Assembly: GCA_028285085.1 (NCBI GenBank)
Contig: JANQQI010000096.1
Coordinates: 1 to 36,806 of the forward strand
Source of the DNA: Saprospiraceae bacterium
Lineage (GTDB): Bacteria > Bacteroidota > Bacteroidia > Chitinophagales > Saprospiraceae
Reading direction: 5' to 3'
DNA length: 36,806 nucleotides
This document shows, in pieces, positions 1 through 36,806 of the stretch. The position numbers were made by a program, and so were the translations under genes. A model generated the notes under the pieces. That model saw only the letters and a list, made by a program, of their open reading frames with translations, did no database searches and was not told where the DNA came from. Positions within the stretch are counted from its first letter, which is position 1. Every line of letters starts with the position of its first letter.

Positions 1-197
1 AATTTTCGGATGATGGATTGCAAATTCCTCAGCATGATCCTGAAACGTTGGAAAGCAATGTGGAGGGCTTGTATCTGGCTGGCGTAATCAATGCAGGGAT
101 GCAGACGAGTAAGTTATTTATCGAAAATACCCGTGTTCACGCTGGAATGATCATTGGTCACATTAAGTCTCAATTGCCCGTAGAGACTGCTTCTTAG
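1..197 (+). CDS. ypdA: YpdA-family bacillithiol disulfide reductase (3' end only)
   Basis: Only the last 64 codons are in the window, ending at TAG 195-197; the reading frame starts at base 3. The visible part contains VEGLYLAGVINAGMQTSKLF followed by IENTRVHAGMII. This is the C-terminal FAD-contacting segment of YpdA/Bdr-type flavin reductases, where a GLYLAGV stretch is followed by a KLFIEN box. Family members use NADPH to reduce bacillithiol disulfide in the cytoplasm and share the thioredoxin-reductase fold. The downstream gene starts 83 bases later and looks unrelated. The family call rests on a short fragment; another thioredoxin-reductase-like flavoprotein is the alternative. Confidence 0.7.
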   Translation, partial: FSDDGLQIPQHDPETLESNVEGLYLAGVINAGMQTSKLFIENTRVHAGMIIGHIKSQLPVETAS

Positions 198-243
198 TCT
201 GGCCCATAATCAGCCTCTAAATTTCATTGTTAAGTCTTTTTTT

Positions 244-251
244 TATCTTTA
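244..251 (+). promoter_or_regulatory. Possible -7 element upstream of the PKD/T9SS gene
   Basis: TATCTTTA differs by one base from the Bacteroidota -7 consensus TAnnTTTG and lies 30 bases before the chosen ATG at 281. A TTTC at 222-225 could be a poor -33 element, with an 18-base spacer. Weak evidence; listed because it would give this gene its own transcript rather than read-through from the ypdA-like gene. Confidence 0.25.
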
Positions 252-280
252 AGATCAATTTTTCTGACTTAAGCTTTGAT

Positions 281-2533
281 ATGAAAACAAGACGAATCCT
301 CTCTATCTTCTTTTTTACGTTATTTACCAGTCTTTCCTTACACGCTCAACTCTACATTGATACGACCATCTCCGTACAGCAAATGATGACGGATTTTTTT
401 GATGGAACCAGTATTTCTGTTAGTAATGTGGTTTACACAGGCAGTAGTAACGGCAAAGGGTATTTTGAAGGGGCGACTACCGATTTGGGGCTACCGGCGG
501 GTATTCTCCTGAGTACGGGAATGGCCACAGATGCTATTGGACCAAGCCAAGGTGATGGTACTTCTACGGCCTTGGGTAATGGTGGCGACCTTGATCTGGA
601 AAACACAGTAGGGATGCCTACGCTCGACGCCGCGATATTGGAAATGGATATTACGTCACCAATAGACGATACGCTGCAATTTTACTACGTTTTTGGTTCG
701 GAAGAGTACAACGAGTTCGTTGGCGCTGGATTTAATGATGTTTTCGCCTTTCTGGTACAAGACCCTGGGACAAATGATTATCATAATATCGCCATGCTAC
801 CCGGTCAGAGTATTCCGGTAGCTATTGATTTTGTGAATTTGAATATGAATTCAGCTTATTATGTGGATTATGTGGCCAATGGAGGGCAGGATTTGGAATT
901 TGATGGGATGACCACAGAATTGAGTGCACCCTTTATTGTTGCGGCGGATTCTACTTATCATGTTAAAATTGCTATTGGAGATGTTGGCGATCAGGTATTT
1001 GATTCTGGTGTATTTATTAGTGTAGAAAGCCTGGATGGTGATAGCTTGCTGGTCCCGCCGGCAGAGGCGAGTTTAAGTATTGATAATAATGTTTTGACGA
1101 TTGAGAATGAGAGTCGCTATGCGACGAGTTATCACTGGAATTTTGGTGATGGTACCATTTCTACGGAACGACATCCAGCACCACACATGTACCAAAATCC
1201 GGGTAGTTATACCGTGCAACTGATTACACAAAACTATTGCTGTTCTGATACCTTGTCGACCAGTATTGAAGCTGGAGGAGGACAACCAATGGCTTTCGAT
1301 GCTTTTCCAACCAATGGTTGTGCACCCTTGACGGTTCAATTTAACGATCCCCCGGATGCTAGTGTACAAAGTCGACTGTGGTCTTTCCCGGGGGGAGTAC
1401 CGGCTATTTCAACCATCCCTAATCCTATTGTGACTTACTTCAATCCGGGAACTTTCTCGGTTAGCATACAGCGGGTGACGGATCAAGGGATTTTTGTGGT
1501 TGAAGTGACCGATATGATCGAGGTAGGTGGATCTCCTCAGGGTGAAATGTTTGCCAGCGTGAATGGTTTGGACGTTGATTTCAGCTTCCCTGGCGCATTT
1601 ACAGATCTTTACTTCTGGACTTTTGGTGACGGCGGGACCAGTAATAGTCCTTCGCCGACGCATACATACAACGCACCTGGCAGCTACGATGTTGAGCTGA
1701 TGGTATCAAATGCGTGTGGGATTAATACCCTTACCCAAACCGTGACCGTGGGTATTGCTCCGGTGGCTGATTTTACGTTTGAAAACATGGATACCTTATC
1801 CTGTGATCCAATGACTGTTCAGTTTTTTGATACCTCTACTGAAAATCCTGAAGCTTGGCAATGGCAATTTCCCGGCGGTAGCCCGGAATTGACAAACGCC
1901 CAAAATCCGATAGTCACCTACGCTGAGCCGGGTAATTACGATGTGACCCTGACCGTGACCAATGATTTTGGGATGGATCAAACTATCCAAAGTGACTATA
2001 TCCAAGTGAGTGCTTCACCTGATCCTAGTTTTATTTATGAAGTGGATACCATTACACTGGAAGTTAACTTCATCAACACTTCGTCCTTTGGTAGTTCCTT
2101 TTTCTGGGACTTTGGTGACAATAGTAGCAGTTCGGATGCTTCACCTATGCATACTTACGACGCGGAGGGAGAATTTACGGTCATTCTTTATGCCAGTAAT
2201 GATTCCTGTGGGCTACGAACTTTTGAGCAAGTCATTGATGTGGGTAATGTCTCGACCAATATTACCGAGCTCAGTTTTATGGAAAAGGTTGAGCTGGCAC
2301 CTAATCCTAGCAATGGCCAATTCTCACTAAATCTAAGCGGAGAGCGGGTGGCTCGTCTACAATTGAGCCTGCATAACATCTTGGGACAAAGTGTGTACCG
2401 TGAAATTGTTGATTTCAGTACAGGCCAGCTAGAAAAAGACTTCGATTTCAATGAATTATCGCCGGGGACTTACTTCTTGCAGATTCAATCACCGAAGGAG
2501 CGAGGGAGTTTCAAGCTCGTTATCCGTAAATGA
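281..2533 (+). CDS. Choice-of-anchor L / PKD-repeat surface protein with T9SS sorting domain
   Basis: A 750-residue exported protein. The ATG at 281 was chosen because it opens a clean signal peptide (MKTRRILSIFF to SLHAQ); an in-frame ATG at 227 would add 18 residues in front. Residues about 28-255 form a choice-of-anchor L domain, recognisable from GYFEGATTDLGLPAGILLST and YYVFGSEEYNEFVGAGFNDV. Five PKD-like domains follow, with WNFGDG, WSFPGG, WTFGDG, WQFPGG and WDFGD cores and HTY/VTY...PGxYxV strands. The last ~85 residues (LAPNPSNGQFSLNL to SFKLVIRK) are a type A T9SS C-terminal sorting domain, so the mature protein is expected outside the outer membrane. The stop overlaps the next gene by 4 bases. 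Its ligand or partner cannot be told from the sequence; an adhesive or structural role is inference. Confidence 0.88.
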   Translation: MKTRRILSIFFFTLFTSLSLHAQLYIDTTISVQQMMTDFFDGTSISVSNVVYTGSSNGKGYFEGATTDLGLPAGILLSTGMATDAIGPSQGDGTSTALGNGGDLDLENTVGMPTLDAAILEMDITSPIDDTLQFYYVFGSEEYNEFVGAGFNDVFAFLVQDPGTNDYHNIAMLPGQSIPVAIDFVNLNMNSAYYVDYVANGGQDLEFDGMTTELSAPFIVAADSTYHVKIAIGDVGDQVFDSGVFISVESLDGDSLLVPPAEASLSIDNNVLTIENESRYATSYHWNFGDGTISTERHPAPHMYQNPGSYTVQLITQNYCCSDTLSTSIEAGGGQPMAFDAFPTNGCAPLTVQFNDPPDASVQSRLWSFPGGVPAISTIPNPIVTYFNPGTFSVSIQRVTDQGIFVVEVTDMIEVGGSPQGEMFASVNGLDVDFSFPGAFTDLYFWTFGDGGTSNSPSPTHTYNAPGSYDVELMVSNACGINTLTQTVTVGIAPVADFTFENMDTLSCDPMTVQFFDTSTENPEAWQWQFPGGSPELTNAQNPIVTYAEPGNYDVTLTVTNDFGMDQTIQSDYIQVSASPDPSFIYEVDTITLEVNFINTSSFGSSFFWDFGDNSSSSDASPMHTYDAEGEFTVILYASNDSCGLRTFEQVIDVGNVSTNITELSFMEKVELAPNPSNGQFSLNLSGERVARLQLSLHNILGQSVYREIVDFSTGQLEKDFDFNELSPGTYFLQIQSPKERGSFKLVIRK

Positions 2534-3354
2534 TGAATATCCAATACCACAGCGCGGAGGTCATCATTTTTGAAAGTACGCTGTATCAAACGACATCTAC
2601 CTTATTAATTTCGGCCTCAACGCTGCTGCTGGTTGATCCCAATTGGTCACCCCGGGAAGTACAATTTATCCATTCGTACATTCGAGAGCATTTCCCGGGG
2701 CGACGCCTATACCTCTTTTTGACGCACGCTGATTTTGATCATATTCTGGGCGTAGGGGCTTTCCCGGAGGCCAGGATCATTGCCAGCGAAGGTTTACAGC
2801 ATTATCCTGAAAAGGATCGGGCAATTGGAGACATCCGCGATTTCGACGCGCGTTTCTATTGGTCGCGTTCATATCCTTTGTACTTCCCGGAAGTCGATAT
2901 CGTTGTTGAAGATCATCGGCAAGTCGTACAATTGGATGCCTTGGAACTGCACTGCTTTTTTGCGCCTGGCCACACCAGGGAGGGACTGATGGGCTGGGCA
3001 GCATCGCATGAGACTTTAATTCTGGGGGATTATCTAAGTGATTTGGAATTTCCCTTTGTCTATGATCACAGTCAGCGCTATTTACATACCCTGGACGAAG
3101 TAGAATGGATGATACAAAATTATCCTATTCGTATAGCTGTACCGGGACACGGGCAAGCAATGATTGATGATTTGGGGGAAATGAAAAGGCGTTTAGCAAA
3201 AGATCGACTGTATTTGAGTCGTTTGCAACGCTTTGGCCGGGGGGAGACCAGCGTTGTTTTTGATGATTTGATCCAATCCTACGCCTTTGCTAGGGGGCTG
3301 GGGGAAGAACACGAGCGCAATTTGGAAAAGATAAAATCGGAAATAGGAGAATGA
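2530..3354 (+). CDS. Metallo-beta-lactamase-fold hydrolase
   Basis: A 274-residue cytoplasmic-type protein with no signal peptide. Metal-binding motifs are in order: H66-A-D68-F-D70-H71 (in LTHADFDHILG), H148 in APGHT, D167 in LGDYLSD and a late AVPGHGQ. The family motif is HxHxDH; here the second histidine is aspartate, a variant that could change metal site 1. The gene starts inside the stop of the PKD protein (ATGA overlap), so translational coupling is likely. A second ATG at 2533 is an equally plausible start. Substrate unknown: glyoxalase II-like, lactonase-like and other hydrolases share this fold. The MBL call is firm, the specific function is not. Confidence 0.85.
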   Translation: MMNIQYHSAEVIIFESTLYQTTSTLLISASTLLLVDPNWSPREVQFIHSYIREHFPGRRLYLFLTHADFDHILGVGAFPEARIIASEGLQHYPEKDRAIGDIRDFDARFYWSRSYPLYFPEVDIVVEDHRQVVQLDALELHCFFAPGHTREGLMGWAASHETLILGDYLSDLEFPFVYDHSQRYLHTLDEVEWMIQNYPIRIAVPGHGQAMIDDLGEMKRRLAKDRLYLSRLQRFGRGETSVVFDDLIQSYAFARGLGEEHERNLEKIKSEIGE

Positions 3355-3735
3355 GAGGGGAAATGGGAGGAAATCGGTTTTGGGGGTATCTTCTAGGTAC
3401 TAGGGGGGCTGGGGTTTAGGGGGAAACGAACAGATCTCCTGTACACTATTAGTATCGATAGTTATATGCTGACTATTAGATCGGGATTGTCGGGAAATGA
3501 AAACCATAACAAATTTACTTTTGACGGCACGGGATGGCCGGATTGAACAATGTTGAGTATTGTAAAAAAGTAAATTTAAATTATAGGCTGTAGGTATTTA
3601 GTTTTGTAAAACATGTATATAACCTCTATCTGACCCCAAATGTTGTGTGGGGATAAGTTTTTTTTACAAAATTTTTTTACCGCCCTCTTTTGGCTAAGCA
3701 AAAGATTCCTCAATCCAGCTGGAGTTTTTTGCGTC
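3355..3735. other. Gene-free spacer between convergent genes, G-rich at its left end
   Basis: This 381-base stretch separates the MBL gene (plus) and a serine hydrolase gene (minus), which converge. The first 70 bases are strongly G-rich on the plus strand, with G-runs of 5, 6, 4 and 5 at 3382-3386, 3403-3408, 3411-3414 and 3419-3423. The rest is A/T-rich. A TAGTTTTG at 3599-3606 matches the -7 promoter consensus on the plus strand, but no plus-strand gene follows it. A CTTTTGGCTAAGCAAAAG hairpin near 3688-3705 lacks a T-run. I see no coding sequence. Confidence 0.6.
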
Positions 3736-5541
3736 TCAAAGTTTCTCTAGATATAAGTTCCAAATACGGTGACCATCATAGTGGAACCCCATGATCTCAT
3801 GATTTGTGGAGCGTTTGAACACTAAGTTGCATTGCATTCCTGCGTTACCTGACTGCCAGGAGGTCAATATGTCATTACCTAAATAATAGAGTTGGCTCCG
3901 TTTTTTTAATATACCCCATTGCATATACAGCACACCCTCCTCAGACATTATTTCAATGGGAATTGAATTTGAAATAGTTGGTATCGCAAATTTTCCACAA
4001 TACTTTTCTAATTCAGGAGGAGTTGTTTTAGGGATTTTGTAAGTGACTTCTTCCGAGGGGATGCCATTATTCACAAAAGGATCAGCGAATCTGATTCCCG
4101 TTTGTTCTGTATTCAAATTTGAGAAGTGCAATTGAACCGGACGTCCAATACCGGTCATCTCAAGTAGATCCTTTCCAACTGGCTTTAAATCAATTGTATA
4201 GCCGTTATAAAGTACATATTGTAATTTTCCATCCTTCAGAATAATCTTATCCACTCCAACACCTCCTGACGGCGGGACATGACTACCTACAGGAGCATCT
4301 GCACGGAAAGTACCCACAAATTTACGCAGCTCATCAACCGATAACTCGATTGCATTCTGAGGAATGATTGACGTTGTAGGTGTATTTGAAGCGTCTACTT
4401 CTTCGGGAACGGAAGAGATGGTATCTTTTCTACTTGGTGCGGCCATTGCCGTCAGGACATCATTATAAAATTTATTGGTTACGGATTGGGCCCATATCTC
4501 TTGTGTATTCATCAACGCGATAATTGAAACCTTATATTCTGGAAACCAAAGCATGATGGAAGTAGAATGACTTCTGCCGGTATGTTGTACCCACTGATAG
4601 CCTTCTTTTGTTGTTCCACTCTCTAGGCCACGCGCATAATGACTCAGCTTGCCATCTTGCAGACTGTCCTTTTGTAGTAATAAGTCAATAAGAGGTGTTC
4701 CATTGAATAGGACTCCTGAATTATAGTGACTCATCCATTTGTGTAGCCCAAAAATATTAGCCTTCATGCCTCCAGCGCCATAGAGAAAGGCTTTATTTGA
4801 TTTGACTTCTGGTAAGAATTCTACTTGTCCTTCTTTTCGTTGAGGATAACCGGTCGCCTGAATGGTATTGGAATCATTGTTATAGTTTATAAAACTGATT
4901 TCATTGGGACTGATATCCAAAGGAGCAAGAATTTGTGAGCGGACAAAAGCCGGAAAACTTTGTTTACTGACTCTTTCAACTAATTCGGCCAGGATTGCAA
5001 AGTTACTATTGCTGTAATTTTCATTCGTCAACGGGAGAAATGATAGTTCAGTTTGATTAAAAATGATGTTGATAATCTCTTTTTTAGAAAATTCTGACAT
5101 GCCCTCTCTACCTCTTGCGAGTAAAAGAAGTTCAGAATAATCAAAAAGACCACTAGTATGAGACAGTAAGGTATGGATGGGAATGGGGTGTTTGATCTTT
5201 AATTCGGGAAAGTAATCCTGAATGGGCTGCTTTAGATCAATTTTACCCTGCTCCGCTAATCTGAGAATACTGGCTGCGGTAAACTGCTTTGAGCATGATG
5301 CAATATCGAATAAAGTATGCGGCGTATTCAATTTCTGCGATTCTACATTCGCGTAGCCAAATGCTTTAGAATATAAAAGCTGATGACCTTTTGCTACTGC
5401 GACAACGCCACCCGGGCCATTCTCTATGAGCTGCTTCTCTATGATTTGATTGATGCGTTGTATCCAACTACTATCGTTCGACGTTTGGCAGGATACATAT
5501 GCGCTCAACAGACAGAATATAGATATTATCCAAACTTTCAT
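3736..5541 (-). CDS. Exported class C beta-lactamase-like serine hydrolase
   Basis: A 601-residue protein with an N-terminal signal sequence (MKVWIISIFCLLSAYVSCQ); the cysteine at 18 leaves a lipoprotein possible, but the lipobox is poor. The serine-hydrolase triad of the class C / penicillin-binding-protein family is present: S82-C-S-K85 (SxxK nucleophile), Y176-S-N178 (YxN) and H320-T-G322 (HxG in place of KTG). Past residue ~400 are two DUF3471-like beta segments, starting ELRKFVGTF and ELEKYCGKF, a common tail of these enzymes. Family members act as esterases, D-aminopeptidases or peptidoglycan-related hydrolases as well as beta-lactamases, so drug resistance should not be assumed. It lies 36 bases downstream of the S41 peptidase gene and is probably co-transcribed with it. 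Confidence 0.85.
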   Translation of the reverse strand: MKVWIISIFCLLSAYVSCQTSNDSSWIQRINQIIEKQLIENGPGGVVAVAKGHQLLYSKAFGYANVESQKLNTPHTLFDIASCSKQFTAASILRLAEQGKIDLKQPIQDYFPELKIKHPIPIHTLLSHTSGLFDYSELLLLARGREGMSEFSKKEIINIIFNQTELSFLPLTNENYSNSNFAILAELVERVSKQSFPAFVRSQILAPLDISPNEISFINYNNDSNTIQATGYPQRKEGQVEFLPEVKSNKAFLYGAGGMKANIFGLHKWMSHYNSGVLFNGTPLIDLLLQKDSLQDGKLSHYARGLESGTTKEGYQWVQHTGRSHSTSIMLWFPEYKVSIIALMNTQEIWAQSVTNKFYNDVLTAMAAPSRKDTISSVPEEVDASNTPTTSIIPQNAIELSVDELRKFVGTFRADAPVGSHVPPSGGVGVDKIILKDGKLQYVLYNGYTIDLKPVGKDLLEMTGIGRPVQLHFSNLNTEQTGIRFADPFVNNGIPSEEVTYKIPKTTPPELEKYCGKFAIPTISNSIPIEIMSEEGVLYMQWGILKKRSQLYYLGNDILTSWQSGNAGMQCNLVFKRSTNHEIMGFHYDGHRIWNLYLEKL

Positions 5542-5577
5542 TTGCTCTTATATTTCGCGAGGTTAAAAATGAAGAGA

Positions 5578-7089
5578 TTATTGGTGCAGGATATGTATCG
5601 CCTTACGCATCACTACATCTTGCCTTTGTCTAATGGCCTCAATCTCGGGCTGCACCCTATGATCTGGAATCACACCTCTATTCGTAAAATGAGAGTCAAA
5701 AAAGGGATGTTTGATGCTGATAAGTGGTAAATTGATTTTTACGCTGGAATGGGGTAAATCTAAGGTCGGGACATATCCGCTCACATTGCCGATATAGCTG
5801 CCGCCGGTTTCTTCGCCTATAAATGTGGCTCTTTGGTGAAAGTGTAGCATCGCCGCAAAATCAGCCGCCGCCGAAAAGGTAGAGGCATTGATTAAAACGA
5901 TAACCTGTCCTTTGAATGCATCTTTAAAAGGTGTGAAAACACCTAGAGTGGGATGCTCTTCCCACAAGGCTGCTGTAGCATCGTATCGCCCCTCCTTATT
6001 TACTTTGAAACATTTAGGATCAATATCCCAATGACGTCCGTCGGGAAGAAATTTGTAGTTGTTTTGCGTGAAAGAGACTTCGCCGTGCATTTCGAAGGGC
6101 GCTTTCAAAAGATACTGCAGCAAGTGGAGGACATAGGAGTCCTCACCCCCTGTGTTATTGCGTAGATCGATGATTAAGTGCTGGACCTCATGCGTTTTGA
6201 GGGCCTGGAAGATCTGATCGATTTGCTGATAGAAATTCGCTTTCTGAAAATAGGAAGGATTCAGAGAATTGATATCTAGTAAAGCGGTGTGTTTGAGTGA
6301 ATCTATAGAATCAAAAATTAAAGGTTGGAATGTCTTGTTACTTTGTTTGCGCTGCTTATTGTATTCCCCGGAGGTCAATCCTTGGATAATATGTGAACTG
6401 ATCTGACCATTGGTTCTTAGCTTGATATCGTAAACTTGAGTTGCTTTATTCAACGCGATAAGTACTTGAGTAAAATAGCTTTGATTCTGTAATTTTCGAT
6501 AGCGAATGCTTTCAATATCCCCATCGCGAGGCAGAATAGGAATGATTTCGTTGAATAATGATGCAGCGCTTTGTCCATTAATTTCCAGAATTTCTGCTCC
6601 GATCGATACCCCCTCTGATGCTAATGGCTCAATAATGAAGGGTTTTTTATTAATGAAGACGAATCGGAGAGGAAAAATTGGATGACCTTCAAAATGATCG
6701 TAATTAGGTAGAAAAACGCGTGCATGACCATCCTTTAGAGCGGCAATAATGGGCATTACAATCCCGGCGAATGATTCTCCGGAAAGTGCTTTTTGCTTTT
6801 TAACTTTTTCCTTTGTTGTCGCAAATTCTTGTTCAAGGGCTATTTTCTCAGTGAAGCGATAAGGATCGCCATGTGCCTTTGCAATCCAAACTTTGAGGGT
6901 ATCTAAATCTTGTAATAATGCCTCCGCAGAAATCAATGAATGGTTGCCTGATGCTTGGCTAATTGACGGCTCACACGCTAAAAACAGGCAAGTAATTACC
7001 AAGAAAGAACTGATCACATGAAACGGAGAAATTGTTTTCCACTTTTTCCTCAAATGAAGACTAGGACTCATTTTGAACGGTAAAAACAT
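5578..7089 (-). CDS. S41-family (tail-specific/CtpA-like) peptidase, probable lipoprotein
   Basis: A 503-residue protein with an N-terminal hydrophobic segment ending in CLFLAC; C39 is a plausible lipidation site although the -3 residue is Phe. Mid-protein there is a degenerate PDZ-like stretch (EPLASEGVSIGAEILEINGQ). The C-terminal S41 core has LIIDLRNNTGGEDSYV and VLINASTFSAAADFAAM, with the probable nucleophile S406, followed by FIGEETGGSYIGNVSG. These are the hallmarks of interphotoreceptor-retinoid-binding/tail-specific protease folds. An ATG seven codons in (start 7071) is an equally good start. It sits between two class C-type serine hydrolases on the same strand, with gaps of 36 and 99 bases, suggesting one transcript. 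The substrate is unknown. Confidence 0.85.
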   Translation of the reverse strand: MFLPFKMSPSLHLRKKWKTISPFHVISSFLVITCLFLACEPSISQASGNHSLISAEALLQDLDTLKVWIAKAHGDPYRFTEKIALEQEFATTKEKVKKQKALSGESFAGIVMPIIAALKDGHARVFLPNYDHFEGHPIFPLRFVFINKKPFIIEPLASEGVSIGAEILEINGQSAASLFNEIIPILPRDGDIESIRYRKLQNQSYFTQVLIALNKATQVYDIKLRTNGQISSHIIQGLTSGEYNKQRKQSNKTFQPLIFDSIDSLKHTALLDINSLNPSYFQKANFYQQIDQIFQALKTHEVQHLIIDLRNNTGGEDSYVLHLLQYLLKAPFEMHGEVSFTQNNYKFLPDGRHWDIDPKCFKVNKEGRYDATAALWEEHPTLGVFTPFKDAFKGQVIVLINASTFSAAADFAAMLHFHQRATFIGEETGGSYIGNVSGYVPTLDLPHSSVKINLPLISIKHPFFDSHFTNRGVIPDHRVQPEIEAIRQRQDVVMRKAIHILHQ

Positions 7090-7188
7090 ATGATATTTTT
7101 ACCACAAATTGAGCAATAGATGGAAACAGTAAGGGGTAAATTATTGCTAAATTACCCCAATCATCATTGGCCGTAGTTTTGCTTTCTG

Positions 7189-8547
7189 CTATTTTTCTGC
7201 TTGTCGTTTAAAGGTATACTTCTGTCCTGCCTGGTGTAAAACAAAGGAAGAAAAGGGGGGAGTAGCCTCAACTTCGGCATCAAAGTGAATGATGATGCCC
7301 ACCGGGTCAAAACGAAATTCGGTCTCACTGTAAGCATCTAACGGAAAAGACCTTTGCCCGGTCGCTTGTCCCGTTAACACACCATTTTCCACTCTAATAC
7401 TAATCGCTAAAGGAAATTGTTCGGAGGTGTAGTTTCCACTATATTGCTCTAACTGCTCGACGGGTAATTCAATTTTTTGGGCAGTGAAATCCGGGAGTTC
7501 GTAATCTTGACCAAAGATAGAGCTCAGCGTTGCGACTATTAAATCGTTGAATGGAAAATTAACGGCGTTGGCCGTAAGCGAGATGGTGATTTCTTCTTCC
7601 GGGAAATAAGCCAGATTTGATACGAAGCCATCAATCCCTCCATTGTGTCCATAGGCCATCCGCTCGTAAAAAGGGAAGGTAAATACACCGTAGCCATAGC
7701 CATCCTTGATGGTGAGCATCTGCTGTAAAGTGTTGGAAGAGGTCAACTGTTCTTTAAACAATCCTCGAATGAAACGGTGCAAATCCGTAGGATTAGAAAC
7801 GATGGCACCGGCTGCGGATGGAACACTCATATCGGTTTCAGTAGCGGGAATCCAGCCCAATGTGTTAGGCGTGTAAGAATACGCTTCGTTGGAGAAGGTG
7901 CCAATTTTTTGCCCCAAATAGGTGTCTGTCAAGCCCAATGGTTTAACTATCTTTTCCTCTAGCACTTCAGCGTAAGTCTTCCCGGTGATTTTTTCGAGGA
8001 TGAATCCGAGCAGGATATAATTCGTGTTGGAATATTCGAATTGTGCGCCGGGTTCAAAATTGATCTCTAAGTTGTTAATCCGCTCCAGCATTTGGCTTTG
8101 ACTTTGAGGTATAGCCATATAGCTGAAATAGTCTTCAAGGTTGGTCAAATTGAACAAGCCTGAGCGATGCTGGAGTAAATGCTCGATATTGATGCGTTTA
8201 GCATTAGGGACAGACGGAAAGAACTTAGATAATGGTGTGTCTAAGCTAATTTGTTTGCTCTCAATGAGCTGGAGAATCATCACCGCGGTGATCGTCTTGG
8301 TGATGGAGCCCACGCGGAATTTAGTCGCCGGGGTGTTTTTAGTTTTAGTCTCCAGGTTGGCGTAGCCAAAACCACGGCTGTAAAGCACTTTATCACCTTC
8401 GGCAATAAGCACACTTCCCATATCCTTATCGTGTAATTCAATCTGATCAAAAATGGCGTTGAGGGCTGTGGTATCAAGCGTTGTTTGTGCGGACATAGAA
8501 GATAGAGAAAAGAAGGTAAGAAAAAAGTAGACGATTTGAATTTTCAT
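7189..8547 (-). CDS. Exported class C beta-lactamase-like serine hydrolase
   Basis: A 452-residue protein from the ATG at 8547, chosen because it begins a clear signal peptide (MKIQIVYFFLTFFSLSSMSAQ); an in-frame ATG at 8574 would add nine residues. Catalytic motifs are S81-I-T-K84, Y172-S-N174 and H301-N-G303, as in class C beta-lactamase-like hydrolases. A C-terminal beta segment beginning QLEQYSGNYTSEQF resembles the DUF3471-type tail. It is the most upstream gene of a three-gene minus-strand run with the S41 peptidase and a second serine hydrolase. The two hydrolases share motif order but little else by eye, so they are not a recent tandem duplicate. A periplasmic or outer-membrane location is inferred from the signal peptide. 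The natural substrate cannot be read from the sequence. Confidence 0.86.
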   Translation of the reverse strand: MKIQIVYFFLTFFSLSSMSAQTTLDTTALNAIFDQIELHDKDMGSVLIAEGDKVLYSRGFGYANLETKTKNTPATKFRVGSITKTITAVMILQLIESKQISLDTPLSKFFPSVPNAKRINIEHLLQHRSGLFNLTNLEDYFSYMAIPQSQSQMLERINNLEINFEPGAQFEYSNTNYILLGFILEKITGKTYAEVLEEKIVKPLGLTDTYLGQKIGTFSNEAYSYTPNTLGWIPATETDMSVPSAAGAIVSNPTDLHRFIRGLFKEQLTSSNTLQQMLTIKDGYGYGVFTFPFYERMAYGHNGGIDGFVSNLAYFPEEEITISLTANAVNFPFNDLIVATLSSIFGQDYELPDFTAQKIELPVEQLEQYSGNYTSEQFPLAISIRVENGVLTGQATGQRSFPLDAYSETEFRFDPVGIIIHFDAEVEATPPFSSFVLHQAGQKYTFKRQAEK

Positions 8548-8715
8548 AAAATGATCCGTGGTTGTTTGTTGCAAATAAACACCACCAGCCCAGATTAGTA
8601 GACTTGTTTTCGGCTAACGAAGTAAATTTTCAGATCAATAGACTTGGTCAGTTCTTAGAGCGTTTAGATAACTTGTTGATCAAGTCATTTTGAAACTCAA
8701 TTCCTCAATCTGCTC

Positions 8716-10338
8716 TTAGGTTTCGTTTCCTTTCAGGAAGTTCACACTGACTGTCGCCAGATCTGAATCCGGGAAACGGGCAAAATGCTCTGGATCATTG
8801 AATAAACCAACTTGGTTGAGCACTTTTTGAAACACCGGTAGCTCCACAATATACTGATCCGAATAACCGTGAGTGGCATCGTAAGCGGTAGCAGCGGTGC
8901 GTCCCAGATTTTGAGCCGTGAGACCGGGCGGAATGGTATGCAACTCAATCATCAGCAAGCCATGCTGCTCGACGTAAGGCTTCCAGGCCGCAAAGTGTTC
9001 GTGCAAATTGCGCTCGACGGCCGCATTGGGTAAGCGTCGCCCCGTCGAGGCAAAAGCCCCACTTGAACTACTTTCTGCCAAGGCAAAGTTACCTTTTGGA
9101 TCAGCCCAAATCCGATTGTGATCGAGAAAGGTGCGTACATTGAGTAAATCGCGCAAGTCAATATTATATTTTTCCCGTAAATCGGCCGCCAACAGATCGG
9201 GATCACTGATGTCTCCCCAGATGACCTTCGCCCAAATGTCAGCATTGATCAGATTAGTTCGCGTCACCTTCAGCGCAGCCTGATTATAATCGACTCCAAC
9301 CAAGAACAAAGGATACTCTTCTAGCATCTCCCCGCGCTTGGTCCGTTGTGCGATAACGTCAAACAGATGGATCAAAAAGGCTCCGTTACCGCAGCCCATG
9401 TCCAAAATGCCCCGCGGCTGCTCATCGATCGGTCGATTAAACAAGTCAATGATTACACGATCGATTTTTTTGAAATAGGCAGAATGCGCTCCACCGCTGC
9501 CCCAGACATTCATCTCTCGATCAACGTGTCGTTCGGGCTCGTTGACGCTCTCTGTTTTTAAATGCCGCGGATTGCCAAAAATTAGCTCATCCAGATTTCG
9601 AAAGGTCGGAATATAGCTAACCGTAACACCGTAGGCACTGGCCCGCTTTGCGAAGAACAAGCCTTTATCCGTGAAGCGATAGGTCTCTCCATTCTTCTCA
9701 AACCATTGTAGGAAAGTGAGGAAATCTAACAACTTGCTGAAGCTCTCGGGGTCCTTGTGGTACTCATCTGGCCGAAACGAGGCTTCCATGAAGTACTTAT
9801 GGAACATGCCTCCCATACCCAAATGAACGGTCGTTGGTCCTACCATAATACCTTCGATGTGGCGCTGCATTTGAATTTGGATATCGGCTGTCAGCTTGTC
9901 ATCCGTCGATTCAAATAGTGTCCCTTTTTGGTATTTGGCCATGATTTTCTCCAGCTTGCGAAAAGGCTCGATTTCAAACTTGCGCGGATGAAATTGGCCG
10001 GAGAATTGAATCAATTCGACGATATCCTGGTAGACGCCAGTTCGTGCAAAAGCAATTGAGCTTTTTTCATTTTGACTGACGCTGATTTGATCATTCGCAT
10101 TGTCCACTTCGTATGTCAGCCAGCCCTGCGCGGCCAGAATACGGAGCGCGACGTTGAGGTAACCTTCATTAGCAGAAAACTGCTCGCTCAATTGGCTTAA
10201 CGTTAGAGTAGGATGCTGCAGGATGGCATTCAACACGCCTTTTTTGTGTAAGGCGTAGGCAGTGGGTGCTACCGCAATGCCATCTAGATGTCGGAATAGT
10301 TCACTTCGGTATTGACGTTTATCTTCTCGGCTTAACAT
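8716..10338 (-). CDS. SAM-dependent class I methyltransferase with duplicated N-terminal module
   Basis: A 540-residue cytoplasmic protein. The C-terminal half carries a Rossmann methyltransferase: motif I ILDMGCGNGAFL (311-322) and motif II GVDYNQAAL (348-356), followed by VIWGDISDPD. The N-terminal half holds two related segments, each starting R-H-[LI]-[DE]-G-I-x-V-x-P-T, at residues 16-26 and 159-169. The first runs into a winged-helix-like stretch (LSQLSEQFSANEGYLNVALR), as in dimerising small-molecule methyltransferases. The layout is reminiscent of methyltransferases related to polyketide pathways (AprA-like), but no polyketide genes are present and I hold that comparison loosely. It is a lone gene, with 168 bases to the next gene downstream and a long non-coding region upstream. 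The substrate is unknown. Confidence 0.75.
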   Translation of the reverse strand: MLSREDKRQYRSELFRHLDGIAVAPTAYALHKKGVLNAILQHPTLTLSQLSEQFSANEGYLNVALRILAAQGWLTYEVDNANDQISVSQNEKSSIAFARTGVYQDIVELIQFSGQFHPRKFEIEPFRKLEKIMAKYQKGTLFESTDDKLTADIQIQMQRHIEGIMVGPTTVHLGMGGMFHKYFMEASFRPDEYHKDPESFSKLLDFLTFLQWFEKNGETYRFTDKGLFFAKRASAYGVTVSYIPTFRNLDELIFGNPRHLKTESVNEPERHVDREMNVWGSGGAHSAYFKKIDRVIIDLFNRPIDEQPRGILDMGCGNGAFLIHLFDVIAQRTKRGEMLEEYPLFLVGVDYNQAALKVTRTNLINADIWAKVIWGDISDPDLLAADLREKYNIDLRDLLNVRTFLDHNRIWADPKGNFALAESSSSGAFASTGRRLPNAAVERNLHEHFAAWKPYVEQHGLLMIELHTIPPGLTAQNLGRTAATAYDATHGYSDQYIVELPVFQKVLNQVGLFNDPEHFARFPDSDLATVSVNFLKGNET

Positions 10339-10399
10339 TTATAATATCTTGGTTTTTGGTTAGATTAGGGATAATGAAGTAAAGTCCAAAATAATGTGC

Positions 10400-10407
10400 C
10401 AAATCTA
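10400..10407 (-). promoter_or_regulatory. Possible -7 element for the methyltransferase gene
   Basis: On the minus strand this reads TAGATTTG, an exact match to TAnnTTTG, 62 bases upstream of the start codon. The nearest upstream TTTG (minus strand of 10437-10440) is 29 bases away, too far for the usual 19-21 spacing. Treat as weak. Confidence 0.3.
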
Positions 10408-10568
10408 CGGATTGATTATACAGTTGGCTAGTTCTACAAAAAATAAAAGTTGAAAAATTGAATATTGTTAATGATTTTAATATATTTAACAATAGAATTA
10501 TCATTCTATCTCCTTCAAACTCTCATTACAGCATCTTCCTTTCCGTATTTTAAAAAACGTATCAGTAC

Positions 10569-10583
10569 ACGCATTTAATGCGT
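10569..10583. repeat. Short perfect inverted repeat (operator-like)
   Basis: ACGCAT-TTA-ATGCGT: 6-base arms around a 3-base centre in the middle of the divergent non-coding region. It could be a regulator binding site or chance; no second copy was noticed. Confidence 0.3.
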
Positions 10584-10863
10584 AGATGATATTCGTAGGT
10601 CCTATAGAATCTGATTTGATATCATTTCATTTCACAGCTCAGACAAATTTTCCACTGACAGAAATTTAGACGTGTCTAGTCGATCATTTCCTTCCTTTTG
10701 GATTGATCACCAAAGTTTCTGCTACTGCAGTGGTAAGAAGCCCTGGCATTGAACTGTACCATCTTGGTGGCTACTGTAAACTGAAATGTGTTTACAGCGC
10801 CCAGCCAATGCTTTGTCCAATGCCAACCAAAACCATTTTTTAACGACCTTAAATTGGATTAAA

Positions 10864-11544
10864 ATGAAAAAGTTAAGTCTTGGATTCCTCTCTCTTCTAG
10901 CAATTACTTTATTGATTTATGCCTGTTCAAAAGATGAGGCAGTAACCACTCAACAGGAGGAAAGTCGTTTTGAATTAGTGAGTCCTAATGATCTGGTTCT
11001 TGCGGATTCGGATGCTGAACTCAAAAGTATGATGGCCGCAGTATTGCTGGAAAATCACAATTATCGGGATGCGTTTACCGTCAAAAATGTCACCTACACT
11101 GTGCTGGACGATATTACTTACGCTGATATTCGTTTTACGCTTCCGGCCGGTAATCAGAAGAATATGATTTTCTATTGGTTGATGTCAACCGAAAATGTAG
11201 ACGGTGCGAGTCAGCGTGATCCTCTATTAATAAATATAGATCCACTACCGGCTCCGACTTGTACCGGCTTGTGTTTTGTCGGAGAAGATTGTGTCGCAGT
11301 TTACGATTTGAATATCAAGAGTTTCGTTTGTGAATGTGGCAATCAGAATGACAACAACTGCACTCTTACCGTAGGTGGCGATGGTGGAACCAGCATTACT
11401 TGTACGGGTAATTGTGATGATGGCGCGGCTTGCGAAGCGGCCTATAAGCCTGCTACCAATCAGATTTATTGCCGCTGTGATGATGGCTCTCACTCTAATT
11501 GTACGCCAGTCATCACCGAACAAGAATTGCCTTTCGGCGATTAA
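10864..11544 (+). CDS. Lipoprotein with twin six-cysteine modules
   Basis: A 226-residue protein. The start at 10864 begins MKKLSLGFLSLLAITLLIYA followed by C21, a good lipobox (IYAC), so it should be a lipoprotein. The middle (~residues 25-130) is an unfamiliar domain with no cysteine. The C-terminal third holds two 35-residue modules at residues 133-167 and 180-214. Both have cysteines at relative positions 1, 5, 11, 24, 26 and 34 and share CTGxC, a Tyr at 15 and NCT at the end. I do not recognise the family. The even cysteine count and exported location suggest three disulfides per module. It is followed by a strong terminator at 11578-11614 and so is probably a single-gene transcript. Confidence 0.75.
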   Translation: MKKLSLGFLSLLAITLLIYACSKDEAVTTQQEESRFELVSPNDLVLADSDAELKSMMAAVLLENHNYRDAFTVKNVTYTVLDDITYADIRFTLPAGNQKNMIFYWLMSTENVDGASQRDPLLINIDPLPAPTCTGLCFVGEDCVAVYDLNIKSFVCECGNQNDNNCTLTVGGDGGTSITCTGNCDDGAACEAAYKPATNQIYCRCDDGSHSNCTPVITEQELPFGD

Positions 11545-11577
11545 TAAGAATTGAATTCTAAATGGAAGATGCCTTTG

Positions 11578-11614
11578 TTGCCTGCAGACCGAAATGGTCT
11601 GTGGGCAATTTTTT
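11578..11614 (+). terminator. Rho-independent terminator after the cysteine-rich lipoprotein gene
   Basis: A 13-base-pair stem (TTGCCTGCAGACC with GGTCTGTGGGCAA, two G-U pairs) with a GAAAT loop, followed directly by TTTTTT. It starts 33 bases after the stop codon. Confidence 0.85.
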
Positions 11615-11645
11615 ATCTCTCTATCCTCAGCGGCAAACTTTTCCC

Positions 11646-11653
11646 TATTTTTG
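11646..11653 (+). promoter_or_regulatory. Possible -7 element for the FG-GAP lipoprotein gene
   Basis: TATTTTTG matches TAnnTTTG, 46 bases before the start codon and just after the preceding terminator, where a new promoter is expected. No TTTG is found at the usual -33 distance, so support is partial. Confidence 0.4.
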
Positions 11654-11699
11654 CGTATAAGCACTTGTAGTTATTATTTTCCTTAGATCATATCCACAA

Positions 11700-13955
11700 A
11701 TGAATAGATTTACTGCTTCTTCCTTTTGCATTTTGTTGTTTTCGCTGCTTGGCTTTTGGGCTTGTACTTCCGAGCCGGAGTCAAAAGATCAACCTGAACC
11801 TACGGTTACCGATTCGACGCAAAAAATGGTTGAGGAATTGCGTGCTATTGCGCAGCAAAAGGGGAATTTGGAGGTGTGGCATCTCAATCGCGCTCGTGCC
11901 GAGGCCATTGATCAAAGGTTGTCCAGTACCACTGATCCTGGCCAGCGGATCAGCTTGCTTTTTAGTGGAGCGATTGAATGGCTAAATGCCGGTGAATACG
12001 CCACCTCAATCGAGCGACTGGATGCGATTTTTAATTTCATTTCGGCTCAGCAACTCAACCTCCCACCGGCTCAACTACTACGCATCAAGGAACTTCAGGG
12101 GATTGCCTATTTGCGTAAAGCGGAGATCGAAAATTGCATTCAAAATCACAACGCCTATTCTTGTATCCTTCCGATCGAAGGACCGGGGCAACACACGCAA
12201 CGAGAAGGCGCAGAAAGTGCCCTGGCGATATTCAAAGAAATCTTAAGTGCAACGCCAAATAATGTACAAGTCAAGTGGCTGTACAATATCACGCAAATGA
12301 CACTCGGTGGCTATCCACAAGCCGTTGAACCTAACTATCTGATTGATCCTAAGATATTTGAATCGGATCTAGATTTCCCGCGGTTTACGGACAAAGCCAT
12401 GGAGCTGGGGCTTGCCATTAATGATATTTCTGGAAGTGTGGTAATGGATGATTTCAATAATGATCATTATCCTGATTTGCTGGTGAGTTCGTACGGACTC
12501 GATGACCAATTACGCTATTTTCAAAACAATGGCAAAGGTGGATTCGACGATCTGACAGATGCTGCTGGCTTGACGGGACTATGGAGTGGACTCAACATGG
12601 TTCAGGCCGATTACAACAATGATGGTTGGGTCGATGTGTTGGTTTTACGTGGTGCTTGGCTCGGTAAGGATGGCAACCATCCTAACTCTTTGCTCCGCAA
12701 TAATGGTGATGGGACTTTCACGGACGTAACTCGTGAAACGGGCTTGTATTGTCGCTTTCCTACTCAAACTGCCAGTTGGTCGGATTTTGATAATGATGGT
12801 TGGGTGGACCTGTTTATTGCCAATGAATATTCAAAGATCAATAACGCTAGCTCTCAGTTGTTTCGTAATAATGGGGATGGGACGTTTACCGATGTCGCAG
12901 CGGAAAAAGGGGCCGCGATTCAAGCTTTCGTCAAAGGTTGTAGCTGGGGGGATTACAATAATGATGGCTACCCTGATTTATATCTATCGGCTATTAATGG
13001 CAATAATTATCTTTTGAAAAACGGCGGGCCCGATGCTGACTTTAAATTTACCAATGAGAGCGCAGCAGCGGGGACTTTGGAGCCCAAATCAAGCTTCCCC
13101 TGTTGGTTTTTTGACTACGATCAAGACGGCTGGGAAGATATTTTTGTGAGTGGCTTTGACTTTCGTCAGTTTGAGACTGCTGCTGGCGAAGTCGCCAATG
13201 GCTATTTAAAGCAAGCCGTTAATGCAGAGCTGCCACGCTTATATCGGAATAATCAAGACGGCACTTTTTCAGAAACGAGTCAACAGGCTGGTGTAGCGGA
13301 AGTCCTTTTTACCATGGGCTGTAATTTTGGTGATTTGAATAATGATGGCTATCCCGATTTTTATGCAGCGACTGGTACCCCGGATTTTCGGGCCTTGATT
13401 CCCAATCGGATGTTCCTCAACCAGTCCGGGAAGCGTTTTGCGGATATTACTAAAGCGGGTGGTTTTGGGCATTTGCAAAAGGGACACGGTGTAGCAATGG
13501 GAGATGTTGACTTGGATGGGGACCAAGATATTTACCATGTTCTTGGAGGATCTTACGATGGCGATAATTTTATGAATGCGCTTTTTGAAAATCCGGGAAT
13601 GGATGGTGCTTGGGTAAAACTCAAATTGCAAGGTACGACCTCTAATCGCTCGGCGATTGGAGCGCGCGTGGTACTGGCTGCTTCAAATACTAAGGGGAGC
13701 ACACGTGTTTTTAGGAACCGGGTCAATTCCGGCGGAAGTTTTGGGGCCAATCCACTGGTGGTAGAGCAAGGCTTGGCAGATTATACCACGATTGATCAAT
13801 TGGAGGTCTACTGGCCCGGGCAAACGACACCAGAAGTATTTACCGGACTAAATTCAGGCGCTTTTTATTTAATTGAAGAGGGGAGTGGGCAGGCTAAAGC
13901 CGTAACCATCGCGCCGGTCACGCTACAAGGTAATCATCAGCACCATCAGCATTAG
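11700..13955 (+). CDS. FG-GAP/VCBS-repeat lipoprotein with ASPIC/UnbV domain (CRTAC1-like)
   Basis: A 751-residue protein with a lipoprotein signal (hydrophobic stretch, then GFWAC; C22). Residues ~30-215 are helical and TPR-like in character. From ~225 to ~615 is a beta-propeller of FG-GAP/VCBS repeats with Ca-binding loops of the DxDxDG type: DDFNNDHYPD, ADYNNDGWVD, SDFDNDGWVD, GDYNNDGYPD, FDYDQDGWED, GDLNNDGYPD and GDVDLDGDQD. Residues ~640-727 match an ASPIC/UnbV domain (RSAIGARVVL to LEVYWPGQTTPEVF). The protein ends in a His-rich tail (QGNHQHHQH) that could bind metal. Such CRTAC1-type lipoproteins are common in Bacteroidota, but their function is largely unknown. A surface or periplasmic location is inferred from the lipobox. 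Confidence 0.86.
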   Translation: MNRFTASSFCILLFSLLGFWACTSEPESKDQPEPTVTDSTQKMVEELRAIAQQKGNLEVWHLNRARAEAIDQRLSSTTDPGQRISLLFSGAIEWLNAGEYATSIERLDAIFNFISAQQLNLPPAQLLRIKELQGIAYLRKAEIENCIQNHNAYSCILPIEGPGQHTQREGAESALAIFKEILSATPNNVQVKWLYNITQMTLGGYPQAVEPNYLIDPKIFESDLDFPRFTDKAMELGLAINDISGSVVMDDFNNDHYPDLLVSSYGLDDQLRYFQNNGKGGFDDLTDAAGLTGLWSGLNMVQADYNNDGWVDVLVLRGAWLGKDGNHPNSLLRNNGDGTFTDVTRETGLYCRFPTQTASWSDFDNDGWVDLFIANEYSKINNASSQLFRNNGDGTFTDVAAEKGAAIQAFVKGCSWGDYNNDGYPDLYLSAINGNNYLLKNGGPDADFKFTNESAAAGTLEPKSSFPCWFFDYDQDGWEDIFVSGFDFRQFETAAGEVANGYLKQAVNAELPRLYRNNQDGTFSETSQQAGVAEVLFTMGCNFGDLNNDGYPDFYAATGTPDFRALIPNRMFLNQSGKRFADITKAGGFGHLQKGHGVAMGDVDLDGDQDIYHVLGGSYDGDNFMNALFENPGMDGAWVKLKLQGTTSNRSAIGARVVLAASNTKGSTRVFRNRVNSGGSFGANPLVVEQGLADYTTIDQLEVYWPGQTTPEVFTGLNSGAFYLIEEGSGQAKAVTIAPVTLQGNHQHHQH

Positions 13956-13963
13956 GAAAGATC

Positions 13964-14015
13964 AAAAAATTGAAACCCGGAGCGATACCGACCACGTATA
14001 TCGCGCCGAGGTCTC
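13964..14015 (-). terminator. Probable terminator of the AraC/hydrolase/FG-GAP operon
   Basis: Read on the minus strand, an outer stem (GAGACCT-GG with CCGGGTTTC, one bulge, two G-U pairs) encloses an inner GCGATA/TATCGC stem. It is followed by AATTTTTT. It lies 71 bases past the stop of the minus-strand FG-GAP gene. The stem is imperfect, so confidence is moderate. Confidence 0.5.
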
Positions 14016-14085
14016 AATAACTCATCATTTACCTGAGAGAGCGAATTTTATATAAATTAATACTGTAAAATCCGCTAACTGTTTG

Positions 14086-15519
14086 CTACACTTTAGTGAG
14101 TTGCAAAATCCAGTGGATTATATCTTGTTGAAGCTCCAAGGTGTATATCCCCGCGCTCTGCTTGTCCATTTTAAGCTCCAATTGATCGGTAAAATGGCAT
14201 TCTTGGATGAGCTGGCCGGCAGCGTCGAATAATCGGAGATGGGTGCTTTGCCCATTAGCTACTTTAGCTTGGATATTCAGAATATCTTGGCAGGGTAGAG
14301 GCCCCAGAGTCCAATCATCAGTCAGGGTGCGTTCCTCAATTCGATTTAGATTTTGCGAAAAAAAAAAGCGATCAGTCTGATTGAAATTGGCAACGTATAG
14401 ATCGGTTGTCGAATCACCGTTAAAATCTCCTATCATCAAACCGATTCCATCATTCAGAATAGGGTTACCGAATACTTCACTACTTGCAGCGGTAAATTGC
14501 CCTGTGCCATCATTGAAAAAAGCCTGATAATTGTTGCCTGTATTGCCCAGACCGACCGTGATTAGATCCTGATGATTATCGTTATTGAGATCGAAGAAAA
14601 CAGCGTCTAAGGTGAATTGACTATTGATAGGAAGATTGTTTGAAACATCGCTAAAAAAGCCGTTACCGTCGTTGAGCAATAAGCGATTTTGCAGATCTGC
14701 TCCTTGGACCCAGCCAACATTACAGTAAAATAGATCAGGAGCATTATCGCCGTTGATGTCTCCAACGGCTACCTTACGTGTTTCCATTAAGCTGGTGAAA
14801 GGTAGCCGATCATTCGAAAGACTGAACACGCCATTGCCATCATTGATATAAATGTTATTTCCACCCACTTCAATACCTTCTACAATATCTAAATCATTAT
14901 CGAGATCGATATCAACGACTTTTAGGTCTTGAGTTTGGTTGGTGTTAACGGGCCAACGATCGCTAGTCGCTTCGGTAAAACTAGCATCACCATTATTGAT
15001 GAAAACCCGGTTTTGGCCATTATTGCCAATGATGACATCGGGCTGATCATCGTCGTTTAAATCCAGAATCGCCAGCGCGTTAGCGATTGAACCGGGAAAT
15101 TGGTAAGCCGCAAAGGTGAATTTGCCGGTGCCGTCGTTGAGTAGGAGCTCGTGGGCTGGAGTATCTTCGGACACAAACAATAAATCAAGATCATTATCTC
15201 CATCAAAATCGGCAATACCAATATCCTCGCTGTCTTCTCCAGTCCAGTTATCGTTGGTATTCCATTCGGGGAGCAGACGTTCGGAATCAATGACGTACTG
15301 CCCGTTACCCGCGTTGAAAAATATACGATTTTCTGCGGCCTCCATAGCTAGTACTAAATCAGGAAGATTATCGCCGTTCAAATCAGCGGAGGCGACATCC
15401 ATTGTCCGCTCCGAGGTGAAACCTGCAGGAAAATTATCGCTTTGTTGAACTAAAATTTGGGCTTGGATGACGCCCATGAATAGTCCGAGGCATCCAATGA
15501 TTAGTATTCCTTTTTTCAT
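14086..15519 (-). CDS. Secreted FG-GAP/VCBS-repeat protein with T9SS-like C-terminus
   Basis: About 477 residues from the ATG at 15519 (MKKGILIIGCLGLFMGVIQAQ, a good signal peptide). A second ATG at 15525 overlaps the TAA of the preceding gene by one base, which would also allow coupled translation. The body is a run of FG-GAP/VCBS repeats with loops such as ADLNGDNLPD, ADFDGDNDLD, LDLNDDDQPD, VDIDLDNDLD, GDINGDNAPD, FDLNNDNHQD and GDFNGDSTTD, alternating with NDGTGQF-type segments. The last ~75 residues (CQDILNIQ, RLFDAAGQL, QSAGIYTLEL, WILQLTKV) resemble a type A T9SS sorting domain, though somewhat divergent. It is the last gene of a likely operon with the PDZ-hydrolase and the AraC-type regulator. 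The binding target is unknown. Confidence 0.82.
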   Translation of the reverse strand: MKKGILIIGCLGLFMGVIQAQILVQQSDNFPAGFTSERTMDVASADLNGDNLPDLVLAMEAAENRIFFNAGNGQYVIDSERLLPEWNTNDNWTGEDSEDIGIADFDGDNDLDLLFVSEDTPAHELLLNDGTGKFTFAAYQFPGSIANALAILDLNDDDQPDVIIGNNGQNRVFINNGDASFTEATSDRWPVNTNQTQDLKVVDIDLDNDLDIVEGIEVGGNNIYINDGNGVFSLSNDRLPFTSLMETRKVAVGDINGDNAPDLFYCNVGWVQGADLQNRLLLNDGNGFFSDVSNNLPINSQFTLDAVFFDLNNDNHQDLITVGLGNTGNNYQAFFNDGTGQFTAASSEVFGNPILNDGIGLMIGDFNGDSTTDLYVANFNQTDRFFFSQNLNRIEERTLTDDWTLGPLPCQDILNIQAKVANGQSTHLRLFDAAGQLIQECHFTDQLELKMDKQSAGIYTLELQQDIIHWILQLTKV

Positions 15520-15524
15520 CAACA

Positions 15525-16916
15525 TTAGGGGTGTTTGACTTTTGTGGTAGAATGTAAATGCGTTTTCATCCAATGGTCTAAAATAGGGAAATAGGTATCG
15601 TTAAAACGTTCTTGTGCGTAGGATGGAAAAGGTTGATTGGCCAAGGCCAGTTTGTCCTCCATATTTTCCACTTTAAGCAAGCTGTGTTCCGTTTTGGGTA
15701 TTAATTCAAATGTTCCGTGATTGGGATGATAGTGGTTGACAATTTCCACAATCCGTTCGACCGCATCACTATCCAATGCTTCTATATCGAACTCACCGTG
15801 CATGGCTAAGACTTGACCTTGATAATTAGCCCAAGCCTCGACAAAGTTCACTGCGTTGAGCGTTGGCCAGAAAGAGTGATGCCGATTGAGCACAATTTCA
15901 GAACCGGTGCAGCCCATCAATTCACAAAATAAAGCCCGCTCCGTGTCTGAAAAAGTGGCTGGGTGCTTACCCTCATGAAAATAAGCATGGAGTAGAGGCT
16001 TAACCGCCATCACTTGTTTTTCCATTTCTACATAATCTTCTCCGGTAATCGGCCCCTGCGTTCGGAACAATTCGATCATATAATCTTCCCAGGCGTAAAG
16101 CCCCGTACCGTAGATCATCACCCCTTTAGGTTGAAACTCTTCGGCTAACAGCGGTGCTGTCAGTCCCCCGAGTGAATGGCCGTAAAGGAATAAATCATCG
16201 GTATCGACAAAATCTTGTTCGAGGAGAAACTGATAAGCTGTTCTAAAGGCTTCCATCTCGGCCTCAAAATCAATCGACATGCAGTCTGGTGTGTTTTCAC
16301 TATCACCAATACCAGGTTTTTCTACTCTGAACACCGCGTAGCCAGCGGCGACCATTTGTTGAATTAACTGCCGAAAGGGACTCCATTCAGCAATGAATTC
16401 AACGCTACTACAAGTGTAGCCTTGCAAGAAATAAATCGTCGGAAACGGTCCTTTACCTTTTGGTTTTTCTATAAATGCTCTAAGAAGGCCATCCCGGAAT
16501 GGGACGGCCGTCGCGACAACTTCGCCGTGAGGATTGCTTGGCAGCGGGCGAGCCCGCATCCGGGCCTGCAATTGGAGGGACTCGCCACTGCGCTTAAGCA
16601 AGACCGCGATTTCTTCGTCTTCTCGTTTGATCTGGAGGATGCGAAATAAATCATTCGGGCCTTCCAGCGGGAAGCTGTCGATTCTTAGAATAATATCACC
16701 TTGTTGTATTCCGGCATCAGATGCCGTGGAGTGGTTAATAACTTTTTGGACTTTAACCCCGGTCGTACCGTCTAACCCATTTTGCAATGCCTCTTCGATG
16801 CTGACGGCAGCGGGATAGATACCCAGCATGGCCCGTCGCTTTAGTGATTGTCCGTAGAGCAAACTACCGGTAGTGACCAGTGTAAGTAAAATGAAAATCC
16901 TGATTTTGCGCATCAT
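15525..16916 (-). CDS. Exported PDZ plus alpha/beta-hydrolase fusion
   Basis: A 463-residue protein with a signal peptide (MMRKIRIFILLTLVTTGSLLYGQ). Residues ~45-115 form a PDZ domain (VQKVINHSTASDAGIQQGDI, then ILRIDSFPLEGPNDLFRIL). Residues ~130-455 are an alpha/beta hydrolase with nucleophile S248 in YGHSLGG. D377 in MHGEFD and H411 in PKTEHSLL are probable acid and base. A YFLQGYTCSS segment before the core could supply the oxyanion hole. The fold resembles acylaminoacyl-peptidase-like or esterase enzymes; the PDZ domain may recruit a protein C-terminus. It lies 62 bases downstream of the AraC-type regulator and overlaps or abuts the FG-GAP gene start, so a three-gene operon is likely. 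The substrate is unknown. Confidence 0.85.
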   Translation of the reverse strand: MMRKIRIFILLTLVTTGSLLYGQSLKRRAMLGIYPAAVSIEEALQNGLDGTTGVKVQKVINHSTASDAGIQQGDIILRIDSFPLEGPNDLFRILQIKREDEEIAVLLKRSGESLQLQARMRARPLPSNPHGEVVATAVPFRDGLLRAFIEKPKGKGPFPTIYFLQGYTCSSVEFIAEWSPFRQLIQQMVAAGYAVFRVEKPGIGDSENTPDCMSIDFEAEMEAFRTAYQFLLEQDFVDTDDLFLYGHSLGGLTAPLLAEEFQPKGVMIYGTGLYAWEDYMIELFRTQGPITGEDYVEMEKQVMAVKPLLHAYFHEGKHPATFSDTERALFCELMGCTGSEIVLNRHHSFWPTLNAVNFVEAWANYQGQVLAMHGEFDIEALDSDAVERIVEIVNHYHPNHGTFELIPKTEHSLLKVENMEDKLALANQPFPSYAQERFNDTYFPILDHWMKTHLHSTTKVKHP

Positions 16917-16978
16917 TAATTTTAAAGTAAAATTAAGCTGCGCAGGCTACTAGAAAGGTGGAAAATCTTGCTAAAGGA

Positions 16979-17872
16979 CTATCGGGTATAGTCAGAAGGT
17001 GACATTTTCATATAACGCTTGAAAACTTTACTAAAATACTTCGCATCGGGAAATCCTGATTGCTGCGCGACCTCATTGATAGGCAGGCTTTGTTGCTCTA
17101 GCAGCCGCTTAGCGTGTTCGAGTCGGATGTGCGTCAGATATTGATTTGGAGTTTGTCCGAAGCAAGCGCTGAAAGCGCGATGGAAATGATAACTTGACAG
17201 GTTCGCCGCTTGAGCGGCATCTTTGATTTGAATCTTCTCGGCGAGTCGATCGTGCAAATAGCTTCGGGCATTGGTTAATCGTCGATATAATTCTTCGCGG
17301 GTGGTTTTGCGGGAGGCGGGGATAGACTGTATTTGCTGGTGACTTTGCTGCTCAAATTCGTGTAGCGTTTCGGCTAATTTGATCATTAAATCATCAACTT
17401 CCTCGGGTGGCAACCATTGTCCTTGTAAAATGAGGTTAAACAGCGGCCACATCTTTGTCAGTCCAATCGGAATAACTTGGTGAGTCATACGTTCTTTGGT
17501 GAAAGGGCTGTTTGCGCTGCCCACCTCAAGTTGTTTATCTGAACTTAACTGACTTTGTTGGTGAATTTGCTGCACAATTTCTGGTTCGATATAGCAACAG
17601 ATCCCTTTTACGGAGCTTTTGGGATTGTTTTGGGTCACCGTGATATCCATGGAAGTATTGTGATTCACAATCAGCAACGAGCGGGCGGATACGTCAAACC
17701 AATTCTGATCCAATCGATAATGCTCCGTACCTTGAATAGCGTATTTGACCGAAACACCCATATTGACCGAAGTGGCTTCGAAAGCATTAATGTCCGAATA
17801 AATAATCCGATTTAGCGGTTGCGCCCCTTGGTACTTTGTGAAGTTGCCTTCTAGTTTTTCAAACCGACCCAT
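16979..17872 (-). CDS. AraC-family transcriptional regulator
   Basis: A 297-residue cytoplasmic protein. The C-terminal ~100 residues are the double helix-turn-helix DNA-binding domain: IQIKDAAQAANLSSYHFHRA then FSACFGQTPNQYLTHIRLEH, and INEVAQQSGFPDAKYFSKVF then KRYMKMSPSDYTR. The N-terminal ~190 residues lack a recognisable named domain; they may form a cupin-like ligand sensor. It is first in the minus-strand run with the PDZ-hydrolase and FG-GAP genes, so it may control its own operon; that is inference from position. The effector is unknown. Confidence 0.9.
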   Translation of the reverse strand: MGRFEKLEGNFTKYQGAQPLNRIIYSDINAFEATSVNMGVSVKYAIQGTEHYRLDQNWFDVSARSLLIVNHNTSMDITVTQNNPKSSVKGICCYIEPEIVQQIHQQSQLSSDKQLEVGSANSPFTKERMTHQVIPIGLTKMWPLFNLILQGQWLPPEEVDDLMIKLAETLHEFEQQSHQQIQSIPASRKTTREELYRRLTNARSYLHDRLAEKIQIKDAAQAANLSSYHFHRAFSACFGQTPNQYLTHIRLEHAKRLLEQQSLPINEVAQQSGFPDAKYFSKVFKRYMKMSPSDYTR

Positions 17873-17968
17873 TGCATTTTAATTTTGAACTAGAGTTTAA
17901 AATAAGCGTTCGAAGGATAAAGCAGGCAAAAAATTAGACGAATCACAAATGATTCTAGGCTGCTAACG

Positions 17969-17999
17969 CAAAATTAGCCGCACAATTGACATAAAAAAA
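17969..17999 (-). promoter_or_regulatory. Candidate promoter for the AraC-type regulator gene
   Basis: On the minus strand, a TTTT (-33 consensus TTTG) at 17999-17996, a 19-base spacer and TAATTTTG (matches TAnnTTTG) at 17976-17969. This would give a leader of about 90 bases. The -33 box falls in the T-run of the lpdA terminator, so it is shared sequence and the call is moderate to weak. Confidence 0.4.
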
Positions 18000-18042
18000 G
18001 CCCCACAAGCGCGTTAACTACACACTTGTGGGGGCTTTTTTA
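17993..18042 (-). terminator. Terminator downstream of lpdA
   Basis: Stem CCCCACAAG (18001-18009) with CTTGTGGGG (18025-18033), extended by AG/CT pairs past one bulged G, with a 15-base loop. On the minus strand it is followed by seven Ts (A-run 17993-17999), 16 bases past the lpdA stop. A T-run is also present on the other side, so the structure could act in both directions, though no plus-strand gene ends here. Confidence 0.85.
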
Positions 18043-18057
18043 GAACGATCTTATAGA

Positions 18058-19455
18058 CTATAAATGAATGACTTCACCGTAAGCGGCAGCGGTTGCTTCC
18101 ATCACCGCTTCGCTCATCGTAGGGTGGGGGTGAACTGCTTTGATGATCTCGTGTCCCGTTGTTTCGAGTTTACGAGCCGCTACTACTTCGGCAATCATCT
18201 CCGTCACATTGGAACCAATCATGTGGGCACCAAGCCATTCGCCGTATTTTGCGTCAAAAATAACTTTTACAAAGCCGTTTTTCTCGCCAGCGGCACTCGC
18301 CTTACCCGATGCAGAGAATGGGAATTTACCAACTTTGATCTCATATCCGGCTTCTTTTGCTCCGGCTTCAGTATAGCCAACTGAGGCAATCTCCGGGATG
18401 CAATAAGTACAGCCAGGGATATTGTTATAATCAATTGGTTCAACGTCGTGACCGGCAATTTTTTCAGCGCAAAGCACACCTTCGGCGGTAGCAACGTGGG
18501 CCAACGCAGGTCCTGGTACGACGTCACCGATAGCATAAATGCCCGGTACGTTCGTCTGATAGTACTCGTTGACTTTGATCAGGCCACGCTCAGTTGCAAT
18601 GCCCAAGGCCTCCAAACCAATATTTTCGGTATTCGGTACGACGCCGGCCGCAGAAAGGACCACATCGCATTTGATCTCGCTCGTTTTTCCGTCTTTACGA
18701 TTCTTGGTTTTGACGACACAACCACGTCCTTTGGTCTCTACCTCTTCTACTGAGGTGTTAGCCAAAACTTCGATGCCCGATTTTTTAAACACCTTCGTCA
18801 ATTCTTTTGAAACGTCCACATCTTCGCGTGGCACGAGGCCTTGCTCCATAAACTCTACGATAGTCACTTTGGTACCAATCGAGTTATAGAAATAAGCGAA
18901 CTCTACGCCAATAGCACCAGCCCCAACGACAACCATTGATTTAGGTTGTTTTTCCATACTCATAGCCTTGCGGTATTCGATGATCTTTTTACCATCGATG
19001 GGTAGATTCGGTAATTCGCGTGCTCGACCGCCCGTCGCAATGATGATATGATTGGCTGAGTAAGTAGTCGTTTTGCCATCTGCATCGGTGACTTCCACTT
19101 GCTTGCCTCTTGCCAGTTTACCGTGGCCTTCCAGCACTGTAATTTTATTTTTACGCATCAAGAAGCTGATACCTTTGCTCATCCCGTCAGCTACACCACG
19201 ACTACGACTGATCATGCCATCAAAATCGGCAGTAGCTTTACTCACCTTGATCCCATAGTCTTCTGCGTGATTGATATAGTTGAAAACCTGAGCACTTTTT
19301 AATAGTGCTTTGGTAGGGATACATCCCCAGTTGAGGCAAATGCCACCAAGTTTTTCCCGTTCAACCACAGCGACTTTCATCCCTAATTGAGAAGCACGAA
19401 TAGCGGCAGGGTATCCTCCGGGACCACTGCCAATAACGATAAGATCAAAATTCAT
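18058..19455 (-). CDS. lpdA: Dihydrolipoamide dehydrogenase (E3)
   Basis: A 465-residue FAD/NAD flavoenzyme that reoxidises lipoamide in the pyruvate and 2-oxoglutarate dehydrogenase complexes and the glycine cleavage system. Visible landmarks: N-terminal FAD site VIGSGPGGYPAAIRA (residues 7-21), redox-active disulfide C40/C45 in GGICLNWGCIPTK, NAD site VVVGAGAIGVEFAYF, second FAD segment YAIGDVVPG, and the C-terminal dimer-interface catalytic His in AVHPHPTMSEAV. The length is normal for the family. It is a lone gene here, with its own promoter and terminator; no E1 or E2 genes are in the window. Confidence 0.97.
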   Translation of the reverse strand: MNFDLIVIGSGPGGYPAAIRASQLGMKVAVVEREKLGGICLNWGCIPTKALLKSAQVFNYINHAEDYGIKVSKATADFDGMISRSRGVADGMSKGISFLMRKNKITVLEGHGKLARGKQVEVTDADGKTTTYSANHIIIATGGRARELPNLPIDGKKIIEYRKAMSMEKQPKSMVVVGAGAIGVEFAYFYNSIGTKVTIVEFMEQGLVPREDVDVSKELTKVFKKSGIEVLANTSVEEVETKGRGCVVKTKNRKDGKTSEIKCDVVLSAAGVVPNTENIGLEALGIATERGLIKVNEYYQTNVPGIYAIGDVVPGPALAHVATAEGVLCAEKIAGHDVEPIDYNNIPGCTYCIPEIASVGYTEAGAKEAGYEIKVGKFPFSASGKASAAGEKNGFVKVIFDAKYGEWLGAHMIGSNVTEMIAEVVAARKLETTGHEIIKAVHPHPTMSEAVMEATAAAYGEVIHL

Positions 19456-19602
19456 TACGATAGTTATTTTGTGATAAGGTTCTTTAAAAAAATATGATTT
19501 CGAACACTATTTGAAGTCTGATTTTTACCTTCTGTAGTTTAAGGAAATGACTTTAGTAAAGTGTCGATAATCTTTGAAAAAAGAGTGATTTTTAAAACGC
19601 CG

Positions 19603-19633
19603 CAAAGATACATCTCGGGAGGTGCAATACAAA
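19603..19633 (-). promoter_or_regulatory. Bacteroidota-type promoter of lpdA
   Basis: On the minus strand: TTTG at 19633-19630, a 19-base spacer, then TATCTTTG at 19610-19603, a full match to TTTG-N19/20-TAnnTTTG. The predicted start of transcription near 19596 gives a leader of about 140 bases. Confidence 0.8.
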
Positions 19634-19705
19634 TTTTCCTGCACTCCAATTTCCCAAACATACGGATCACTGGAATAGTTGTCTGCAAATGCTATCTTTA
19701 GCGCT

Positions 19706-22243
19706 ATGGAGTGTTTCCCTTATTTGTTTGCTCGAATCAGTGGCTTACCAGCACACCTACCACAACAATGGTCAAAGCGGAATACCAACTGGTTGCAGCT
19801 ATATCTAAGGTTCGTGCAGGATATGGCTACCGAACGATCAGAAGTTATTGATGCTTTGGATCATCTGATTCGAGGTAATAAGGATTATCAACTCAAACAG
19901 CTACTGATACACATTAGGCGGGATATTTATAATTATCGTACGTTCAAATGGCGCCACCTCTCGGAGAAGCCAGCATTGCAACCACTTTTAAGCACTCTCG
20001 AAAAATACCAAAAACGTTTTCAGGACCGTAAAGATCACCGATCAGCGTACCTGACAGCGTACGAAAATAGCCTAACCGAAGATCGGCGAGAGCTACAGAT
20101 TTTGGTCAAGGAACCAGCATTGCTCAAGGGACTACAAATGGCGAGTCAATCTCTGCTCCAACGTGTTGTCCAATACCGAGAGGCTCGGCCTGATCAAATG
20201 AACAAAAAACGGCGACAAACGGAGAAAAGCTTGCTTAAATATTTGAGCCGGATCGCCTTAAAAACATCTCCTTTTAGTCATTTTACCACACTGGGGGCCA
20301 CACAAGGGCAACAGGTGCTTGGGGTGAAGTCAGGACAAGTTTTGCTCAATAATCACTTGTTTGGCTTACTCCGAGACGTCTTGCAGCGGTACGCACCATT
20401 TGCCCATCAGCTACCGTTGCAACTCAATCCGACCCTAGAACGACACGAGGAAAAATACGTTTATCTGCTAAATGCACGCAACGTTGAGTCCTTTCAAGAA
20501 TCACCAAAAGATGCACTATTTGAATTTATTATTGAGTGTTTTAATAATTTAAAATCAATCCTTTATCCCGATTTAGTTAAGAAAATACTTGAAGTCGTTG
20601 ATGCTGAAGAAGCACAAATAAGTGGACTTATAACAGAACTGGTTGACTACGGCTTTTTGCAATTTAAATGGCCCTTTAGCGCTTTGGATACAAGCTGGCC
20701 TACATTAATGTCCGAAAGACTTAGTTTGGAAGATCAACATCTGACTGCTTTACGAGAGACTTTGTTAGAAATGTCTCCTCACCGTTTCCAGTTTTCTAAC
20801 TTGAGCTTAGAGCAACGAGCCCAGTTGCAGATGGATTGGTTTCAGCGATTGAAAGCGGCAATTGAACCACTCTTGCAGCTCACGGGCTTAGCCGAATCAC
20901 AGCAGGAGGTAAATCTTGAACAGCTAAAATATTACCGGAGTGCTCATTTCGCCTTTCAGCCCGAAAAGCTTTTTTATGAGGATTGTGGAAGCACGGAATT
21001 TGTACCGCCATCAACCGAGCTAAAGACTCAAATCGCCGGTGAATTAAATCGATTGGTTGATATTCTACAGCCTTTGTATTTTAATCGGCATCGAAGTCAG
21101 GTTCTACAATTCTTCAAGTCTAGCTATGCATTGGATAGTCAAATAGGATTGCTGGATTTCTACCGGGCCTATTATCAGAACAACGGGCAAATTGAGCCTG
21201 TGGTCCCCGCCTTGATCAAGCGGCGTACGGTCTGGCGTGACCAATTGTTGGAGCAGGCAAAAACGCCTGATCATCAAACCATTCGATTGGACTGGGAGGA
21301 TTTCATGGACTTACCCGGCGCAAGTGACGTATCAGGGCGTAGCCACCCATTCCGGGCGGCGCTCTGCCAGTTTGGTCAAACTGAGTCCGTTTGGTGGGCA
21401 TTCTGCGAACATACCTTTCCCGGCTATGGCAAGATGGCCGGGCGCTTTTTCAGTTTATTTCCAGATGAAGTTTTACGGACTCAGCTGGAATGGAACCAAG
21501 CCTGCCAAAAGAACGATACCCTCTGGGCAGAAAATCTCGATGCTTCGCTTTACAATCCTAATGTGCATCCTAACTTCACGCCCTTTGAAATCAGTATGCC
21601 GGGAAGCCAGAATCGACTTCCTGTAACACAGCAGTTGCCCGTCGGCGAGCTTACTATCCGCTATCACGCTGCTCAAGATCGACTTGAGCTTATTCGTCCA
21701 TCGGATCAAAAGGAGGTAGTCATTTTTGACTTGGGCTTTGAGGCCCCAGAAAGTCGCAGTCCTTTGTTTCGCATGTTGAATACGTTTAGCTATACCATGA
21801 CCAGCCCGGAAATATTGGTCAAACTACTCAATGAAGTATTGCTTCAAGAACACGAAGACGGCTGGCGACGGCAGTACAGGATACAAATCGGAGATCACCT
21901 GATCATCCAACGCGAGGGATGGTGGATACCCAAAGCGGTTTTACCACAAGTTGAGGCCGGCGAACTAGCGGCTGATTACTTCTTGCGTCTGCAAAGCTGG
22001 CAATCTATGCACGGCCTCCCGGATCAATGTTTCCTGAGTCTAACGCCTTCAGCGGCACCTAACTCGAAACAACTGCCTGCTGATGCCTATAAACCACAAT
22101 ATTTTGATTTTTCTGCTCCGATTCTCTTGCCTTTATGGCGGCAGCTACTCGGGCAAGTCGATACCTATCTGAAAATTGAGGAATACTTACCCCTGCCAAC
22201 GGAACAAAACACTACCGAGTATCTATTGCAATGGAAGGTATAA
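19706..22243 (+). CDS. LanB-type lantibiotic dehydratase, glutamylation-type domain only (split LanB or PEARL candidate)
   Basis: An 845-residue cytoplasmic protein from ATG 19706 (MECFPYLFARISGLPAHLPQ). An in-frame TTG at 19679 would add nine residues, but the ATG fits the family N-terminus better. Landmarks of the Lant_dehydr_N family, in order: S181-R-I-A-L-K-T-S-P-F-S191 (the conserved KTSPFS box), EKLFYEDCGSTEF near 420, FFKSSYALDSQIGLLDFY at 469-486 (the family's FxxxYG...LLDFY block), and the closing GLPDQCFLSL then FDFSAPILLPLW segment near 770-820, which normally ends this domain. The protein stops there, so the ~300-residue SpaB_C elimination domain is absent. Known relatives use glutamyl- or other aminoacyl-tRNA to modify a peptide. 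No LanC, elimination partner, protease, transporter or obvious precursor is nearby. Substrate and amino acid are unknown. Confidence 0.82.
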   Translation: MECFPYLFARISGLPAHLPQQWSKRNTNWLQLYLRFVQDMATERSEVIDALDHLIRGNKDYQLKQLLIHIRRDIYNYRTFKWRHLSEKPALQPLLSTLEKYQKRFQDRKDHRSAYLTAYENSLTEDRRELQILVKEPALLKGLQMASQSLLQRVVQYREARPDQMNKKRRQTEKSLLKYLSRIALKTSPFSHFTTLGATQGQQVLGVKSGQVLLNNHLFGLLRDVLQRYAPFAHQLPLQLNPTLERHEEKYVYLLNARNVESFQESPKDALFEFIIECFNNLKSILYPDLVKKILEVVDAEEAQISGLITELVDYGFLQFKWPFSALDTSWPTLMSERLSLEDQHLTALRETLLEMSPHRFQFSNLSLEQRAQLQMDWFQRLKAAIEPLLQLTGLAESQQEVNLEQLKYYRSAHFAFQPEKLFYEDCGSTEFVPPSTELKTQIAGELNRLVDILQPLYFNRHRSQVLQFFKSSYALDSQIGLLDFYRAYYQNNGQIEPVVPALIKRRTVWRDQLLEQAKTPDHQTIRLDWEDFMDLPGASDVSGRSHPFRAALCQFGQTESVWWAFCEHTFPGYGKMAGRFFSLFPDEVLRTQLEWNQACQKNDTLWAENLDASLYNPNVHPNFTPFEISMPGSQNRLPVTQQLPVGELTIRYHAAQDRLELIRPSDQKEVVIFDLGFEAPESRSPLFRMLNTFSYTMTSPEILVKLLNEVLLQEHEDGWRRQYRIQIGDHLIIQREGWWIPKAVLPQVEAGELAADYFLRLQSWQSMHGLPDQCFLSLTPSAAPNSKQLPADAYKPQYFDFSAPILLPLWRQLLGQVDTYLKIEEYLPLPTEQNTTEYLLQWKV

Positions 22244-22317
22244 ACTGATTTTCATCCCACTCTTTTAGTGTAATCACCTAAAAGGAACATATAGCAGCCT
22301 CAAAAGTGATTTTTGTC

Positions 22318-22349
22318 ATTGTCTACCCGCCCACCTGATTTTACATTTG
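22318..22349 (+). promoter_or_regulatory. Candidate promoter for the small coiled-coil gene
   Basis: ATTG (one mismatch to TTTG), a 20-base spacer and TACATTTG (matches TAnnTTTG), ending 47 bases before the ATG at 22397. It suggests the small gene is transcribed independently of the LanB-like gene. Confidence 0.5.
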
Positions 22350-22396
22350 CTTCTGTACGCTCCAAGATTTGATCATCAAAAGAAAATAACATCATT

Positions 22397-22786
22397 ATGG
22401 CTACCAAGAATGCAATTTATATCAATGATCTACACTTTGAACACGTCAATTGGATGAAAGAACTTCGCTTTTGGGAGGATGAAATTGTCACATATCAACA
22501 CCGCCTCGAAGAGTTGGTTCAGCGTTGGACAGATCGGGATGTACTAGCAAAACTCGAACATTTCCAAAACCAATTTATTCTGCACAGTGAAAAAATGGAT
22601 CAATTGAAGCACGATGTCAATCAACACGAAAGTGAGCTGGCAAATTATGCCAAAGAACACCCCGTAGCTATTAATCGTGTCCATTTTGTAGATCACGGTG
22701 GTTTGCGTGACCGCATGCGTATTCAGCGGAGATTAATTGCTGAATTGAAAGAAGAGTTCTATGGTTTTTTAGCAAAATTCATGTGA
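22397..22786 (+). CDS. Small coiled-coil protein of unknown function
   Basis: A 129-residue, charged, soluble protein without signal peptide or membrane segment. Most of it is predicted helical, with heptad-like spacing (WMKELRFWEDEIVTYQHRLE, KLEHFQNQFILHSEKMDQLK, RMRIQRRLIAELKEEFYGFL), so a coiled-coil bundle is likely. It has no Cys and few Ser, which argues against a lanthipeptide precursor. From memory, similar stand-alone proteins occur in other Bacteroidota away from LanB genes, so the pairing here may be accidental. It has its own likely promoter upstream and a strong terminator downstream. Confidence 0.75.
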   Translation: MATKNAIYINDLHFEHVNWMKELRFWEDEIVTYQHRLEELVQRWTDRDVLAKLEHFQNQFILHSEKMDQLKHDVNQHESELANYAKEHPVAINRVHFVDHGGLRDRMRIQRRLIAELKEEFYGFLAKFM

Positions 22787-22825
22787 TATAATAAATACTC
22801 ATTGAAGACTATTCTCACTAGTTTT

Positions 22826-22859
22826 GGCCAAGCGGTTTACACGCTTGGCCTTTTGTTTT
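22826..22859 (+). terminator. Rho-independent terminator after the coiled-coil gene
   Basis: A perfect 9-base-pair stem, GGCCAAGCG with CGCTTGGCC, around a 7-base loop (GTTTACA), followed by TTTTGTTTT. It starts 40 bases past the stop at 22786 and separates this gene from the giant repeat gene. Confidence 0.9.
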
Positions 22860-23029
22860 CCTGTCACAATTGTACAGGAGACGAAAAAAGATATGCGCCA
22901 CTAAATATAATTTTACAGCACACGAAAGGACCATCCTCCACCACACCTTTCCCGAATTTTTCCCCTTCTTAGAGCTCCCTCAATTTAAACCTACCCCCGA
23001 CAGTTTACTCCCCGCCGGAACGATTAACC

Positions 23030-26000
23030 ATGAAAATAAACCAGCACTGTATGCACAGAACTGTCTACAACTTCTTCACTCTTCGCGTTTTTATTTACAT
23101 TATTTTTTTATTGCCAGGGCTAAATGTTTTTGCTCAGGATTGCACTGAGGTCCAATCGTATCGGCAGGTTCTCAATACCCATGATTATTGCGGTGATTGG
23201 TGCGCTGATACGGATTACGTTTTCACGCTGGGACAAGATAATTGCTATGTCGCAGGCGATGATTTGACGTTTATCGAGTACCACGATGGCACCGCGACTC
23301 TAGAAGGATCGGTAATTCAAGATGGAAATGTCGGGCAAGTATCGGTGACCTTTTCGGATCGAACGAGTGTCGCACCGGATGGAAGTCCAAAATACATGCT
23401 ATGTATTAGCAGCGGTGGAGAGGATTGGTATTACTATCCTACCTTTACCGGTACGTTTACTTATCCGAATGGAACAACTACAACTATAACGCGGAAAGGG
23501 CCAGCTTTTCAAATCGGTTATGGAGCCAACTTACAGGATAGTGAGTATGGGGGAAGTGGCTGGTTTTATACTAGTGATGGCGGGGAAGGTGATTTTAATT
23601 TTCAATTAGCGGATTCCATTTTTTGTACAGAAAATGACTACTACCTGGACGTAGAATGTGCGGAAGTAGGGAGCGATTTCAACTTTGTTTTAGATGAAAA
23701 TGCTGCTGGTGGTGCTTATGTAACGGTGCAAGATGGGAATAATGCTTATGCAAGTGCTCCCAGTGGAATCAATAGCCGCGTACGGTTTAATTTGACAGTT
23801 TCTCAGAGTGGGGACTATTATATTTTTGCTCGGGTACAAGCACCGAGTAGCAATGATGACAGTTTTTGGGTACGTGTAAATGACGGTAATTGGGTCAAGT
23901 GGAATCAAATTGCATCTTCTGATAGTTTTATTTGGGATCAAGTACATGATAATAATAATGCCAATACGCCGGTAGCTTTTCCATTAACCGCCGGGTTCAA
24001 TACGATTGATTTTGCTTACCGTGAAGATGGTACTTTACTGGATAAGATTTTTGTGTCTCTCAATAATCAAGCCCCCATCGGAGGTGGCTTTGATGCAATC
24101 AATTGTGCTGAAAGCGAATGTATTGGTGGTTTAAATATTACAGTTGAACAGGCCGTATGCACTGGTGACACGTCAATGGTTACCGTTGAAGTAGTCGGAG
24201 GTACAGCACCTTACACTTATGCTTGGAGTCATGGCCCAACTACTGCTGTCGTGGGAGATTTAGAAGCAGGGATTTATGGGGTAACCGTGACTGATGCGGC
24301 GGGATGTAGCTGGATCGCCGAAGTTCAAATTGATGCAGTTATTGATTTGGAGGTCATATGTACCGTAAGTCAAGGCTGCCCTGGTGAAGGTAATGCCTAC
24401 ATTGTAGCTGAAGTGACCGGTGGCCAGGGCGGTTATCAATACCATTGGAGTAATACCGCTTGTGATTACTATATTGATGGTCTGAGTCCAGGGATATACT
24501 CACTAACGGTCGTTGATGGAAGTGGTTGTACCGCTACCTGCAGTGCAACGATCATCGATCCGGAGCCCATAATTGTAGATTGTCAGGCCAGTTTACCTTG
24601 TGACGGTGATGGTACCGGTACTTTAACTGGACAAGTGAGTGGTGGAACACCTCCATATCAATATGCCTGGAGTACACTAGCTGAAACGGAAACCGTCAGT
24701 GGCGTTGCTCCCGGAACGTACAGCCTAACCATTACGGATGGGAATGACTGTACCGCTTCTTGTAGCGTGGTTTTAGAACCATCTGATCCCATCATCGTAA
24801 CGGTGAGTGCCCCTCCCGGTGACTGTATTGGGCAAAACACAAGTGCGACGCCTTTTGTAGTGGGTGGAACACCTCCGTACACTTACCTTTGGAGTAATGG
24901 CGCCACGAGTGCAACGATTGAAAATATCTTGCCTGGAACGTATATCCTCACGGTGACTGACGCCGACAATTGTACCGGAATGTGTACCGCTATCGTCGAA
25001 GGCCCAGATCCGATTGAGCTGACTTGCTCCGCTACTGCTACGGATTGTACGGGGAATAGTGGTGGAACAGCTGCTGTAGCAGCAACTGGTGGTAACGGGA
25101 ATTACACCTACCAATGGAGCAACGGAGCAAGTAGTGCTAATTTAACGGACATTGCTGGAGGTATTTACACAGTTACGGTTACTGATGGAAATGCGTGTAC
25201 CGCAGTTTGCGAAGTGACCGTTGAAGTCCCCGCCCAATTAGAGATAGAAACATTAGTCGTACAACCGATTTGTACTGGTGGTAGCGGAAGTGTCGGAACG
25301 ACAATTATAGGTGGAACAGCACCTTATACCTATCAGTGGAGTAATGGTGCCACCACCAGTTCGGTAACTGGCTTAGCAGCCGGTAATTATGATCTTACCG
25401 TAACGGACGCTAATGGCTGCGTAGCTACCGCAAGTATAGTAATTGAAATGCCGGCAACGATCGAAGTGATTTGTAACAGTACTGATGCTAGCTGTGTTGA
25501 TAATAGTGATGGCAGCATTATGCTGCAAGTGACCGGCGGCACAGGAGCCTACACCTATGAGTGGAGTAACGGCGCCACGACGGATAATCTTTTTGATTTA
25601 TTGAGTGGAAATTATTCTGTGACTGTAACGGATATCAATGGCTGTAGCGCAATTTGTGAAGCTTTGGTGAATGCCCCGATTGGCATGGAAGTGCTGATGA
25701 CAAGTGCTCAACCTGACTGCGCCGGTGGAGTTGGCGCGATTACCGTTGAGGTTAGTGATGGAACAGCGCCATTTAGCTATGTTTGGAATAACGGCGCCAC
25801 TACCGCTACTTTGGATAACCTCTCAGAAGGGAGTTACAGTCTATCCGTAACTGATGCTGCCGGATGTACGGCAATGGCTTCGGCTTCGATTGAAGCGCCA
25901 GCTGCATTACAACTATCATGTACTCCTAGCCAACCTAGTTGTGTCGGGGCAAGTGATGGAGGTATTACTACACAAGCCACTGGTGGTACGGGCAGTTATA

Positions 26001-29000
26001 CTTATGCTTGGAACACCGGCGCAACGACAGCCTCTCTAACCAATCTTTTGTCCGATACTTATAGTTTGACCGTGACGGATGAAAATGGTTGTAGTGCAGT
26101 TTGTTCTACCACGATTACCAACCCTGAAGCTTTGGTTTTGAGCTGCTCGGCTAATCAGCCAGATTGTGGCTCACCTAACAGCGGAAGCGTGGTATTGGAA
26201 ATCAACGGTGGCACAGCGCCTTATACTTATCTCTGGAATACTGGTGCTACCACACAAAATATTGATCTGCTCTCGGAGGGAATTTACAGTGTAACGGTCA
26301 CTGATGCAAATGGCTGTTCTACTACTTGTAGTACCATGCTAGAAGCAACTTCTTCAATGAGTATTGCCACGGTTCCTACGCACTTAGTTTGTGGGGTTGA
26401 GCAGAACGGTACCGTCGATCTGACGGTTACAGGTGGTTCGACACCTTATGCGTTCAACTGGAGCAATGGTGCGACCACGGAAGATTTACAAGATTTAGCG
26501 GCGGGTGATTTTGCGGTAACGGTGACGGATGCTAACGGTTGTACGGCGGCATCAATCACTACGGTTCAATCTCCACCGGAGCTCATTGTGATTAGTAGTG
26601 CAACTGTCTTAGATTGTTTTGGCGCGTCTAATGCTACAGCTTACGTCGACGTAGTTGGTGGTATTCCGCCTTACGTTTATTTGTGGGCAACCGGTGATAC
26701 GACCGAGGTTGTGGAAGCAGTGGGAGAGGGTGTCTATGGTGTAACGGTGACGGATGCCACTGGTTGTACTGGTGTTTGTACCGCTTATATTGACAATCCT
26801 GAGGAGCTAGTTGTAGAAAGTATGCCAACTGCTGTTAACTGTTCTGGAGAAACAAATGGAGCAATCAGTGCTTTCGCGAATGGTGGCAGTGGTAGCTATA
26901 CCTACTTATGGAACACTGGTGCCATTATCCCGGAATTGAATAACCTTGCGGCGGGTGAATATACGCTGACCGTTACCGACGGGAATGGCTGTGAAGTGAT
27001 TAGTACGACCACTTTGGTTGATCCAGCACCTGTAACCATTGAATTATTAGCTGAAGAGCCAGCTTGTGCAAGTGATTTGGGTGGAACTATTGAAGCTTTA
27101 GCACAAGGTGGTACCGGTGAATTAAGTTACACTTGGAATAATGGAATGACGACACCTAATCTGTCTGATCTTGGGGCGGGTAACTATAGTCTTACTGTAT
27201 CAGATGCAAATGGCTGTTTTAGCGTCAAATCAATTAGCATAAGCGAACCCGTAGCCTTGAGTGCTTCCTGCATCCCAGTAGATTTAGAGTGTGCTGAGCC
27301 AAATACCGGCCAGGTTGATCTTACCGTTAGTGGAGGAACCGGCGCTTATACTTTTGCGTGGAACAATGGAGCAAGCACGGAAGACTTATCAGCGGTTGAT
27401 GCAGGTAATTACGAAGTAACGGTGACCGATGCTAATGGCTGTTCAGTGATTGCTGGTGCAAGTGTTATTTCGGCGGCACCACTACAAGTCATTTGTACTG
27501 CAAATGATCTGGATTGCGGCCAACCCAATACCGGCAGTGTCTCTTTGGATGTCAGTGGTGGAGTAGGTAATTATACATATGCTTGGAATAATGGTGCTAC
27601 AACCGCGTTTTTGACAGGACTGGGCACAGGAACATACACGGTCACTGTGACCGATAGTAATAATTGTACGACCACCTGCAGCACAGAGGTGAAAGCAACG
27701 ACACCAGTTGCGGTGAACTGTACGGCTGTTGATCAGCAGTGTGGGATTCCATTTTCCGGTAATATCAGTATTTCTGTTTCTGGAGGTGATGGCGCTTATA
27801 CTTACAACTGGAGTAATGGAACATCTAATGCTAACTTATCGAATGTTGAGCCTGGTACCTACAGCGTCACTGTAACAGACGGCAATGGTTGTACCACAAG
27901 TTGTTCCGCGGCGGTCTCAGCTACTACGGATGTAGAAGCGAGCTGTGAAGCGCGCCCACTAGATTGTGGCCAAGCAAATACGGGTAGCATTGATCTGACC
28001 GTGAGTGGTGGTAATGGGACCTACAATTTCCTTTGGAGCAACGGCGCGAATACGGAGGACTTAGAAGGCTTGGGTGCTGGGTTATACTCCGTCACTGTTT
28101 TTGATACCAATGGTTGTGTAGCCATCTGCAATTCGGTGGTAACCACTGCGGGAATTTTGGAAGTTACACTTGATACCGATAACATTTACTGCGGTGTGCC
28201 GAATACAGGCGTCATCAACGCAGAAGTGAACAACGGAACACCACCTTACACCTACGCTTGGAGCAACGGTGCTGATACCCAAAAGCTGACAGATTTGGCT
28301 GCAGGTACTTATACGCTGACGGTGACGGATGCCAATGGCTGTATTGTGGTTGCCAGCTCAACGGTAGAATCTACTCTGGGCTTGAATGTGAGTTGTACTG
28401 CTGCCGATACCCAATGTGGAGAGGAAGACACCGGAGGTGTTGACTTGACGGTAACGGGAGGCACAGGTATTTATTCTTTCCAATGGAGCAACGGTGCCAT
28501 CACAGAAGATCTTAGCAATGTGGGCTCCGGCACCTACGCCGTAACGGTAACGGATGACAATGGCTGTAGTGGCGTATGTATTAGTACCGTCGCTAGCTCT
28601 GATCCGCTTACCGCCGATTGTGAATCGATTCAATTACAATGTGGTGAGCCTAATACCGGAGAAATTGATCTTACTGTTGGTGGCGGCTCGGGTGAATATT
28701 CCTTTGAATGGAATAATGGCGAGACCACCGAAGATTTAGTCAACATTGGTCCTGGATCATACGAAGTGACGGTGACGGATGCCAATGGCTGTACCACAAC
28801 TTGTTCAACCAGTATTTCTGAATCGAATGCCATGAGTGTGAGTTGTGTGCCGTCGAGTTTACAGTGCCGCAATGATAACTCAGGGAGTATAGATGTGACG
28901 CCTAATGGAGGTGATGCACCGTATACCTACGCTTGGAGTAATGGCATGACGACTGAGGATATTAGTAACCTAGCGGCTGGAAACTACACGGTAACCGTGA

Positions 29001-31351
29001 CAGATGCCAATGGTTGTACCAGTACCTGTTCTGCAAACGTAACCCAACCCGGTTACCTGATTGGAATTAGTTCTTCAAATAATATTAGCTGTAACGGCGC
29101 AAATGATGGTTCAGCCTTCGTCACTACGATCGGTGGTACTTCTCCTTATACTTATGCCTGGAATACCGGGGCAACGACGCTCTTTATCGGTGGCCTAAGT
29201 GTGGGCACTTACACGGTGACGATTACCGATGCTAACGGTTGTAATACGATCTCATCCACTTCAATCACGGAACCGTCTCCTTTGCTGGCCGAGTGCGTCG
29301 CCCAAAATAATAGCTGTGATACCAGTGGTGGAGGAGTTAATTTGGCCATCAGCGGTGGAACGGCACCATTTGAATTCTTATGGAGCAACGGGCAGGGCAC
29401 CCAAAATCTAACTGGCTTATCATCTGGTACTTACAGTGTAACGGTGACGGATGCCAATGGATGTAGTGCAGTTTGTTCTACCACTTTGGATATTAATGAG
29501 CCTTTAGCGATCGACTTAGTTGCTAGTGATTTGGTGTGTGGTGATAATAATTCGGGTAGTATTGATCTAACACCGAGTGGTGGTTCGGGGACCTATTTTT
29601 ATCAGTGGAGTCACGGGCCGCAAACTCAGGATGTATCCAACCTCAGCGCGGGTAGCTATGATGTGACTCTGTTTGATGATAATGGTTGTAATCAAACGGC
29701 AACGATCGAAGTGATACCGGCTCCGGCCTTAACTATAGTTGTGGACGCCCAAGATGTTGATTGTCGTGGTAATGCGAGTGGAAGTGCAACCGCAAATGTA
29801 GTGGAAGCGGGTGGGCCATATACTTTTGTCTGGAGTAGTGGTGATACTACTAAAACGGCTAATGGTTTGGCTGCGGGTAACTACGGCGTGACCGTGACGG
29901 ATATCGATGGATGTTTTGGCACCGCAACAGTAACGATTGATGAACCAGGTCATCTGATTGCGGTAAGTTCAGGGACACCAATTTCGTGTTTTGGAGACAC
30001 CGATGGTACCGCTTTCGTCACAGCTTTTGGAGGAACGCCACCTTATCAATATAACTGGAATAATGGCTCGACTTCCATCTTCCTCAATGCTTTGGTCGCC
30101 GGCAATTATGAAGTCACGGTGACCGATGCTAATGGTTGCCAAACGATCAGCAGCACGACGGTTGAATCACCGGATTTATTAACGGTAGGTTGTAATGCCG
30201 TACAGCCAGATTGCAGTGGCATTACTCAAGGAAGCATTTCTCTAAATGTTAACGGTGGAACGGCGCCTTATAGTTACTTGTGGAATAATGGTGGGATCAC
30301 CCCGGAACAAGCAGGATTATCCGCCGGGGAATATTCGGTAACGGTGACCGATGCTAATGGCTGCTCGACTACCTGCTCCACAACTATCCAACAACCAGGT
30401 AATCTAAGTGTAACCTGCCTAGCGGATAATATTGATTGTGCTGGCGGCCTGGCTGATATCATCATCGTAGATATTACCGAAGGCTTACAGCCTTATACTT
30501 ACGAATGGTCAGATGGTTCTACGGATCCGATTTTGACCAATGTACCGGAAGGGGTATACAGTGTGACCGTGACGGACGCCTTAGGTTGTAAAGCGAGTTG
30601 TAGTACAACTGTGGTGGAGCCTGAACCATTAATTGCGACCTACGGAGCGACTCCTGTAAGCTGTCATGGCGATAATGACGGTACGGCATCCGCTCAAGCA
30701 TCTGGAGGAACACCGCCATACCAGTACAGCTGGACGACGGGGGGAACAACGTCTACATTGACCGATCTTGCACCTGGCGCTTATGGTTTGACGATTACCG
30801 ATGCTAATGGTTGTGAGTTTATCTGTGGTATGCGAGTTGGAGAGCCTGAGCCGTTGACTTGTTCGGTGAATGTTATTCAGGAAGGCTCCGGGACTTCAAC
30901 ACAACTTGAGGTGTTGGCAGAAGGTGGTACCGCTCCTTATCTATACAGTGTAGATGCTGGGCAGACCTTTACTGCTAGTAATTGGTTCGACGCACTGACG
31001 CCGGGTATTTATACCATAGTCTCTGAAGATGCCAATGGTTGTCAATCCGTCTGCGATACGGTCACGATTTACGAAAATCTGGGAGGCGAGGCCGACCAAA
31101 ATCAAAAACTATTACTTTCTCCGGTTCCTGTAAAGGAGGAAGTGACCGTAACTTATGATGTCAAAGTTTCCGGTGAAGCTATAATTACCCTGCAAAACTT
31201 AAATGGAAAGGGGATTTATCGCACCGTTCAATATGCAGAGAACGGCGATAATCGATTACAGATCAATACCACTGATTTGCCAAGTGGTAGTTATGTAATT
31301 GCCATTGTCACTGCTAGTGGTGTAATGACCAAGCAGTTCTATAAAGATTAA
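23030..31351 (+). CDS. Giant secreted SprB-repeat protein with carbohydrate-binding-like domain and T9SS sorting domain
   Basis: 2773 residues. The N-terminus has a hydrophobic signal segment (FFTLRVFIYIIFLLPGLNVF, then AQ); an ATG at 23051 would shorten a long n-region. Residues ~36-205 form a Cys/Tyr-rich beta domain I do not recognise. Residues ~215-350 resemble a CBM6-type sugar-binding fold (SRVRFNLTVSQSGDYYIFAR, FWVRVNDGNWVKW, GFNTIDFAYREDG, LDKIFVS). Residues 368-2686 are 31 tandem SprB-type repeats of ~75 residues. The last ~85 residues are a T9SS sorting domain (LLLSPVPVKEEVTVTYDV to SGVMTKQFYKD). SprB-type proteins of Flavobacterium johnsoniae are surface filaments used in gliding; adhesin or gliding function here is inference. 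It is flanked by terminators at 22826 and 31376, so it is a single-gene transcript. Confidence 0.92.
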   Translation: MKINQHCMHRTVYNFFTLRVFIYIIFLLPGLNVFAQDCTEVQSYRQVLNTHDYCGDWCADTDYVFTLGQDNCYVAGDDLTFIEYHDGTATLEGSVIQDGNVGQVSVTFSDRTSVAPDGSPKYMLCISSGGEDWYYYPTFTGTFTYPNGTTTTITRKGPAFQIGYGANLQDSEYGGSGWFYTSDGGEGDFNFQLADSIFCTENDYYLDVECAEVGSDFNFVLDENAAGGAYVTVQDGNNAYASAPSGINSRVRFNLTVSQSGDYYIFARVQAPSSNDDSFWVRVNDGNWVKWNQIASSDSFIWDQVHDNNNANTPVAFPLTAGFNTIDFAYREDGTLLDKIFVSLNNQAPIGGGFDAINCAESECIGGLNITVEQAVCTGDTSMVTVEVVGGTAPYTYAWSHGPTTAVVGDLEAGIYGVTVTDAAGCSWIAEVQIDAVIDLEVICTVSQGCPGEGNAYIVAEVTGGQGGYQYHWSNTACDYYIDGLSPGIYSLTVVDGSGCTATCSATIIDPEPIIVDCQASLPCDGDGTGTLTGQVSGGTPPYQYAWSTLAETETVSGVAPGTYSLTITDGNDCTASCSVVLEPSDPIIVTVSAPPGDCIGQNTSATPFVVGGTPPYTYLWSNGATSATIENILPGTYILTVTDADNCTGMCTAIVEGPDPIELTCSATATDCTGNSGGTAAVAATGGNGNYTYQWSNGASSANLTDIAGGIYTVTVTDGNACTAVCEVTVEVPAQLEIETLVVQPICTGGSGSVGTTIIGGTAPYTYQWSNGATTSSVTGLAAGNYDLTVTDANGCVATASIVIEMPATIEVICNSTDASCVDNSDGSIMLQVTGGTGAYTYEWSNGATTDNLFDLLSGNYSVTVTDINGCSAICEALVNAPIGMEVLMTSAQPDCAGGVGAITVEVSDGTAPFSYVWNNGATTATLDNLSEGSYSLSVTDAAGCTAMASASIEAPAALQLSCTPSQPSCVGASDGGITTQATGGTGSYTYAWNTGATTASLTNLLSDTYSLTVTDENGCSAVCSTTITNPEALVLSCSANQPDCGSPNSGSVVLEINGGTAPYTYLWNTGATTQNIDLLSEGIYSVTVTDANGCSTTCSTMLEATSSMSIATVPTHLVCGVEQNGTVDLTVTGGSTPYAFNWSNGATTEDLQDLAAGDFAVTVTDANGCTAASITTVQSPPELIVISSATVLDCFGASNATAYVDVVGGIPPYVYLWATGDTTEVVEAVGEGVYGVTVTDATGCTGVCTAYIDNPEELVVESMPTAVNCSGETNGAISAFANGGSGSYTYLWNTGAIIPELNNLAAGEYTLTVTDGNGCEVISTTTLVDPAPVTIELLAEEPACASDLGGTIEALAQGGTGELSYTWNNGMTTPNLSDLGAGNYSLTVSDANGCFSVKSISISEPVALSASCIPVDLECAEPNTGQVDLTVSGGTGAYTFAWNNGASTEDLSAVDAGNYEVTVTDANGCSVIAGASVISAAPLQVICTANDLDCGQPNTGSVSLDVSGGVGNYTYAWNNGATTAFLTGLGTGTYTVTVTDSNNCTTTCSTEVKATTPVAVNCTAVDQQCGIPFSGNISISVSGGDGAYTYNWSNGTSNANLSNVEPGTYSVTVTDGNGCTTSCSAAVSATTDVEASCEARPLDCGQANTGSIDLTVSGGNGTYNFLWSNGANTEDLEGLGAGLYSVTVFDTNGCVAICNSVVTTAGILEVTLDTDNIYCGVPNTGVINAEVNNGTPPYTYAWSNGADTQKLTDLAAGTYTLTVTDANGCIVVASSTVESTLGLNVSCTAADTQCGEEDTGGVDLTVTGGTGIYSFQWSNGAITEDLSNVGSGTYAVTVTDDNGCSGVCISTVASSDPLTADCESIQLQCGEPNTGEIDLTVGGGSGEYSFEWNNGETTEDLVNIGPGSYEVTVTDANGCTTTCSTSISESNAMSVSCVPSSLQCRNDNSGSIDVTPNGGDAPYTYAWSNGMTTEDISNLAAGNYTVTVTDANGCTSTCSANVTQPGYLIGISSSNNISCNGANDGSAFVTTIGGTSPYTYAWNTGATTLFIGGLSVGTYTVTITDANGCNTISSTSITEPSPLLAECVAQNNSCDTSGGGVNLAISGGTAPFEFLWSNGQGTQNLTGLSSGTYSVTVTDANGCSAVCSTTLDINEPLAIDLVASDLVCGDNNSGSIDLTPSGGSGTYFYQWSHGPQTQDVSNLSAGSYDVTLFDDNGCNQTATIEVIPAPALTIVVDAQDVDCRGNASGSATANVVEAGGPYTFVWSSGDTTKTANGLAAGNYGVTVTDIDGCFGTATVTIDEPGHLIAVSSGTPISCFGDTDGTAFVTAFGGTPPYQYNWNNGSTSIFLNALVAGNYEVTVTDANGCQTISSTTVESPDLLTVGCNAVQPDCSGITQGSISLNVNGGTAPYSYLWNNGGITPEQAGLSAGEYSVTVTDANGCSTTCSTTIQQPGNLSVTCLADNIDCAGGLADIIIVDITEGLQPYTYEWSDGSTDPILTNVPEGVYSVTVTDALGCKASCSTTVVEPEPLIATYGATPVSCHGDNDGTASAQASGGTPPYQYSWTTGGTTSTLTDLAPGAYGLTITDANGCEFICGMRVGEPEPLTCSVNVIQEGSGTSTQLEVLAEGGTAPYLYSVDAGQTFTASNWFDALTPGIYTIVSEDANGCQSVCDTVTIYENLGGEADQNQKLLLSPVPVKEEVTVTYDVKVSGEAIITLQNLNGKGIYRTVQYAENGDNRLQINTTDLPSGSYVIAIVTASGVMTKQFYKD
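24131..31087 (+). repeat. Array of 31 SprB-type repeats (about 225 bases each) within the giant gene
   Basis: Each unit has the plan C-x6/7-C ... GG-x-x-PYTYxWSNGATT ... L-x-x-G-x-Y-x-VTVTDANGC-x3-C. Thirty units are full copies. The 31st is of the other SprB subtype (PYLYSVDAGQTFTASNWFDAL), lacking the W-[SN]-[NT]-G core. Units 15-22 form a more uniform block with NTG and DLTVSGG in their first half, implying more recent expansion there. Most units carry two Cys near the start and two near the end, so disulfides within or between units are likely. DNA around VTVTDANGC is nearly identical in many units, while other codons diverge. Confidence 0.92.
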
Positions 31352-31375
31352 GTAACAGACAAACGAAGGTTTATC

Positions 31376-31406
31376 GCGTCACCTCTTAATTGAGGTGGCG
31401 CTTTTT
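31376..31406 (+). terminator. Rho-independent terminator after the giant repeat gene
   Basis: A 10-base-pair stem, GCGTCACCTC with GAGGTGGCGC (one G-U), around a 6-base TTAATT loop, followed by TTTTT. It starts 25 bases past the stop codon. Confidence 0.9.
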
Positions 31407-31524
31407 ATATTAAAAATATAATTTATGTCTTATTCCTTCTTTGGCAGGATTATGGAAGAATATTTCTGGGAATCAATCTTAAATTTCTTGATATTGTACC
31501 CCATCCAACAATTTAGAGAAAGTA

Positions 31525-33402
31525 ATGACACGTAAATCAAAACGAAAAAAGGGTTCCAAAACCTCTCAAAAAGCGACAATCAATTTCTGGTCACAGCCTA
31601 GATTTCGTTACGCACTTGGATTAATTATTCTCAGTTTTGTGGTCTTCGGTAATTCCATCCAGAATGGATATACCTACGATGATAAGCCTTTCATTGAAAA
31701 AAATTATCTGGTCCAACAAGGGGTCAAAGGTATTCCCCAATTATTAGTGACTGACTTTTGGGCGGGCTATACTAATGTTCACGAAGTCAACCCGTCTTAC
31801 CGTCCTGTTCCTTTAATTAGCCTAGCTATTGAACATCAATTTTGGGGCTTAAACCCAACCGTAAATCATTTCTTTAATGTGCTTTTTTATGGCTTGACCT
31901 GCGTTGTCCTCTTTTTCTTATTACACACCTTTTTCAAAAAAGAGAAGATATTTCTGGCGCTTGGCATCACCGTATTGTTCTGTCTACATCCAATACATAC
32001 TGAGGTGGTCGCTAATGTTAAAGGGCGAGATGATTTATTGGCGCTGTTATTTGGGGTTTCTACCATTTATCTGCTGTTTAAATATATTCAGGCAATGCAA
32101 TTGAAGTGGTTAGTGGCGGCCTTAATTTGTTACGTTTTAGCCTTATTGTCAAAGAGTTATATTATTACTTGGGTCGCTATAATTCCGCTTTGTTTGTACT
32201 TCTTTTCTCAACTTTCTTTAAAAAAGATTATCACTTCCACCATTCCCTTTTTATTAGTAAGTGTAGTGTATTTTGTAGTAAGAACTGTCTTACTAGGGAC
32301 CGCTGCTATTAAGCGTACGGACTTTATTGATAACCCTATTCTAAACGCGGAAGGAACCGCTGAGGCTTTAGCCACTAAAATTGCTGTTTTAGGTCTGTAT
32401 TTGCAGAAACTACTCTTTCCACATCCACTGAGTAGTGATTATTCCTATCAAGCTATTGAACCCTCCACCTGGGGTGATCCGATGGTTTACCTTTCGCTGG
32501 TGCTTTATTTAAGCATCATTGCCCTGATAATCCAAGGATTTAAAAAACGATCTGTAGTGGCTTTTGGCTTTGCTTTTTTTCTAATCACCATTAGTCCGAT
32601 TTCCAACCTCCTATTTGATTATGTTGTGGCTTTTGCAGAACGATCATTGTACACTCCCTCGCTGGGCTTCATCATTGCCATAGGGATGTTGTTCTACAGC
32701 GCAATGGAATGGTTAACTAAACGTAAACCTCAACTACGAAATGCTGCTTTAGGATTGGGGGGAGTGGCCCTGGCTTTGATGGCATTTAAATCGATTAGCC
32801 GAAATCCGGTTTGGAAAGATGACTTGACCTTGTTTTCCGCTGATATAAAAACAATGCCTGAAAGCATTCGACTCAATTTACTATACGCACAGGAATTGAT
32901 CGACCGAAATACAAGGACGAATCCAGTACCGATGAATGCTGATTTGAACGAAGCAAAACGCTGTTTAGATCGTGTGCTTCTAATGGTGCCGGATCTCGGG
33001 AAAGCGCATTTAGCCCAGGGGAATCTCGCTAAAGTAACCGGACAGTACCCCGCAGCCTTACAAGCATATAAAAAAGCGGAAGCCATCGATCCAAACAACC
33101 CGGCCATCTATTTCAATTTGGGCTTGATCGCACAGATTCGGAACGATCTGGTAGAGGCAGAACGGCTGTATTTGAAAAGCTTAGAGCTATTTCCAAACTA
33201 TGCATCTGTTTTATCTAATTTAGGAATCATTTATGGTCGTAAAAACGATTTAGATCAATGTATTACCTACTTAGAAAAGGCAATTGCGATTAATCCCAAC
33301 TTGGTTTCGGCGTTAAGCAATCTGGAAAATGCTTACAATCTTAAAGGGGATAAAGTGAAAGCCGCTTACTATCGAACGTTACGTTCTCAAATCGGGCAAT
33401 AA
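31525..33402 (+). CDS. TMTC-like membrane glycosyltransferase (GT-C fold) with TPR tail
   Basis: A 625-residue multi-pass membrane protein. After a basic N-terminus (MTRKSKRKKGSK) come about nine to ten hydrophobic segments up to residue ~425. The first loop holds the acidic pair D52-D53 in GYTYDDKPFI, typical of GT-C transferases that use lipid-linked sugars. HPIHTEVVANVKGRDD (155-170) is a hallmark of the TMTC/DUF1736-type family. Residues ~465-620 carry three to four TPRs (e.g. AAYRTLR-end helix pairs preceded by AIDPNNPAIYFNLGLIAQ). In animals TMTC proteins O-mannosylate cadherins; in bacteria the role is mostly unproven. It follows the giant surface-protein gene on the same strand but after a terminator. 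Glycosylation of exported protein is inference. Confidence 0.78.
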   Translation: MTRKSKRKKGSKTSQKATINFWSQPRFRYALGLIILSFVVFGNSIQNGYTYDDKPFIEKNYLVQQGVKGIPQLLVTDFWAGYTNVHEVNPSYRPVPLISLAIEHQFWGLNPTVNHFFNVLFYGLTCVVLFFLLHTFFKKEKIFLALGITVLFCLHPIHTEVVANVKGRDDLLALLFGVSTIYLLFKYIQAMQLKWLVAALICYVLALLSKSYIITWVAIIPLCLYFFSQLSLKKIITSTIPFLLVSVVYFVVRTVLLGTAAIKRTDFIDNPILNAEGTAEALATKIAVLGLYLQKLLFPHPLSSDYSYQAIEPSTWGDPMVYLSLVLYLSIIALIIQGFKKRSVVAFGFAFFLITISPISNLLFDYVVAFAERSLYTPSLGFIIAIGMLFYSAMEWLTKRKPQLRNAALGLGGVALALMAFKSISRNPVWKDDLTLFSADIKTMPESIRLNLLYAQELIDRNTRTNPVPMNADLNEAKRCLDRVLLMVPDLGKAHLAQGNLAKVTGQYPAALQAYKKAEAIDPNNPAIYFNLGLIAQIRNDLVEAERLYLKSLELFPNYASVLSNLGIIYGRKNDLDQCITYLEKAIAINPNLVSALSNLENAYNLKGDKVKAAYYRTLRSQIGQ

Positions 33403-33405
33403 GGA

Positions 33406-35079
33406 TTAAATCTCTCCAACAATTGCTTCCGTAACGTTCACAATATGATCGCCGATTTTTTCCAAAGCCGAAATTACATTATTGTAGATCATAGCGGATC
33501 GAACGTTATAGGTCTCGGATTGCATGGATTCAAGGCTATCTTGGCGAAATTGATTACGAAGGGCTTTTAATTCATCACGCAGTACCATCGCCTGAATCTT
33601 AGATACCTTATCGTAACTTGGCATTTGCAAATTAGTCACCATGACCGTAAAGGCCACATCGATCTTATCAATCATGTGATTGATATTATTGCGCTGCTCG
33701 GGCGTGAAGTAAATACGATTCGCATTTTTCTGCTCAATCGTCTTGGAAATTTGATAATAAATATCTCCAATCCGCTCTAAGTCATTACAAACATTGAGAA
33801 TACTCCGTAGACGTAAGCTGGTTTTTGGCGTGATTTCTTGATTGGACAACTTGGTAATGTACTCTGTGATTTCGATCTCCATATCATCGGCAATCTTCTC
33901 GTACTTTCTCAATTTAGTCATCATGATGTGTCGCTCCTTATTATCGGTGGAGTTAATCAAGTTGCGCGCAAAACGAGACATTCGACTGACAACTTCCCCA
34001 AAGTGGCCCGTCTCTTTTTGTAATTCGACTGTGGCTAACTCCGGAGTACGTGTGTTGGTGCTGATAAACTTAAGACGAGTCGCGTCATCATCTTCACGAC
34101 CGGAACGAATACTCCACATGGCGGCTCTAACCAACCAATTCACAAAACCAATGAGCAGAAGAACATTAATAAGGTTGAACGCAGTATGAAAGGCCGAAAG
34201 GTAAATGGTGATATCTGCAGAGGTGCCAAAAATTTGATCAACGACTTTGGTTAAAGCTGGCAAAAAGTAAGGCATTAGAATGACCATCCAAGTGACACCA
34301 ATCAGGTTGAACATGGAGTGGATACGCGCTGAGCGTCGCGCATTGGCATTACCTACCAAAGAGGCGACTTCCGCGGTGATTGTGGTTCCAATGTTTTCAC
34401 CCAATATCATGGCCGCAGCTACGTCTAGCGGCAACCAGCCTTGTGTACACATCGTCAACGTAATGGTCATAGCTGCACTCGAAGATTGCACCACAATGGT
34501 GACCACGGCGCCAACCAAAATGAAAAAGATACGCGATAGGAAGCCCCACGAAGTAAACGTCTTGAGGAAATCCAGCACCTGTGGATCACCGTTCAGATTA
34601 GGGAAGGCCTCGCGTAAGTAGTTGATTCCGAGAAACAGGACGGCGAAACCGATCAAAAATTCTCCCCAATAGCGAAATCGTGGCCGATTGGAAAAGAGCA
34701 TGGGTACCCCAAAGGCGAACAGTGGAATCGAATAGGTACTAAGGTTGATTTTAAAACCGAGAATAGAGACAATCCACCCGGTAATCGTGGTGCCTACATT
34801 GGCTCCCATCATAACCCCCGCCGATTCAATGAGCGTAAGTAAGCCAGCATTGACAAAACTTACCGTCATGACGGTCGTCGCAGAAGAGGATTGGACCAGC
34901 GCAGTAGTGAAAAAGCCAGTAAATAAACCCAGGAAGCGGTTTTTGGTCATCGACCTTAGGATATTCCGAAGCTGTGATCCGGCGGCACGCTGCACACCAT
35001 CGCTCATGACCTTCATCCCGTAGATGAAGAAGGCCAGAGCGCCCAGTATTTGGATGAGATCACTTAATCCGAAATTCAT
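33406..35079 (-). CDS. Na/Pi cotransporter family protein with PhoU-like C-terminus
   Basis: A 557-residue inner-membrane protein. Two inverted Na/Pi-cotransporter repeats carry the signature Q63-S-S-S-A-T68 and Q198-S-S-S-A-A; each is followed by a G-[EA]-N-[IV]-GTTIT box (GANVGTTIT, GENIGTTIT). Residues ~340-557 are a cytoplasmic helical PhoU-like domain (NDLERIGDIYYQISKTIEQK, ALEKIGDHIVNVTEAI). Members move phosphate with sodium, as importer or exporter. It begins 17 bases after the purB stop, so it is probably co-transcribed with purB. Its stop lies 3 bases from the stop of the convergent TMTC-like gene, leaving no room for a terminator between them. Confidence 0.92.
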   Translation of the reverse strand: MNFGLSDLIQILGALAFFIYGMKVMSDGVQRAAGSQLRNILRSMTKNRFLGLFTGFFTTALVQSSSATTVMTVSFVNAGLLTLIESAGVMMGANVGTTITGWIVSILGFKINLSTYSIPLFAFGVPMLFSNRPRFRYWGEFLIGFAVLFLGINYLREAFPNLNGDPQVLDFLKTFTSWGFLSRIFFILVGAVVTIVVQSSSAAMTITLTMCTQGWLPLDVAAAMILGENIGTTITAEVASLVGNANARRSARIHSMFNLIGVTWMVILMPYFLPALTKVVDQIFGTSADITIYLSAFHTAFNLINVLLLIGFVNWLVRAAMWSIRSGREDDDATRLKFISTNTRTPELATVELQKETGHFGEVVSRMSRFARNLINSTDNKERHIMMTKLRKYEKIADDMEIEITEYITKLSNQEITPKTSLRLRSILNVCNDLERIGDIYYQISKTIEQKNANRIYFTPEQRNNINHMIDKIDVAFTVMVTNLQMPSYDKVSKIQAMVLRDELKALRNQFRQDSLESMQSETYNVRSAMIYNNVISALEKIGDHIVNVTEAIVGEI

Positions 35080-35096
35080 GCGTTGATGTTTACAAC

Positions 35097-36428
35097 CTAG
35101 CCGCCGACGTAATTATGTGGCGTGATTTGCTTAAGTTCCTCTTTGATAACTGCGTTAATGGCTAATCTATCGATAAATTCGTGAATATCTGCTTTTTCGA
35201 CCACCGCTTTACCACGGGTGAGTGCTTTTAATGCTTCGTAAGGTTGATCATAGCCTTCCCGTCGTAGAATATTTTGAATGGCTTCAGCGACGACCATCCA
35301 GTTGTGGTCAAGATCACTGTGCAGTTTTGCTTCGTTGAGCAATAGCTTAGAGCAACCTTTCAAGATGGATTTAAAAGCAATCATAGTATGGCCGAATGGG
35401 ACGCCGATATTACGTAGAACGGTGCTATCGGTTAGGTCGCGTTGTAAACGTGAGATGGGCAGCTTAGCAGCCAAATGCTCAAATAAGGCATTAGCGATAC
35501 CGAGATTACCTTCCGCATTTTCAAAGTCGATCGGATTGACCTTGTGGGGCATAGCTGAGGATCCTACTTCTCCTTTGATGACCTTCTGGCGGAAATATTC
35601 CATGCTGATATAAGTCCAAATATCGCGGCAAAAATCAATGAGAATTGTATTGATGCGCGAAAAAGCGTGGAAGAGTGCCGCAAGGTTGTCGTAGTGCTCA
35701 ATTTGGGTCGTGTGCTGAGAGCGACTAAGGCCGAGGTATTCTGTGACAAAATGATCACCGAACAGGCGCCAATTTGTGCTGGGATAGGCGACATAGTGGG
35801 CATTGAAATTACCCGTAGCACCACCGAATTTGGCACTATGTGGCACCGCCTGGAGCTGCTTGATTTGCACATCAAGGCGCTCCAGAAAGACTCGGAATTC
35901 TTTACCCAGCAGGGTGGGGGAAGCGGGTTGGCCGTGCGTACGCGCGAGCATGGGAACGCTGACCCATTCTTCGGCAAAAGCGGCAATCTGATCACGCACT
36001 TGCTTAAACATTGGCAAATATACCTGCTCCAAAGCATGTTTTAGCAAGAGAGGTGTAGCGGTGTTGTTTACGTCTTGTGAGGTCAAACCAAAATGAATGA
36101 ATTCTTTGTACTGACCAATTCCCAGTTCATCGAATTGGCTTTTGAGGAAGTACTCTACCGCTTTGACATCATGATTTGTGGTCTTCTCGATATTCTTAAT
36201 CTGGAGCGCATGGGTGAGGTTAAAATTCTCAAAGATATTATTGAGCTGATCTACTTTTTCATCTTCAAAACTAGCTAGCTGCGGTATTGGATGCTGCACT
36301 AGTGCGATGAAATATTGGATCTCGACGAATACGCGATACTTAATGAGGGCGTACTCAGAGAAGAATTCAGCAAGTTCTTTGGTTTTTTCGTGATACCGAC
36401 CGTCAATCGGTGAAATAGCTGTGAGCAT
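35097..36428 (-). CDS. purB: Adenylosuccinate lyase
   Basis: About 443 residues from the ATG at 36428 (MLTAISPIDGRYHEKTKEL), which matches the normal PurB N-terminus; a GTG at 36449 would add seven residues. Signature loop GSSAMPHKVNPIDFENAEGN is the fumarase/aspartase superfamily motif with the catalytic serine. TSQDVNNTATPLL and RTHGQPASPT are further active-site regions. It catalyses two beta-eliminations in purine synthesis: SAICAR to AICAR plus fumarate, and adenylosuccinate to AMP plus fumarate. It resembles the E. coli-type PurB in length and motifs. The Na/Pi transporter gene follows 17 bases downstream. Confidence 0.96.
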   Translation of the reverse strand: MLTAISPIDGRYHEKTKELAEFFSEYALIKYRVFVEIQYFIALVQHPIPQLASFEDEKVDQLNNIFENFNLTHALQIKNIEKTTNHDVKAVEYFLKSQFDELGIGQYKEFIHFGLTSQDVNNTATPLLLKHALEQVYLPMFKQVRDQIAAFAEEWVSVPMLARTHGQPASPTLLGKEFRVFLERLDVQIKQLQAVPHSAKFGGATGNFNAHYVAYPSTNWRLFGDHFVTEYLGLSRSQHTTQIEHYDNLAALFHAFSRINTILIDFCRDIWTYISMEYFRQKVIKGEVGSSAMPHKVNPIDFENAEGNLGIANALFEHLAAKLPISRLQRDLTDSTVLRNIGVPFGHTMIAFKSILKGCSKLLLNEAKLHSDLDHNWMVVAEAIQNILRREGYDQPYEALKALTRGKAVVEKADIHEFIDRLAINAVIKEELKQITPHNYVGG

Positions 36429-36562
36429 ATTGGGTGTAAAATTTGCCACAAAGCTAGCAAATTCTACGATTTGTAAGCATTAAAAGGGGGCACAGAATGA
36501 AAGATGAAGTCTGCATTGGCGAGACTTCTCAGGCATCCTCGGATGAGATGGTCGGAGACCAC

Positions 36563-36806
36563 CTAGTCTTGAAACTTAGCGCGGATCTTATCGGCTTCTT
36601 TCTCGGCTTTATCCAAAACATTTTGCGCCTTTTTATCGCCTTCAGCGATAATGTCTTCAGCCTTTTTATCGGATTCCTTGCGGAGCTTTTTGGCGGCCAC
36701 TTCGGCGGCTTTTTTCTTCAGGAAATTGCTGCCTGCCTCACCAACTAATTTATCAGCTTGCTCGTATCGCAGCGTTTTCGTCTGATCGGATATTTTCTTC
36801 GCTTCC
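36563..36806 (-). CDS. Lys/Ala/Glu-rich coiled-coil protein (3' end only)
   Basis: The minus strand reads an open frame of 80 codons entering from the right edge and ending at TAG 36565-36563. The peptide is rich in K, A, E and D (LKKKAAEVAAKKLRKESDKK, AEDIIAEGDKKAQNVLDKAE, KEADKIRAKFQD), typical of a long helical or coiled-coil tail. A plus-strand frame over 36497-36748 is its shadow and is hydrophobic only because it is antisense to Lys/Glu codons. The start and the rest of the protein lie beyond the window, so no function is assigned. It is upstream of purB on the same strand, 134 bases from the purB start. Confidence 0.72.
   Translation of the reverse strand, partial: EAKKISDQTKTLRYEQADKLVGEAGSNFLKKKAAEVAAKKLRKESDKKAEDIIAEGDKKAQNVLDKAEKEADKIRAKFQD

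What the first reader, a model, noticed from the sequence alone, without database searches (positions are those of the whole stretch)
19706..22243. Orphan LanB glutamylation-type protein without elimination domain, cyclase or precursor
Seen: a full Lant_dehydr_N-type protein (KTSPFS box, FF...GLLDFY block, terminal GLPDQCFLSL segment) that ends where the SpaB_C elimination domain would start. Within about 13 kb on the right and 19 kb on the left there is no SpaB_C, LanC, peptidase-transporter or Cys/Ser-rich short peptide gene. Known: stand-alone LanB glutamylation domains are either split LanBs (as in thiopeptide clusters, with a partner) or PEARLs, which add an amino acid to a scaffold peptide C-terminus using aminoacyl-tRNA. 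Inference: a PEARL-like or new tRNA-dependent modification in a Bacteroidota surface-protein neighbourhood, with a substrate encoded elsewhere or not yet recognised.
Basis: partly seen in the sequence, partly recalled or inferred. Interest (0 to 1): 0.8.

Follow-up and report, generated by a model that had tools for sequence, protein, structure and literature searches.

The report
Scattered two-part peptide-dehydrating enzyme system
This gene looks like one half of an enzyme that removes water from small peptides; its other half and its likely cysteine-free peptide substrates lie scattered elsewhere in the genome, which is unusual because such genes normally sit together and make sulfur-bridged antibiotics.

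Summary
In detail: window 19706-22243 encodes an 845-aa LanB glutamylation protein with no SpaB_C and no local cluster. The PEARL reading does not hold: it looks like the glutamylation subunit of a pinensin-type split LanB (best solved relative TbtB; the PEARL-specific Arg is absent in 13 of 13 aligned rows). A stand-alone SpaB_C with all four elimination residues lies on another contig. Among 100 genomes of the family, 14 have both, 2 only LanB_N, 5 only SpaB_C, 79 neither; four of those five SpaB_Cs have lost catalytic residues. The pinensin leader model finds candidate substrates, mostly unlinked, in 14 of 18 LanB_N genomes and 1 of 22 others. Outside three genomes with Cys-bearing precursors they form two families, Cys-free in 18 of 20: type A, with an aromatic-Thr motif, usually beside TPR-like and LytTR genes; type B, whose five-residue core YTWVG is identical in six of seven genomes. 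Twelve of 16 family LanB_N genomes have no detected LanC. Best reading: a dispersed, vertically kept system making linear dehydrobutyrine peptides, perhaps signals. No activity was tested; no structure could be predicted.

The parts
19706..22243 (+). LanB glutamylation-domain protein (845 aa from the ATG), read here as a pinensin-type split-LanB glutamylation subunit
   Evidence: PF04738 66.9 bits; TbtB 6EC7 E 6.4e-52 with the 13-row profile; on one side of a 100/100 branch with the protein of a pinensin-type cluster, classical LanB N-domains on the other
20249..20251 (+). codon of Arg182 in YLSRI, invariant in 13 of 13 aligned rows; by the motif Y-x2-R the likely counterpart of the CCA-binding Arg208 of the PEARL BhaBC-Trp
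   Evidence: alignment A1; residue role from passages of PMC11962472; the correspondence is by motif and inferred
20261..20278 (+). KTSPFS motif (residues 186-191)
   Evidence: aligned with KTSPYS of TbtB
21911..21913 (+). codon of Arg736, counterpart of adenine-contacting TbtB Arg743
   Evidence: profile column 741 pairs with TbtB Arg743 at chain offset +3; invariant in A1
22031..22033 (+). codon of Phe776, counterpart of TbtB Phe783
   Evidence: profile column 781
22217..22225 (+). codons of Glu838-Tyr-Leu840: Glu838 is the counterpart of TbtB Glu851; Leu840 stands where the PEARL TglB has Arg803
   Evidence: profile column 850; A1; PMC11117183 passages
18058..19455 (-). dihydrolipoyl dehydrogenase: housekeeping neighbour, also near the LanB_N homolog in G016 and G066 (different arrangement); context only

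Best explanation
The gene encodes the glutamyl-tRNA-dependent glutamylation subunit of a split class I (pinensin-type) LanB. It acts in trans with an unlinked elimination subunit (SpaB_C protein on contig C30, beside dnaK). Together they should convert Thr (or Ser) to dehydrobutyrine (dehydroalanine) in small GG-leader peptides encoded at further unlinked sites: type A on C133 (aromatic-Thr motif [WF]T, beside a TPR-like 512-aa protein and a LytTR regulator) and type B on C109 (leader-GG-YTWVG). The leader would be cut and the product exported by a C39-peptidase ABC transporter with an HlyD partner; such a pair lies just upstream of the gene in several relatives but not in this window. As the type A and B cores lack Cys (2 of 20 have one) and most of these genomes have no detected LanC, the product would be a linear dehydropeptide, not a lanthipeptide, perhaps an endogenous signal. 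Shown by sequence: enzyme family, residues, co-occurrence, precursors, synteny. Inferred: the chemistry, the pairing in trans, export and any role.
For: Family and residues: PF04738; TbtB 6EC7 and the goadsporin protein 9JHQ as the only solved relatives of the profile at E <= 0.01; R/F/E adenine-site residues kept, PEARL Arg absent. Partner: stand-alone SpaB_C in own genome, PF14028 141 bits, 4 of 4 elimination residues. Co-occurrence 14/2/5/79 in 100 genomes, Fisher p 2.8e-11 (not corrected for phylogeny). LanB_N and SpaB_C adjacent in G020, G071, G038, G109 and G251 and an Acidobacteriota MAG followed by LanC. Correlated decay: of 5 SpaB_Cs without LanB_N, 4 keep 0-1 of 4 catalytic residues; of 16 with LanB_N, 15 keep 4 and one keeps 3. 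Substrates: leader_pinensin over the cut-off in 14 of 18 LanB_N genomes and 1 of 22 others; the exception G035 has an intact SpaB_C. Precursors and cores. G251 is a complete pinensin-type cluster.
Against: No activity is shown and no structure could be predicted. In this genome LanB_N, SpaB_C and precursors are unlinked, so the pairing rests on co-occurrence and on linkage in other genomes. The four misses among LanB_N genomes are G009, G038, G078 and G066 (G066 has a sub-threshold peptide, 20.6 bits); the 17 genomes without LanB_N or SpaB_C in that call were chosen by hand. LanB_N without SpaB_C: G068 and G095, each with LanB_N on a contig under 5 kb. G035 has precursor and SpaB_C but no detected LanB_N. 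G040 has a changed KTSPFS box (RPTPLG) and one changed SpaB_C residue yet keeps a type A peptide. The [WF]T motif is short and could recur by chance. The genome also holds LanC genes and other GG-leader peptides, so other substrates are possible. The C39 transporter used by this genome for the system was not located.
Confidence: 0.76

Rival explanations
1. PEARL: the protein appends an amino acid from aminoacyl-tRNA to a peptide C-terminus using ATP.
For: It lacks SpaB_C in the same ORF and no local cluster is present; short peptides with a conserved C-terminus (YTWVG) would be thinkable scaffolds.
Against: The PEARL-specific Arg (TglB Arg803) is Leu here and not Arg in 13 of 13 aligned rows. 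14 of 16 family genomes with the gene have a stand-alone elimination protein. Homologs lie beside SpaB_C in 6 genomes; in two of these (G251, the Acidobacteriota MAG) a LanC-like gene follows directly, and in G020 one lies a few kb away.
Confidence: 0.03
2. A true split LanB, but its substrates are other GG-leader peptides of this genome (for example the two class I precursors on C88, at least one with a Cys-bearing core), so that the product is an ordinary lanthipeptide closed by one of the genome's LanC proteins.
For: C88 carries two lant_leader_L1a peptides (about 31 bits) with no LanB in the 20 kb read beside that contig end, and the genome has four LanC matches.
Against: lant_leader_L1a peptides over the cut-off are found in 1 of 100 family genomes, whereas pinensin-leader peptides follow LanB_N; 12 of 16 LanB_N genomes have no detected LanC; the linked precursor in G251 is of the pinensin type.
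Confidence: 0.1
3. The stand-alone SpaB_C does not eliminate glutamate but does another reaction (such as the pyridine-forming cyclisation of TbtD), and LanB_N works without it or with the SpaB_C domain of a full-length LanB.
For: TbtD and TsrE are among the solved relatives of the SpaB_C alignment, and NF045556 TbtD_PbtD matches the C30 protein at 62.4 bits, far below its cut-off of 325.
Against: All four residues aligned with NisB Arg784, Arg786, Arg826 and His961 (roles recalled) are present; the type A and B cores of this genome lack the Cys needed for thiazoles.
Confidence: 0.05
4. A decaying remnant: the family once made a pinensin-type lanthipeptide and the parts are being lost.
For: No LanC is detected in 12 of 16 genomes; some genomes have degenerate parts (G040, G046, G061, G072, G091); a short C39-like fragment lies near LanB_N in G078.
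Against: The window ORF is intact with invariant residues kept at 22-33% identity to the other rows; type B cores are the same five residues in 6 of 7 genomes with synonymous codon change.
Confidence: 0.06

Closest known systems
Pinensin-type lanthipeptide system (split LanB, LanC, GG-leader precursor; Mohr et al. 2015, not read, cited in PMC7268733 of which passages were seen)
   Same: Split LanB; precursor leader matches NF038180 leader_pinensin; LanB_N groups with the protein of a pinensin-type cluster in G251.
   Different: In this genome the parts lie on different contigs, the type A and B cores are Cys-free, and no LanC is linked; 12 of 16 family LanB_N genomes have no detected LanC.
Thiopeptide and goadsporin split LanBs (TbtB/TbtC; GodF/GodG, names recalled)
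   Same: Best solved structures are TbtB 6EC7 and a goadsporin biosynthetic protein 9JHQ; adenine-site R/F/E residues kept; dehydration without LanC has a precedent in goadsporin (recalled).
   Different: No azole genes were seen beside it, though YcaO was not searched for; leader is of the pinensin type; genes unlinked.
PEARLs (TglB, AmmB, BhaB)
   Same: LanB glutamylation-like protein, no fused SpaB_C, Y-x2-R motif of the CCA-binding helix.
   Different: PEARL-specific Arg803 replaced by Leu; co-occurs with SpaB_C.
Linaridins (recalled)
   Same: Would be linear peptides with dehydrobutyrine.
   Different: Different enzymes; linaridin enzymes were not searched for.

Membership tests
Split LanB (LanB type B) | Glutamylation domain on its own polypeptide | tested here: met
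   PF04738 only, no PF14028
Split LanB (LanB type B) | Separate elimination protein in the same genome | tested here: met
   PF14028 on C30 with 4 of 4 elimination residues; 14 of 16 family genomes
Split LanB (LanB type B) | Adenine-site Arg, Phe, Glu of TbtB and a non-Arg residue at the TglB Arg803 position | tested here: met
   Arg736, Phe776, Glu838, Leu840
Split LanB (LanB type B) | Glutamyl-tRNA-dependent dehydration | not testable with these tools
   needs biochemistry
PEARL | Arg803 (TglB numbering) of the ATP site | tested here: not met
   Leu840; no Arg in 13 of 13 aligned rows
PEARL | Asp542 (TglB numbering) | not tested
   no PEARL sequence was at hand to place the column
PEARL | ATP-dependent amino-acid addition to a peptide C-terminus | not testable with these tools
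   needs biochemistry
Pinensin-type lanthipeptide | Precursor with pinensin leader | tested here: met
   NF038180 45.1 bits (C133) and 28.5 bits (C109), cut-off 24
Pinensin-type lanthipeptide | Cys-containing core and LanC for (methyl)lanthionine | tested here: not met
   type A and B cores of this genome have no Cys; its LanC genes on C23 and C68 lie by full LanBs and that on C126 with HopA1 and APH genes
Pinensin-type lanthipeptide | Clustered genes | tested here: not met
   C138, C30, C133 and C109 are different contigs; LanB_N and SpaB_C are adjacent only in some relatives

The most novel reading that the evidence does not exclude
A dispersed, vertically inherited RiPP system of this bacterial family (probably Saprospiraceae-like; a guess, no call names it) uses a two-protein tRNA-dependent dehydratase on Cys-free peptides to make linear dehydrobutyrine signals, among them a conserved mature pentapeptide Tyr-Dhb-Trp-Val-Gly, with type A peptides sensed through the neighbouring TPR-like and LytTR proteins: a lanthipeptide-type enzyme recruited for core-genome signalling rather than antibiosis.
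Probability: 0.3. Interest if true: 0.92.

Novelty: new variant of a known kind. Interest (0 to 1): 0.8.

Why it matters
Genome mining for such peptides usually assumes clustered genes and, for LanB systems, Cys-bearing cores and LanC. Here all three seem to fail at once, so such systems would be missed. The conserved YTWVG core and the LytTR/TPR-like neighbours of type A make a signalling role directly testable, and the loss of SpaB_C catalytic residues in genomes without LanB_N is a natural test of pairing in trans.

Tried and rejected
PEARL reading: rejected on the Arg803 position and the SpaB_C co-occurrence. Dead paralog: rejected, as invariant residues are kept. lant_leader_L1a peptides as the general substrate: over the cut-off in 1 of 100 family genomes. 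TIGR04149 GG peptides: matches at E <= 0.1 in 9 of 31 genomes, over the cut-off in 1, without a clear tie to LanB_N. A substrate gene beside LanB_N: small ORFs within 4 kb of 14 of the 16 family loci were listed (G009 and G011 left out) and I saw no recurring one by eye. The 129-aa ORF 22397-22786 has no counterpart in the loci compared. Rows left out: alignment A1 holds 13 of the 16 family homologs (G095 is cut by its contig end, G009 and G011 are weak or partial); alignment A2 holds 16 of the 19 family SpaB_Cs (G009, G046, G061 were added only). The SpaB_C tree has unresolved deep forks: the five SpaB_Cs without LanB_N need 3 changes on it, one origin is not ruled out, and G009 sits on a very long branch. 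The LanB_N tree has several long branches with a warning on where they join. Counts are not corrected for phylogeny. Structure prediction was busy at all 17 requests, so no fold comparison was made. Paper searches: (10 of 10); YTWVG occurs in no held paper, and no held paper has both Saprospiraceae and lanthipeptide. Listings only were seen except for passages of PMC11962472, PMC7268733, PMC7296275 and PMC11117183. Recalled, from no call: the NisB residue roles (Arg784, Arg786, Arg826, His961; a look in PMC7296275 found no text on them), goadsporin and linaridin chemistry, the class V label, and gene names given by eye such as dnaK and fmt.

Full report
Observation. The ORF at 19706-22243 is intact: 845 aa from ATG, Lant_dehydr_N at 66.9 bits and no SpaB_C. 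The window is the whole contig C138 (36,806 bases) of a 7.47 Mb genome in 140 contigs. Searches of that genome list no SpaB_C, LanC or precursor-family match on this contig. To the right lies a 2773-aa SprB-repeat protein with a T9SS tail, so 'surface-protein neighbourhood' is fair.

Partner elsewhere. The genome has three Lant_dehydr_N proteins, the others being full LanBs in ORFs of 1040 and 1072 aa, and three SpaB_C regions: those two LanBs and a stand-alone protein on C30 (361 aa, PF14028 141 bits) beside dnaK (gene named by eye). Even if the contigs abut, it is at least about 21 kb from the window gene. In 100 genomes of the family, homologs of the window protein occur in 16 and stand-alone SpaB_C ORFs (under 400 aa) in 19: both 14, LanB_N only 2 (G068, G095), SpaB_C only 5 (G035, G046, G061, G072, G091), neither 79; Fisher p 2.8e-11 without phylogenetic correction. 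In 3 of the 14 (G020, G071, G038) the two genes are adjacent; in 11 they lie on different contigs. Of 198 genomes of the order, full-length matches outside the family occur in G109 and G251; both have SpaB_C directly downstream (in G109 the contig ends within it). An Acidobacteriota MAG (JASJCB010000038.1) has LanB_N, SpaB_C and LanC in a row.

Catalytic residues. Residues aligned with NisB Arg784, Arg786, Arg826 and His961 (roles recalled) were tabulated for 21 SpaB_C proteins. With LanB_N in the genome (16 rows) all four are kept in 15 and three in one (G040); the G009 row is very divergent. Without LanB_N (5 rows) G035 keeps four, G072, G091 and G061 one each, G046 none. For His961 alone the family table is 14 of 14 against 1 of 5, p 1.3e-3. 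The tree does not exclude a single origin of the loss.

Not a PEARL. The only solved relatives of the 13-row profile at E <= 0.01 are TbtB (6EC7, 6.4e-52) and a goadsporin protein (9JHQ). [quoted passage not shown] At chain offset +3 the three TbtB residues fall on profile columns occupied here by Arg736, Phe776 and Glu838; the residue two after the Glu is Leu840 and is not Arg in 13 of 13 rows. Asp542 could not be placed. A tree puts the 16 split proteins, including that of the pinensin-type cluster in G251, on one side of a 100/100 branch from six classical LanB N-domains (several long branches).

Substrates. G251 carries a cluster of C39 transporter, LanB_N, SpaB_C, a LanC-like protein (matches the LanM model TIGR03897 at 213.6 bits, under its cut-off of 304) and a precursor matching leader_pinensin NF038180 at 39.7 bits, cut-off 24. 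A search of 40 chosen genomes with NF038180 is over the cut-off in 15: 14 of the 18 LanB_N genomes (16 of the family plus G109 and G251) and 1 of 22 others (G035); of the 14 named control genomes of the tool, 4 give a match at E <= 1 and none passes the cut-off. Within the family the table is 12 of 16 against 1 of 22, p 7.5e-6. The misses are G009, G038, G078 and G066 (20.6 bits, below the cut-off, but beside the type A neighbour protein). Of the 22, five are the SpaB_C-only genomes and 17 were picked by hand from those without either gene.

Two Cys-poor families. Outside G020, G109 and G251, whose precursors carry 2 to 13 Cys, the peptides fall in two families. Type A (13 genomes, G035 and G066 included) has a pinensin-like leader ending in GG and a core of 33-56 residues with [WF]T in 13 of 13 and one Cys in 2 of 13. 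In 12 of 13 loci the gene is convergent with a neighbouring protein of about 510 aa (that of this genome 44-67% identical to the 11 others; weak TPR matches in it), in 11 of 13 a LytTR-like gene is near and in 7 of 13 a recX-like gene (Pfam run on single examples, the rest by BLAST). Type B (7 genomes) is a peptide of 36-39 aa (one start may lie further up) whose core after GG is YTWVG in 6 and FTWIS in 1; leaders are 48% identical on average and GG-plus-core 88%, and the core codons differ synonymously. Near type B lies a PLP-enzyme gene in 5 of the 6 loci compared and a HlyIII gene in 4 of 6 (the seventh, L230, was not compared). In this genome type A is on C133 and type B on C109.

LanC and export. 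Of the 16 family LanB_N genomes, 12 have no LanC match; the four with one are G000, G020, G049 and G066, and only in G020 is it near the pinensin-type LanB_N. LanC was not searched genome-wide in G109 and G251. In 14 of the 16 family LanB_N loci the context was read: an HlyD-like gene lies upstream in 9, and in 6 of these a C39-peptidase ABC transporter precedes it (Pfam of one example). Two of the 9 are cut by the contig end. The window has neither gene, and the transporter that would serve the system in this genome was not located.

Mechanism and limits. I infer that LanB_N glutamylates Thr after an aromatic residue, SpaB_C eliminates glutamate to give dehydrobutyrine, and a C39 transporter cuts after GG. 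Without Cys no lanthionine can form within these cores. SpaB_C lies beside dnaK in 7 of the 19 family loci, and the type A and B sites recur too, which points to vertical inheritance; the LytTR and TPR-like neighbours suggest signalling. Both are inference. No structure could be predicted and nothing was tested biochemically.

Noticed in passing
L136:9208-12607 (own genome, C126): LanC next to a HopA1-family protein and an APH-type kinase: a class V-like lanthipeptide set (class label recalled).
   Followed up: partly
L049:2-519 (own genome, C88 contig end): Two class I lanthipeptide-type precursors (lant_leader_L1a); a 517-aa protein about 1 kb away aligns at 16% identity with the TPR-like one beside type A peptides, homology not tested.
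   Followed up: partly
L139:6082-7710; L142:8327-9968: Orphan GG-leader peptides convergent with proteins of 487 and 489 aa without Pfam match: a recurring pairing of a peptide with a protein of about 500 aa.
   Followed up: partly
L105, L106, L068, L069: Stand-alone SpaB_C genes with lost catalytic residues persist as open frames in four genomes without LanB_N, two of them beside dnaK: possible pseudoenzymes.
   Followed up: partly
L037:8657-8857: A 66-aa ORF resembling part of the C39 transporter lies just upstream of LanB_N in G078, perhaps a transporter remnant.
   Followed up: no
window 8716-10338: Protein with AprA-type N-terminal, winged-helix and MT2-like methyltransferase domains.
   Followed up: no
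window 23030-31351: 2773-aa protein with 27 SprB-repeat stretches and a T9SS sorting tail.
   Followed up: no
L040:80-667: ORF made largely of repeats of CSRDQEDVAEE on the contig of the split LanB of G038.
   Followed up: no
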